This document shows, piece after piece, positions 1 to 51,296 of a DNA stretch of 51,296 nucleotides. The translations under genes and the position numbers were made by a program. Every line of letters begins with the position of its first letter. Position 1 is the stretch's first letter. The stretch comes from an uncultured Pelagibacteraceae bacterium. GTDB lineage: Bacteria; Pseudomonadota; Alphaproteobacteria; Pelagibacterales; Pelagibacteraceae. The DNA lies in contig CACLZS010000008.1 in assembly GCA_902611465.1 (NCBI GenBank), positions 1 to 51,296 of the forward strand, read 5' to 3'. Under the pieces are notes generated by a model. It ran no database searches. It was given only the letters and a program-made list of their open reading frames with translations, and was not told the DNA's origin.

Positions 1-95
1 TTTTTGGAACTTACTCATCAATATATATCGCAAATCCTATTTTAGTTGCACTGAATGTCAGCCAAAGAACAATAGTTAAAGAAGAAAAAGATTAG
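1..95 (+). CDS. secF: Protein translocase subunit SecF, C-terminal end (partial)
   Basis: Only the last 30 or so codons are inside the window; the reading frame enters from the left edge and stops at TAG 93-95. The translated tail contains FGTYSSIYIANPILV followed by a short basic and acidic tail. The G-T-Y-S-S-I-(Y/F)-I-A motif is the signature of the last membrane segment of SecF, a subunit of the SecDF complex that helps pull proteins across the inner membrane using the proton gradient. The stop codon overlaps the end of the convergent PuuD-like gene by 4 bases. The call relies on this short motif only. Confidence 0.8.
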   Translation, partial: FGTYSSIYIANPILVALNVSQRTIVKEEKD

Positions 96-694
96 TATAG
101 GTTTTGAGCAATTACCATCGTCAGAAGCATTGGCAACGATAGAAGTGTATTTGTTCTAGAAAATAGCATCGCAGTTTTTGCAGATTTAGCTTTAACATCA
201 GCTTCAACCTCAATAATACCTAATGCTTTTTTCTGATTTGGCCATATTACAAACCATACATTAAATGCCATTATAATACCCAGCCACATACCAATACCGA
301 TAGCTGTAGCTTTTCCACCGCCTGATCCAATTCCTAATGTCATAGCTTGATGAACATAACCGTTTAAATAAGCTAAGATAAGTCCTGAAATTACTGTAAC
401 TAAAGCTGCCCATCTAAACCAAAACAGTGCTGCAGGAGCTATAACTTTTCCAATCGCTGGTTTTTGCTCATCAGGTATTTTTGCCATGTTTGGTATTTGA
501 ACGAAATTAAAATACCAAAGTAAACCAATCCACATTATTGCAACAATGACATGTATGTATCTAAATAACCAACTCCAAAAAACAATGTCGATATCAAAAC
601 CATCATTTCCAAAGTATAAACCTAAAAATAGTAAAATGGACAATACTAAAGAGAAATGAATAGTTTTAGATAATGATTGAAGAATCGTTGTCAT
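92..694 (-). CDS. PuuD-like (urate oxidase N-terminal domain) membrane protein
   Basis: The 200-residue protein has about five hydrophobic segments: roughly residues 14-28, 38-62, 88-112, 128-150 and 180-197. The RYIHVIVAIMWIGLLWYFNF stretch near residue 45 and the later WFRWAALVTVISG and NVWFVIWPNQKKALG stretches match the membrane domain that precedes cytochrome c in PuuD-type urate hydroxylases. No CXXCH haem c motif is present, and the length is about half that of full PuuD, so it is a membrane-domain-only relative. Urate is not a safe substrate assignment; a haem-binding or electron-transfer role is possible. It sits 34 bases downstream of uvrA on the same strand. Confidence 0.65.
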   Translation of the reverse strand: MTTILQSLSKTIHFSLVLSILLFLGLYFGNDGFDIDIVFWSWLFRYIHVIVAIMWIGLLWYFNFVQIPNMAKIPDEQKPAIGKVIAPAALFWFRWAALVTVISGLILAYLNGYVHQAMTLGIGSGGGKATAIGIGMWLGIIMAFNVWFVIWPNQKKALGIIEVEADVKAKSAKTAMLFSRTNTLLSLPMLLTMVIAQNLY

Positions 695-728
695 AATTTC
701 TTTAATTTATAACATTTTTAATTAAAAT

Positions 729-3605
729 TTAAGCAGTTTTTTTGAACTTATTGTCCAACATCGGTTTTAAAAATTTACCTGTATAACTATCTTTAACATT
801 GATAATTTCCTCAGGTTTACCTTCTGCTATTATATTACCACCCTTTACACCACCATCTGGACCCATATCGACTATATAATCAGCAGTTTTTATAACATCT
901 AAATTATGTTCTATAACAACAACAGTATTTCCAGTTGCAACAAAGGTATGTAAAATTTCCAATAATTTTTTAATATCGTGTTGATGCAGTCCTGTTGTTG
1001 GTTCATCCAATATATATATTGTTCTTCCTGTTGATCTTTTAGATAATTCTTTTGCCAACTTTATTCTTTGAGCTTCACCACCTGATAGTGTAGTAGCTTG
1101 TTGACCAATTTTTATATACCCTAATCCAACTTTCTTAAGTGTAAGCAATTTTGTTTTTATATTAGATATGTTTTCAAAATACTCACAACCTTCGTCAACG
1201 GTCATATTTAAAACATCCGCAATGCTCTTATCTTTAAATTTAATTTCTAGCGTTTCTCTATTATATCTAGTTCCTTTGCATTCATCACAAGTTATATAAA
1301 CATCAGGTAAAAAATGCATTTCATATGTTATTACCCCATCACCTTCACAAGCTTCGCATCTTCCACCTTTAACATTAAATGAAAACCTTCCCGGCTTATA
1401 GCCTCTACTTTTTGACTCTGGTAAATTTGTAAACCAGTCTCTTATTGGACCGAATGCGCCTGTATAAGTTGCTGGGTTAGACCTTGGAGTTCTACCAATA
1501 GGTGATTGATCTATATCTATTATTTTATCTACCAATTCAATGCCTTTAAAACCTCTAAATGGTTTTGGAATTTTTCTCGATTTATTATTGTTAAGTGTAA
1601 GGTTTAAAGCGTTATAAAGAGTTTGAAGTATTAGTGTAGATTTACCACTTCCAGAAACACCTGTTACACAAGTAAAACTTCCAAGTGGAATTTTAAGATT
1701 TACGTTGTTTAAATTATTTCCACTTGCTCCATTAATTTCTAAAAATCTTCCATTTTTTGCCAATCTTCTTGTTCTTGGTATTGGTATGTAGCTTTTGTTT
1801 GACAAGTATCTTCCTGTGATACTATCGTTATTATTTAATATATCTTTGTATGATCCTTGTGCTATTACCTCACCTCCTTTATTTCCAGCCTCTGGCCCAA
1901 GATCGATTATGTGATCTGCATTTTCCATTGTCTCTGTATCATGTTCTACAACAATGACTGTATTACCTAAGTCTCTAAGTCTTTTTAATGCATTTATTAA
2001 TTTTACGTTATCTTTTTGATGTAAACCAATAGATGGTTCATCAAGCACATACAATACTCCCGTTAATCCCGAACCTATCTGCGAAGCTAGTCTTATTCTT
2101 TGTGCTTCACCACCTGATAAAGTTCCAGACTCTCTTGATAAAGTTAAGTAATCAAGACCGACATTAAGTAGAAAATTTAATCTCTCATTAATTTCTTTTA
2201 ATATGTGCTGAGCTATTTTAAGTTGACGTTTATCTAATTTTGTCTCTAGTGATTTAAACCATTCTTTTGCATCAAATATAGATTTTTCAGTTACTTCACT
2301 TATATTAAGGTCATTAATTTTAACACAAAGTGCTTCATCTTTTAATCTGTGTCCGTTGCATCTTTCGCATTTTGTATCTGATTGGTACTGAGATATTTCT
2401 TCTCTTTTCCAATCACTATCAGTTTCTAAAAATCTTCTTTCTAAATTATTTACAACTCCTTCGAATGTTTTTTTATGTGAATATTTTTCATATCCATCAT
2501 CATATGAAAATTTGATTTCTTCTTCATCTGATCCAAATAATATTACATCTTTAATTTTTTTTGAAAGTCTTGACCATCTATCATTCAATGAAAAACCATA
2601 ATGTTTTGCTATAGAAGCTAAAGTTTGTGCATAATATAGTGAGGATGATTTTGACCACGGCTCTATAGCTCCATCTGCAATAGTTTTCTTTTCATCGGGC
2701 ACAACTAATTTTGGATCTACATTTAATTTAACACCTATACCTTCACACTCTTCACATGCACCATATGGACTATTAAAAGAAAAAAGTCTCGGTTCTATTT
2801 CTTCAATTGTAAAACCACTTTCAGGACAAGCAAATTTAGTTGAAAAGATTAAATTTTCAGTTTTTCTAAATTTTTTTGGAAGCGTTTCATCTTCATATTC
2901 TACAAACATTAGTCCATTTGCTAGATTAACAGCAGTTTCAACACTTTCAGCCAATCTATTTCCTAATGAAGCGTTTAAAACAATTCTATCAACTAGAACT
3001 GCTATATCGTGTTTTAATTTTTTATTCAGCTCTGGGACTTCGTCTATATCATAAAGTTTATTATCAACTTTAATTTTTCTAAAACCTCTTTTCTTATAGC
3101 CAAGAATATCTTTTCTATATTCTCCTTTTCTTCCTCTAACAACTGGCGCATATAAAAAAATTGTTGATTTTTTTGGGAGTGTTTTAATTTTATCAACAAT
3201 TTGACTTATAGTTTGAGAAGTTATTGGCAGCCCTGTGAATGGTGAATAAGGGATGCCGGCTCTTGCATAAAGAACCCTCATGTAATCATAAATTTCAGTA
3301 ACAGTTGCAACTGTAGATCTTGGATTTTTTGATGTATTTTTCTGTTCAATTGAGATTGCTGGACTTAGTCCTTCAATTAAATCAACATTTGGTTTTTTCA
3401 TCTTATCCAGAAACTGCCTTGCATAAGCTGATAAGCTTTCAACATAACGTCTCTGTCCTTCAGCATATACAGTATCAAAAGCTAAGGATGATTTTCCAGA
3501 TCCTGATAGGCCAGTGATGACAACAAATTTTTCTTTTGGAATCTCTAGTGTAATATTCTTTAAATTGTGCTCTTTTGCACCCTTAATAACTATCTTTTTA
3601 AGCAT
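729..3605 (-). CDS. uvrA: Excinuclease ABC subunit A
   Basis: UvrA is the damage-scanning ATPase of nucleotide excision repair and loads UvrB on distorted DNA. The 958 residues match the usual length. Two ABC modules are visible: Walker [10 protein letters not shown] near residue 31 with signature LSGGEAQRI near 495, and Walker [10 protein letters not shown] near 650 with a second LSGGEAQRI near 835. The insertion zinc module near 745-770 keeps both CXXC pairs (CEAC and CDEC). In the N-terminal zinc module the first pair reads C-P-E-S, with Ser replacing one Cys, a variant I believe is common in alphaproteobacteria. It is divergent from ssb across about 80 bases. Confidence 0.97.
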
Positions 3606-3632
3606 AATTTTTGTTGCTTTAGATTAATATAA

Positions 3633-3661
3633 TTAATATTCAAGTTAATAAGTGATATAAT
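3633..3661 (+). promoter_or_regulatory. Predicted sigma-70 promoter of ssb-gyrA
   Basis: A TTAATA box at 3633-3638 is separated by 17 bases from a perfect TATAAT at 3656-3661, in the gap between divergent uvrA and ssb. The predicted start near 3668 gives a leader of about 19 bases before the ssb ATG at 3687. Inferred from consensus match and spacing only. Confidence 0.55.
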
Positions 3662-3686
3662 AAACATTCTTAAATATTAAAATATT

Positions 3687-4136
3687 ATGGCTGGAAGTTT
3701 AAATAAAGTATTATTAATTGGTCGTTTGGGCGCAGACCCAGAAGTCAAGCAAATGGTGAATGGCAAAAGCGTTGCAAGACTTAGCCTTGCTACTAGCCAA
3801 TCCTGGAAAGATAAAAATACTGGAGAAAAAAAAGAAAAAACTGAATGGCATAGAGTAGTGGTTTTTAATGAAGGTTTGGTAAATGTCGTTCAACAGTATT
3901 TAAAAAAAGGTGCACAAGTGTACGTTGAAGGACAGCTATCAACAAGAAAATGGAAAGACGAACAAAGTGGACAAGATAAATACTCAACTGAAATTTTAAT
4001 CCAAGGTTATAATTCATCATTAACAATGCTCGGTGGTGGTAATCAAAATAATATTGCATCACAAGATAGTAAACAAAATTTTGATGATGCACCTGCACCA
4101 GATCAAAGTGGTTTAGACGACGATATTCCATTTTAA
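3687..4136 (+). CDS. ssb: Single-stranded DNA-binding protein
   Basis: The 149-residue protein has an N-terminal OB fold (about residues 4-110, starting [20 protein letters not shown]) that binds single-stranded DNA as a tetramer. It is followed by a short polar linker rich in Asn, Gln and Asp, and ends in the acidic tip DDDIPF that docks replication and repair partners. Length and tip are typical. gyrA follows after 5 bases, so the two are probably cotranscribed. The shared region with divergent uvrA groups DNA maintenance genes, a common arrangement. Confidence 0.97.
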
Positions 4137-4141
4137 TTAAT

Positions 4142-6724
4142 ATGGAAAAAAACGAAATTCCAAAAATAAATAATAATATAAAACCAATCTCAATGTATGA
4201 TGAGATGAGCTCATCATATCTGTCCTACGCTATGAGTGTTATAGTAAGTAGGGCATTACCTGATATCAGAGATGGATTAAAACCTGTTCACAGAAGAATT
4301 ATATATGCAATGCATAAAGGTGGCTTTGATTGGTCAAAACAATTTAGAAAATCTGCAAGAATTGTTGGAGATGTAATAGGTAAATACCACCCTCATGGTG
4401 ATCAAGCTGTTTATGACGCTCTTGTTAGAATGGTTCAAGAATTTTCAATGAGCTTACCTCTTGTTGATGGACAAGGTAATTTCGGTTCTATAGATGGAGA
4501 TCCACCAGCTGCAATGAGATATACAGAAACTAAACTTGCAAAAGTTTCACAGTTTTTGATTGATGATATAGAAAAAAACACTGTATCTTTTAAAAGTAAT
4601 TACGATGAAACAGAGCAAGAACCTATCGTTTTACCTGCTCAATATCCAAACCTTCTAGTGAATGGCGCTGGTGGAATTGCAGTTGGAATGGCGACAAGTA
4701 TACCTCCACATAATTTAGGTGAGGTTATAGATGGAACTTTAGCCTTAATTAAAAACAAAGATATTAAAATTAATGAGTTAATGAAACATATTCCTGGACC
4801 AGATTTTCCAACAGGAGGGTTAATAATTGGAAAAGATATAATTAAGCAAGGATACAAAACTGGAAGGGGATCTTTTAAGATACGTGGAGAAATTTCAGTA
4901 GAAAATTTAAAAAATGGAAAAGATAGACTTGTAGTTTCATCAATACCTTACCAAATTAACAAATCTAATTTAAATGAAAGAATTGCAGAACTAGTAAGAG
5001 ATAAAAAAATTGATGGTATAAGTGATATTAGAGATGAGTCAAATAGTGAAGGTATAAGAGTATCAATTGATCTTAGAAGAAATGTTGAACCAGAAACAGT
5101 TAAAAGACAGTTATATAAGTACACCACAATAGAATCATCTTTTGGTTTTAATTCTTTGGCAATTGTTGATCAAAAACCTAAGATTTGTAATTTAAAAGAT
5201 TTTTTAGAAAATTTTTTAAAATTTAGAGAAGATGTAGTTGTAAAAAGAACTAAATTTGATCTTAAAAAAGCAGAAGAGAGAGTTCACATTTTATTAGGAT
5301 TATCTGTCAGTGTTGAAAATATAGATAAAGTCATTAAAATTATCAGATCATCAAAAAATCCAGAAGAAGCAAAAAATTCACTTTTAAAATCAACTTGGAA
5401 AATAAACCAAGCATCAAAACTTATTAAATTAATTGATAGTAAAAATTATAAAGGAAAATATGTTCTCTCTAATGATCAAGTAACTTCAATATTGGAACTT
5501 AGACTTCAAAAATTAACTGCAATAGGAATTAATGAAATAGAGATAGAAATCAAAAAATTATCTGAAGAGATATTTAAGTATAAAAAAATTATAAATTCTA
5601 AAAACGAATTATTAAGAGTAATAAGCAATGATTTGCAGATGATAAAAGAAAAATTCTCAGTTCCGAGAAGAACAAAAATTATAGATGCTGTTCTAAATTA
5701 TGACATAGAGGAAACTATTCAAAAAGAGTCTGTAATTATAACAATAACACTTCAAGGTTATATCAAGAGAGGTGCTTTAAGTGGAGTAAAACAACAAAAA
5801 AGAGGTGGAAAAGGAAAAACAGGAATTAAAACCCGAGAAGAAGACTCAGTTGTTCAAACATTGTCTGTCGATACACATACGTCATTGTTATTTTTTTCAA
5901 CAGAGGGTTTAGCCTATAAAGTTAAAGCTTGGAAAATACCTGAAGGTTCAGCTACATCTAAAGGTAAATCTCTCTTTAATATTTTACCTCTTAAAAACCA
6001 TCAATCAATAAGTTCGATCATGCCTTTTCCAGACGAAGATGTTGATAAGAAAAACATGCATATTATATTTGCTACAAGCAAAGGAAAAATTAGAAAGAAT
6101 AACCTAGAAGATTTCTCATCTATTAATGCTTCTGGTAAAATTGCTATGAAACTTGACTCTGATGACAAGATTATTGGAGTGAAGATATGTACCGATGATC
6201 AAGATATAATGTTAAATACAAAATTTGGTAAATGCATAAGATTTGACTCACAAAAACTTAGAGTTTTTAAAGGAAGATCTTCTAAAGGTATAAGAGGTAT
6301 TAATCTTTCAGAAAAGGATACAATTGTTTCATTATCTATAATTGATAAAGATGATATTAAAAAAAGTAAAAGTAAAACTAAAGATGAAAAATCTGAGGTT
6401 AAAGCTAAAGAAAAATTTGTCTTATCAATAACAGAAAATGGTTATGGTAAAAGAACCTCTCATTACGATTTTAGAGTTACAAATCGAGGAGGAAAGGGAA
6501 TAATTGGTATAGTTAATTCTCCAAGAAATGGTAATGTCTCCTCATCTTTCCCTGTTTTTGAGGGAGATCAAATTTTAATTTCTACCAATAAAGGTAGAGT
6601 TATAAGAACTGCAGTAAAGGAAATAAGAATTGCTGGAAGAAATACCCAAGGAGTAAGAATTATTAAATTAACTGGAGATGAAAAGGTTGTCTCTTCAATT
6701 AAATTAGATGATAATTTGGTTTAA
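4142..6724 (+). CDS. gyrA: DNA gyrase subunit A
   Basis: GyrA cuts and rejoins the DNA gate segment during ATP-dependent negative supercoiling. The 860 residues include the winged-helix breakage domain with the R126-Y127 pair of the AAMRYTE motif (Tyr127 is the catalytic nucleophile). The coiled-coil tower lies around 370-500, and the C-terminal beta-pinwheel carries the GyrA box as QKRGGKG, which separates it from ParC. The quinolone pocket reads [15 protein letters not shown], so the position equivalent to E. coli Ser83 is Gln88 while the Asp87 equivalent (Asp92) is kept. Its stop shares one base with the coaD start. Confidence 0.97.
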
Positions 6725-7218
6725 TGAAAAATATTGCTATATATCCAGGGACATTTGATCCAATAACAAACGGTCACATTGATGTGATTAAAAAAGCTCT
6801 AAAATTGGCAGATAAAATAATTGTTGGTATATCTGATGGAAATGAAAAAAATTTTTTATTTCCAATAGACGAAAGACTTAAAATTGTTAAAAAAGCTTTA
6901 TATGATGATTTAAAATTTCCAAAAAATAAAATCCAAGTAATTAAATTCAATTCCTTAACAACTGAATTATGCAAAAAATATAAATCAAATCTAATTCTTA
7001 GGGGCTTGCGAGCAGTGTCAGATTTTGAATATGAGTTCCAACTGGCAGGAATGAATAGAAAATTAAACAATAAAGTAGAAACAGTCTTTCTCATGTCTGA
7101 CGTTGAAAATCAGATTATTTCATCCAGATTTGTTAAAGAAATAGCTCTACACAAAGGCGATTTAAAGAAATTTACAACCAAAAGTACTATTAAGTCACTG
7201 AAAGAAGCTTATGCTTAA
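6724..7218 (+). CDS. coaD: Phosphopantetheine adenylyltransferase
   Basis: CoaD transfers AMP from ATP to 4'-phosphopantetheine, the penultimate step of coenzyme A synthesis. The 164 residues match the family. The nucleotidyltransferase signature YPGTFDPITNGHIDVI is at residues 8-23, with the T-x-x-H element, and the C-terminal ISSRFVKEIA corresponds to the ISS-containing nucleotide-binding motif. The ATG overlaps the gyrA stop by 1 base and the end overlaps the next gene by 8 bases, which points to translational coupling. Confidence 0.96.
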   Translation: MKNIAIYPGTFDPITNGHIDVIKKALKLADKIIVGISDGNEKNFLFPIDERLKIVKKALYDDLKFPKNKIQVIKFNSLTTELCKKYKSNLILRGLRAVSDFEYEFQLAGMNRKLNNKVETVFLMSDVENQIISSRFVKEIALHKGDLKKFTTKSTIKSLKEAYA

Positions 7219-7768
7219 AAAAATTTTTATTTTATTTTTATCAATATTATTATTAACAACAGCATTAAATGCAAAGGAGAATACAATGATACTTAAATTA
7301 AAAGACGGAGACGTAAAAATAGAATTATTTCCAGATGTGGCACCAAATCATGTAAAAAGAATAACCGAATTAGCAAACAATGGAAAATATGACGGAGTAG
7401 TTTTTCACAGAGTAATCGATGGTTTTATGGCCCAAACTGGTGATGTCCAATTTGGAAATTCATCATCTAATAATTTTAATCTAAGCAGAGCTGGCATGGG
7501 TGGATCAGATATGCCTGATCTAAAAGAGGAGTTTAATGATTTGCCACATGAAAGAGGAACATTATCAATGGCCAGATCTTCAGATCCAAATAGTGCAAAC
7601 AGCCAGTTCTTCATTTGTTTTGGTCCAACACCGCATCTTGACAGACAATATACTGTATTTGGAAAAGTAATTGAAGGCATGGAGTTTGTAGACATGATAA
7701 CCAAAGGTGATGGACCCAATGGTTCTGTTTCTAACCCAGATAAAATAATTAGCTTTAAATCTGAGTAA
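7211..7768 (+). CDS. Exported cyclophilin-type peptidyl-prolyl isomerase
   Basis: The 185-residue protein begins with a signal peptide (KKIFILFLSILLLTTALNAK, about residues 3-22), so it should act in the periplasm. A cyclophilin domain follows from about residue 25. The catalytic core shows FHRVIDGFMAQTGD (Arg of the FHR motif) and SANSQFFICFG, both hallmark cyclophilin segments. It catalyses cis-trans isomerisation of X-Pro bonds during folding of exported proteins. It lies between coaD and tgt in one compact operon. PpiA-like is the nearest label, but orthology to a named E. coli gene is not certain. Confidence 0.92.
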   Translation: MLKKIFILFLSILLLTTALNAKENTMILKLKDGDVKIELFPDVAPNHVKRITELANNGKYDGVVFHRVIDGFMAQTGDVQFGNSSSNNFNLSRAGMGGSDMPDLKEEFNDLPHERGTLSMARSSDPNSANSQFFICFGPTPHLDRQYTVFGKVIEGMEFVDMITKGDGPNGSVSNPDKIISFKSE

Positions 7769-7778
7769 AATTTAATGG

Positions 7779-8897
7779 ATGGAAGATATAAAAAAGAATT
7801 TCTCTTTTAGCGTAAAACATCAAAACAAAAATTATCGTGTTGGATTAATTCAAACACATCGTGGAGAAATAGATACACCTGCTTTTATGCCTGTAGGAAC
7901 TCAGGCTACTGTAAAAGGTGTGTTTATTGATGATATTATAAAGACTGGTAGTCAAATTATTCTTTCAAATACTTACCACTTAATGATTAGACCTGGCACA
8001 AAAAGAGTCGAGGCTGTTGGTGGTCTTCATAAATTTATGAATTGCAAACTTCCTATTCTAACCGACTCTGGAGGTTATCAGGTTATGTCTTTATCAAAAT
8101 TTAACAAAATCGATAGAGACAAAGGAGCAATTTTTCAATCTCATATAGACGGAAAAACTTTCATCTTAAGTCCTGAGGAAAGTATCAAAATTCAAAAAAA
8201 ACTTAATTCAGATATTGTTATGGTTATGGATGAATGTCCAAAAAATACCAAAGATTACAATAAAATCAAAAATTCTATGGAATTATCCACAGAATGGGCA
8301 AAAAGATCCAAGGATGAATTTGGAAATAATCCACATAAAGCTTTGTTTGGTATTGTACAAGGAGGTTTGTTTAATGATCTTAGAATTGAGTCTTTAAAAA
8401 AATTAATTAATATAAAATTTGACGGATATGCAATTGGTGGGTTAGCTGTTGGAGAAACTCAAAAAGAAATGTTTAATGTTTTAGATGGTATTAAAGATTA
8501 TTTACCTGAAGATAAACCAAGATATTTAATGGGTGTAGGAACCCCATCAGATATATTGGGAGCAGTAAAAAGAGGTGTTGATATGTTCGATTGTGTTTTG
8601 CCAACTAGATCAGGAAGAACAGGATTGGCTTTCACGTGGGATGGAAGAATTCAAATTAGAAACTCTGAAAATAAATTTGACAATACACCTCTAGATAGTA
8701 ATGTGACAAAATTTGACTTAAACAAGTATTCAAAAAATTATTTGAATCACTTACACAATACTAATGAAATGTTAGCTTCAATGATTTTGACCCTAAATAA
8801 TATAAATTTTTATCAAGAACTAATGTATGAGATTAGAAAAAATATTAAAATGGGAACTTTTGAACAATTTCATGATAAGTATATTAATATTCTGTAA
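7779..8897 (+). CDS. tgt: tRNA-guanine transglycosylase, lacking the zinc site
   Basis: Tgt exchanges guanine-34 for the queuosine precursor preQ1 in tRNAs with GUN anticodons. The 372 residues match full length. Seen directly: base-pocket D96 in LTDSGGYQ, the VQGG loop near 193-196, GLAVGE near 221-226, and nucleophile D271 in VDMFDCVLPTRSGR. Unusually, the C-terminal zinc motif CXCXXC...H is gone. The aligned segment after PLD (304-306) reads SNVTKFDLNK then YSKNYL, putting Val309, Lys311 and Leu314 at the Cys positions, and TLNNINFYQ puts Asn340 at the His position. The surrounding residues still align without gaps, so a frameshift is not the cause. Confidence 0.95.
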   Translation: MEDIKKNFSFSVKHQNKNYRVGLIQTHRGEIDTPAFMPVGTQATVKGVFIDDIIKTGSQIILSNTYHLMIRPGTKRVEAVGGLHKFMNCKLPILTDSGGYQVMSLSKFNKIDRDKGAIFQSHIDGKTFILSPEESIKIQKKLNSDIVMVMDECPKNTKDYNKIKNSMELSTEWAKRSKDEFGNNPHKALFGIVQGGLFNDLRIESLKKLINIKFDGYAIGGLAVGETQKEMFNVLDGIKDYLPEDKPRYLMGVGTPSDILGAVKRGVDMFDCVLPTRSGRTGLAFTWDGRIQIRNSENKFDNTPLDSNVTKFDLNKYSKNYLNHLHNTNEMLASMILTLNNINFYQELMYEIRKNIKMGTFEQFHDKYINIL

Positions 8898-8947
8898 ATT
8901 TTTACCATTGCCAAATATAAAAAAATCAATATAAGAATTTTCGTGTT

Positions 8948-9023
<76 letters not shown>

Positions 9024-9028
9024 ACATG

Positions 9029-9850
9029 TCAGGCAATTGGTGGGTACTTTAAAATTATCTCGTTAATCCAATTACTAATCTGGTCAATTCTCCTATCATT
9101 TGAGGGATGTGTGCTCATAAATTCAGGTGGTTCTTTGCCTTTATTTGCTTTCTTCATTCTTTCCCATATTTTGGTAGTTTCTCTTATATCGTAACCAGAT
9201 AACGAGGAAAAAATTAATCCTAAATAATCAGCTTCACTCTCTTGTTTTCTTGTAAAGGGGTTCATTATTCCAATTTGAGATAACAAGCCAACAGTATTCA
9301 TTCCTGTAGTTCTATTTACCTGAGATAATTTTCCTCCAGTAGCAATATCTATTATTCCAGTAGTTGTGTTTAATAGTACTGTTCTACTTGCTCTTTCAAC
9401 TGAATGTTTCGCTACTGCATGAGCGATTTCATGACCCATTACAGCTGCTAAGCCATCGTCATTTTTGGTTATATCTAACATACCAGTATAAACAGCAATT
9501 TTTCCTCCAGGCATACACCATGCATTTTTAACTTTTTTATTATCTATTAATATATATTCCCAAGAAAAGTTTACAGTCGGGTCATCCATGTTATTTTTAT
9601 AAAAATATTCAGATATCGATGTTTCTATTTTTGATCCAATTCCAATAATTTTATCTAAACTTTCTTTATCGTCACTTAATTTAGCTTTTTGTTTTACTTT
9701 TTCATACAAATCAGCAGCTTGTGCATTTAACTTTGATTCTGGAATTAATTTTAGTTGTCTTCTATCTGTTATTGGAGCGGTAGTACATGCGTGTAAACCA
9801 GCCGAAAGGCAGCCACAACCCATCAAATATATAAAATTTCTTCTATTCAC
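9029..9850 (-). CDS. M48-family zinc metalloprotease, lipoprotein
   Basis: The 273-residue protein starts with an export signal containing twin arginines (NRRNFIYLM) and a lipobox-like LHAC with Cys22, so a membrane-anchored lipoprotein, possibly Tat-exported, is likely. The peptidase M48 domain carries the zinc motif HEIAH (H140, E141, H144) and the third ligand E206 in QESEAD. A TPR region is absent. Relatives (LoiP/YggG type) degrade misfolded outer-membrane or periplasmic proteins. It is transcribed divergently from the DUF502 gene over a 46-base gap and converges on tRNA-Lys. Confidence 0.9.
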   Translation of the reverse strand: MNRRNFIYLMGCGCLSAGLHACTTAPITDRRQLKLIPESKLNAQAADLYEKVKQKAKLSDDKESLDKIIGIGSKIETSISEYFYKNNMDDPTVNFSWEYILIDNKKVKNAWCMPGGKIAVYTGMLDITKNDDGLAAVMGHEIAHAVAKHSVERASRTVLLNTTTGIIDIATGGKLSQVNRTTGMNTVGLLSQIGIMNPFTRKQESEADYLGLIFSSLSGYDIRETTKIWERMKKANKGKEPPEFMSTHPSNDRRIDQISNWINEIILKYPPIA

Positions 9851-9866
9851 TTTTCTTAATATTTAT

Positions 9867-9885
9867 ATTACATGTAATTTATAAT
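9867..9885 (+). promoter_or_regulatory. Palindrome and -10 box between M48 protease and DUF502 gene
   Basis: The 46-base divergent gap contains a perfect 12-base palindrome ATTACATGTAAT (9867-9878), then TATAAT at 9880-9885 reading towards the DUF502 gene. A TTAATA at 9856-9861 with an 18-base spacer could be the -35. The palindrome would sit in the promoter spacer, so it could be an operator, though AT-rich palindromes also occur by chance. Confidence 0.35.
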
Positions 9886-9896
9886 CAATTAAAGTT

Positions 9897-10520
9897 ATGT
9901 CGAAAATTAAAAAAAAAAAAATTTCATTTATAGCAAGACTAAGAAACTATTTTATAACAGGAATTGTTGTTTTAGTACCTATTGGAATCACATTATATCT
10001 CACAACTTTTTTTATATCAATTTCATCGAACTTAATCCCACAAGGAATAAATCCAAATAGCTATCTACCATTTGCTATACCAGGTTTAGAAATATTACTT
10101 TCGGTAATTTTTATTACTCTTGTAGGTGGATTATCACTTTCATTTATTGGTAAAAAAATTTTACAATTATTTAATGATTTGTTAAAAAAAATACCAATTT
10201 TAAGAACCATATACTCAGCTATTGGACAAATGACAGAAACTTTTGCGCCAAAAAAAGGATCAAAAAAAAGTGTAGTTCTAATTCAATATCCAAGAAAGGG
10301 CACTTGGGCAGTTGGTTTTGCTACAAAAGAGAATAAGGGTGAAATATCAAAAAAAACTAGTACAGAATTAGTGAATGTTTTTGTTCCTACAACACCAAAT
10401 CCGACAAGTGGTTTCTTACTAATGTTTCCCAAAAGTGAAATTGTATATCTAGACATGACATTTGAGGAAGCTTCAAAGTTTATAGTTTCAGCTGGTACTT
10501 CAGATACTAAAACTAAATAG
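9897..10520 (+). CDS. DUF502 family inner-membrane protein
   Basis: The 207-residue protein has a basic N-terminus and two membrane segments (about residues 17-40 and 58-85), followed by a soluble domain with VQ/IQYPRKGTWAVGFATKE, VNVFVPTTPNPTSGFLLMFP and the tail VYLDMTFEEASKFIVSAG. These segments are characteristic of the DUF502 family. The biochemical function of the family is not established. The 3' end overlaps the end of the convergent recG by 8 bases. Confidence 0.88.
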   Translation: MSKIKKKKISFIARLRNYFITGIVVLVPIGITLYLTTFFISISSNLIPQGINPNSYLPFAIPGLEILLSVIFITLVGGLSLSFIGKKILQLFNDLLKKIPILRTIYSAIGQMTETFAPKKGSKKSVVLIQYPRKGTWAVGFATKENKGEISKKTSTELVNVFVPTTPNPTSGFLLMFPKSEIVYLDMTFEEASKFIVSAGTSDTKTK

Positions 10521-12555
10521 TCTCATTAATAACAGCAACTTTATCGTAAAGCCTTATAAGCTTGTTAAAACTGTTTGTTTTGATGTTATTTTTTTCAATT
10601 TTTTTGATTTCTTTTTCCGCTATATTAAAAAGATCTTCATGTTGAATAGGGTCTGCAAGGTTATATTTTTTTAAGCCACTTTGCTTAAATCCCAATATAT
10701 CTCCGTATCCTCTGATTTTTAAATCTTCCTCAGCGATTTTGAAACCATCATTACTATTTTTTAGAATTGTTATTCTCTTGCGAGCGTTTTCACTAAGCCC
10801 TGTTTTAAACATGAGTATACACGATGCTTCTTTATTGCCCCTGCCAACGCGTCCTCTTAATTGATGAAGTTGTGATAATCCATATTTATTCGAATTTTCA
10901 ATCACGATTACGTTTGCATTTGGAAAATCAATTCCAACTTCTATTACAGTCGTTGAAACCAATATATCTATCTTTCTATCATTAAACTTGTTTAAAACTT
11001 TATCTTTTTCTTCCTTAATCATTGATCCATGAACAATATCAACTTTATCTTTAAAAATTTTACTTAAATATTTATATTTTTCTGTAGCCGATTGATGGTC
11101 CATTTTTTTTGACTCTTTTATAAGAGGACAAACCCAAAAAACTTGATTTTTTTTTGCAATTTCACGTTTAATAAAACTAATAACTTCATTAATTTTTGTC
11201 TCATTTTTACTATATGTTTTTATCGGTAATCTATTTTTGGGTTTTGATTTAATTAAAGAAATGTCCATATCACCATAAATTGTCATCATCATTGTTCTTG
11301 GAATAGGGGTTGCTGACATCACAAGTACATCACAATCTTTGCCACCTTTATCTGATAGTTTTTTTCTTTGATTCACCCCAAATTTATGTTGCTCATCAAT
11401 TATTATTAAACCCAAATTAAAATAAGTAATTTTTTCTTGAAAAAGAGAATGAGTACCTATCAAAATATCAATTTTATTATTTAAGAGATCGTTTAAAATT
11501 TTTTTTCTTTTTTTATATTCTGTTTTCCCGGTTAATATTTCGGGATTACAATATTTATTAAAATTTTCTAATATAAATTTATAATGCTGAATAGCTAATA
11601 TTTCAGTTGGAGCCATTATTGCAACTTGATAACCTGCTTTTGTAGCATTTAATGCAGCAATTACTGAGACTATTGTTTTTCCTGATCCAACATCTCCTTG
11701 TAGCAATCTAAACATTTTTTGTTTTGACCCCATATCTTTATTTATGCTTTTTAATGAGGATATTTGATCAATTGTAAGTTTAAATCTCAAGCTATTAATT
11801 ATTTTACTTTGATGCTGATAATTAATAATTTTATTCTTTTTTTTTATTTTTTTAATTTTACTTCTTATATTTGAAGAAAGTAAAAAATTTGCAAAAATTT
11901 CATCAAAAACTAGTCTTTTAAAATATTTTGTACTTCGAATTTTTGTTATTTCTTCTTTATGAATTTTAATAACACATTCCTTCCACGTAATATGATTAAA
12001 TAAACTTGATATTGTTTGTGGTAACCACTCCTCTAATTCTGGCAAGTTTTGAAAAACATTATTTATTACTTGATTATACTTATTCAATGTTAAACCATCA
12101 GAAAGACTATATTTACTTTCATTATTTATAATATTTAAATTAGTTGAATTTTTTGTTGTTGGATTAACAAATTGAAATTTATTTCTAAAGCTATTTGCCT
12201 TCCCATGTATTATTATTTCTTCATTTAAGGGTAATAATTTTTTGATATAACCCTCATAACTATTAAAAAAAATACAATCCAATTTTACACCATTTTTTTC
12301 ACATATTACTTTATTAGGTAAATTTCTAATTCTTGGAAAAATATATTTAATAGGTGTAACTTTAATATTATAATTTTTTCCCACTTGTAAGTGATTAATC
12401 TCTGTGTCTTCAGCAGTTTCTATTTTTGATATAGGTAAATGCCACAGAAGGTCAAAAATTGTGAATATTTTTTTCTTTTTAAATGAATTTAATGTTTTTT
12501 TGCCCACACCTTTAATATTATCTATAGGTGACAATAAATATTCAAAATTACTCAT
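10513..12555 (-). CDS. recG: ATP-dependent DNA helicase RecG
   Basis: RecG remodels stalled replication forks and Holliday junctions. The protein has an N-terminal wedge/OB region and a superfamily 2 helicase core: Walker A GDVGSGKT, DEQH box with KFGVNQR, motif III MSATPIPRT, and motif VI QLRGRVGRG. I start it at the ATG at 12555 (MSNFEYLLSPIDNIKG, 680 residues). An upstream ATG at 12591 would add 12 residues not expected in the family and would overlap the divergent sdhE start at 12582. Expected length is about 680-700. Confidence 0.95.
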   Translation of the reverse strand: MSNFEYLLSPIDNIKGVGKKTLNSFKKKKIFTIFDLLWHLPISKIETAEDTEINHLQVGKNYNIKVTPIKYIFPRIRNLPNKVICEKNGVKLDCIFFNSYEGYIKKLLPLNEEIIIHGKANSFRNKFQFVNPTTKNSTNLNIINNESKYSLSDGLTLNKYNQVINNVFQNLPELEEWLPQTISSLFNHITWKECVIKIHKEEITKIRSTKYFKRLVFDEIFANFLLSSNIRSKIKKIKKKNKIINYQHQSKIINSLRFKLTIDQISSLKSINKDMGSKQKMFRLLQGDVGSGKTIVSVIAALNATKAGYQVAIMAPTEILAIQHYKFILENFNKYCNPEILTGKTEYKKRKKILNDLLNNKIDILIGTHSLFQEKITYFNLGLIIIDEQHKFGVNQRKKLSDKGGKDCDVLVMSATPIPRTMMMTIYGDMDISLIKSKPKNRLPIKTYSKNETKINEVISFIKREIAKKNQVFWVCPLIKESKKMDHQSATEKYKYLSKIFKDKVDIVHGSMIKEEKDKVLNKFNDRKIDILVSTTVIEVGIDFPNANVIVIENSNKYGLSQLHQLRGRVGRGNKEASCILMFKTGLSENARKRITILKNSNDGFKIAEEDLKIRGYGDILGFKQSGLKKYNLADPIQHEDLFNIAEKEIKKIEKNNIKTNSFNKLIRLYDKVAVINETI

Positions 12556-12581
12556 TAAATATATATATATGGGTATAAGTA

Positions 12582-12827
12582 ATGAATTCAAATAAACAAA
12601 ATTTAATTAATAAAATTATTTATAGATCTCAATATCGAGGTACAAAAGAAATGGACATATTTGTCAGTAGTTTTGTTAAATCCATTGTTGATTCATTATC
12701 AATAGATGATTTAAAAGATTTAGATACATTGGTTAACATGAATGACGAAGATATTTCAAAAATTTCAAAAAATGAAATGAGTTTTGAGAATAATAAATTA
12801 TCAAGATTGTTAATTGATTTTAAATGA
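12582..12827 (+). CDS. sdhE: Succinate dehydrogenase flavin assembly factor SdhE
   Basis: The 81-residue protein carries the SdhE signature: IYRSQYRGTKEMDIFVSSF at about residues 12-30, including the RGXXE motif that contacts the flavoprotein during covalent FAD attachment to SdhA. Length is typical (80-90). It is divergent from recG, with 26 bases between the two chosen starts. In alphaproteobacteria sdhE is commonly found next to recG, which supports the call. Only 1 base separates its stop from the encoded CCA end of tRNA-Ser on the other strand. Confidence 0.92.
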   Translation: MNSNKQNLINKIIYRSQYRGTKEMDIFVSSFVKSIVDSLSIDDLKDLDTLVNMNDEDISKISKNEMSFENNKLSRLLIDFK

Positions 12828-12828
12828 A

Positions 12829-12918
12829 TGGCGGAGAGACTGGGATTCGAACCCAGGAAAGAGTTGCCCCTTTGTCGGTTTTCAAGACCGATGCTTTCAA
12901 CCGCTCAGCCATCTCTCC
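12829..12918 (-). tRNA. tRNA-Ser (anticodon UGA)
   Basis: The 90-base class II tRNA reads on the minus strand: acceptor GGAGAGA/TCTCTCC, D arm TGGCTGAGCGG, anticodon stem TCGGT/ACCGA with loop CTTGAAA (anticodon TGA), long variable arm AAAGGGGCAACTCTTT, T arm GGGTTCGAATCCC, discriminator G, and an encoded CCA at 12831-12829. The long variable arm is diagnostic for serine. Confidence 0.97.
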
Positions 12919-13002
12919 GTGAGCAAGGTTTTATTATTATTAATATATATTTCAAGAATAAAATGACTTAAGTAGTTACTTTAACTATTCAAATAATAAA
13001 AA

Positions 13003-13884
13003 ATGAACAAAAAAAAATTTAATAAAGGAGTTTTGTTAACATCCTTTGGTTCATTTTGGTGGGGTTTTTTTGGAGTTATATACTTTAAATATATTTCTTT
13101 TGCAGGTCATCTAGAAGTATTAATTCATAGAAGTGTTTGGACAGCCTTTTTATTAATCATCACAACTTTTATATTTTCTAAATGGAGTATTTTCAAAAAT
13201 ATCCTTAAAGATAAAAAAAAATTAATTATACTCTTTACTTCTGGCTTCTTAATATTTATTAATTGGGGTGTTTGGATTTATGCAGTCAGTGTAGATAAAA
13301 TAATTGATGCTAGTTTTGGCTATTTTATAATGCCAATCATAAGCGTTTTCTTGGGTTATTTTTTTTTTAAAGAAACAATCACAACAAAAGGCAAAATTTC
13401 AATTTTTTTAGTGGTTATTTCAGTTAGCTATTTACTATTATTGGATTTTAGTTCGATTCCATGGGTAGGATTAATCGTAGCTTTGAGTTGGAGTTTTTAT
13501 AATCTGTTGAGAAAAAAAATTAATGTTGAGACCGATATAGGTCTTCTCATTGAAAGTTTGTATATACTTCCTTTTGCATTAGTTGCATTTTATTTTATAA
13601 GTATAAATAATTATAACGATTTCAGTTTATCAAATCCATCTTTAATGCCATTATTAATGTTAGCAGGACCAATGACTGTGATTCCCCTTTTCTTATATGT
13701 GAGGGGAGTAGAATTAGCAGGACTTGGACCAGCAGGAATGATTTTTTATATTACTCCTACTTTGCAATTTATACTTGGTTTTTTCATTTATAATGAGCAA
13801 TTTAATATAAATCAGTTAGTTAGTTTTATTTTAATATGGATTGCTGTATTTATATATTTGAAAGATATTTATGAAAAAAATTAA
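13003..13884 (+). CDS. rarD: RarD-type EamA transporter
   Basis: The 293-residue inner-membrane protein has about ten hydrophobic helices and two EamA repeats. The N-terminal repeat shows FGSFWWGFFGVIYFK and HRSVWTAFLL; the later WGVWIYAVSVDKIIDASFGY and FYITPTLQFILGF are typical of the RarD subgroup of drug/metabolite transporters. The substrate is unknown; the name comes from a chloramphenicol-sensitivity phenotype elsewhere. It overlaps the following mltB-like gene by 14 bases, so it may be the first gene of the peptidoglycan operon. Confidence 0.9.
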   Translation: MNKKKFNKGVLLTSFGSFWWGFFGVIYFKYISFAGHLEVLIHRSVWTAFLLIITTFIFSKWSIFKNILKDKKKLIILFTSGFLIFINWGVWIYAVSVDKIIDASFGYFIMPIISVFLGYFFFKETITTKGKISIFLVVISVSYLLLLDFSSIPWVGLIVALSWSFYNLLRKKINVETDIGLLIESLYILPFALVAFYFISINNYNDFSLSNPSLMPLLMLAGPMTVIPLFLYVRGVELAGLGPAGMIFYITPTLQFILGFFIYNEQFNINQLVSFILIWIAVFIYLKDIYEKN

Positions 13885-14869
13885 AACCTATGTTTTTTTT
13901 CTTTTTGTTATCATAAATTTTAATGCTCACGCTAATGACCTTGAATTTGAGAAATGGAAAGAGAAGTTTAAATTAATTGCTCTAGAAAGAGGCGTTAGTT
14001 TGAATACAATTGAAAATACTGTAGGTAAATCTTCTTTTTTAAAAAATGTTATTAAATATGATAGATACCAACCAGAATTTTATGAGGATACTAAAACATA
14101 CGTTTCTAAAAGAGCTAATATTAAAAAAGTTAATTCTGGAATAAAAATCTATAACACAAACAAAAAAGTAATTGATAAAATTACTAATGAATTTTCTGTA
14201 GATAGAGACTTACTTTTGTCCCTAATGGGAATTGAAACTAATTTTGGCAATTATCTAGGGAAAATGGATATAGTTTCATCCTTGGCAACACTAAGTTATG
14301 ATAAAAGAAGAAGCGAATTTTTTACATCTGAACTCATAACTCTTCTAATCTTGTTCGATAATGGAATTATAAAACCAAATAATTATTTAGGATCATGGGC
14401 AGGAGCATTTGGTAATTTTCAATTTATGCCATCTACTATTAAAAATTATGCAATTGATTATAATAGAGATGAAACCATTAATTTAAAGAGCATAGAGGAC
14501 TCATTTGCATCTGCAGCAAATTATTTAAGTAAAATAGGATGGGATAATAATACTCCATGTTTTTATAAAGTTGAACTTATTAATGAAACACCCCATAAAT
14601 ATTTAAATACATCAGCAAAACAAATTAAACATAAAAATAAAATATCTTATTTAAAAAAATATATTAAGAATAGTGAAATTCTTAAACAACTTGATGGTTT
14701 AGAGGCTGCACTTGTAACCCCTGATTATGATATTATTCCAGATGCAAAAAAACTAACTCCAGCATATGTAGTTTTTGATAATTACGAATTAATTTTAAAA
14801 TGGAATAGATCTTTAAGATTTGCATTAGCTGTTTGTACATTGAAAAGTAAGTTTGAAAATGCAATTTAA
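13871..14869 (+). CDS. Lytic murein transglycosylase, MltB family
   Basis: The enzyme cleaves the MurNAc-GlcNAc bond of peptidoglycan, forming 1,6-anhydro-MurNAc. The 332 residues start with a cleavable signal peptide (about 1-21, ending NAHAND) with no lipobox Cys, so the protein is periplasmic. The catalytic Glu is E122 in LMGIETNFGNYLGK, and the substrate groove motifs GSWAGAFGNFQFMPSTI and FASAANYLSKIGW are present. It leads a chain of overlapping cell-wall genes with the RlpA-like protein and the D,D-carboxypeptidase. Confidence 0.93.
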   Translation: MKKIKTYVFFLFVIINFNAHANDLEFEKWKEKFKLIALERGVSLNTIENTVGKSSFLKNVIKYDRYQPEFYEDTKTYVSKRANIKKVNSGIKIYNTNKKVIDKITNEFSVDRDLLLSLMGIETNFGNYLGKMDIVSSLATLSYDKRRSEFFTSELITLLILFDNGIIKPNNYLGSWAGAFGNFQFMPSTIKNYAIDYNRDETINLKSIEDSFASAANYLSKIGWDNNTPCFYKVELINETPHKYLNTSAKQIKHKNKISYLKKYIKNSEILKQLDGLEAALVTPDYDIIPDAKKLTPAYVVFDNYELILKWNRSLRFALAVCTLKSKFENAI

Positions 14870-15683
14870 ATATATTTTATATCTTATATTTTTATCTCTA
14901 TTTGCTTGTGAACATCATTCTTCAAATATTAATATTAAGAACAAACCAGAAGAGACAAAATCCATAGTTAAAAAAAAAGAAATTAAAGAAATACAAAAAA
15001 TTGAAAAAAAAAAATTAGTTAATATTGTTTATTCTAACAAAGGTTTTGCTTTAATATACAGTGATGATACAAATAATTCATTAGAATATAAATTAGATGA
15101 TACATCTATTAATATATTAAGTCCTAATTTACCTAATGGAACACCAGTTAGAATAACAAATATAATTAATGGAAAATCCTTATTAACTGTTGTCAAAAAC
15201 AAAACTGTTTTACCTATCTATTACAATTCAGTAATTACAAATAGAATTGTAAGTGAATTATTAATAAATCCAAACGAACCTTATGTGTACATTGAAACTA
15301 TCAATTCTAATAAATTATATGTTGCAAATGACGTAAAAACATTTGAGGAAGAAAAAGAAGTCGCCAATAAAGCTCCGGTTGAAGATATAATGGTTCAGAG
15401 TATAAGCCTTGAAACTGAAGAAAAAGTATCTAAGACTGAAAATTTTGTAACAAATTTTAATTACATTATTAAATTTGCAGATTTTTATTTTGAAGATTCT
15501 GCTATTATGTTAAAAAATAGGTTGTTTGAAGAGTATAAAATTGAAAATATTTTAATCAAAAAATTGTCACAAAATAATTTTAGAGTTTATAAAGGACCTT
15601 ATAAAGATTTTGAAAAATTAAAGAAAGGATTTCATAATATCGAAAATCTCAGCTTTGATAGTATTGAAATAATTAAATTATGA
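14853..15683 (+). CDS. RlpA-like lipoprotein with degenerate barrel and SPOR domain
   Basis: The 276-residue protein has a signal peptide with lipobox FACEH (Cys about residue 19), a Lys-rich linker, a region resembling the RlpA double-psi barrel (about 60-150, with LPNGTPVRITNIINGKSLL), and a C-terminal SPOR-like domain (about 200-275) that should bind denuded glycan at the division septum. The WYG...F.G..TANGE segment and the ND-R-GP segment that hold RlpA's catalytic residues are not recognisable, so enzymatic activity looks lost. A second ATG 6 bases in is an equally good start. It lies between mltB and dacA genes and overlaps both. Confidence 0.7.
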   Translation: MKMQFKYILYLIFLSLFACEHHSSNINIKNKPEETKSIVKKKEIKEIQKIEKKKLVNIVYSNKGFALIYSDDTNNSLEYKLDDTSINILSPNLPNGTPVRITNIINGKSLLTVVKNKTVLPIYYNSVITNRIVSELLINPNEPYVYIETINSNKLYVANDVKTFEEEKEVANKAPVEDIMVQSISLETEEKVSKTENFVTNFNYIIKFADFYFEDSAIMLKNRLFEEYKIENILIKKLSQNNFRVYKGPYKDFEKLKKGFHNIENLSFDSIEIIKL

Positions 15684-16834
15684 GAATTAAAAATTTATTG
15701 TTAATTTTAATACTTTTTGTATTCCTGATAAAGCCAGTTTTTGCTAACTTTGATGTAAATGCAAGAACTGCTATTGTTCAAGATTATTTGTCAGGCAAGA
15801 TATTGTTTGAAAAAGATTCCGATAGACAAATATTTCCAGCTTCAATGACAAAAATTATGACTACAATCATAGCTTTTGATTTACTTAAAAGCGGTGAATT
15901 GTCTTTAGACGATAAATTTTTAGTGTCCGAAAATGCATGGAGATTGTCTCAAGCAGGTTATTCTTCAATGTTTATTATGGTTGGAGATGAAATAAGCGTT
16001 GAAAATTTATTAAGAGGTATCATTGTTTCATCAGGCAATGATGCTTGTATTGCACTTGCTGAAGGTATTGCTGGAACAGAAGAAGAGTTTGCAATTATGA
16101 TGACTGAAAAAGCAAGAGAAATTGGTATGGAAAATACTAACTTTTCTAATTCTTCTGGAATAAATTCTCCAGACAATTTATCAACTGTTAGAGATATATT
16201 AATCATGTCCAATTATTTAATAAAAAATTATCCTAAATATTATGAATATTACAAAGAAACTGAATTTACATGGAATAGAACTGGCGGAGATCCTATTAAA
16301 CAAGGTAATCGTAATCCTCTGCTTTATAAAAATATTGGAGTTGATGGAATAAAGACAGGGTATCTTGCGTATGAAAAATATTCACTTGCTTCAACCATAA
16401 AAAGAAATGAAAGAAGAATAATTGCAGTTGGAAGTGGTTTTGTGTCAAAAAATTCAAGATCAAAAGAGTCGCTTAAACTGCTAACATATGGATTAACTAA
16501 CTTCGACACAATTAAAATTGCTAAGAAAGATGAAATATTTGATGAGTTAGAGGTTTGGCAAGGGACTCAAAAAACAGTTAAATCCTATATAAGTGAAGAC
16601 GTTTATAAAACAATTCCAAAAGCAAAAAAAAAATACCTAAAAGTTTCAATTGATTATCAAGGGCCGTTAAAAGCTCCAATATTAAAAAATGACATAATTG
16701 GTAAAGTTAAAATTACCTATAAAGATGAACAAATAGGAGAATATGATTTATTAGCTTTTGAAAATGTAAAAAGACAAAATATATTTTCTAGATTTATTTC
16801 CTCAATAAATTTCCTAATCTGGGGCGATGTCTAA
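15680..16834 (+). CDS. Serine-type D-Ala-D-Ala carboxypeptidase (PBP5/6 family)
   Basis: The enzyme removes the terminal D-Ala from peptidoglycan pentapeptides in the periplasm. The 384 residues contain a signal peptide (about 1-22), the three penicillin-binding motifs S55-M-T-K58, S118-G-N120 and K224-T-G226, and a C-terminal beta domain (about 275-360) followed by an amphipathic anchor ending FISSINFLIWGDV. Length and motif spacing match DacA/DacC. It overlaps the RlpA-like gene by 4 bases and tmk by 8 bases. Confidence 0.95.
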   Translation: MRIKNLLLILILFVFLIKPVFANFDVNARTAIVQDYLSGKILFEKDSDRQIFPASMTKIMTTIIAFDLLKSGELSLDDKFLVSENAWRLSQAGYSSMFIMVGDEISVENLLRGIIVSSGNDACIALAEGIAGTEEEFAIMMTEKAREIGMENTNFSNSSGINSPDNLSTVRDILIMSNYLIKNYPKYYEYYKETEFTWNRTGGDPIKQGNRNPLLYKNIGVDGIKTGYLAYEKYSLASTIKRNERRIIAVGSGFVSKNSRSKESLKLLTYGLTNFDTIKIAKKDEIFDELEVWQGTQKTVKSYISEDVYKTIPKAKKKYLKVSIDYQGPLKAPILKNDIIGKVKITYKDEQIGEYDLLAFENVKRQNIFSRFISSINFLIWGDV

Positions 16835-17447
16835 AAACCCTATAATAGTCTTCGAAGGTGTAGAGACCTCTGGAAAATCCACCAATCTAAAAAAAGCAAT
16901 AAAATATTTTAAAAAAAACAAAATTATATACACTAGTTTTAGAGAACCTGGTGGCACTAATCTTTCTGAGAAATTAAGACAATTAATGTTGAATAAAAAA
17001 TCAAAATTAAATAATAAAACTGATTTATTTTTGCTTATGGCATCTAGATCAGAAAATGTTGATAAAATTTTAAAAGAGAATTATAAAAAAAAAGTTATAT
17101 TGATTGATAGGTTTGTGGACTCGACATTAGCTTATCAACATTATGGTATGGGATTAAATAAAAATTTAATTTTAAGAATGAACAAATTTTTATTAGGTAA
17201 CTTTAAACCAAGTTTTACCTTCTTAAGTGTTGTAAATAAAAAAAATATGCAAAAAAGGCTTAAATTGAGAAAAAATAAAAATAAATACGATAATTTTAAT
17301 TATAATTTTTATAACAAAGTTCAAAATGGATTTTTAAAAATTGCGCTTAAAAATAGGTCTAAATATTTAATATTAGATAGCAACAAGGATAGTTTAAAAA
17401 TTATTGAAAATAAATTAATTAACAAAATAAATAAAATTTTAAAATAA
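16827..17447 (+). CDS. tmk: Thymidylate kinase
   Basis: Tmk phosphorylates dTMP to dTDP. The 206-residue protein has the P-loop EGVETSGKSTN at about residues 10-20, the DR(F/Y)xDS motif as DRFVDSTLAYQ near 94-104, and FREPGGT near 39-45. The P-loop carries T-S rather than the more usual D-G-A-G order, but the GKST core is intact. It is followed without a gap by holB, an association conserved across many bacteria. Confidence 0.93.
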   Translation: MSKNPIIVFEGVETSGKSTNLKKAIKYFKKNKIIYTSFREPGGTNLSEKLRQLMLNKKSKLNNKTDLFLLMASRSENVDKILKENYKKKVILIDRFVDSTLAYQHYGMGLNKNLILRMNKFLLGNFKPSFTFLSVVNKKNMQKRLKLRKNKNKYDNFNYNFYNKVQNGFLKIALKNRSKYLILDSNKDSLKIIENKLINKINKILK

Positions 17448-18368
17448 ATGATTGAATCAAGCAAACTTTTTGGTCATAAAACTTTGTTTAGTAATTTAAT
17501 TTATTTAGACCAAATAGAAAAATTACCAAATAAGATTTTATTAAATGGCTCTAAAGGTATAGGTAAAAAAATTTTAGTAAATCATCTTTTAAATTATCTT
17601 TATTCTAAAAATAATGAACAATTTTATGATCTAAAGAATAATGAATATAAAATAAATAATAACTTATCTTTACTTATTTCCAATAATTCTCATCCTAATA
17701 TTTTCAAAGTTCAGAAAAAAAAAGATAAAAAAATAATTGATATTGATCAAATTAGAGAGATGATTCAGTTTACCAATCAAACTTCTTTTAATAACGAAAG
17801 GAAATTTATAATAATTGAGTACATAAACTTATTGAGTATTAATTCTGCAAATGCTCTATTAAAATCTATCGAAGAACCTAATGACAAAATACATTATATT
17901 TTAATAAATAATTCTCAATTTAGAGTTTTAGACACAATTAAATCAAGATGTTTAGAATTTAAATTAAGTTTAATGAATTCAGAAGCAATTGAGATTGTGA
18001 ATCATTATTTTAATAGTGATAAGTATAATGATATAAACTTAGACTTTATAAACAATTATAATTCTCCATCATTTTTAATATCATTGGTAAATTTTCTAGA
18101 AACTAATGATTTATCTTTAAAAGAGTGTAATATTGAAGATTTATTGGCCTATATTATTAAAAATAAACTATATAATTCGGATGAATTTATTAAAGAATAT
18201 TTGAATTTATTTATTGAACTTTTTTTCTACAAAAATATAAATAAATCCAAGAATATTTCATTCAAAATTAAAAAGTATTTTTATCTTAAACTTTCTTTTG
18301 TTAAAAAATATAATTTAGATTTTGAATCATTTTTTCTGGAATTTAATGATAAATTATTAAGTGAATAA
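17448..18368 (+). CDS. holB: DNA polymerase III subunit delta prime
   Basis: The clamp-loader subunit delta' helps open and load the sliding clamp. The 306-residue protein has an AAA+ fold with a degenerate P-loop GSKGIGKKILV (about 34-44), the sensor-like region NSANALLKSIEEPND (about 142-156), and RVLDTIKSRCLEFKL, typical of delta'. The four-Cys zinc module of E. coli delta' is absent. Sequence is very Asn/Ile/Lys rich and divergent; position between tmk and metG strengthens the call. Confidence 0.9.
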   Translation: MIESSKLFGHKTLFSNLIYLDQIEKLPNKILLNGSKGIGKKILVNHLLNYLYSKNNEQFYDLKNNEYKINNNLSLLISNNSHPNIFKVQKKKDKKIIDIDQIREMIQFTNQTSFNNERKFIIIEYINLLSINSANALLKSIEEPNDKIHYILINNSQFRVLDTIKSRCLEFKLSLMNSEAIEIVNHYFNSDKYNDINLDFINNYNSPSFLISLVNFLETNDLSLKECNIEDLLAYIIKNKLYNSDEFIKEYLNLFIELFFYKNINKSKNISFKIKKYFYLKLSFVKKYNLDFESFFLEFNDKLLSE

Positions 18369-19899
18369 AAATTACTACATTACAACACCAATATATTATC
18401 CATCTGCAAAGCCTCATATGGGTCATGCTTATTCAAGTATTATTGCTGATTTTTTTGCAAGATTAAAAAAAATACAGGGTTTTAATGTTTATTTTTTAAC
18501 TGGTACGGATGAGCATGGACAGAAAATACAACGTGCTGCTGAAGAAAAAAAAATGGATCCATTATTGTTTTGTGATGAAATAAGTAAAACTTTTAGAGAT
18601 CTTTCTGACACATTAAACCTATCAAATAACGATTTTATAAGAACTACAGAGTCTAGACATGCTAAATCTGTTGAAAATCTTTGGAACGTTCTAGAAAAAA
18701 AAGGTGAAATTTACTTATCAAAGTATTCAGGTTGGTATTCTGTCTCAGATGAAGCGTTTTACACAGAAAGTGAAATTGAGGATTTGGATGGCACAAAAAA
18801 AGCAATCACTTCAGGATCCAAAGTAGAGTGGGTAGAAGAAGAGTCTTACTTTTTTAGATTATCTAATTGGCAAGATAAATTGATTGAATTTTATGATAAG
18901 AATCCAGATTTTATATTACCTGAAACAAGAAGAAATGAAGTTGTTAGTTTTGTAAAATCAGGATTAAAAGATTTATCTGTCAGTAGAAAATCTTTCAATT
19001 GGGGTATAAAAGTTCCTTCTAATAAACACCACGTTATATATGTTTGGTTAGATGCTTTAACAAATTATTTAAGTGCTTTGAATTATCCAAATGAAAATGA
19101 TGATTTGTATAAATCTTTTTGGCCTGCAGATCTTCACTTAATAGGTAAAGATATATTAAGATTCCATGCAATTTACTGGCCAGCTTTTTTGTTAGCTGCT
19201 GATATAAAACCACCAAAAAGAGTTTTTGGTCATGGATGGATACTCTCAGGTGATGAAAAAATGTCAAAATCTAAAGGTAATATTTTAGACCCGCTTGAAA
19301 TTATAGACACTTATGGTTTAGATCCTTTGAGATATTATTTAATTAAAGAAGTTTCTTTTGGTAATGATGGAAATATTTCACAAGAAAAATTAGAGTCTTG
19401 TATTAATAGTGATTTGGCTAACAATTATGGAAATCTGTGCCAAAGGGTTTTAGCTTTTTGTGATAAAAATTCTAATTTTGAAGTTCCTGAAAACAATATT
19501 TTTAATGCAGATGATATATTGATCTTGGATCAATACACTAAACATTTTGAAAATTTAATAAAATATTCTGATAATCAGGATGTAAATTTATATATAAATT
19601 TTATTGTTGAACAGTTGTTTGCAGCAAATAAGTATTTTAATGACCAAGAACCTTGGAAAAAGAAGAATGATAAATTAAGGATGAATACTATTATTTATGT
19701 TGCATTGGAGCTCATAAGAAAAGTCACTATATTGCTATATCCAATAATACCAAGTTCTACTCTCAAAGTTTTAGAAATTTTTGGTATAAAGGAGGATAAA
19801 ATTAAATTTGAGACAATTAAAGATAACAATTACTTAAAGAAAGGACTTAAATTAAGTAAATTAGATATATTATTCAAAAAGATTGAAAAACATGATTGA
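18361..19899 (+). CDS. metG: Methionyl-tRNA synthetase
   Basis: The enzyme charges tRNA-Met. The 512-residue protein shows the class I HIGH-type motif as PHMGHAYS near residue 18 and KMSKS within DEKMSKSKGN near residue 300. It is of the form without a zinc knuckle (GWYSVSDEAFYTESE) and without the C-terminal EMAP-like dimer domain. The start is a GTG at 18361, overlapping holB by 8 bases; the N-terminus MNKNYYITTPIYYPS fits the family exactly. Confidence 0.96.
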   Translation: MNKNYYITTPIYYPSAKPHMGHAYSSIIADFFARLKKIQGFNVYFLTGTDEHGQKIQRAAEEKKMDPLLFCDEISKTFRDLSDTLNLSNNDFIRTTESRHAKSVENLWNVLEKKGEIYLSKYSGWYSVSDEAFYTESEIEDLDGTKKAITSGSKVEWVEEESYFFRLSNWQDKLIEFYDKNPDFILPETRRNEVVSFVKSGLKDLSVSRKSFNWGIKVPSNKHHVIYVWLDALTNYLSALNYPNENDDLYKSFWPADLHLIGKDILRFHAIYWPAFLLAADIKPPKRVFGHGWILSGDEKMSKSKGNILDPLEIIDTYGLDPLRYYLIKEVSFGNDGNISQEKLESCINSDLANNYGNLCQRVLAFCDKNSNFEVPENNIFNADDILILDQYTKHFENLIKYSDNQDVNLYINFIVEQLFAANKYFNDQEPWKKKNDKLRMNTIIYVALELIRKVTILLYPIIPSSTLKVLEIFGIKEDKIKFETIKDNNYLKKGLKLSKLDILFKKIEKHD

Positions 19900-20653
19900 C
19901 TCACATTGTCACCTAGATCACGAACCTTTAGTTCAAAATATTGAGGATATTTTAGCAAAATGCAAAAAGGAAGGTGTTTTAAAAGTATTAACAATATCAA
20001 CAACATTAAATGGGTTTTCTAAAATTTTAGAGATTGTAGACAAAGATGAAATGATATTTGGAACTTTTGGTATACATCCCCATGAAACTAACAATGATCA
20101 AGTATCAAAAGATGAAATAATTAAAAAAATTAAATCAAATGATAAAATAATTGGAGTAGGTGAGTCAGGTTTAGATTTTTATTATAATAATAGTGACAAA
20201 GATAAACAAATAGCTAGTTTTAAAAATCATATAGATGCAGCATTAGAATTAGACATACCTTTAATTGTTCATTCTAGAAATGCCGAAGTTGAAACATATG
20301 AAATATTAAAAAATTCTAACAAGAATTTAAAAATACTTATGCATTGTTTTACAGGATCCTTATCATTTGCATTGAAATTAATGGAACTAAACACCTACTT
20401 TTCGGCAAGTGGTATTATTACATTTAAGAATAGCACTGATCTTCAAAATACTTTTAAAGAATTACCATTAGAAAGATTGCTAATAGAAACAGACAGTCCT
20501 TTTTTAGCACCTGAACCAATGAGAGGTAAGAAAAATGAACCATCTTTTGTTCGTTACACATTAAAAAAATTATCAGAATTAAAAAATGTTGATATGGGAG
20601 AGCTGGATAAAGTTACTACTGAAAATTTTAATAGATTATTCTTAAATAAATGA
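19892..20653 (+). CDS. TatD-family metal-dependent hydrolase
   Basis: This TIM-barrel metallohydrolase belongs to the TatD DNase family. The protein opens MIDSHCHLDHEP with the two metal-binding His of HXH. It contains GVGESGLDFYY (Glu ligand), VHSRNAE (His), MHCFTGS (His) and LIETDSPFLAPEP (catalytic Asp). I use the ATG at 19892, which starts right at the first strand (253 residues); a TTG at 19883 would add three residues. The start lies inside the last codons of metG. Relatives show 3'-5' exonuclease or D-aminoacyl-tRNA deacylase activities. Confidence 0.92.
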   Translation: MIDSHCHLDHEPLVQNIEDILAKCKKEGVLKVLTISTTLNGFSKILEIVDKDEMIFGTFGIHPHETNNDQVSKDEIIKKIKSNDKIIGVGESGLDFYYNNSDKDKQIASFKNHIDAALELDIPLIVHSRNAEVETYEILKNSNKNLKILMHCFTGSLSFALKLMELNTYFSASGIITFKNSTDLQNTFKELPLERLLIETDSPFLAPEPMRGKKNEPSFVRYTLKKLSELKNVDMGELDKVTTENFNRLFLNK

Positions 20654-21423
20654 GCTTAAAATTTACCATTTTAGGTTGTGGAAGCTCATTAGGCATACCA
20701 CGAATTGATGGATACTATGGAAGTTGTGATCCGAAGAATAAAAAAAATATACGAACAAGATGTTCAGCTCTTGTAAGCTCTAAAAACTTAAACATTCTAA
20801 TTGATACATCTCCAGATTTAAAATCTCAATTATTAAAAAATAAAGTTAAAAATATTGATACAGTTTTTTATACTCATTCTCATGCTGATCAAACACATGG
20901 AATTAATGAGCTTAGGGTTTTTTCTTTAAAAAATAGAAAAAAAATACCAATTTATGCAGATACAATTACAAAGGAAAATCTTAAAAATACTTTTGGTTAT
21001 TGTTTCAAAGATTATAAAAATTATCCATCTATACTTGATGCCAGAATATTAAAGAAAAAACATTTGCTTAAAGACTCAAAAAAACAAATTATTATTAAAT
21101 CCTTAAAGGTTCATCATGGTTCAATAAAAAGTATTTGTTATATAATTAATGGCAAATGTGCTTATGCACCTGATGTGAACAAAATTGATAACAAAGATTT
21201 AAAATATCTTAAAAATTTAAAATACCTTATTGTAGATTGTTTAAGATATAATTTTCATCCAACCCATTTTAATTTAGAGGATGTTTTGAAATTAATTAAT
21301 AAAATTAAGCCAAAGAAAACAATTCTAACAAATTTAAGTAACGAAATTGACTATAGTGAAATAAAAAAATTGCTACCTAAAAATGTAACTCCTGCTCATG
21401 ATGGCTTGACTATATTAATTTAA
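20650..21423 (+). CDS. MBL-fold metallohydrolase (PhnP-like)
   Basis: The 257-residue metallo-beta-lactamase fold protein has GCGSSLGIPRIDG at the N-terminus and the metal motif THSHADQTHGI near residue 76, followed by later His residues (HHGS, DVNK, FHPTHF). The usual HXHXDH reads HXHXDQ-T-H, a variant I recall in alphaproteobacterial relatives of this operon. Substrates may be phosphodiesters such as cyclic ribose phosphates, but that is inferred from PhnP. It overlaps tatD by 4 bases and the convergent glutathione peroxidase by 9 bases. Confidence 0.85.
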   Translation: MSLKFTILGCGSSLGIPRIDGYYGSCDPKNKKNIRTRCSALVSSKNLNILIDTSPDLKSQLLKNKVKNIDTVFYTHSHADQTHGINELRVFSLKNRKKIPIYADTITKENLKNTFGYCFKDYKNYPSILDARILKKKHLLKDSKKQIIIKSLKVHHGSIKSICYIINGKCAYAPDVNKIDNKDLKYLKNLKYLIVDCLRYNFHPTHFNLEDVLKLINKIKPKKTILTNLSNEIDYSEIKKLLPKNVTPAHDGLTILI

Positions 21424-21963
21424 CAGGCTTTCTATTTTTTTTGTTATTTTATTTGATGTTGGCTTTGTTAAAGATGCATATGTATCTTCAATTTTACCCT
21501 CTTTATTTACTAATATTTTATAAAAATTCCATTTTGGAACAGCAGATTTTCCATGGTTAGCTTTAGCCCATTTATAAATTTCATGAGCATTTTCACCTTT
21601 TACATCAGTTATTTCTGCAAGTGGAAAGTCAATATTAAAATTAATCTCACAAAACTCTTTAATATCATTATTATTTTTCTTCTCCTGATTAAATGAATTT
21701 GACGGTATGCCTAGTACAATTAAACCTTTATCTCTATATTTATTCCATAATTCTTGCATGTCAGCATATTGTTTTGTAAATCCACAATAACTTGCTGTAT
21801 TTACAATCAGAACAGGTTTACCTTTAAAATCTTTAAAATCTATTACGTCCCCTGTGATACTGTTGATTTTAAAATCAAAAAAGATTTTTTCATACTCAGC
21901 ATGCGATGTACTTTTAAAAAAAAACATAATTATAGTAAGCCCAATTATTAATAAGTTTTTCAT
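21415..21963 (-). CDS. Glutathione peroxidase family protein, exported
   Basis: This thiol peroxidase reduces hydroperoxides. The 182-residue protein has a hydrophobic N-terminal signal (about 1-22, ending SHA) and the GPx core: VNTASYCGFTKQYADMQELW with peroxidatic Cys (not selenocysteine), the Gln-loop IPSNSFNQE, and the Trp of VPKWNFYKILV, completing the Cys-Gln-Trp site. A second Cys in IKEFCEINF could be the resolving residue. It lies 8 bases beyond nhaA on the same strand. Confidence 0.9.
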   Translation of the reverse strand: MKNLLIIGLTIIMFFFKSTSHAEYEKIFFDFKINSITGDVIDFKDFKGKPVLIVNTASYCGFTKQYADMQELWNKYRDKGLIVLGIPSNSFNQEKKNNNDIKEFCEINFNIDFPLAEITDVKGENAHEIYKWAKANHGKSAVPKWNFYKILVNKEGKIEDTYASLTKPTSNKITKKIESLLN

Positions 21964-21971
21964 TATTTAAA

Positions 21972-23144
21972 TTATCTATTTGGTGTAAGTAGTATTAAAA
22001 AGTATCCAAATAAAGTGGATAATAATGACCCAGTCAAAACTCCAATCTTTACACCATCCATATATTGCAAATTATCTGCAAATGCCAAATTTCCAACAAA
22101 TAAACTCATTGTAAAACCAATTCCTGTTAAAACTCCGACTCCATAAAAATTATACCAACTTGTATTACTTGGCATTTGAGCAATTTTTAATTTAATCGAC
22201 ACATATGAAAATGCAAATACACCCAATTGTTTTCCAACAAACAATCCAAGAACTATTCCTAAAGGGACTTTATCTAGTAAAGATGAAAAGGATAAACCCT
22301 CTAATGACACACCTGCATTTGCAAAAGCAAAAATAGGCATTATTCCAAATGCAACATAAGGACTTATTGCATGCTCTACCTTAATCAAAAGTGAAAAATC
22401 TTTATCTTTTTTTCTATGAGGAATTGTCATCGCTAGTAATACACCAGCGATAGTTGCGTGTATTCCTGAATTATGAGTAAAATCCCATAAGAAAATTCCA
22501 ACTATTAAATAAGGTAGAAATTTTTTTACATTAAATTTATTTATAACTAATAGAATAATAAATGCTAAAAGCATCAAAGATAAATATTTAATGCTTAAAT
22601 CACCAGAGTAAAACAAAGCTATTATAACTATTGCTCCAAGATCATCAATAATTGCTAAGGCCGTTAAAAATACTTTTAAAGAAAGAGGTACTCTACTTCC
22701 TAATAATGATAATACACCTAAAGAGAAAGCAATATCTGTAGCTGAAGGTATCGCCCAACCTTTTAATGTTTCTCCATCTCCTAGATTTATAAAAACATAT
22801 ATTAGTGCAGGAATTAACATTCCTCCTATCGCTGCAATTATTGGAAGTAGGGCTTGTTTAATATTCGACAATTCACCCTGTAAAAATTCTCTTTTAATTT
22901 CAAGTGTTACGAAAAAGAAAAATATTGCCATTAATGCATCATTTATCCAATGCAAAACTGAAAGCTTAATACCGAAATTATTTATTCCAATAAATAAATA
23001 CTTTTCTAATGTTGAGAAATATAACGTCGACAATTCAGAATTACTAATAATCAAGGCAATAATTGCTGCAAAAAAAAGAACTATCCCACTTGCGGCTTCA
23101 AGTTTAAAAAATGATACAAAACCTTTTGTAATTTTTTGAAACAT
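21972..23144 (-). CDS. nhaA: Na+/H+ antiporter NhaA
   Basis: NhaA exchanges cytoplasmic Na+ for periplasmic protons and controls pH and sodium, a sensible function in a seawater organism. The 390-residue protein has about 12 hydrophobic helices. The family motif ALAIIDDLGAIVIIALFY carries the paired Asp used for ion binding, and SATDIAFSLGVLSLLG, GVLTGIGFTMSLFVGNLAF and ALMAIFFFFVTLEIKREF are all typical. Length matches E. coli NhaA (388). Confidence 0.97.
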   Translation of the reverse strand: MFQKITKGFVSFFKLEAASGIVLFFAAIIALIISNSELSTLYFSTLEKYLFIGINNFGIKLSVLHWINDALMAIFFFFVTLEIKREFLQGELSNIKQALLPIIAAIGGMLIPALIYVFINLGDGETLKGWAIPSATDIAFSLGVLSLLGSRVPLSLKVFLTALAIIDDLGAIVIIALFYSGDLSIKYLSLMLLAFIILLVINKFNVKKFLPYLIVGIFLWDFTHNSGIHATIAGVLLAMTIPHRKKDKDFSLLIKVEHAISPYVAFGIMPIFAFANAGVSLEGLSFSSLLDKVPLGIVLGLFVGKQLGVFAFSYVSIKLKIAQMPSNTSWYNFYGVGVLTGIGFTMSLFVGNLAFADNLQYMDGVKIGVLTGSLLSTLFGYFLILLTPNR

Positions 23145-23146
23145 AT

Positions 23147-23656
23147 TTAGTTTACAAGATCTTTAATAAAGAGTTTTAAATCCAGCAGAGTTTCGTAAAA
23201 ACTATCAAATAAAGGAACTATACCAGGAAATACATTTGATAAATTATATTTAAACGTATCTAATAAAAAAATTAGACCTAATAAAGATATTACAAAAATT
23301 ACAAAATATATAAATATCACCTTAAGTTTGACACCTTTCTCATAATCAACTCTTTCATTATCTTTTTCAGTTTCTGAGTCATCAACTTTTATTCCTGATA
23401 TGGCTTTTTTATTTATATCTGAAATGTCCTCATCATTAACTTTTTCCTTAATTTCATTATCATTTTTAGAAGTATTAATATCTATTTCAGAGTTTTTGTC
23501 TTCAGATAATTTTTGTACATCAGAATTTTTATTTAAAGTAATTTTATAGTGCCAGATATGATCACAATTACCACACTTAAGTATTCTACCATTTTCAGGT
23601 ATTAATTTTCCATCAAGGTTGAATTTTTTATTACAATTGGGACATTCTATGATCAT
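23147..23656 (-). CDS. MJ0042-type zinc-ribbon membrane protein
   Basis: I place the start at the ATG at 23656, giving MIIECPNCNKKFNLDG. The frame stays open upstream to 23779, but that stretch overlaps tRNA-Pro and does not look like protein. Residues 5-30 form a zinc ribbon (CPNC...CGNC, with WHYKI after it). An acidic, low-complexity linker (about 40-105) follows, then one membrane helix (about 111-133, VIFIYFVIFVISLLGLIFLL) and a short tail. Proteins with this layout are common next to alphaproteobacterial cell-division or protein-export genes; function unknown. It sits 2 bases upstream of nhaA. Confidence 0.85.
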   Translation of the reverse strand: MIIECPNCNKKFNLDGKLIPENGRILKCGNCDHIWHYKITLNKNSDVQKLSEDKNSEIDINTSKNDNEIKEKVNDEDISDINKKAISGIKVDDSETEKDNERVDYEKGVKLKVIFIYFVIFVISLLGLIFLLDTFKYNLSNVFPGIVPLFDSFYETLLDLKLFIKDLVN

Positions 23657-23751
23657 ATGATCTCTTATAGCATTAAATATCAAATTTATTATAAATTTGT
23701 AACTAATATAACCTTTGAATTTTGTTTTATCTGCTGTATTAGTACAGCAAT

Positions 23752-23828
<77 letters not shown>

Positions 23829-23834
23829 CTGTTT

Positions 23835-24116
23835 ATGAAAAAAGCAAAAATCTACAAACCATCTAAAACTGCTATGCAGTCAGGTATGAAAAAGTTTAAT
23901 AAATGGATTATAGAATTTATTACTAAAGATCCTGGTAAAAACCCACTTATGGGTTGGGAAAGTTCTTCGGATACATATTCAGAATTAAATTTAGAATTTA
24001 AATCTAAAGATTTGGCTATTGAGTATGCTAAAAAAAATAATATTGATTTTGAAGTCATTGAGCCACAAAAAAGAAAATTAACTAAAAAATCCTACGCAGA
24101 TAATTTTATAAAATAA
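23835..24116 (+). CDS. NADH dehydrogenase accessory subunit, NDUFS4-like
   Basis: The 93-residue protein matches the ETC complex I NDUFS4 family: [14 protein letters not shown] at the N-terminus, [24 protein letters not shown] in the middle and the C-terminal [23 protein letters not shown]. In alphaproteobacteria and mitochondria this small subunit stabilises the NADH-oxidising arm of complex I. It lies 6 bases downstream of tRNA-Pro and its stop overlaps the start of the transporter gene by 1 base. Confidence 0.9.
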
Positions 24117-25117
24117 TGTTCAGGTTTTTTACAATAAAAAAATGGTATTTATGGTCATGGGTTGGATCATTTGTAATTTTGTCCTCTTTATGGGTACAGG
24201 TAAAAATTGATGTTAAAATAAACGAGTGGTTTGGTGAATTTTATGACATGATCCAAAAGGCACTAGGTGCGCCTAATGCTATTACAATTGAAGAATATTG
24301 GGCTAGTTTATTTTCATTTATTATACTTGCAGCTATGTATGTGGGAGTTGCTGTTATTGTAAGTTATTTTACTTCACATTATTTGTTTAGATGGAGAACT
24401 GCTATGGTTGAATATTATCATAGCGTTTATGAAAAAGCTCGAAAAATTGAAGGGGCCTCACAGAGAGTTCAAGAGGACACTATTAAATTTTCAAGAATAA
24501 TGGAGTCTTTAGGAACAAGTTTAATAGAAGCAATAATGATATTAGTTGAATTCATGCCAATTTTATTTGGTTTAAGTATTGGAATACCAATATTCTTTTT
24601 TGGAGATTGGGAGTATGGTTTAATTGTGGGAGCTCTTCTATGGTCCATAGGTGGTACAATTTTTTTAATTATTTTAGGATTAATATTAAGATTAGTCGGT
24701 GTTGAATATGATCTTCAAAAAAAAGAGGCTGCTTATAGAAAAATCTTAGTTATTGCTGAGGATGATGGTACTGTAAGACCAAAGACAATAGATGAATTAT
24801 TCGATGATGTTAGAAGCATTCATTTTTTAAGTTATATTAGATATTTATATTTTAATATTGGAAGAATTGCATACTTGCAAGCTAATGTATTATCTGCATA
24901 TGTCTTTCTTGCACCTGCTATAGTTGCAGGTGTTGTTACTCTTGGAGTAATGCAACAGATCATAAGAGCATTTGGTCGTGTAGAAGGATCTATGCAGTAT
25001 ATCTTAAAAGCATGGCCAACAATTATTGAACTGGCAAGTGTTTACAAAAGACTAAGAGAGTTTGAATATAAGTTACAAATTGAAGATAAAATAAGTGAGA
25101 GTGAATATAAAACATAA
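24116..25117 (+). CDS. SbmA/BacA-like peptide transporter family protein
   Basis: The 333-residue inner-membrane protein has six to seven helices. Family features seen: WVQVKIDVKINEWFGEFYDMIQ near the N-terminus, the LFRWRTAMVEYYHSVY segment near residue 92, NPQRVQED-like ASQRVQEDT near 118, and the C-terminal IIRAFGRVEGSMQYILKAWPTIIELASVYKRLREFE. SbmA/BacA proteins move peptides and related antibiotics inward using the proton gradient and lack their own ATPase domain, as here. It is shorter than E. coli SbmA (406). Natural substrate here is unknown. Confidence 0.85.
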   Translation: MFRFFTIKKWYLWSWVGSFVILSSLWVQVKIDVKINEWFGEFYDMIQKALGAPNAITIEEYWASLFSFIILAAMYVGVAVIVSYFTSHYLFRWRTAMVEYYHSVYEKARKIEGASQRVQEDTIKFSRIMESLGTSLIEAIMILVEFMPILFGLSIGIPIFFFGDWEYGLIVGALLWSIGGTIFLIILGLILRLVGVEYDLQKKEAAYRKILVIAEDDGTVRPKTIDELFDDVRSIHFLSYIRYLYFNIGRIAYLQANVLSAYVFLAPAIVAGVVTLGVMQQIIRAFGRVEGSMQYILKAWPTIIELASVYKRLREFEYKLQIEDKISESEYKT

Positions 25118-25120
25118 TTA

Positions 25121-26065
25121 ATGAAGTTAACTAAGGAATTATTAAATAATCTTATAGAAATAACCTCAAATTCTGCAATTGCTTGTTTTCCGTATATTGG
25201 AAAGAATGAAAAGATATTAGCAGATAAAGCTGCAACAGATGTAATGAGAGAGCAATTTAATAAATTAAATATTAAAGGTAAAGTTGTGATAGGTGAAGGT
25301 GAACTTGATGAAGCACCAATGCTTTATATTGGTGAAGAACTAGGAAGAGGAAATGGACCAGAGATAGATATTGCAGTTGACCCAGTTGAGGGTACTAATT
25401 TTGTTGCAAAAAATCTACCCGGTTCAATGTCAGTTCTAGCCGTAGCAGAAAAAGGGAAATTATTAAATGCACCTGAAACTTATATGGAAAAAATTGCTAC
25501 TGGTAGTCATGTACCTAAAGGTAGCATGGATATTGATTTTACTGTTGAAAAAAATATTAATATTTATTCTGATATAACAAATAAAAAAAAATCAGAGATT
25601 ACAGTTTGCATTCTTAATAGACCAAGACATAGTAAAATTATAAGCGAATTAAAAAGGTTAGATGTTAATGTAAAACCTATTACCGATGGAGATGTATCTG
25701 GCGCTTTACTTGTTTCTGATAAAAAATATAATGTTGATATTTTCATGGGTATTGGTGGTGGCCCAGAAGGCGTAATAGCAGCCGCCGCATTAGACTCATT
25801 AAATTGTAATTTTCAAGGTAGATTTTTATTTAAAACTGATACTGACATAAAAAGAGCAAAAGATATGGGCATAGAAGATTTAAATAAAAAATATGAAATT
25901 AATGAAATAGTGAGTGGAGAAAGTTTTTTTTGTGCAACAGGAATTACCTCAGGAGAATTAATGAATGGTGTAATTAAGGAAGACAATAATTATATAACTG
26001 AGACAATTTTTACTTATAATAAATCTGCTTTAAAAGTTATAAAAAAAAAGATTTCACTTACTTGA
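25121..26065 (+). CDS. glpX: Class II fructose-1,6-bisphosphatase GlpX
   Basis: GlpX hydrolyses fructose-1,6-bisphosphate to fructose-6-phosphate in gluconeogenesis. The 314-residue protein has the lithium-sensitive phosphatase fold with VIGEGELDEAPMLYIGEE (about 54-71), metal-binding VDPVEGTN (about 88-95) and later ITDGDVSGAL and MGIGGGPEGVIAAAAL, all GlpX hallmarks. Length is typical. It follows the transporter by 3 bases and precedes tRNA-Glu by 35. Confidence 0.95.
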   Translation: MKLTKELLNNLIEITSNSAIACFPYIGKNEKILADKAATDVMREQFNKLNIKGKVVIGEGELDEAPMLYIGEELGRGNGPEIDIAVDPVEGTNFVAKNLPGSMSVLAVAEKGKLLNAPETYMEKIATGSHVPKGSMDIDFTVEKNINIYSDITNKKKSEITVCILNRPRHSKIISELKRLDVNVKPITDGDVSGALLVSDKKYNVDIFMGIGGGPEGVIAAAALDSLNCNFQGRFLFKTDTDIKRAKDMGIEDLNKKYEINEIVSGESFFCATGITSGELMNGVIKEDNNYITETIFTYNKSALKVIKKKISLT

Positions 26066-26100
26066 TTAATTGAAAAAATTACAATAAAAGATCCACCAAT

Positions 26101-26175
26101 GGTCCCTTCGTCTATCGGTTAGGACACATGGTTTTCATCCATGAAAGAGGGGTTCGATTCCCCTAGGGACCGCCA
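26101..26175 (+). tRNA. tRNA-Glu (anticodon UUC)
   Basis: The 75-base cloverleaf has acceptor GGTCCCT/AGGGACC, D arm CGTCTATCGGTTAGGACA, anticodon stem CATGG/CCATG with loop TTTTCAT (anticodon TTC), T arm GGGGTTCGATTCCCC, discriminator G and encoded CCA at 26173-26175. The next base begins the stop codon of the convergent bamE, so there is no spacer at all. Confidence 0.97.
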
Positions 26176-26628
26176 TTATTTTTTTCTTCTAGTTGGAGCA
26201 TTAATTTTGTTTCTCAATGTTGACAATAGATTATAAACAAAATTGTCCTGTGCAAATTTTTTCTTGGTTTTTTTCTCCGCTATTTTAATATCATTCATAT
26301 CATTAAGATCTAATAATGTCTTATCTTTAACTAAACCCATATTATTAAATTCAATAATTAAAATATTATTTGTCGAAATATTTTTTTTACCCAATTTAAA
26401 TAATGATTGATTAGTTTTTTTTCTTTCAAAATAAAGCCATGTATCATTAAAAGTACTCTTAGAAGATGCTGGACCTATTATTTTTCTCACATCATTTTTG
26501 TTGCTTTTATTAAGTTCTATTTTATCAATTTTTGTGTCTACAAATCTAAATCCGTGAAGATTTGAAACTTTATTTATTGAGCAATTAAGTGTAAAAAAAA
26601 ATATAATAAGAAGAAATAAATTTCTCAT
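26176..26628 (-). CDS. bamE: Outer-membrane assembly lipoprotein BamE (SmpA/OmlA)
   Basis: BamE is a lipoprotein of the BAM complex that inserts beta-barrel proteins into the outer membrane. The 150 residues start with a lipoprotein signal (LIIFFFTLNCS, Cys16) and then show the SmpA/OmlA domain: IELNKSNKNDVRKIIGPASSKSTFNDTWLYFERK, about residues 37-70, where KxDVxxxxGxPS...WYY is the family pattern. A Lys/Arg-rich tail follows. Its ATG directly abuts the ATG of the divergent CBP3-like gene (CATATG). Confidence 0.9.
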   Translation of the reverse strand: MRNLFLLIIFFFTLNCSINKVSNLHGFRFVDTKIDKIELNKSNKNDVRKIIGPASSKSTFNDTWLYFERKKTNQSLFKLGKKNISTNNILIIEFNNMGLVKDKTLLDLNDMNDIKIAEKKTKKKFAQDNFVYNLLSTLRNKINAPTRRKK

Positions 26629-27102
26629 ATGCGTATAAATTATATAAATATTTACAATAATTTAGTTAGATTAACTAGAAATAAAAATCTTTATAAAACT
26701 TTAAAAAATAAGGATACATTTTCTGATAGACTTATAATACTTTTGTTTCACTTTGCCTTCTTTCTAAAAGTTTATAAAGAGGAAGTTTCTAAAAAGGAGG
26801 TACAAGATATTTTTGATTTTGTAATCAGACAAATAGAATTATCAATAAGAGAGATTGGTTATGGAGATGTTTCTGTAAACAAAAAAATGAAAGATTACGT
26901 AAATCTACTTTTTTCGATTATAGAAATTGTAGACACTTGGGATACACTGCAAAATGCCAAAAAGATATCTTTAATTGCTGATTATATTAATATAGATATA
27001 CATAATGATTTAATTGTTAAGTATTTTGATAAATTTCGAGAATTTCTAGTAAAAAACTCTTTAAAAATCTTTACAAAAGATATATTAGAATTTAAATTTT
27101 AA
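26629..27102 (+). CDS. Ubiquinol-cytochrome c chaperone (CBP3/UQCC1) family protein
   Basis: The 157-residue protein shows the CBP3 family pattern: an N-terminal [20 protein letters not shown], then [21 protein letters not shown] (about 30-50), [20 protein letters not shown] and the motif [15 protein letters not shown] (about 83-97). In mitochondria CBP3 assists translation and assembly of cytochrome b in the bc1 complex; alphaproteobacterial relatives sit next to bamE, as here. Conservation begins in the first residues, so the ATG at 26629 is the right start even though it touches the bamE start. Confidence 0.85.
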
Positions 27103-27104
27103 TT

Positions 27105-27284
27105 ATGGCTGTACCAAAACGAAAAACATCGAGATCTAGAGCGGGAAAAAGACGATCTCATATAAAATTTTCCTCAAAAAATATAATAGAGGATAAAAAA
27201 TCTGGTGAATACAGATTATCTCATCATTTAGATTTGAAAACAGGTTTATACAAAGGCAGACAAGTTTTAGACAAAAAAGATTAA
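27105..27284 (+). CDS. rpmF: Large ribosomal subunit protein bL32
   Basis: This 59-residue gene begins [19 protein letters not shown] and continues through [21 protein letters not shown] to a TAA at 27282-27284. The [11 protein letters not shown] opening and the C-terminal GxYxGRQV segment identify bL32. No CXXC zinc motif is present, as is usual in alphaproteobacteria. It lies 2 bases after the CBP3-like gene and 5 before plsX, the standard rpmF-plsX pair. Confidence 0.97.
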
Positions 27285-27289
27285 GTATT

Positions 27290-28297
27290 ATGAACAACCC
27301 ACTAATTATTGCTGTTGACGCAATGGGTGGTGACGACTCTCCCAATAAAGTAATAGATGGTATAAATATTCATTCAAATAAATCACAAAATATATTTTAT
27401 AAAATTTTTGGTAACGAAAATTTAATAAATCCAATCATTAAAAGAAATAAAATTTCATCAGACAGATATGATGTTATTCACACAGATAAACTTGTTGAGG
27501 AAAAGGACACAGCTCTTAGTGCTGCTAAAAAAGGTAAGGATACAAGTCTGTGGCTTGCCATTGACTCCTTAAAAAAAAACGAAGCCCATGCTATAGTATC
27601 TGCTGGTAATACAGGTGCGCTTTTCCTAATTTCAAAATTAAATTTAAAAATGATAGAAAATATCGACAAACCAGCCTTATCTGCTTTATGGCCAAGCAAA
27701 AAAGGAATGAGCGTAGTTTTAGATTTAGGCGCAAATATAGAATGCAATTCAAAAAATTTAATTGATTTTTCAATAATGGGAGGGGCATTACATAAAGTTT
27801 TATTTAATACGGAGAAACCAAAAGTTGCCTTATTAAATATAGGATCTGAAGAATTAAAAGGAAATGCGGTGATAAAAGACACATATCAATCACTAACAGA
27901 CAATAAAAATACTTTATTTGATTTTGTTGGATACATAGAAGGTAATAATATTATGGACGGTGCAGTAAATGTAATTGTTGCAGATGGTTTTACAGGTAAT
28001 ATAGCTCTAAAAACTGCCGAAGGTACATCTAATTTTATAATAAGCGAATTAAAAAATGCTTTAACATCAAATATAATTGGTAAAATTTCATCTACGATCA
28101 ATTATAAAAATTTAAAAGAATTTAAAAACAAACTTGATCCAAGACTTTACAACGGAGCTATCTTGCTAGGTTTAAATAAGCCTGTTATTAAAAGCCATGG
28201 CTCAACTGATGCTATAGGATTTGCTAATTCTCTAAAAGTCTGTGAACAAACTATAAGAGGAAATTTAATAGAGCAAATCAAACTTAATATTAATTAA
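27290..28297 (+). CDS. plsX: Phosphate acyltransferase PlsX
   Basis: PlsX makes acyl-phosphate from acyl-ACP for PlsY in phospholipid synthesis. The 335-residue protein has the N-terminal IAVDAMGGDDSPNKVIDG, the central AIVSAGNTGALF near 100-111, LLNIGSEELKGN near 183-194, and VIVADGFTGNIALKTAEGT near 229-247, all typical. The TAA stop is followed directly by the ihfA ATG; fabH, often found between plsX and ihfA in alphaproteobacteria, is not here. Confidence 0.96.
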   Translation: MNNPLIIAVDAMGGDDSPNKVIDGINIHSNKSQNIFYKIFGNENLINPIIKRNKISSDRYDVIHTDKLVEEKDTALSAAKKGKDTSLWLAIDSLKKNEAHAIVSAGNTGALFLISKLNLKMIENIDKPALSALWPSKKGMSVVLDLGANIECNSKNLIDFSIMGGALHKVLFNTEKPKVALLNIGSEELKGNAVIKDTYQSLTDNKNTLFDFVGYIEGNNIMDGAVNVIVADGFTGNIALKTAEGTSNFIISELKNALTSNIIGKISSTINYKNLKEFKNKLDPRLYNGAILLGLNKPVIKSHGSTDAIGFANSLKVCEQTIRGNLIEQIKLNIN

Positions 28298-28594
28298 ATG
28301 AAAAGAATAAATTTAACAAAAAAAGATATAATTAATTCAATCTATATGCAAATTGGATTTTCTAAAGTTATAAGTGAAACTTTATTTTCTGATATCTTTG
28401 AAATTATTTTGCAGAATATTATCAAACATAAAAGAGTAAAGATTGCAAAATTTGGAACTTTTGAGTTAAGAACTAAGAAACAGAGAGTTGGAAGAAATCC
28501 AAAAACAAAACAAGAAAAAATAATTTCAGAAAGAAATGTAATTTTATTTAAAGCATCAAAAGAATTCAAAAAATTAATTAATAAAAATGACTAA
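28298..28594 (+). CDS. ihfA: Integration host factor subunit alpha
   Basis: The 98-residue DNA-bending protein belongs to the HU/IHF family. It has LTKKDIINSIYMQIGFSK at the N-terminus and the DNA-binding arm region KRVKIAKFGTFELRTKKQRVGRNPKTKQEKIISERNVILFKASKEF. The GRNPKT hairpin tip with its intercalating Pro is intact. The position upstream of a MerR-family gene is the classic alphaproteobacterial ihfA-merR pair and supports the alpha rather than beta assignment. It overlaps the next gene by 8 bases. Confidence 0.93.
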   Translation: MKRINLTKKDIINSIYMQIGFSKVISETLFSDIFEIILQNIIKHKRVKIAKFGTFELRTKKQRVGRNPKTKQEKIISERNVILFKASKEFKKLINKND

Positions 28595-28967
28595 CTTTAA
28601 AGCTAATAGTAAATACAAAACTATTGGTGAAGTGACTAAAATACTTAATTTAATAAATAAAAGAAATGGATCTTTATCAACTCATACAATTAGATTTTGG
28701 GAGAAAGAATTTAAGCAGATAAAGCCAATAATCTTTAATGGTAATAGAAGATATTATGATGATAAAACAATAAATATTCTAAAAAAAATAAAATTTTTGC
28801 TAAAAGATAAAGGCATGACATTAAATGGAGCAAAAAAAGCTTTAAATTCTGATAATTCAGATATTGACGAATTATATAATACCACTATAAAACAAAAACA
28901 ATTTATTAAATCTAAAGTACATAATATTAAAAATATTTTAACTACAATAAAAAAAAATAATGGCTAA
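28587..28967 (+). CDS. MerR-family transcriptional regulator
   Basis: The 126-residue protein has an N-terminal MerR winged helix (about 10-80): KTIGEVTKILNL, HTIRFWEKEFKQIKP, GNRRYYDDKTINILKKIKFLLKDKGMTLNGAKKAL. The R-F-W-E and R-R-Y-Y elements are the family signature. There is no effector domain beyond a short basic helix with ILTTIKKNNG at the end. Alphaproteobacterial relatives lie next to ihfA, as here. Target genes are unknown. It overlaps rpmG by 8 bases. Confidence 0.9.
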   Translation: MTNFKANSKYKTIGEVTKILNLINKRNGSLSTHTIRFWEKEFKQIKPIIFNGNRRYYDDKTINILKKIKFLLKDKGMTLNGAKKALNSDNSDIDELYNTTIKQKQFIKSKVHNIKNILTTIKKNNG

Positions 28968-29151
28968 AAAAACACATGTAAAAGTTAGACTTGTTCCAGA
29001 AGCTAAACCAGATAGTCCTTTTTTTTATTATGTAAAAAAACCTGCTGGGGGAGAAAAAGCTAAAGTTAAATTAAAAGCTAAAAAATATAATCCAGCAACT
29101 AGAAAACATGAAGTTTTCGTGGAAAAAAAATTACCACCACACAGTAAATAA
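28960..29151 (+). CDS. rpmG: Large ribosomal subunit protein bL33
   Basis: The 63-residue basic protein starts MAKKTHVKVRLVPEAK, contains FFYYVKKP and LKAKKYNPATRKHEVFVEKKL, which match bL33 (usually FYxTxKN...KYDPxxRKHVxYxExK). It lacks the CXXC zinc pairs of zinc-binding L33, as expected for this branch, and is longer than the usual 50-56 residues because of an added loop (about 18-36, PDSP and PAGGEKAKV). It ends 1 base before the stop of the convergent chorismate mutase. Confidence 0.9.
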   Translation: MAKKTHVKVRLVPEAKPDSPFFYYVKKPAGGEKAKVKLKAKKYNPATRKHEVFVEKKLPPHSK

Positions 29152-29152
29152 T

Positions 29153-29446
29153 CTATTTTTTTTTATTAAAATTCCTACGCTCAAAATCAATATATGCATA
29201 AATCATATTCTTCCAAATTTTATGTGTAATCTTTGGATCAATTTTGTTTTTGATTGATTTATTTTTAATATTTTTAAGGATTAAAGTAATTCTTTTTTGA
29301 TCAACAATTTGGTTTTTCTTTTCTTTAATTGCTAAAACTTTCTTAACCAAGTTAGTTCTTTTCTTAATTATTTTTATTAATGAATTGTCTAATTTATCCA
29401 GTTCTTTTCTTATTTTACTGAGTTTTTGTTTTTTTAATGGCGACAT
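29153..29446 (-). CDS. Chorismate mutase (AroQ type)
   Basis: This 97-residue all-helical enzyme would convert chorismate to prephenate for Phe/Tyr synthesis. The AroQ pattern is clear: LSKIRKELDKLDNSLIKIIKKRTNLVKKVLAIKE, with Arg14-like RKELD, the central Lys of VLAIKEKK and a later KIWKNMIYAYIDFE helix. It is a stand-alone domain with no dehydratase fusion. It is divergent from ctaA with a 43-base gap and convergent with rpmG. Confidence 0.88.
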   Translation of the reverse strand: MSPLKKQKLSKIRKELDKLDNSLIKIIKKRTNLVKKVLAIKEKKNQIVDQKRITLILKNIKNKSIKNKIDPKITHKIWKNMIYAYIDFERRNFNKKK

Positions 29447-29489
29447 TTATATATTTGGATAATTCAAAAATTATTATATTTATCCCTTT

Positions 29490-30521
29490 ATGTATACTGA
29501 AAATCTAAAGGTTAATAATCAAATATCAATATGGCTTATGAGCATGTTTTGGATAATTTCAGCGATGATTGTGGTTGGAGGTTTAACAAGACTAACTGAT
29601 TCTGGTTTATCAATAACCGAATGGCAATTATTCTCTGGTTTCTTTCCACCACTTAATAACTCTCAATGGATTATGTATTTTGATTTATACAAAGAGATAC
29701 CTGAATTTAAATTACAAAATTATGATATGACCATGCAAGAATTTAAAGTAATCTTTTGGTGGGAATGGGCTCATAGATTTATGGGAAGATTAATAGGTTT
29801 AGCTTTTCTAATACCACTAGTATATTTCTCATTTAAAATTAAATTTAAAAAATTAATAAGCCTTTATTTCATTTTTGCTTTAATATGTTTTCAAGGATTT
29901 ATAGGATGGTATATGGTAAGCAGTGGTCTTATCGATAGAGTAGATGTTAGCCATTTTAGATTATCTATACATTTATTAGTAGCCTTTCTTATTTTATCTT
30001 TAATTTTTTGGAATTATTTAAAAATAAAAGTTAAAAACAACTTTCAAAATACTATAAATATAATATTCCCATTGAGTTTTCTTTTTTTAGTCTTTTTACA
30101 AATTTCTATTGGTGCATTTGTCTCAGGAATGGATGCAGGTAAAATTTATAATTCCTGGCCATTGATGGGTGACTCATTTTTTCCAAATGATAATAGTGTT
30201 ATTAATTTATTTAAATTATCTGCTTTTAGCGACCCTTCTTTGGTTCAATTTATACATAGAAAATTAGCTTATTTAATAGGATTATTTTATCTTTATTTAT
30301 TATTTTATATTTACAGGAATAAAAAAACTGATTTATATAAATCAGTTAACGTTTTAGGAATTTTTATAATTTTGCAGATTGTCTTAGGAATATTTACTTT
30401 ATTATATGGTGCACAGATATTGATTGCATCTATGCACCAAATAAGTTCTATATTTTTAGTAGCTTCTTGTATCTATTTTTTATTCATAAATAGAAGATCT
30501 AACTTACAGCTTTCAAGCTAG
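29490..30521 (+). CDS. ctaA: Heme A synthase
   Basis: CtaA oxidises heme O to heme A for the aa3-type terminal oxidase. The 343-residue protein has eight hydrophobic helices. Conserved His residues are present in WEWAHRFMGRLIG, VDVSHFRLSIHLLVAF, VQFIHRKLAYLIG and ASMHQISSIF. The N-terminal VVGGLTRLTDSGLSITEWQ and the W-PLMGDSFFP loop match the alphaproteobacterial class. Its 3' end overlaps the convergent metY-like gene by 23 bases. Confidence 0.95.
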   Translation: MYTENLKVNNQISIWLMSMFWIISAMIVVGGLTRLTDSGLSITEWQLFSGFFPPLNNSQWIMYFDLYKEIPEFKLQNYDMTMQEFKVIFWWEWAHRFMGRLIGLAFLIPLVYFSFKIKFKKLISLYFIFALICFQGFIGWYMVSSGLIDRVDVSHFRLSIHLLVAFLILSLIFWNYLKIKVKNNFQNTINIIFPLSFLFLVFLQISIGAFVSGMDAGKIYNSWPLMGDSFFPNDNSVINLFKLSAFSDPSLVQFIHRKLAYLIGLFYLYLLFYIYRNKKTDLYKSVNVLGIFIILQIVLGIFTLLYGAQILIASMHQISSIFLVASCIYFLFINRRSNLQLSS

Positions 30522-31824
30522 GTTTTCCAGAAGCTCCTAAAGCTTGATCTAGATCAGCTATAATATCGTCTGGATGTTCAATACCTATAGACAACCTTAC
30601 ATATCCAGGTGTTACACCTGCAGCTAAAAGTTCCTCTTCAGTTAATTGGCTGTGAGTAGTAGTTGCAGGATGTATAGCTAAACTTCTGGCATCTCCAATA
30701 TTTGCAACATGGTAAAACATCTTTAATGATTCTATAAATTTTTTACCTGCTTCAACACCACCTTTAACTTCGATACCTATAAGTGCTCCATTTCCACCCT
30801 TCATATATTTTTTGGATCTTTCACCAATTTCTCCTTTATGAAGAGTAGGGTAGATAACTCTCTCTACATTCTTATGTTTTTGTAAAAATGCAACAGCTTT
30901 CTCGGCATTAGAACAATGTTGTTTCATTCTTAAGGGAACAGTTTCTAAACCTTGAATTATTCCCCATGCATTATCAGGTGCTAATGGTGCCCCTAGATCT
31001 CTTAATAGTACAACACGTGCTCTTACTGCGTATGAGACATTTGCTCCTGTCAATTGTGGAACAACAACACCCCATTGCGCGCCACCATAACTAGCATCTG
31101 GCTCGTTAAATAAAGGCTGTCTTTTTGGATCCTTGGTCCAGTCAAAATTACCTCCATCAACAAGACATCCTCCTATTACCGTACCATGACCACCAATAAA
31201 TTTAGTAAGTGAATGAACTACTACAGCAGCTCCATGTTCTAAAGGCTTACAAATTACTGGTGCTGCAGTATTATCCATAATTAATGGAATACTGTACTTT
31301 CTGCCTATGTCAGATACCTCTTTTATTGGAAATACTCTTAAATATGGATTAGGCAAAGTTTCTGCATAAAAACATCTTGTTCTATCATCAATTAATTTTT
31401 CAAAATTACTTGGATCTGATGGATCTGCATATCTACATTCAATACCTAATTTTTTAAGTGTGTGAGTGAATAGATTTACTGTTCCGCCATATAAATCAGT
31501 TGAACTAACAAAGTTATCTCCTGATTGACACACGTTCATTATAGCGAATGTTGATGCAGCTTGTCCTGAACCAACAGTTACAGCTGCAAGCCCACCTTCA
31601 AGTGCCGCAACTCTTTTTTCAAGTACGTCATTAGTTGGATTCATAATTCTTGTGTATATGTTTCCAAATTCTTTTAGTGCAAATAAATTTGCAGCATGAT
31701 CTGTATCATTAAATTGATAAGATGTTGTTCTATAGAGTGGTACTGCTACTGCTGTTGTAGCTGGATCACTTCTGTAATCTCCACCATGTAAAGCAATTGT
31801 TTCTGGATGTTTATTTTTACTCAT
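30499..31824 (-). CDS. metY: O-acetylhomoserine sulfhydrylase family enzyme (second copy)
   Basis: This Cys/Met-metabolism PLP enzyme (441 residues) resembles MetY, which joins O-acetylhomoserine with sulfide or methanethiol to give homocysteine or methionine. Seen: ETIALHGGDYRSDPATTAVAVPLYRT, GSGQAAS near 86-92, LYGGTVNLF near 111-119, DNTAAPVICKPLEHGA near 184-199 and PLP lysine K208 in VVHSLTKFIGGHG. It is a diverged paralog of the gene at 32701-34032, with an alpha/beta hydrolase gene between them, and has its own predicted promoter. Which sulfur donor is used cannot be read from the sequence. Confidence 0.88.
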   Translation of the reverse strand: MSKNKHPETIALHGGDYRSDPATTAVAVPLYRTTSYQFNDTDHAANLFALKEFGNIYTRIMNPTNDVLEKRVAALEGGLAAVTVGSGQAASTFAIMNVCQSGDNFVSSTDLYGGTVNLFTHTLKKLGIECRYADPSDPSNFEKLIDDRTRCFYAETLPNPYLRVFPIKEVSDIGRKYSIPLIMDNTAAPVICKPLEHGAAVVVHSLTKFIGGHGTVIGGCLVDGGNFDWTKDPKRQPLFNEPDASYGGAQWGVVVPQLTGANVSYAVRARVVLLRDLGAPLAPDNAWGIIQGLETVPLRMKQHCSNAEKAVAFLQKHKNVERVIYPTLHKGEIGERSKKYMKGGNGALIGIEVKGGVEAGKKFIESLKMFYHVANIGDARSLAIHPATTTHSQLTEEELLAAGVTPGYVRLSIGIEHPDDIIADLDQALGASGKPSLKAVS

Positions 31825-31848
31825 ATTTTCCCTTCTGTTTAAAAGTGT

Positions 31849-31892
31849 ATTAAACTAAAATGAAAAAACACAATCAAGCTTAAATTTAAGCT
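31849..31892 (-). promoter_or_regulatory. Predicted promoter and 16-bp palindrome upstream of the second metY
   Basis: On the minus strand TTGATT (31877-31872), a 17-base spacer, and TTTAAT (31854-31849) form a promoter pointing into the metY copy at 31824. Immediately upstream, a perfect 16-base palindrome AGCTTAAATTTAAGCT (31877-31892) overlaps the stop codon of the hydrolase gene and abuts the -35 box. It could be an operator for a dimeric regulator. Reading it as a terminator is less likely because the T-run begins about 8 bases later and the stem is AT-rich. Confidence 0.45.
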
Positions 31893-32704
31893 GATAATGG
31901 GGGGTAATTTGTGGTTATAAATTTTTTAAGTACAGTTAATACTCTATCTGCTTCTTCTAATAACATCATGTGACCACAGTTATCAATTATATCAACTTGA
32001 CTACCATCTATTAATGAAGCTAATTTTTTCCCTTCTTTGACAGGGCACATTTTATCATCAGTTGCTAAAATTGATAGAGTAGGACATTTAATTTTTTTAG
32101 CTGCCTCAAATCCATTTTTGTAATTATCACAAGCTCTAAAATCTACTCCTAATGTATTCTCTATTGTTCTAGATTTTGCAAGCATTGTTCCTGTGTTTAT
32201 ATGATAAAGACCAGGAACTGGATGACCACCAAAGTGACCTGCTGGACCGTGCGCCCAATCCATCATTAAATCTACTGCTTTAGGATCATTATTTTCAGCT
32301 AATGATAGTAACTCTGGGTTCATTGGTATAGCACCAGCTCCACCCATCAAACTCAAGGTTTTAATTTTATTAGGATATCTTGATGTACATTCTACTGTTA
32401 CTAAGCATCCTTGTGAATGTCCTACCAAGGAAGCTTCTTTATGACCAACAGCATCAATTACATCACTTACCCAATCTGCCATTTCCTCAATTGATTTAAG
32501 ACTTTTACCACTAGATAAGCCATGACCGGGCAGATCAACTGCTAAAGAGTTATATCCATGAAAAGCAAAGTACCTTGTTTGAAGTACCCAGGTCATATGG
32601 GTTAAACCACTTCCATGAACAAATATAATTAATGGTTTTTTTTTATCAAATGGTCTTCCACCAGTAGAGGCGAAAACCTCATGCCCGTTTACTTTGAATT
32701 TCAT
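31886..32704 (-). CDS. Alpha/beta hydrolase between two metY genes
   Basis: The 272-residue alpha/beta hydrolase has the oxyanion loop FVHGSGLTHMTW (about 29-39), nucleophile elbow G-H-S97-Q-G, acid D216 in LATDDKMCP and catalytic His245 in DNCGHMMLLEE. There is no signal peptide. It is too short for MetX-type homoserine acetyltransferase (about 370 residues) and lacks its motifs. The start overlaps the upstream metY copy by 4 bases, so the two are translationally coupled and the hydrolase probably acts in the same sulfur or homoserine-ester pathway. Substrate unknown. Confidence 0.85.
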   Translation of the reverse strand: MKFKVNGHEVFASTGGRPFDKKKPLIIFVHGSGLTHMTWVLQTRYFAFHGYNSLAVDLPGHGLSSGKSLKSIEEMADWVSDVIDAVGHKEASLVGHSQGCLVTVECTSRYPNKIKTLSLMGGAGAIPMNPELLSLAENNDPKAVDLMMDWAHGPAGHFGGHPVPGLYHINTGTMLAKSRTIENTLGVDFRACDNYKNGFEAAKKIKCPTLSILATDDKMCPVKEGKKLASLIDGSQVDIIDNCGHMMLLEEADRVLTVLKKFITTNYPPLSA

Positions 32705-34032
32705 TGATTTGAAACAAGCCTTGGTTTTCTAGCTGCTCTAAAACCAATCTCGAAATCATTTTTTATATCATCAATGTCTTCTATACCTACTGATAATCTA
32801 ATCATATCGTGGGACAAACCAGCAAACTTCAAAGTTGCCTCATCCATTTGTGAATGGGTTCCAGATGCAGGATGGATAACTAAAGTCCTTGTATCGCCTA
32901 CATTTGCCAAATGTGATGCTAATTTTACGTTATTAATAAATGCAACACCAGCATCTTTTCCACCTTTAATACCAAATGCAATCATAGAACCTTTACCATT
33001 AGGAAGTAACTTGTTAGCAAGCTCTGCATCTGGATGATTAGGTGCACTTGGATGTGATACCCAAGCAACACTTTCATGGTTTGATAAATATTTAACCATT
33101 TCTTCTGCATTTGAACAATGTTTTTTCATTCTTACTGACAAAGTTTCTATACCTTGTAAAACATTCCATGCATTTTGAGGACTTAAACAAGGACCAAAAT
33201 CTCTCATACCCTCAGCTCTAGCTTTCATTGTAAAAGCAGTTGGGCCAAATTCCTCTGCAAAAGATAATCCATGATATCCCTCATAAGGTTTTGTCATTGT
33301 TGGAAATTTATCATTTTGCATCCAATCAAATTTTCCACCTTCAACTAATATTCCCGCCATAGAAGATCCATGACCTGCCATCCATTTTGTTAGTGAATGA
33401 ATTACTATATCAGCGCCATGCTCAAACGGTTTACATAAATAAGGAGTTTGATAAGTTGCATCAACCATCAATGGAATTCCAGCGTCATGAGCAATTTTTG
33501 CAATTTCAGGCATGTTCATTATTTCATTGCCTGGATTTCCAACAAGTTCTCCAAAAATACCTTTTGTATTCTTTTGAATTGCTTTTTTAAATCCTTCAGT
33601 ATCTCTCGGTTTAACAAATGTACATTTAATTCCAAATTTAGGTAAAGTTAATCTAAATAAGTTTACAGTACCTCCATAAAGTTGAGATGATACAACTAAA
33701 TGGTCTCCTGCTTCACATAATGTCATAACTGTCAAAAATATTGCACTCATTCCTGAAGATGTAGCTAATGCTGCTGTACCACCCTCAAGTGATGCAACTC
33801 TTTCCTCTAATACTCCTACTGTAGGATTTGAAATTCTACTATAAATGTGCCCACCTCTTTCCAAATTAAATAGAGCTGCTGCATGATCAACATCATCAAA
33901 TAAGTAAGAAGTTGTTTGGTAAATTGGAACTTGTCTTGAACCTGCATTTTTGTGAGGCTGATAACCTGCGTGCAGACTCAGAGTATCAAATTTATATGTA
34001 TTAGGTTTTAATTCTTTTTTTTTATCACTCAT
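32701..34032 (-). CDS. metY: O-acetylhomoserine sulfhydrylase family enzyme (first copy)
   Basis: This 443-residue PLP enzyme is the first gene of the cassette. Motifs: DTLSLHAGYQPHKNAGSRQV, TSSGMSAIF near 91-99, QLYGGTVNLFR near 117-127, VDATYQTPYLCKPFEHGAD near 190-208 and PLP lysine K216 in IVIHSLTKWMAGHG. It would make homocysteine or methionine from O-acetylhomoserine and a reduced sulfur compound. A strong ribosome binding site (AAAGGAG, 34043-34037, four bases before ATG) stands out from the mostly SD-less genes nearby. The gene for homoserine dehydrogenase, which feeds this pathway, is at 36.3 kb. Confidence 0.9.
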   Translation of the reverse strand: MSDKKKELKPNTYKFDTLSLHAGYQPHKNAGSRQVPIYQTTSYLFDDVDHAAALFNLERGGHIYSRISNPTVGVLEERVASLEGGTAALATSSGMSAIFLTVMTLCEAGDHLVVSSQLYGGTVNLFRLTLPKFGIKCTFVKPRDTEGFKKAIQKNTKGIFGELVGNPGNEIMNMPEIAKIAHDAGIPLMVDATYQTPYLCKPFEHGADIVIHSLTKWMAGHGSSMAGILVEGGKFDWMQNDKFPTMTKPYEGYHGLSFAEEFGPTAFTMKARAEGMRDFGPCLSPQNAWNVLQGIETLSVRMKKHCSNAEEMVKYLSNHESVAWVSHPSAPNHPDAELANKLLPNGKGSMIAFGIKGGKDAGVAFINNVKLASHLANVGDTRTLVIHPASGTHSQMDEATLKFAGLSHDMIRLSVGIEDIDDIKNDFEIGFRAARKPRLVSNQ

Positions 34033-34179
34033 TAGGCTCCTTTAATTTATAATTTTATGAATTCGTTTTTATAGGGTCTATTATTACTAATAAATGCTCA
34101 TAATTCAATCAACCATTCAGTCCAACCAAAATATAATAATTTGACAATATAAGTAATTATAAGTATTAATCCCGCATTC
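34033..34179 (-). promoter_or_regulatory. Leader of the first metY; possible SAM-responsive RNA
   Basis: The 147-base divergent gap between metY and rplM is long for this genome. On the minus strand it holds an imperfect tandem repeat (GGTTGGACTGAAT then GGTTGATTGAAT, within about 34102-34128), a 5-bp hairpin TTATT-AGT-AATAA, and a strong AAAGGAG just before the ATG. SAR11 metY genes are known to carry SAM-V riboswitches, H-type pseudoknots that hide the ribosome binding site, so one may be here. I could not build a convincing pseudoknot by eye, so the riboswitch is a suggestion only. Confidence 0.35.
34141..34169 (+). promoter_or_regulatory. Predicted promoter of rplM-rpsI
   Basis: A perfect TTGACA at 34141-34146 is followed after 17 bases by TATTAA (34164-34169). 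The predicted start near 34176 lies only a few bases before the rplM ATG (34180), and no Shine-Dalgarno sequence is visible, so the mRNA may be leaderless or nearly so. Confidence 0.45.
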
Positions 34180-34638
34180 ATGACAAAGTTTGTTAAAAAA
34201 GATGAGATAAATAGCGAGTGGTTTGAAATCGATGCCACAGGTGCCGTTGTAGGCAGACTAGCAACAGTTGTATCAAAAATTATAAGAGGGAAGAACAAAA
34301 CAACATATACTCCTCATATGGACCATGGAGATTTTGTTGTAATCAAAAATGTAGACCAAATTAAATTTACGGGAAATAAATTTCAAAATAAAAAATATTA
34401 CAGACACACTGGATACCCTGGTGGTATTAAAGAAATAACACCTGAAAAATTGAGTGAAAAAAAACCTGGTGAGGTATTAAAGTTAGCTGTTAAAAGAATG
34501 TTGCCCTCAGGTGCTCTAGGGAAAAAACAATTAACTAAACTAAAGATTTATTCCGGAGAAGAACACCCTCACACTGCTCAAAATCCAAAAATAATTGAAA
34601 TCGGTAAGCTTAATCAAAAAAATGTTGTAAGAAATTAA
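34180..34638 (+). CDS. rplM: Large ribosomal subunit protein uL13
   Basis: The 152-residue protein matches uL13: EWFEIDATGAVVGRLATVVSKIIRGK (about 13-38), TYTPHMDHGDFVVIKN, KYYRHTGYPGGIKEITPEKL and VKRMLPSGALGKKQL, the last being the ribosomal protein L13 signature. It starts the two-gene rplM-rpsI operon; rpsI follows after 1 base, the conserved pairing in bacteria. Confidence 0.97.
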   Translation: MTKFVKKDEINSEWFEIDATGAVVGRLATVVSKIIRGKNKTTYTPHMDHGDFVVIKNVDQIKFTGNKFQNKKYYRHTGYPGGIKEITPEKLSEKKPGEVLKLAVKRMLPSGALGKKQLTKLKIYSGEEHPHTAQNPKIIEIGKLNQKNVVRN

Positions 34639-34639
34639 T

Positions 34640-35071
34640 ATGGAAACTCCCCAAACATCTTCACCAAAAATAAAATTAGACTTTAAAGATAGTAAATACG
34701 CTACAGGAAGAAGAAAAAAATCTGTAGCTAAAGTCTGGTTAAAAAAAGGTTCGGGTAAATTTTATGTAAATGGTAAATCTTTAAACGACTATTTTCCAAG
34801 AGCTAATCATGTAATGCAAATTTTAAGACCTTTTGAAATAATTAATCAATCAACTGATTACGATGTTAGATCTCAAGTTGTAGGTGGAGGACAAACTGGT
34901 CAAGCTGGAGCCTTAGTACATGGTATTTCAAGAGCTTTACTTAAATTTGATGAAACATTAAAATCAACGTTACGTAAAGAAAAACTTACGACAAGAGATT
35001 CAAGATCTGTAGAGAGAAAAAAACCTGGTAGAGCAAAAGCTAGAAAAAGTTACCAGTTTTCTAAAAGATAA
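34640..35071 (+). CDS. rpsI: Small ribosomal subunit protein uS9
   Basis: The 143-residue protein has a short variable N-terminus and then YATGRRKKSVAKVWLKKGSGKFYVNGK, DYFPRANHVMQILRPFE, and GGGQTGQAGALVHGISRALL, the uS9 signature. The C-terminal tail KARKSYQFSKR ends in Lys-Arg, the residues that reach the P-site tRNA. It is directly coupled to rplM. Confidence 0.97.
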   Translation: METPQTSSPKIKLDFKDSKYATGRRKKSVAKVWLKKGSGKFYVNGKSLNDYFPRANHVMQILRPFEIINQSTDYDVRSQVVGGGQTGQAGALVHGISRALLKFDETLKSTLRKEKLTTRDSRSVERKKPGRAKARKSYQFSKR

Positions 35072-35104
35072 TTTCTTTTTAAATTTCAACTGTTATATTA
35101 AATT

Positions 35105-36130
35105 ATGGGTAAGAAAAATGTTCTTATATGTGGTGCTACTGGATATATAGGGTTACAATTAACTAAACTTCTATGTACACATAAAAAAATAAATATTAAA
35201 TATTTATGTGGAAGTACTTCTGTTGGAAAAAAAATAGATTCCTTTGAACAAGAATTAAAAAAATATAAATTACCAAAAATTTCAAAATTTAAAAAAGAAT
35301 ATTTATCAGATGTTGATATAATATTTACAGCATTACCAAATGGTGAGGCACAATCTATTTCAAAATTTTTAAACAAAAATAACTTACTAATAGATCTAGC
35401 AGCTGATTTTAGACTTAATAATAAAAAGGATTATGAAAAGTGGTACAAAATTAAACATAAAGCTTTAAATCAAATAAAAAAAAGTATTTACTCTATACCC
35501 GAAATTAGTGGACAATTAATAAAAAAATTTTCAATAGTATCTTGTCCTGGATGCTATCCTACATCTGTATTAATTCCATTAATCCCGTTAATAAAAAAAA
35601 ACTTGATTAATAATCAAACAATTATTATTGACTCGAAATCTGGTTATTCAGGAGCAGGTAGAGGAGTACATAAAAAATATAAAGATAAAAATTTATATGA
35701 GTCTTTGAGTGCTTATGGATTAGCAAATCATAGACATAATTCTGAAATTCAACAAGAGCTTGATCATAAAACTGGCAAAAAAAATAAATTTCATTTTACA
35801 CCTCATCTTACACCGATGTTTAGAGGAATTTTAAGCACTATTTATGTTGATTTAAAAAAGGGCATTAACATAAACAAAATAATTAATGTTCTAAATGTCC
35901 AATATAAGAATCATAAATTTATAAAAATCTGTAAAATAAATTCTTTCTTAAGTACTAATGATGTTATCAACACTAATAATTGCTTTATTTCTGTATGTAA
36001 AAGCAAATATAAAGATAAAATAATAATATTGTCTGCAATTGATAATTTGATTAAAGGTGGTGGAGGTCAAGCTGTACAAAATATGAATATTTATTATGGC
36101 TTTAATCAGAGCGAAGGTCTAAATGTTTAA
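35105..36130 (+). CDS. argC: N-acetyl-gamma-glutamyl-phosphate reductase
   Basis: ArgC reduces N-acetylglutamyl phosphate to the semialdehyde in arginine synthesis. The 341-residue protein has an N-terminal NAD(P)-binding fold (VLICGATGYIGLQLTKLL), the active-site Cys in IVSCPGCYPTSVLIPL near residue 150, SGYSGAGRG near 180, NHRHNSEIQQEL near 212 and the C-terminal NLIKGGGGQAVQNMN. All core motifs are intact. The end overlaps the next small gene by 8 bases. Confidence 0.95.
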   Translation: MGKKNVLICGATGYIGLQLTKLLCTHKKINIKYLCGSTSVGKKIDSFEQELKKYKLPKISKFKKEYLSDVDIIFTALPNGEAQSISKFLNKNNLLIDLAADFRLNNKKDYEKWYKIKHKALNQIKKSIYSIPEISGQLIKKFSIVSCPGCYPTSVLIPLIPLIKKNLINNQTIIIDSKSGYSGAGRGVHKKYKDKNLYESLSAYGLANHRHNSEIQQELDHKTGKKNKFHFTPHLTPMFRGILSTIYVDLKKGININKIINVLNVQYKNHKFIKICKINSFLSTNDVINTNNCFISVCKSKYKDKIIILSAIDNLIKGGGGQAVQNMNIYYGFNQSEGLNV

Positions 36131-36329
36131 ATATATCTTTGTAATTTTATTAATATTTTCATTATCACATTGTTCACTAAATCATCCTGTTTCTATGTGG
36201 AATATTGAAAAAAACAGTACTGACAAAGATATTCCGAAATTAAACTTTGAAAATGATACATCTTTTGAAGAATTTAAAAAAAATGTTATTAAATATGGTA
36301 AGTTCAGCGATTTTCCTAAATTAGATTAA
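36123..36329 (+). CDS. Small lipoprotein of unknown function
   Basis: The 68-residue protein starts with a lipoprotein signal (YIFVILLIFSLSHCS, Cys17) and continues with a short polar domain, NHPVSMWNIEKNS and FENDTSFEEFKKNVIKYGKFSDFPKLD. I do not recognise a named family. It overlaps the end of argC and is followed after 4 bases by the homoserine dehydrogenase gene, so it is likely translated from the same mRNA. It probably ends up membrane-anchored in the periplasm. Confidence 0.75.
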   Translation: MFKYIFVILLIFSLSHCSLNHPVSMWNIEKNSTDKDIPKLNFENDTSFEEFKKNVIKYGKFSDFPKLD

Positions 36330-36333
36330 TTTA

Positions 36334-37623
36334 ATGAATAAAAATATAAATATTGCTGTTATTGGACTTGGTCAAATTGGATCATATGTTTTAAATGAGT
36401 TAAATACAAAAAAGAAAGATATTGAAACTAAAACTGGAAAGAGAATTAAGGTTATAGCTATATCGGCTAAAAATAAAAATAAGAAAAGAAAATTTAAAAT
36501 TAATAAGAAAATTTTTTATTCAAATCCTCTAGATATTTTGAAGATTAAAAACTTAGATATAGTAATCGAAGCTATAGGTTTATCAGATGGTATATCAAAA
36601 AAAATTATTGAGACAGCTCTTAATAATAAAATTCATGTTATAACTCCAAATAAAGCATTAATTTCAAAACATGGTGATAAACTGGGAGAACTAGCTGAAA
36701 AAAATAAAGTTAATTTAGAATTTGAGGCATCTGTTGCAGGTGGTATTCCTATTGTAAGAACAATTAAGGAAGGTTTGGCTACAAATAAAATCACAAAAGT
36801 TTATGGCATACTTAACGGTACTTGTAACTACATCATGTCAGAAATGGAGAGAACTAAAGATAGTTTCAAAAATGTTCTAAAGATGGCACAGAAACTTGGT
36901 TATGCTGAACCTGGAAATCCAAAATTAGATCTTAACGGTTACGATGCGTTAGCTAAAATAAAAATTTTGACATCATTAGCTTTCAATAAGAAAATTTCAA
37001 AATCTGAATGTTTAATGGAAGGTATTGAAAACATAGATTATTCAGATATTAAAATTGCTGATCAGTTAGATTTTAGAATAAAATTGTTAGGTATAACTGA
37101 GGTTATAAATAATAGTATTTTTGAGAGAGTTCATCCGTGTTTAGTTAAAAAAGATTCTTATATAGGAAATGTAGATGGTGTAATGAATGCTGTTATATTA
37201 AATGGTTCACCTATTGGAGAATCTGTATTGCAAGGGGAGGGGGCTGGTCCAGGACCAACATCCTCTGCTTTGATGTCTGATTTATTATCTATATTGAGAG
37301 GAAATATAAAATATCCTTTTGGTATATCTAAAAATAAAAGATTAAAACCTATAATATTTAATAAAGACCAATCATCAAATTCTCTATATTTAAGATTAGA
37401 AGTTAAAGATAAACCAGGTGTTTTATCATCTATAACAAAGATTCTGGCGAAGTATAAAATTTCTATTCAAAGACTAATACAAATACCTGATCACAAAAGT
37501 AAGACAGCCTCAATTGTTCTTATTACTCATAATGCAAATGAATTAGACGCTAAAAGATGTATTAAAACATTTAAATCAAATAAAAATATTATTAAAAATC
37601 CTGTTCTTATTCGATTATTTTAA
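36334..37623 (+). CDS. hom: Homoserine dehydrogenase
   Basis: The enzyme reduces aspartate semialdehyde to homoserine, the branch point to methionine and threonine. The 429-residue protein has an N-terminal NAD(P) fold (NIAVIGLGQIGSYVL), the domain motif EFEASVAGGIPIVRTIKEGLATNKI (about 130-154), GILNGTCNYIMSEME, GYAEPGNPKLDLNGYDALAKI, and a C-terminal ACT domain (about 350-429, LRLEVKDKPGVLSSITKIL) that usually senses threonine. Length is typical for the monofunctional form. Confidence 0.95.
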   Translation: MNKNINIAVIGLGQIGSYVLNELNTKKKDIETKTGKRIKVIAISAKNKNKKRKFKINKKIFYSNPLDILKIKNLDIVIEAIGLSDGISKKIIETALNNKIHVITPNKALISKHGDKLGELAEKNKVNLEFEASVAGGIPIVRTIKEGLATNKITKVYGILNGTCNYIMSEMERTKDSFKNVLKMAQKLGYAEPGNPKLDLNGYDALAKIKILTSLAFNKKISKSECLMEGIENIDYSDIKIADQLDFRIKLLGITEVINNSIFERVHPCLVKKDSYIGNVDGVMNAVILNGSPIGESVLQGEGAGPGPTSSALMSDLLSILRGNIKYPFGISKNKRLKPIIFNKDQSSNSLYLRLEVKDKPGVLSSITKILAKYKISIQRLIQIPDHKSKTASIVLITHNANELDAKRCIKTFKSNKNIIKNPVLIRLF

Positions 37624-38522
37624 TGGGACTTTATATAAAATTATTTGAAGTTCTTTTTCCAGTTTTTTTTATAGTTGGTATTGGATATTTTTTAGGTAAA
37701 AAAAATCCAAATTTCGATACATCATTTATAACCACTTATTCTGCTAATTTTGGAACACCATCTATAGTAATATTCTCTATATCTGCAAGTGGTGTAACTT
37801 TTGCAATGTTTTCTGAGTATTTTATATATGCAGTAATCCTATTATCCTCCTTTTTAATAGTTGGTCTGATTTTTTTAATTTTAATGAAAAAAGATTATTT
37901 AAGAGAATTACCAACATTTTTTTTACCAAATACAGGCAACATGGGCATTCCAATTTGTTTGTTTGCATATGGTAAATTGGGTATGGGTATTGCGGCAGCT
38001 ATATCTTCTTTGGTAGTACTTCTTCATTTTACACTGAATATTTTCTTAGCTAAACGCGAGTTCGACTTAAAAGTAATAATTAAAAGTCCATCATTTTATG
38101 CGATAATTGCAACGATTATTTTTCTTTATTACGAAATACCTTTGCCAACTTTTGTTTTAAATACTGTCATGCTCCTAGCTTATGGAATGATTGTAATGAT
38201 TTTAATGTCTTTAGGTGTTTCATTGACACAAATGAGAGTTTTTTCTTTTAAGGATGCTTTGATCACATCTACTGGAAGAGTAATTATAGGACCATTAATT
38301 GGCTTTGCACTGATCTCTTTTTTTAATCTATCTGGGTTTGCTGCTGGTGTTCTTTTAATCCAGTCATCTATGCCGAGTGCAATACTTTGTTATCTTGTAG
38401 CTTCAATGTATTCGCCTAAGGAAATTGTTGATAACATATCTAGCACAATAGTTGTTTCAACCTTAATGTCTCTTGTAACTGTACCTATAACAGTATTCTT
38501 TGCTTTAAAATACTTTAATTAA
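37623..38522 (+). CDS. AEC-family (auxin efflux carrier) transporter
   Basis: The 299-residue membrane protein has about ten helices in two halves. Typical AEC features are VLFPVFFIVGIGYFLGKK at the start, LPTFFLPNTGNMGIPICLFAYG (the N-T-GNMGIP element, about 98-119), and the C-terminal ILIQSSMPSAILCYLVASMY followed by STIVVSTLMSLVTVPI. Family members export or import small organic anions; the substrate cannot be predicted. Its start shares a base with the hom stop. Confidence 0.9.
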   Translation: MGLYIKLFEVLFPVFFIVGIGYFLGKKNPNFDTSFITTYSANFGTPSIVIFSISASGVTFAMFSEYFIYAVILLSSFLIVGLIFLILMKKDYLRELPTFFLPNTGNMGIPICLFAYGKLGMGIAAAISSLVVLLHFTLNIFLAKREFDLKVIIKSPSFYAIIATIIFLYYEIPLPTFVLNTVMLLAYGMIVMILMSLGVSLTQMRVFSFKDALITSTGRVIIGPLIGFALISFFNLSGFAAGVLLIQSSMPSAILCYLVASMYSPKEIVDNISSTIVVSTLMSLVTVPITVFFALKYFN

Positions 38523-38538
38523 GAGATAGGATTTTCAT

Positions 38539-39399
38539 ATGAAGGCTGTTATTCTCAATGCTTCAGCTTGGATGATTGTTCCATTTATGGATGCTTTGGC
38601 AAAATATTTAAGTTCATCTATGGATGTTTTGCAAATTACTTGGGCTAGATATTTTTTCACAGTTGTTTTTGCACTCTCAATAATGCTTTTTTTTGATAGA
38701 AAATCCATGGTTTGGAGTAAAAAACCTATGCTTCAATTGATAAGAGGATTAATTTTTGTATTTTCAACATATTTATTTTTTTTTGCAATATCTGAGATTT
38801 CTTTACCTAAGGCCTTAACACTAGCATTTGTAGCCCCAATTTGTGTAACCGCAATGTCCCCCTTTTTTTTAAACGAAAAAGTAGGCTTAAGAAGGTGGAC
38901 AGCTGTATCCATGGGATTTATTGGTACCTTAATTGTTATTAGACCTGGATTTATAGAGATTAATTTAGCTACATTAGCAGCCTTGGGTAATGGTATTTGC
39001 TATGGTTTTTATTTAATTATTACAAGAAAATTAAGCACATCTGATAACTCTCTGTTAACATTATTATTTGCTGGCACAGTAGGGACTATAGTCATGTCAT
39101 TTTTTATGCCTGGGGTCTGGATCCAGCCTTCAAACAATCAGTGGATTATGATGTCTTTAATTGGCTTTATAGCTGCTATCGCTCACTTTTTTATTATTTT
39201 GTCACTTAAATACGCAGATGCATCTAAATTAGCCCCTCTTGGGTATACTGAAATTATTACCAATATTCTTATTAGTTATTATATTTTCAAAGAATTACCT
39301 GATAATTGGACTTATTTAGGTCTTTCTATAATCGTCCTTTGTGGTTTTTATATATCTAGAAGAGAGTATTATTTATATAAAGTTTTTATAGGTAAGTAG
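38539..39399 (+). CDS. EamA-family drug/metabolite transporter
   Basis: The 286-residue protein has ten predicted helices in two EamA repeats: SWMIVPFMDALAKYLSSS with ITWARYFFTVVFAL, then LTLAFVAPICVTAMSPFFLNEKVGLRRW, GFIGTLIVIRPG, and in the second half LSLKYADASKLAPLGYTEIITNILISYYIF. This pattern matches the S-adenosylmethionine/nucleotide-type carriers of the family, but the substrate is unknown. It is the last gene of the rightward run; a good terminator follows 42 bases later. Confidence 0.9.
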   Translation: MKAVILNASAWMIVPFMDALAKYLSSSMDVLQITWARYFFTVVFALSIMLFFDRKSMVWSKKPMLQLIRGLIFVFSTYLFFFAISEISLPKALTLAFVAPICVTAMSPFFLNEKVGLRRWTAVSMGFIGTLIVIRPGFIEINLATLAALGNGICYGFYLIITRKLSTSDNSLLTLLFAGTVGTIVMSFFMPGVWIQPSNNQWIMMSLIGFIAAIAHFFIILSLKYADASKLAPLGYTEIITNILISYYIFKELPDNWTYLGLSIIVLCGFYISRREYYLYKVFIGK

Positions 39400-39441
39400 A
39401 ACTTACTTAAATATTAATATGATACATTAATTATATACTCT

Positions 39442-39471
39442 AAACTATTGATATTAATAGTTTTTCTTTTT
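39442..39471 (+). terminator. Intrinsic terminator after the EamA gene
   Basis: AAACTATT (39442-39449) and AATAGTTT (39456-39463) form an 8-bp stem with a 6-base loop, followed by TTCTTTTT. Stem is AT-rich but the T tract is good and it lies at the end of a rightward operon. Confidence 0.6.
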
Positions 39472-39747
39472 ATAAAATATTTTTTTAATTTGAAATAGAT
39501 TATTTTATACTCTGTTAAAATCAATATAAAGTCTTTTTTTAAAGTAATCAATTTTATAAATATTCCTAAATCAATCAAGATTTTATAAAAAGAGAGCAGG
39601 GAAGGAGTGCAAGTCTATCATTAGAATTATAGTTCCTAATTATATAGATTATAAATAACTTAAAAAGCAAGCAAATAAGCCAATTTCTTGATGATGAGAT
39701 AATCCAAGTATTTATATTTAAAATATTTCAACCAATTAAAATTAAAG

Positions 39748-39825
39748 TTTTGGGTTAAAAAAAAACCCAATTTCTAATTAGCTCTGCAATATTCGAATAT
39801 ACCATTTAAAAGCCCAAAATTGGGT
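39748..39825. repeat. Three mutually complementary TTGGGT/ACCCAA segments
   Basis: Segment A TTGGGTT (39750-39756) pairs with segment B AACCCAA (39764-39770) across seven A residues. Segment B extended, ACCCAATTT (39765-39773), also pairs perfectly with segment C AAATTGGGT (39817-39825). C itself lies in CCCAAAATTGGG (39813-39824). The A-B and B-C helices exclude each other, as in attenuators, or the copies could be recombination-site remnants. Function unknown. Confidence 0.5.
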
Positions 39826-39928
39826 CTATTTTAAGTATTTATAATTTAATGGTGCAACTTATAGGTGATATTAAAAAATAAATACCAAATATTGTATATT
39901 AATCAAAAAATGTTGATATTAAAAGTTT

Positions 39929-40204
39929 TTAGAGCAAAATACCCTCTAATTTAAGTAGTTTTCTCTTAGTATTTATCCCACCTTTGCCAGAATAACCACC
40001 TAGAGAACCATCTGACCGTATTACTCTGTGACAGGGTATTTTTGGTGCATAAGGATTTTTTCCTATAGCATTTGCCACAGCTCTTATTGCTTTAGGTTTT
40101 TTAATTGCTTTTGCAACCTGAGAATAGGTTCTTAATTGTCCTTTTGGAATTGTTTTTAAATATTTCCAAACCTTTATTTGAAATTTTGTGCCTCTAAGGA
40201 TCAT
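39929..40204 (-). CDS. MGMT-family (methylated-DNA-cysteine methyltransferase) C-terminal domain protein
   Basis: From the ATG at 40204 the protein is 91 residues: GTKFQIKVWKYLKTIPKG, TYSQVAKAIKKPKAIRAVANAIGKNP, the active site IPCHRVIRSDG with acceptor Cys, and GGYSGKGGINTKRKLLKLEG. This is the DNA-binding and alkyl-acceptor domain of Ada/Ogt without the N-terminal domain, as in short MGMT-like proteins. The Cys is kept, so it may really repair O6-alkylguanine. The frame stays open upstream to 40297, but that part lies in the GC-rich RNA candidate and does not resemble protein. Confidence 0.85.
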   Translation of the reverse strand: MILRGTKFQIKVWKYLKTIPKGQLRTYSQVAKAIKKPKAIRAVANAIGKNPYAPKIPCHRVIRSDGSLGGYSGKGGINTKRKLLKLEGILL

Positions 40205-40480
40205 AAAGGATAAAACCCTGTTTCCTTGCACCTTTTCAGGCACAAAGAACAGTAGTTTTTGGCACGTCGTTGTATGCGCTACCGCCATGCCTTCCACCCT
40301 ACAATTTTAGCGCTACTCTGCAGAGCTTTCTGCCCTCTAGGCTTGAACCTCTCGGTTTTTCCCTAGCTGGTCAGTTAAGAGTTGCCTCTTAATTCATTTT
40401 AAACAATATCAGATAGAGTAGGTTGTATGTATCACTTTATCGTTGAATTTACTGAGTTTTTAACAGGGACGAATAGTGGG
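40205..40480 (-). ncRNA. Candidate structured RNA of unknown family
   Basis: On the minus strand, 40261-40380 is about 52% GC in an AT-rich genome. Pairings seen: TTAAGAG-GCAA-CTCTTAA (40392-40375); a hairpin of CTAGG/CCTAG and AACC/GGTT around a GAGA loop (40366-40337); GCAGA-AAGC-TCTGC (40333-40320). All three are enclosed by CTACTCT (40421-40415) with AGAGTAG (40319-40313). An outer helix pairs CCCTGTT (40468-40462) with AACAGGG (40222-40216). UUGUGCC-UGAAAA-GGUGCAA (40245-40226) needs two G-U pairs, so the minus strand is the RNA. No RNase P, tmRNA, SRP or 6S core motif was recognised. Confidence 0.6.
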
Positions 40481-40499
40481 GATAACTTAATTTAAAGCT

Positions 40500-40973
40500 T
40501 TAAGTAAACCATCTAAAACCCTCATACATTGCAATTCCGTAAATTGAGTGTCTGATTAGAAACATAATTGATGTTTTAATGGGTATTCCTGTCTTATTTG
40601 CAAACATGCCCTGTCCTGTAAATGGTAAAAATATCAATAATGGAGCTAATGTTGTAAGAGCTCCGAATATAAAGCCTGAAAAATATGTCATTTTTAGACC
40701 AACTGTTAAAAAACAAAAATAATAGATAACAGCCCAACAAATCGATACATAATAGTGAAAAATCCAGCCAAGTAAGACCTCATATCTAAAATTTGGCATT
40801 TGGGCAATATTTGGGTTATAAAAACTAGCATTTTTAAGCATATAGTAAGTCCATCTTCCAACAATTCCCCAAGATGGTTCTGGAATACCTATCAATTTTA
40901 GTAAATAACCTAGAATATCAAGTATTATGCACGAAAATATTCCAGCAACTAAAATACTAATTATATCTATCAA
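40500..40973 (-). CDS. DUF2938-family membrane protein
   Basis: The 157-residue protein has four hydrophobic segments: DIISILVAGIFSCIILDILGY near the N-terminus, WIFHYYVSICWAVIYYFCFL near 70-90, FIFGALTTLAPLLIFLPFTG near 101-120, and a C-terminal SIMFLIRHSIYGIAMYEGF. Elements such as WGIVGRWTYYML, LLGWIFHYYVS, PFTGQGMFA and RHSIYG match the DUF2938 family of small inner-membrane proteins of unknown function. The start codon is TTG (40973); no in-frame ATG is available nearby. It follows a 54-codon membrane protein by 6 bases. Confidence 0.8.
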   Translation of the reverse strand: MIDIISILVAGIFSCIILDILGYLLKLIGIPEPSWGIVGRWTYYMLKNASFYNPNIAQMPNFRYEVLLGWIFHYYVSICWAVIYYFCFLTVGLKMTYFSGFIFGALTTLAPLLIFLPFTGQGMFANKTGIPIKTSIMFLIRHSIYGIAMYEGFRWFT

Positions 40974-40979
40974 ATAACC

Positions 40980-41144
40980 TCAAAACATTAATAAAAATAG
41001 TAAAACAAATATGCTTATAAAAAATATGCCAAAAATAACCATTAATATTCTATTTTTTGTTTGTTCTTTTAGTTTTGGCCAATAATTCATAATAAGGAAT
41101 GTTCCAATAACAACAATTAGACCAATTAAGACGTATTTAGGCAT
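40980..41144 (-). CDS. Small two-helix membrane protein, 54 residues
   Basis: Reading back from the ATG at 41144, the frame gives MPKYVLIGLIVVIGTFLIM, a short basic loop NYWPKLKEQTKNR, and ILMVIFGIFFISIFVLLFLL with a TGA at 40982-40980. That is two membrane helices joined by a basic turn. It ends 6 bases before the DUF2938 gene and so is probably in the same transcript. I do not recognise a family. The regular hydrophobic pattern and tight spacing support a real gene, but the call depends on these alone. Confidence 0.55.
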   Translation of the reverse strand: MPKYVLIGLIVVIGTFLIMNYWPKLKEQTKNRILMVIFGIFFISIFVLLFLLMF

Positions 41145-41167
41145 TTAGATTCTTTTACATTAAATGC

Positions 41168-41220
41168 TTGACTTGTAAAATGTGTTATATTATGTTTCCG
41201 ATAATTAATGGTTATCGGAA
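41168..41220 (+). promoter_or_regulatory. Recombinase promoter with 9-bp inverted repeat
   Basis: TTGACT (41168-41173), a 17-base spacer and TATGTT (41191-41196) form a likely promoter. A perfect inverted repeat TTCCGATAA (41196-41204) / TTATCGGAA (41212-41220) with a 7-base centre covers the predicted start site and ends 6 bases before the ATG at 41227. It could be an operator for autoregulation or an mRNA hairpin hiding the start. Confidence 0.55.
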
Positions 41221-41226
41221 TTTATT

Positions 41227-42144
41227 ATGAATGATATTGTTACAGACATAAAAACTCTTGAATTAGAAACAATTAAAAATCTTAAAAACTCAAAGGCAAA
41301 TAATACAGTTAGAGCTTATGAATCAGACTTTAAGGACTTCTCACTGTTTTGCATTAAGAATGGATTAAAACACCTACCAACTGAGCCAAAAATTTTATCA
41401 CTTTATTTAACACATTTATCAAAAACTAGTAAATTTAGCACTTTAAAGAGACGTATAGCCTCTATTAAAGTAATACACAAAATGAAAGGTCATTATTTAG
41501 ATTCGAATCACCCAATTATAATGGAAAATCTATTAGGAATTAAAAGAGTAAATGGAGCATATCAAAAGTCAAAAAAACCATTATTAATCAATCATTTAAA
41601 AACAATTATTAAAGTAATAGATGAGAAAGAAAAAAATGAAACAAAAAGAATTAGGAACAAATCATTAATTTTATTAGGATTTTCTGGAGGTTTTAGAAGA
41701 TCAGAACTAGTTAATTTAGATTATGATGATTTAGAATTCGTAAATGAGGGTTTAAAAATATTCATTAAAAGGTCCAAAACAGATCAAGCAGGTCAAGGAA
41801 GTATAAAAGCAATCCCCTATTTCAGTAATGAGGAATATTGCCCAGTTATAAAAATAAAAGATTGGATAAGATATCGTAACATTAGAGAGGGTAAAATTTA
41901 TAATATTTCAGATAAATCAGTTTCTCTGACAATTAAAAAGTATGCATCATTAGCAGGATTAGATCCAAATTTATATGGAGGACATAGTTTAAGATCTGGA
42001 TTTGCAACTTCTGCAGCAGAGGCAGGTGCAGAAGAGCGTAATATTATGGCTATGACTGGACATAAAACTACTCAGATGGTTAGAAGATACATTCAAGAAG
42101 CAAACTTGTTTAAAAATAATGCATTAAATAAGATAAAAATTTAA
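41227..42144 (+). CDS. Tyrosine recombinase / phage-type integrase
   Basis: The 305-residue protein has an N-terminal SAM-like core-binding domain (about 20-105, NTVRAYESDFKDFSLFCIKNG) and a catalytic domain with the full set of active-site residues: R in GGFRRSELVNLD, K in RSKTDQAG, H-X-X-R in GGHSLRSGFATS, H in MTGHKTTQM and the nucleophile Tyr in VRRYIQEA. It is complete and probably active. It is the only mobility gene seen in the 39.4-47.5 kb island; no attachment site or tRNA target was found next to it. Confidence 0.93.
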   Translation: MNDIVTDIKTLELETIKNLKNSKANNTVRAYESDFKDFSLFCIKNGLKHLPTEPKILSLYLTHLSKTSKFSTLKRRIASIKVIHKMKGHYLDSNHPIIMENLLGIKRVNGAYQKSKKPLLINHLKTIIKVIDEKEKNETKRIRNKSLILLGFSGGFRRSELVNLDYDDLEFVNEGLKIFIKRSKTDQAGQGSIKAIPYFSNEEYCPVIKIKDWIRYRNIREGKIYNISDKSVSLTIKKYASLAGLDPNLYGGHSLRSGFATSAAEAGAEERNIMAMTGHKTTQMVRRYIQEANLFKNNALNKIKI

Positions 42145-43166
42145 ATATTTTTAATAATTTTTCTAGTCGCTTTTTTTATATCACTGTTTAAAAAAGAAAA
42201 ACCAAAGTGCATGCCTGTGCACCATTCAGAGTAACTAATTTTTTCATGAATAATATCGTCTTTTTTAAGTATTTTAAAATTAAACAAATTGTGACATTTT
42301 TTTTTAAGAAAAAAAGAAACATGGCTATACAAACCTTCCTTTCCAAGATTCATTATAGACTCATTCAAAACATAAAATAGATTTTCAGAATTAATATTTT
42401 TTAAATAATATATATTTGGATTCTTTTGGTTTTGATTTTTTGCTTTAATTGTAAAATCAATTACAGAATAATTTTTGATAAAATATTCATTATAATTATT
42501 AGTTTTTTTATTATTTTCAATATCTGAAGAAAATAGAATATATTTATATTTTTTACTTAATTGAGAAATGAGATAATCAAACTCATCAATACCCCACCCT
42601 AGCTGTTCAAAAAAAAGGTATCTAAATTGAAACAAAATATATTTATTGGGTAATAAATTTTTTAAACTTTTTGTAATTTTAGGTACAAACAAAGCATTAT
42701 GATTAGTATCTAAGACAATATCATCATCTAACAAATCATTTTGTAATTGACGATAGCTTTTTTGATTAATTTTATTTCTATAAATAACCTTATATTTAAA
42801 TAGATAGTTTCTAAGATAATTAGAGGGTCGAGATCTCTCAAATCCATCATAAACTATTGCATAAAATTTAATATTTCTAAAAATAAAAGGTAAGATAAAA
42901 TAAAAACTTTTTGGAGTTAAAATATAAATTTTTTTATAATCATTAACTAAAATATCATAAAAAATTGAAAATTTATCACTTAAAGATAAGTTAAAATTCA
43001 CTTTATTAATTTTTTTACCTTTAAAAAAAAAAGAAAAGCCAGAGTTTAATTCAGACAAATATATTTTTATGTCTTTATATCTATGAATTAGTGAAGAAAT
43101 TAAAGTTAGGGAAGTAAACAAATCACCAGCTCTATCATTTTTTAATATTAAAATTTTATCACTCAT
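42141..43166 (-). CDS. Glycosyltransferase family 9-like protein
   Basis: The 341-residue protein begins ILILKNDRAGDLFTSLTLISSLIHRY, the N-terminal pattern of heptosyltransferase-type GT9 enzymes (ILKxxRxGDL...). The C-terminal half contains YILFSSDIENN and NSENLFYVLNESIMNLGKEGLYSHVSFFLKKK, where GT9 enzymes have the ADP-sugar site, here much diverged. It would add a sugar to a lipopolysaccharide core or similar surface glycan in the cytoplasm. Its start overlaps the end of the next gene upstream by 8 bases, in a three-gene glycosyltransferase operon. Confidence 0.75.
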   Translation of the reverse strand: MSDKILILKNDRAGDLFTSLTLISSLIHRYKDIKIYLSELNSGFSFFFKGKKINKVNFNLSLSDKFSIFYDILVNDYKKIYILTPKSFYFILPFIFRNIKFYAIVYDGFERSRPSNYLRNYLFKYKVIYRNKINQKSYRQLQNDLLDDDIVLDTNHNALFVPKITKSLKNLLPNKYILFQFRYLFFEQLGWGIDEFDYLISQLSKKYKYILFSSDIENNKKTNNYNEYFIKNYSVIDFTIKAKNQNQKNPNIYYLKNINSENLFYVLNESIMNLGKEGLYSHVSFFLKKKCHNLFNFKILKKDDIIHEKISYSEWCTGMHFGFSFLNSDIKKATRKIIKNI

Positions 43167-44148
43167 TAATCTTAATAATTTTTAAAAAATTTTTTGTTGC
43201 ATTAAACCATGTTTTTTGACCTCTTTTAGATAACAGATTATTTCTAAAAGTTAGCCACAATTCATTATTAGAAAAAATTTCAATTATATAGTCACTAAAT
43301 TGTTTTTTATTTTTTGCAATTAAACCTGTGATATTGTGCTCAACTCTTTCAGATAGAGATCCAATACCCATTGTAACTATAGGTATACATAATTCTTGTG
43401 CTTCTGATGCAGCAAGACAGTATAATTCTGCTTTATGTCCAGGCAATAGAATAACTCTTGATTTTACTAATTGATTAATAAATTCATTTTTATCAACAAA
43501 ATTTCTATTAAAAATTCCAAATTTTTCTAGATTATTATTGACTGGAGTTACATAAAGTTTTAATTCATTATTTTTTGTAATGATGTTTGATTTCCAAACA
43601 TCTATTAATAAATCTAAATTTCTATCTGTTCTTGACGTAAACATTGCTAAATTATTTTCAATATTATTTTCAACAGTTTTATCAAGAAAAGCTTTATCTA
43701 AACCATAGTCTATTGTTTTAGTTCCATAAATAGAAAATAATTTTGACATTTTTGATTCATGATATTTTCCAAGCAATAAATAAATGGGCTTATTTTTAAA
43801 ATATGACTTAAATTGTTTTTTTCTAATAAACTTTTCGATATTTTGTAGACTATGAGATATTACGTATTTTTTTGTTGAATTTATTTTATCAAGCAATCTT
43901 GTATCATTATTTGATATTGCTATATCAAAATAAATATTATTATAATCAATTCTTTTAATATTTAACCATGAATAATTTATAGATTTATATTCATTTGAAC
44001 AATTGTTAAAAACTACAACCTCATGACCTAGCTCACTAATACCTAATGATAAATTAATTAAGATATTTTCAGCACCCCGTATGAAAGGTTTATTAATATC
44101 TTGATAATTATACTGAAATTCTGTTTTATCAATAAAACATACTTTCAT
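43159..44148 (-). CDS. Glycosyltransferase family 4-like protein
   Basis: The 329-residue protein has a GT-B pattern: an N-terminal GAENILINLSLGISELGHEVVVFNNCS, a central LAMFTSRTDRNLDLLIDVW, and in the C-terminal domain ILLPGHKAELYCLAASEAQELCIPIVTMGIGSLSERVEHNITGLIAKNK. The E-x(7)-E stretch and the following G-G/S-E-V element are typical of GT4 (donor-binding domain). Likely role: surface polysaccharide assembly. It lies between the GT9-like and the two-domain transferase genes on one strand. Confidence 0.8.
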   Translation of the reverse strand: MKVCFIDKTEFQYNYQDINKPFIRGAENILINLSLGISELGHEVVVFNNCSNEYKSINYSWLNIKRIDYNNIYFDIAISNNDTRLLDKINSTKKYVISHSLQNIEKFIRKKQFKSYFKNKPIYLLLGKYHESKMSKLFSIYGTKTIDYGLDKAFLDKTVENNIENNLAMFTSRTDRNLDLLIDVWKSNIITKNNELKLYVTPVNNNLEKFGIFNRNFVDKNEFINQLVKSRVILLPGHKAELYCLAASEAQELCIPIVTMGIGSLSERVEHNITGLIAKNKKQFSDYIIEIFSNNELWLTFRNNLLSKRGQKTWFNATKNFLKIIKINE

Positions 44149-44150
44149 AG

Positions 44151-46265
44151 CTAATTTTCCCAGTAAAATTTAGACTTAATAGCTAATGTTTTTTCAATAA
44201 TAAATTGTGCTACCTTGTTTGAATTAAAATATTTGTGATATTTCAAACTACCTTTCTTAGAAATTTTACGTCTTAATTTATCATCTTTTTTATATTTATA
44301 AATTTTTTCAGAAAGATCATCTAAATCATTATAAAATATCATTTCATCTTTTTTAAAGAAGTCATTGTAACAAGTTTTTTTATCAATAAATGTAAGGAGT
44401 CCGTTCCCCATTAGTTGAGCAAGTCTATCGCTACTATAATATTTAGTTGGTTTACCTCTACTTAGATTTAGACCCATTTTCGATTTTGCAAGTTCATTTA
44501 GAAAATTATCTCCCCATATTGGTTGCTTTCCAAACATGCCATATGTATCAATTTTTATGTCTTTACATTTGTTTTTTAATTTACTAATAAAAACTTCTCT
44601 TTCATCTTTTTTTCCAGTTCTTAATACTCCCCTATGAACACCATGGCTAATTGCGTAGAAAATATCATTATGTGGTGTTTGGTTATAATTTTGTAGATTA
44701 TCTAGAGATTTATCACATGGATTTGGCATAAAGTGAGAATTTTTAATTTTGAAGTCTAAAGCGCTTGGACTTGTTGTTGTAAATGTGCAGTCCATTGCGT
44801 CTATTTTATTAAGTATTCTGGATTTATTCCTCATATAGTCAGGACCTTGATGTGATAAAGGATCTAGAAACCACTGAGAAACTCTTAGATTTTTAAATTT
44901 TTCTTTAGAATCTATTAACATTTCATTTTCGACTCTATCAGCATGACCAAGAATTAATAAATCAGGCTTGAAATTATTAATTGTCTGTGAAACCAAATTA
45001 TTTAGGTATTTAGAGCCAGTGGGATCTTTAAAAGATTTTGATATATTTATTAAATCTCTATCAGATATGCTGATTACATTATGTCCAAGTCTTATTAATC
45101 CATTATTAAGTCTGATACCCGTATTGTATTGTAGTCTTCCATAATATCTTTGATTAAAATTAGTTATGTGAATAATTTTTAACTTACTATTTTTATTGAT
45201 GTTAAATTTGTTGATTTTACTATCAGCTGAGATCTTTGATCTAGCCTTATCTATAATATCTGAAACATATTCATGAGTAAGATAAAATGATTCATAATTT
45301 AATTTTTGAAATTTAGATCTTTGTTTTGGTGAATTTATAAGTTTTTTTATTTCTATGTATAAGGAATTTGAATCTAGTTTTTTTAATAAAATTGGATGTT
45401 TGGTAGTTTCTGGTAATCCACCTCTTTCAGTAATTATTGTAGCACAAGCCATGCTTGAAGCCTCTAGGCTAGATCTACCAAAAGGTTCTTCCCACCTTGA
45501 ACAGGCTATAAATATACTGGTATACTTCAGAGTATTTAACACATATGAATTTTCTTTAAAGTTTAAGACTTTAAGATTCTTGTGTCTAAACACATGTCTC
45601 TCTCTAGGTTCATCACCTATTACAATAGATTTCCAATTCGGGTATTCATTAAGAATTTTTAGAACTGCGTTACCAAATATGTCATAACCCTTTGCGGTAT
45701 TAAGCTTACCTACAAATGAAATAATATTTTTTTTTCTATTTATATTAACTTTATTTTTTTTTGTAGATTGGTAACAAATACCAAATCTTGAAATATATTT
45801 ATTTTCATCAATGTTGGTAAAAAATTTATTTTTAGTCCAATGGCTATTAAAAAAAATATAATCGCATCTATCTAACAATTCTAACCTGTCTGACAAAGTT
45901 TTTGAACCTGACAGAGTCAATGGGTTATTATGAAAATAAAGCATAATATTTGATTTTAGATTTTCAGAAATAGCTTTTACATATGATGGCCTGTTATGTA
46001 TTTCTATAAGATCTTGTTGTATTCTTTTATTAGTTTCAATAAATTTTTCCAAATATTTTTTATTATTACTAGAAAATAAACTTTTATTAATTTTAATATT
46101 AGAAAAGTTTTTTGATAAATATTTTTTTTTTAAGGTGTTGCCAAAAACAGTAGTTGTTTTTTTATATTTGGAATATTTAATTAGATTTGAAACATGAATT
46201 GATACAGCGCCTGAATATTTTGGTGTATAATCTTCTTTATAAGGTAATAAAATTGCGATTTTCAT
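44151..46265 (-). CDS. Two-domain glycosyltransferase (GT4 plus CgeB-like domain)
   Basis: The 704-residue protein appears to join two GT-B enzymes. Residues about 1-345 form a GT4 unit: SGAVSIHVSNLIKYSKYKK, FVGKLNTAKGYDIFGNAV and WEEPFGRSSLEASSMACATIITERGGLPE. Residues about 365-704 match CgeB-type (glycosyl transferase group 1, DUF3880-like) proteins: IIHITNFNQRYYGRLQYNTGI, FMPNPCD, YGMFGKQPIWGDNFLNELAKSKMGLNLSRG and SSDRLAQLMGNGLLTFIDKK. It could add two sugars in turn. It starts the leftward three-gene glycosyltransferase run; a GIY-YIG gene ends 1 base upstream. Confidence 0.8.
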   Translation of the reverse strand: MKIAILLPYKEDYTPKYSGAVSIHVSNLIKYSKYKKTTTVFGNTLKKKYLSKNFSNIKINKSLFSSNNKKYLEKFIETNKRIQQDLIEIHNRPSYVKAISENLKSNIMLYFHNNPLTLSGSKTLSDRLELLDRCDYIFFNSHWTKNKFFTNIDENKYISRFGICYQSTKKNKVNINRKKNIISFVGKLNTAKGYDIFGNAVLKILNEYPNWKSIVIGDEPRERHVFRHKNLKVLNFKENSYVLNTLKYTSIFIACSRWEEPFGRSSLEASSMACATIITERGGLPETTKHPILLKKLDSNSLYIEIKKLINSPKQRSKFQKLNYESFYLTHEYVSDIIDKARSKISADSKINKFNINKNSKLKIIHITNFNQRYYGRLQYNTGIRLNNGLIRLGHNVISISDRDLINISKSFKDPTGSKYLNNLVSQTINNFKPDLLILGHADRVENEMLIDSKEKFKNLRVSQWFLDPLSHQGPDYMRNKSRILNKIDAMDCTFTTTSPSALDFKIKNSHFMPNPCDKSLDNLQNYNQTPHNDIFYAISHGVHRGVLRTGKKDEREVFISKLKNKCKDIKIDTYGMFGKQPIWGDNFLNELAKSKMGLNLSRGKPTKYYSSDRLAQLMGNGLLTFIDKKTCYNDFFKKDEMIFYNDLDDLSEKIYKYKKDDKLRRKISKKGSLKYHKYFNSNKVAQFIIEKTLAIKSKFYWEN

Positions 46266-46266
46266 T

Positions 46267-46524
46267 TTATTTTTTTAAATATTGTTTTTTTATTGTATTT
46301 CGTAATTTATAATTTTTTTTTAATTTGTATTCTTCTTTCATGGCTGTAATTTTATCATTATATTTTTTGAAATATATTATTTTCCAAGTATTTCCTCTTG
46401 TAAATTTTGCTCCTTTAGAATTATTGTGAAGATACAATCTTTTTTGAATACTATTCGTATACCCCACATAAGATCTATATTTGTTGAGTTTTTTTGATAA
46501 TATTAGATATACATAATATACCAT
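46267..46524 (-). CDS. GIY-YIG nuclease domain protein (UPF0213/YhbQ-like)
   Basis: The 85-residue protein is a single GIY-YIG domain: VYYVYLILSKK (the Y-V-Y form of GIY), RSYVGYTNSIQKRLYLHN (YVG and catalytic Arg), then AKFTRGNTWKIIYFKKY and the Glu-bearing KEEYKLKK. Relatives are small predicted endonucleases, sometimes carried by mobile DNA. It is placed at the head of the glycosyltransferase operon, divergent from the gene at 46571. Confidence 0.88.
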   Translation of the reverse strand: MVYYVYLILSKKLNKYRSYVGYTNSIQKRLYLHNNSKGAKFTRGNTWKIIYFKKYNDKITAMKEEYKLKKNYKLRNTIKKQYLKK

Positions 46525-46570
46525 TTTGTTTTATATACAGCGTAAATACTGTTAATTAAATATATAAATA

Positions 46571-47533
46571 ATGTTTCCTAGAAAATATAAAAAATTAAGT
46601 AGTTTTAAGAGATTTATTCTAAAACTATTAAATGTTTATGCTTTGGATAAAGAAACATTAAATCTAGTTAACCCAAATTATAAAAATTTTGGAAATAATG
46701 TTTTTAAAATAAATAAGGAAACAATAGTTTTATCTAGAGGAGTCTTAAAATTAGATAGAAAAATTAAAAGCTTAGATATTTTTTATAGGTATGCACCTAA
46801 TAATCTAATGTGGAATTCATCAGCTAGATGGAAAAGAATAATTCCAAATATTACTAAAAGAGACCTTATATTAACAAGTTTAAATAGTCTGAAGAAAAGT
46901 ATTTTGAAGTTTTCTAAAGATAATAAATTAAAAATTACTGTTAATCTAATATCTGATAGTTCAGATAAAAATTTTGATGACTACATAAATAAATTATTAA
47001 ATAACGATCTATTCAGTATTAAATTTGTAGATTCTAAAATTATAGGAAATAGAGGTTCGTACATGGAATGTTGTGACCAAGCTGAAAATTCTGAGGATTT
47101 AATATTCTTTATAGAAGATGACTATATATTTGAAGAAAATTGTATCGAAGAAATGATAATTACATTTTCTAGATTATCGACAATTTTTAAAGAAGATGTA
47201 TTTCTATGCCCATGTGACTACCCATTCTATTATGACTCGAGTTATAAAACTTCTCTTTATATTGGTAACAAATATAAATGGAGAACAGTTGAAGAAACTT
47301 TGCTTACATTTATGATGTCTAAGAATTTATATGATAAATATAAAGAAAAAATTAGACTAGTCGGTGAAAAAGAAAATTATCCTTTTGAAAAACCACTACA
47401 CGAAATTTATAAAATAAATCCATGCCTATCCCCTATTGATTCTTTATCATATCATATTTCAAGAGGTCAACCTGCTACAACTGAAGATTGGATAAAGCTA
47501 TGGAACAATAACCAAATAAAATTTGATAGCTAA
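46571..47533 (+). CDS. GT-A-type glycosyltransferase-like protein
   Basis: The 320-residue soluble protein has features of a GT-A glycosyltransferase: an Asp-rich NLISDSSDKNFDDYI near residue 125, GNRGSYMECCDQAE near 158-171, and the metal-binding DXD-like FFIEDDYIFEENC near 180-192, with a later CPCDYPFYYD and a C-terminal HISRGQPATTEDW. No membrane segment is seen. I cannot place it in a numbered family, and a galactosyl- or GlcNAc-transferase role is not supported. It stands alone rightward, converging on hppA with a 5-base gap. Confidence 0.65.
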   Translation: MFPRKYKKLSSFKRFILKLLNVYALDKETLNLVNPNYKNFGNNVFKINKETIVLSRGVLKLDRKIKSLDIFYRYAPNNLMWNSSARWKRIIPNITKRDLILTSLNSLKKSILKFSKDNKLKITVNLISDSSDKNFDDYINKLLNNDLFSIKFVDSKIIGNRGSYMECCDQAENSEDLIFFIEDDYIFEENCIEEMIITFSRLSTIFKEDVFLCPCDYPFYYDSSYKTSLYIGNKYKWRTVEETLLTFMMSKNLYDKYKEKIRLVGEKENYPFEKPLHEIYKINPCLSPIDSLSYHISRGQPATTEDWIKLWNNNQIKFDS

Positions 47534-47538
47534 ACTTT

Positions 47539-49644
47539 TTAACCAGCAATAACAGCAAGTAAAAGTAAAGCTACTATATTTGTGATTTTAATCATTGGAT
47601 TAACAGCTGGACCTGCAGTATCTTTATAAGGATCACCAACAGTATCACCTGTTACAGCTGCTTTATGAGCTTCTGAGCCCTTACCGCCAAATTTTCCATC
47701 TTCAATATATTTTTTTGCATTATCCCACGCACCACCACCTGCAGTCATAGAAACTGCAACGAACAGACCTGTTATAATGACACCTAATAACATTGCACCA
47801 AGTGATGATAATGCAGCAACTTGTCCACCTATAAAATAAATTACTACGTATAAAACAATAGGGGATAAAATTGGTAATAACGATGGAATTATCATTTCCT
47901 TGATTGCAGCTCTAGTTAATAAATCAACGAGCTTACCATAATCAGGTTTAGCTTTTCTCTTCATAATACCAGGTATTTTTTTAAATTGTCTTCTTACTTC
48001 AATCACAACAGCACCACCTGCTCTACCTACTGCTTGCATACCCATTGATCCAAATAGATAAGGGAGCATACCACCAATAAGAAGTCCGACAACTACGTAT
48101 GGATTAGACAAATCAAAACTAACAGCTATACCTTCTAAATTTGACCCTGCAACTTTTGAAAAATGTTTTATATCTTCAGTGTATGCCGCAAAAAGAACCA
48201 ATGCACCAAGGCCTGCAGAACCTATTGCATAACCTTTAGTTACAGCTTTGGTTGTATTTCCAACCGCATCAAGAGCATCAGTCGTTTTACGAACATTTTT
48301 TGGAAGATTTGACATTTCAGCGATACCACCAGCATTGTCTGTAACAGGTCCATAAGCATCTAAAGCAACAACCATGCCAGCTAGCGCCAGCATTGTTGTG
48401 ACAGCTATAGCAATACCATAAAGTCCTGCTATATGATTAGTCCATAAGATTCCTCCAACAATTATCAATGCTGGAAAAGCTGTAGCCTCCATGGAAACCG
48501 CTAAACCTTGAATAACATTTGTACCATGGCCTGTTGTTGATGATTGAGCCACACTTTTAACAGGTCTGTAATCAGTCCCTGTATAATATTCTGTAATCCA
48601 AATTATTAATCCTGTAATAACTAAACCGATAATTCCACAAAAATAAAGACTTAAACCATTGAATGATTTTCCATTAGCCACATATTCTGTCGTAAAGCCT
48701 ATAACATGCTTCGTAATTGGAAATAAAATTACCAATGAACTAATAGCTGTTATTACAAATCCTTTATACATTGCTTTCATAATATTTTTATCACTGCCAA
48801 GAGTAACAAAAAAAGTTCCAAGAATTGACGTTAATATACAAACACCGCCAATTGCTAAAGGATAGATCATCATATTAAAATCATTTACAAAGAAAATAGA
48901 TGAAAGAACCATTGTAGCAACAATAGTTACAGCATAAGTTTCAAAAAGATCAGCTGCCATACCAGCACAATCTCCAACATTATCACCAACATTATCAGCT
49001 ATAACTGCGGGATTCCTTGGGTCATCTTCTGGAATTCCAGCTTCAACTTTACCAACTAAATCTGCACCAACATCTGCACCTTTTGTAAAAATTCCTCCAC
49101 CAAGTCTTGCAAAAATAGAAATTAACGATGCGCCAAACCCTAATGCAACAAGTGCATTAACAATTTCTCTTTCATCAACTCCAGTTTTAACCAAAAAATA
49201 ATAATAAACTGCAATAGAAAGTAATGCTAAACCAGCAACAAGCATTCCAGTTACTGCGCCAGATTTAAATGCTATTGATAAACCACTTGCTAAACTTTTT
49301 CTTGAGGCTTCAGCTGTTCTTACATTAGCTTGAACAGAAACAAGCATTCCAACATAACCTGCAATCCCAGATAAAGTAGCTCCTATTAAATAACCTAAAC
49401 CAACCAATGGACTAAATAAAATTGTTATAATTATTAGGACTACAACACCAACAATTGCAATAGTTTTATATTGTCTATTTAAATATGCTCTAGCACCCTC
49501 CTGAATTGCAGATGCGATTTCTAGCATTTTAGCATTACCTGAGCTTGAATTTAAAATATTTCTTCCTGTTATAAAACCGTAAACGATTGATAATATTCCA
49601 GCAGCTATAATATAAAACATTATTGTTTCAGTTGATGTGTTCAT
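47539..49644 (-). CDS. hppA: H+-translocating pyrophosphatase (K+-independent type)
   Basis: This integral membrane pump couples pyrophosphate hydrolysis to proton export. The 701 residues form about 16 helices. The PPi/Mg site is present as [20 protein letters not shown] (191-210) with [12 protein letters not shown] (218-229), plus a second acidic cluster in [18 protein letters not shown] near the C-terminus. The subtype marker reads [10 protein letters not shown] with Lys466 and Thr469, the K+-independent signature. An AAAGGA ribosome binding site precedes the ATG. Confidence 0.96.
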
Positions 49645-49718
49645 TGGTTCCTTTGTTAATTAAATTTATGAAAAATATGTAATACAAAATATGATATAAA
49701 ACGCAATATTTAACTTTG

Positions 49719-50678
49719 TTAGAAATTATGCAAATATCCCTCATTATATGCATGTTTTATTCGTTTATTGCCATCAATAATTTCATTATTTTTTGCATCT
49801 TTAGTTAAATTGCCAATTAGTGTTACTTTCTGATTCATCTTTTTGAAAAATTTTTGAATATAATCTCTCTTTGATTTTGGAGATGTAAATATAATTTGAT
49901 AGTCATCGCCCTTTGAAATGAAGTTGATCTTCTTTTTTTTTGATTTAGAAAGATATCTTTTCATGTTTATTGAAATTGGAATTTTATTTAGCTCTACTTT
50001 ATAAAATAATTCACTTTTATTGATTAATTTACTCAAATCTCCAAATAAGCCATCAGAAATGTCAATTGAGGAATTTGCAAAGTTTAAAAGATTTGAGCAG
50101 ATCTTAACAGGTAAGTCAGGTAAATAATATTTTTTAATAAAATAATTATAATTTTTTCTATTTAATAAAATATTTCTTTTTAAAATTTGTAATCCCAAGT
50201 AGCTATCACCAATGTTGCCAGTTACATATATATCATCACCATTATTACATTTATTTCTTTGAACTATTTTTTTTGAATAACCTAATGACATTATTGTAAA
50301 AATTGTTCTTATTGACTTTGTGGTATCACCACCAGATACTTTAATATCATATTTCTTTTGTTCTTCTTTAAGACTTTTAGAAATAATATTGAGATTTTTT
50401 TTTGAAAAAGAATTATTGTTTCCACTAGCACCTATAAAAATGAATTTTGGTTTTACACCCTTGCAATATAAATCTGATATTGAAGATCTTACTATTTTTT
50501 TAATAACTAAATCAGGATTTTTAAAATTTAGAAAATGAACACCTTCCACATAAGTATCAGTGGAAACAACAACATTACGTTTTTTATCAAAAAAAACGTC
50601 ATCATTTAGTTCTAATGCAGATGGGTTGTTATAAGTTAATTTTTTAAAGTACTTTTGAATTAGATCAAATTCATTCAT
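49719..50678 (-). CDS. thiL: Thiamine-monophosphate kinase
   Basis: ThiL phosphorylates thiamine monophosphate to the active diphosphate. The 319-residue protein has NEFDLIQKYFKKL at the start, DDVFFDKKRNVVVSTDTYVEGVHF (about 23-46, with the metal-binding D-D and S-T-D), VSGGDTTKS near 115-123, GNIGDSYLGLQIL near 154-166, and SIDISDGLFGDLSKL near 201-215. These match the AIR synthase-like ThiL fold. It overlaps nusB by 8 bases, the conserved nusB-thiL pair. Confidence 0.93.
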   Translation of the reverse strand: MNEFDLIQKYFKKLTYNNPSALELNDDVFFDKKRNVVVSTDTYVEGVHFLNFKNPDLVIKKIVRSSISDLYCKGVKPKFIFIGASGNNNSFSKKNLNIISKSLKEEQKKYDIKVSGGDTTKSIRTIFTIMSLGYSKKIVQRNKCNNGDDIYVTGNIGDSYLGLQILKRNILLNRKNYNYFIKKYYLPDLPVKICSNLLNFANSSIDISDGLFGDLSKLINKSELFYKVELNKIPISINMKRYLSKSKKKKINFISKGDDYQIIFTSPKSKRDYIQKFFKKMNQKVTLIGNLTKDAKNNEIIDGNKRIKHAYNEGYLHNF

Positions 50679-51075
50679 TACTAATTCTAATTTTTTTTGA
50701 AATTTTATCTAATAATGCATTTAAATATTTAGTTTGTGAGTCATCAATAAAAAAATTTGACGCTTTCAAATATTCGTTAATAATAATTTTGATTGAAGTA
50801 TTTGGTTTATACAAGAACTCAAAAATTGCACTTTTAATTATAATTTGAAAAACTTTATCCATATTTTTAATTTTTAAATCTTGCTCTAAATGATTATTAA
50901 TTTCTGTATTAATTAACTCTTCTCTTTCTAAAGTTCCGTTCACTATATCTTTTATAAATTTTTTAAATCTATGTTTAGGAAAAGTTATATTTTCCTCATT
51001 ATTAAAAAGTTTCCCATAAAGTTTTTGTATAATTATTACTCTAGGATTTCTTTGTGGTGAAAATTGAACTGACAT
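50671..51075 (-). CDS. nusB: Transcription antitermination factor NusB
   Basis: The 134-residue all-helical protein matches NusB: the N-terminal RNPRVIIIQKLYGKLFNN (usually RRxARxxAxQALY), a central ILKSAIFEFL-like IIKSAIFEFLYKPNTSIKIIINEYLKASNFF, and FIDDSQTKYLNALLDKISKKI at the C-terminus, where family members have (D)xxxFVNGVLDxI. It assists rRNA antitermination with NusE/S10. It lies 3 bases after ribH, the common ribH-nusB order. Confidence 0.88.
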   Translation of the reverse strand: MSVQFSPQRNPRVIIIQKLYGKLFNNEENITFPKHRFKKFIKDIVNGTLEREELINTEINNHLEQDLKIKNMDKVFQIIIKSAIFEFLYKPNTSIKIIINEYLKASNFFIDDSQTKYLNALLDKISKKIRISNE

Positions 51076-51078
51076 AAT

Positions 51079-51296
51079 TTATTGGGATAGGACAGACAAA
51101 ACTGCCTCCGCAGCCTCTGAACCTTTCCTTCCACGCGCAAATGCTTGTTTTTTGTTTAAGCAGGTAATTACACCATTCCCTACAGGTTTCTTAGATGTAA
51201 TTGATAATGTCATTAATGCATCAGTAGTTGCTTTTGATATTAAATCAAAATGAGGTGTTTGACCTTTAATCACACATCCTAAAGCAATGAATCCAT
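51079..51296 (-). CDS. ribH: 6,7-dimethyl-8-ribityllumazine synthase, C-terminal part (partial)
   Basis: RibH condenses the ribityl-pyrimidine with dihydroxybutanone phosphate, the penultimate step of riboflavin synthesis. The gene continues past the right edge, so only the last 71 codons are present. They read GFIALGCVIKGQTPHFDLISKATTDAL in two parts across the edge region, then GVITCLNKKQAFARG and KGSEAAEAVLSVLSQ. The G-x-V-I-(K/R)-G-x-T-x-H-(F/Y)-(D/E) element contains the catalytic His. The GTG inside it is not the true start, because conserved sequence continues upstream. Confidence 0.94.
   Translation of the reverse strand, partial: GFIALGCVIKGQTPHFDLISKATTDALMTLSITSKKPVGNGVITCLNKKQAFARGRKGSEAAEAVLSVLSQ

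Follow-up and report, generated by a model that had tools for sequence, protein, structure and literature searches.

In this 51,296-nt stretch of DNA (hereafter the window, meaning the whole stretch analysed), the GC-rich patch is the locus of an IMES-2 RNA, present as a single copy in a SAR11 (Pelagibacteraceae) bacterium; its four hairpins are conserved, and a hairpin resembling a terminator follows them. When the whole window was scanned with cmscan, the minus strand from 40399 to 40259 gave a full-length match to IMES-2 (Rfam RF02035; 160 bits, E-value: 3.4e-42, cut-off 54.7) that spans all model positions 1-141 and keeps the consensus structure. The model ends before the terminator-like hairpin that is present at the locus. 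The initial annotation had described an RNA with no recognised family, and this is refuted by the match, which is the outcome of a cmscan check that the annotation itself had proposed; the IMES-2 family is already known. In the scan, IMES-2 and four tRNAs (five matches in all) were alone in reaching gathering scores in the window, with no match of 40259-40399 to the RNase P, tmRNA or SRP RNA models at these scores. A permissive Rfam scan of 39900-40900 returned nothing credible besides IMES-2 (a snoRNA appeared at an E-value of 0.71), and 6S RNA (RF00013) had no match on the same stretch even at E-values up to 5.

The source genome, which is 80% complete, carries one IMES-2 copy. The family was discovered by metagenomics (Nature, 2009) and is reportedly of marine origin and highly abundant in sea-water RNA; we know of no explanation of its function since then. 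The best explanation of the locus as a whole, which we consider about evenly balanced between right and wrong, is an IMES-2 gene with a kissing-loop 3' domain, producing a trans-acting, protein-binding RNA of ~190 nt. The features of the locus and its immediate surroundings are:

40259-40399, minus strand: IMES-2 RNA (RF02035), model positions 1-141, from the 160-bit cmscan match
40375-40392, minus strand: hairpin 1, 7 bp with a GCAA tetraloop (Rfam structure; 100% of cells paired in 56 sequences)
40330-40374, minus strand: hairpin 2, long and interrupted by internal loops, its inner stem (40357-40346) capped by GAGA (Rfam structure; 95.9% and 97.0% of cells paired)
40296-40326, minus strand: hairpin 3, with a large loop (Rfam structure; two parts with 88.4% and 75.9% of cells paired)
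40309-40314, minus strand: putative kissing segment of loop 3, AGCGCU (its centre can pair with that of loop 4 in each of the six types)
40261-40291, minus strand: hairpin 4, with a large loop (Rfam structure; 87.3% of cells paired)
40275-40280, minus strand: putative kissing segment of loop 4, AGCGCA (AGCGC pairs with GCGCU of loop 3)
40212-40258, minus strand: predicted intrinsic terminator, a hairpin (-21.2 kcal/mol) and U-run (7 T in the next 10)
40408-40413, minus strand: putative -10-like hexamer TCTGAT, at the aligned position of TATGAT-like hexamers in homologs
40430-40445, minus strand: conserved upstream element CAAC-N6-GTGATA (-35 region), from the conservation of G[ACT]GAT
40477-40485, minus strand: upstream box TTATCCCCA (many homologs have TTATCCACA and a second half box)
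39929-40204, minus strand: MGMT-domain gene (PF01035), outside the RNA unit, with the start at 40204 being our choice

The patch had first attracted attention through its base composition, and 40261-40380 does stand out at 52.5% GC, compared with 28.0% in the window. This value is reached in five of 5118 sliding 120-bp segments, namely 40261-40380 itself and four that overlap tRNA-Pro (23752-23828). On the minus strand, the 199-nt stretch 40404-40206 has a folding energy of -68.6 kcal/mol (z -4.5), lower than that of any of 200 shuffles, and the whole interval of the initial annotation (40205-40480) folds at -79.6 kcal/mol (z -3.2). The GNRA-capped hairpins proposed there were found, with GCAA on hairpin 1 and GAGA on hairpin 2 (of the 56 aligned homologs, 50 and 48, respectively, have GNRA at these places), and it is hairpin 3 that uses the G-U pairs on the minus strand that had been noted for one hairpin.

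Two perfect 7-bp helices had also been proposed to enclose these hairpins. Both complementarities exist as letters, but the closing of the RNA by them was not confirmed. The upstream arm of the first (40421-40415) sits in the putative promoter region, between GTGATA (40435-40430) and TCTGAT (40413-40408), and its sequence, CTACTCT, is found upstream at just two of the 89 loci with upstream DNA, that of the window (L001) and L007. The second helix has its upstream arm (40468-40462) still farther from the RNA, and the partner of that arm (40222-40216) belongs to the 3' arm of the terminator hairpin, with which this helix would compete. Any perfect 7-bp match between the corresponding stretches was seen in 12 of 89 loci for the first helix and 15 of 88 for the second. 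Neither helix forms as described in the fold of the whole interval, where 40421-40415 pairs with 40300-40294 and 40468-40462 pairs locally or not at all. An extent of ~250 nt is likewise not supported. The predicted gene is ~190 nt long, and the upstream arms of both helices fall outside its probable ends.

Homologous loci were extracted for 90 of the 98 matches among 147 sampled genomes of the family; the eight matches not extracted were those in G004, G024, G044, G106, G110, G118, G132 and G138. One locus (L062) is without upstream DNA, so that upstream counts refer to 89 loci, and for another (L068), where a k-mer check was borderline, the strand was kept as given by the family-genome search. 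G[ACT]GAT occurs 45-25 nt before the model start in all 89 loci (exact AGTGAT in 71), a CAAC-N-GTGATA element sits at about -45 to -30 and a TATGAT-like hexamer at about -14. Most loci also have, at about -85 to -60, a TTATCCACA-like box, which is often joined by a second half box roughly one helical turn farther along; TTATCCMC is present in 61 of the 89 upstream regions, compared with 0.024 per kb elsewhere in the same loci, and looser forms are present in the rest. Upstream elements of similar kinds accompany IMES-2 across several genomic contexts. Downstream, a terminator-like hairpin (-10 kcal/mol or lower) followed by a U-run is found in 88 of 89 loci and in none of 88 control segments placed 300 nt further on (L059, which ends with its contig, was excluded). 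From the upstream elements and the terminator-like hairpin we infer the transcript ends: transcription would start near 40399 and stop near 40211, giving a trans-acting RNA of ~190 nt. By these signals IMES-2 looks like a free-standing gene of that length with its own promoter-like and stop signals.

Because TTATCCACA is what we take to be the canonical DnaA box, a link to the replication origin or terminus was considered and rejected. The GC skew (20 sampled 20-kb stretches) placed IMES-2 near the skew maximum (terminus-like) in G043 but ~100-170 kb from the skew minimum in G022, and across five genomes TTATCCACA was neither clustered nor commoner than a reversed control. For these reasons the box is treated simply as an upstream element. 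A promoter type in common with rRNA was also discarded: TTATCCMC and AGTGAT are both absent from the 700 nt before 16S at six loci (L131-L136) of the seven fetched, where a half-box-like TTCACAG occurs once in two of the six regions. The same fate befell the idea of another RNA behind the same promoter in genomes lacking IMES-2. Across 20 genomes, of which five carry IMES-2 and 15 do not, a promoter pattern that finds 57 of the 89 known sites, and so misses about a third, gave 22 matches as opposed to 35 for its reversed control. Four of the six matches in the five carriers are the IMES-2 promoters, and the second half box is absent from all 16 matches in the 15 non-carriers, as read by eye.

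That a structured RNA lies on the minus strand, as first proposed, is strongly supported by double changes in each helix together with the minus-strand match to RF02035. In an alignment of 56 of the 90 sequences, hand-picked for diversity, the Rfam structure with the kissing pairs added has 92.0% of its cells paired, compared with 31-43% for slid versions. Double changes were observed in 424 cells (kissing pairs included) versus 118.5 after shuffling, and none of 500 shuffles was as high. Four of the seven pairs of hairpin 1 have changes on both sides, and one of the nine pair positions of hairpin 4 is never standard.

Covariation also supports a kissing interaction in which loops 3 and 4 would pair with each other. 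Both loops carry an AGNNCU-type segment with covarying centres, which are complementary in all 90 copies (84 distinct sequences). Six loop-pair types were seen (CG/CG in 63 copies, CA/UG in 11, UA/UA in nine, UG/CA in four, UU/AA in two and AA/UU in one), and any two of them differ in both loops. By parsimony the type changed 12 times on a weakly resolved quick tree of the neighbouring mnmA-like protein (64 loci), a number that exchange of 3' halves (see below) may inflate, and nine times on an RNA tree built without the kissing columns; the well-supported branches of the protein tree alone force three changes for CG/CG and three for UA/UA. Taken by themselves, the six kissing pairs have 35 double-change cells versus 9.3 when shuffled, a count reached by none of 500 shuffles, and their covariation score, 0.300 versus 0.126, lies above all slides. 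Shuffles matched or surpassed the two pair positions with double changes and the four further pair types in 498 of 500 cases, and 35 of the 56 rows leave the outermost pair open. A second alignment of 73 distinct rows was made with a model without kissing pairs, using named genome records found by one 21-base pattern, the genomes being partly shared with the first. In this alignment, the inner four pairs hold in all 70 distinct rows with letters there, and the next pair out is G-C in 57, U-A in two and not standard in 11. The L222 row, in which loop 3 is altered and loop 4 missing, was set aside; this copy (L222:263-381) has lost most of hairpin 4 and is perhaps a decaying gene.

With loops 3 and 4 paired, the 3' half would fold as a compact kissing-hairpin domain. 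Being palindromic, the AGCGCU loops could join two RNA molecules as well. The Rfam model lacks the kissing pairs in its structure line; since a covariance model is unable to hold such pairs, they may already be drawn on the Rfam page or in the 2009 paper.

We suggest that IMES-2 acts as a protein-binding regulatory RNA (a decoy or scaffold) for which the 3' kissing domain would be the protein-binding platform, a proposal whose chances we place slightly below even. Protein binding is favoured because hairpins 1 and 2 are mostly GNRA-capped and loops 3 and 4 are tied together, leaving no widely conserved free antisense seed. In the alignment, divergent members included, unpaired runs with 90% identity or more extend to 3 nt (AAA) at most, the kissing pairs left aside. 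This argues against an antisense small RNA that represses or activates mRNAs through loops 3 and 4 or the linkers, with the kissing form as its closed, inactive state, and the variation of loop letters between lineages with mutual pairing kept would be odd for a conserved mRNA target. A single-copy gene with its own upstream elements and terminator-like hairpin and no fixed neighbour would nevertheless suit an antisense RNA, as would the nearly invariant GUAG of loop 4; moreover, longer stretches are common to closer relatives, and mRNAs could still be paired by weakly conserved segments or by loops 3 and 4 in an open state. On balance we regard antisense action as rather unlikely. The compact fold, the loop-loop contact and the conserved loop letters might also be expected of a catalytic or ligand-binding RNA acting in trans, but catalysis is rare among small RNAs with such a patchy distribution, and such a role is quite doubtful here.

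IMES-2 is present once per genome in 98 of the 147 sampled family genomes; among the 53 with a completeness of 90% or more, 31 carry it. Class-wide it was found in two of 289 sampled genomes, both Pelagibacteraceae, and a model built here from the extracted sequences matches 54 of 147 order-level genomes, a sample that overlaps the family one. Of the 80 genome records listed, from at least 119 found, 79 have a model match (truncated in two), and the titles of these 79 name Pelagibacteraceae, Pelagibacter or Pelagibacterales. The eightieth, a Clostridia bin with the 21-base pattern, has no model match and was dismissed as chance; carriage by viruses was set aside after a narrow test, with no exact match to one 21-base pattern in viral contigs. 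When 20 non-matching genomes were searched again with our own model at E-values up to 1, none matched and two positive controls did, a match to be expected as both controls belong to that model. A far more divergent homolog in those 20 genomes is possible. Because some near-complete relatives have no recognisable copy, IMES-2 seems dispensable.

In two genomes of two genera, sequence comparison suggests that the 3' half has been exchanged between genera. L061 (genus code g2) and L052 (g4) are closest to their own genus in upstream DNA and 5' half (0.86 and 0.85 identity to the best match, respectively); the 3' half and terminator are closest to L060 of g3 in the case of L061 (0.81) and to L061 in the case of L052 (0.79). 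To the four loci nearest by 5' half, these 3' halves have 0.43-0.48 identity. There is some chance that this chimerism arose by assembly error in single genomes, but the pattern is seen in two genomes of two genera.

By sequence IMES-2 is not a 6S RNA. Could it be a functional stand-in, an abundant RNA that binds RNA polymerase? Both are free-standing RNA genes of <200 nt, and the 2009 discovery paper reportedly found IMES RNAs to be highly abundant in sea water. Furthermore, an Rfam search for RF00013 with stricter filters was negative in all 147 family genomes, and the same search finds 6S RNA in Caulobacter. Against this, IMES-2 has four hairpins and 6S RNA is one long bubbled rod, 39900-40900 is without any 6S signal at E-values up to 5, and the 20 genomes that lacked IMES-2 on re-search are also without a detected 6S RNA. 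We therefore hold the stand-in role to be improbable. There is a similarly small chance that IMES-2 is a two-part SAR11-specific RNA, in which an exchangeable 3' kissing module that confers specificity would be swapped between genera on a constant 5' half; the target would be a global protein, for instance RNA polymerase, the lineage having no recognisable 6S RNA.

The present analysis identified the upstream elements, the terminator, the empty sites and the exchange of halves. No description of them was found in the accessible parts of the literature on IMES RNAs and on SAR11 small or 6S RNA (including PMC2704228, PMC5069720 and PMC6429828), and the accessible part of PMC6429828 has no occurrence of IMES. 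With IMES-2 assigned to a defined SAR11 locus that has a terminator, upstream elements and kissing loops, and with naturally empty sites in relatives, experiments can start from concrete points: the predicted transcript ends, compensatory mutants of the loops, and paired relatives of which one carries the gene and the other lacks it.

The nearest upstream gene belongs in 64 loci to one cluster (C1), presumably mnmA-like by its sequence, and in 61 loci the next downstream gene is of one convergent family (C0); the remaining loci adjoin other genes. The MGMT-domain gene follows IMES-2 in 16 of the 88 loci with a downstream gene, the window included, with a phage-integrase-family gene nearby. The position upstream of this gene, to which the initial annotation drew attention, seems coincidental, since the next gene faces IMES-2 in 67 of the 88 loci. 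A cis-acting leader or riboswitch of the MGMT-domain gene would account for the co-oriented arrangement seen in those 16 loci. This reading is unlikely because of the 67 convergent genes, where a riboswitch would call for a constant co-oriented gene, and because a terminator-like hairpin intervenes between IMES-2 and the gene; in addition, relatives retain the MGMT-domain gene without IMES-2. It is already largely refuted, and we give it hardly any weight.

Ten genomes that lack IMES-2 were searched for both neighbours, and seven of them, which belong to the window's genus, keep relatives of the MGMT-domain and integrase genes close together, spaced by ~265 bp in G003 and ~700-1250 bp in the other six. 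The two genes are far apart in G005, G002 has no integrase match and G012 has neither. IMES-2 is absent from the stretches before the MGMT-domain gene that were inspected in these relatives. As the two genes are kept without it, IMES-2 was lost or gained independently of its neighbours. In the window, the phage-integrase-family gene (PF00589) lies at 41227-42144, beside IMES-2, and in relatives of the same genus it stays close to the MGMT-domain gene whether IMES-2 is there or not. Long ORFs extend beyond it (42141-46265), and gene direction and GC skew switch near 42 kb. Just upstream of IMES-2, on the minus strand at 40500-40973, is a DUF2938 membrane protein gene (PF11158), in place of which several relatives have another small ORF.
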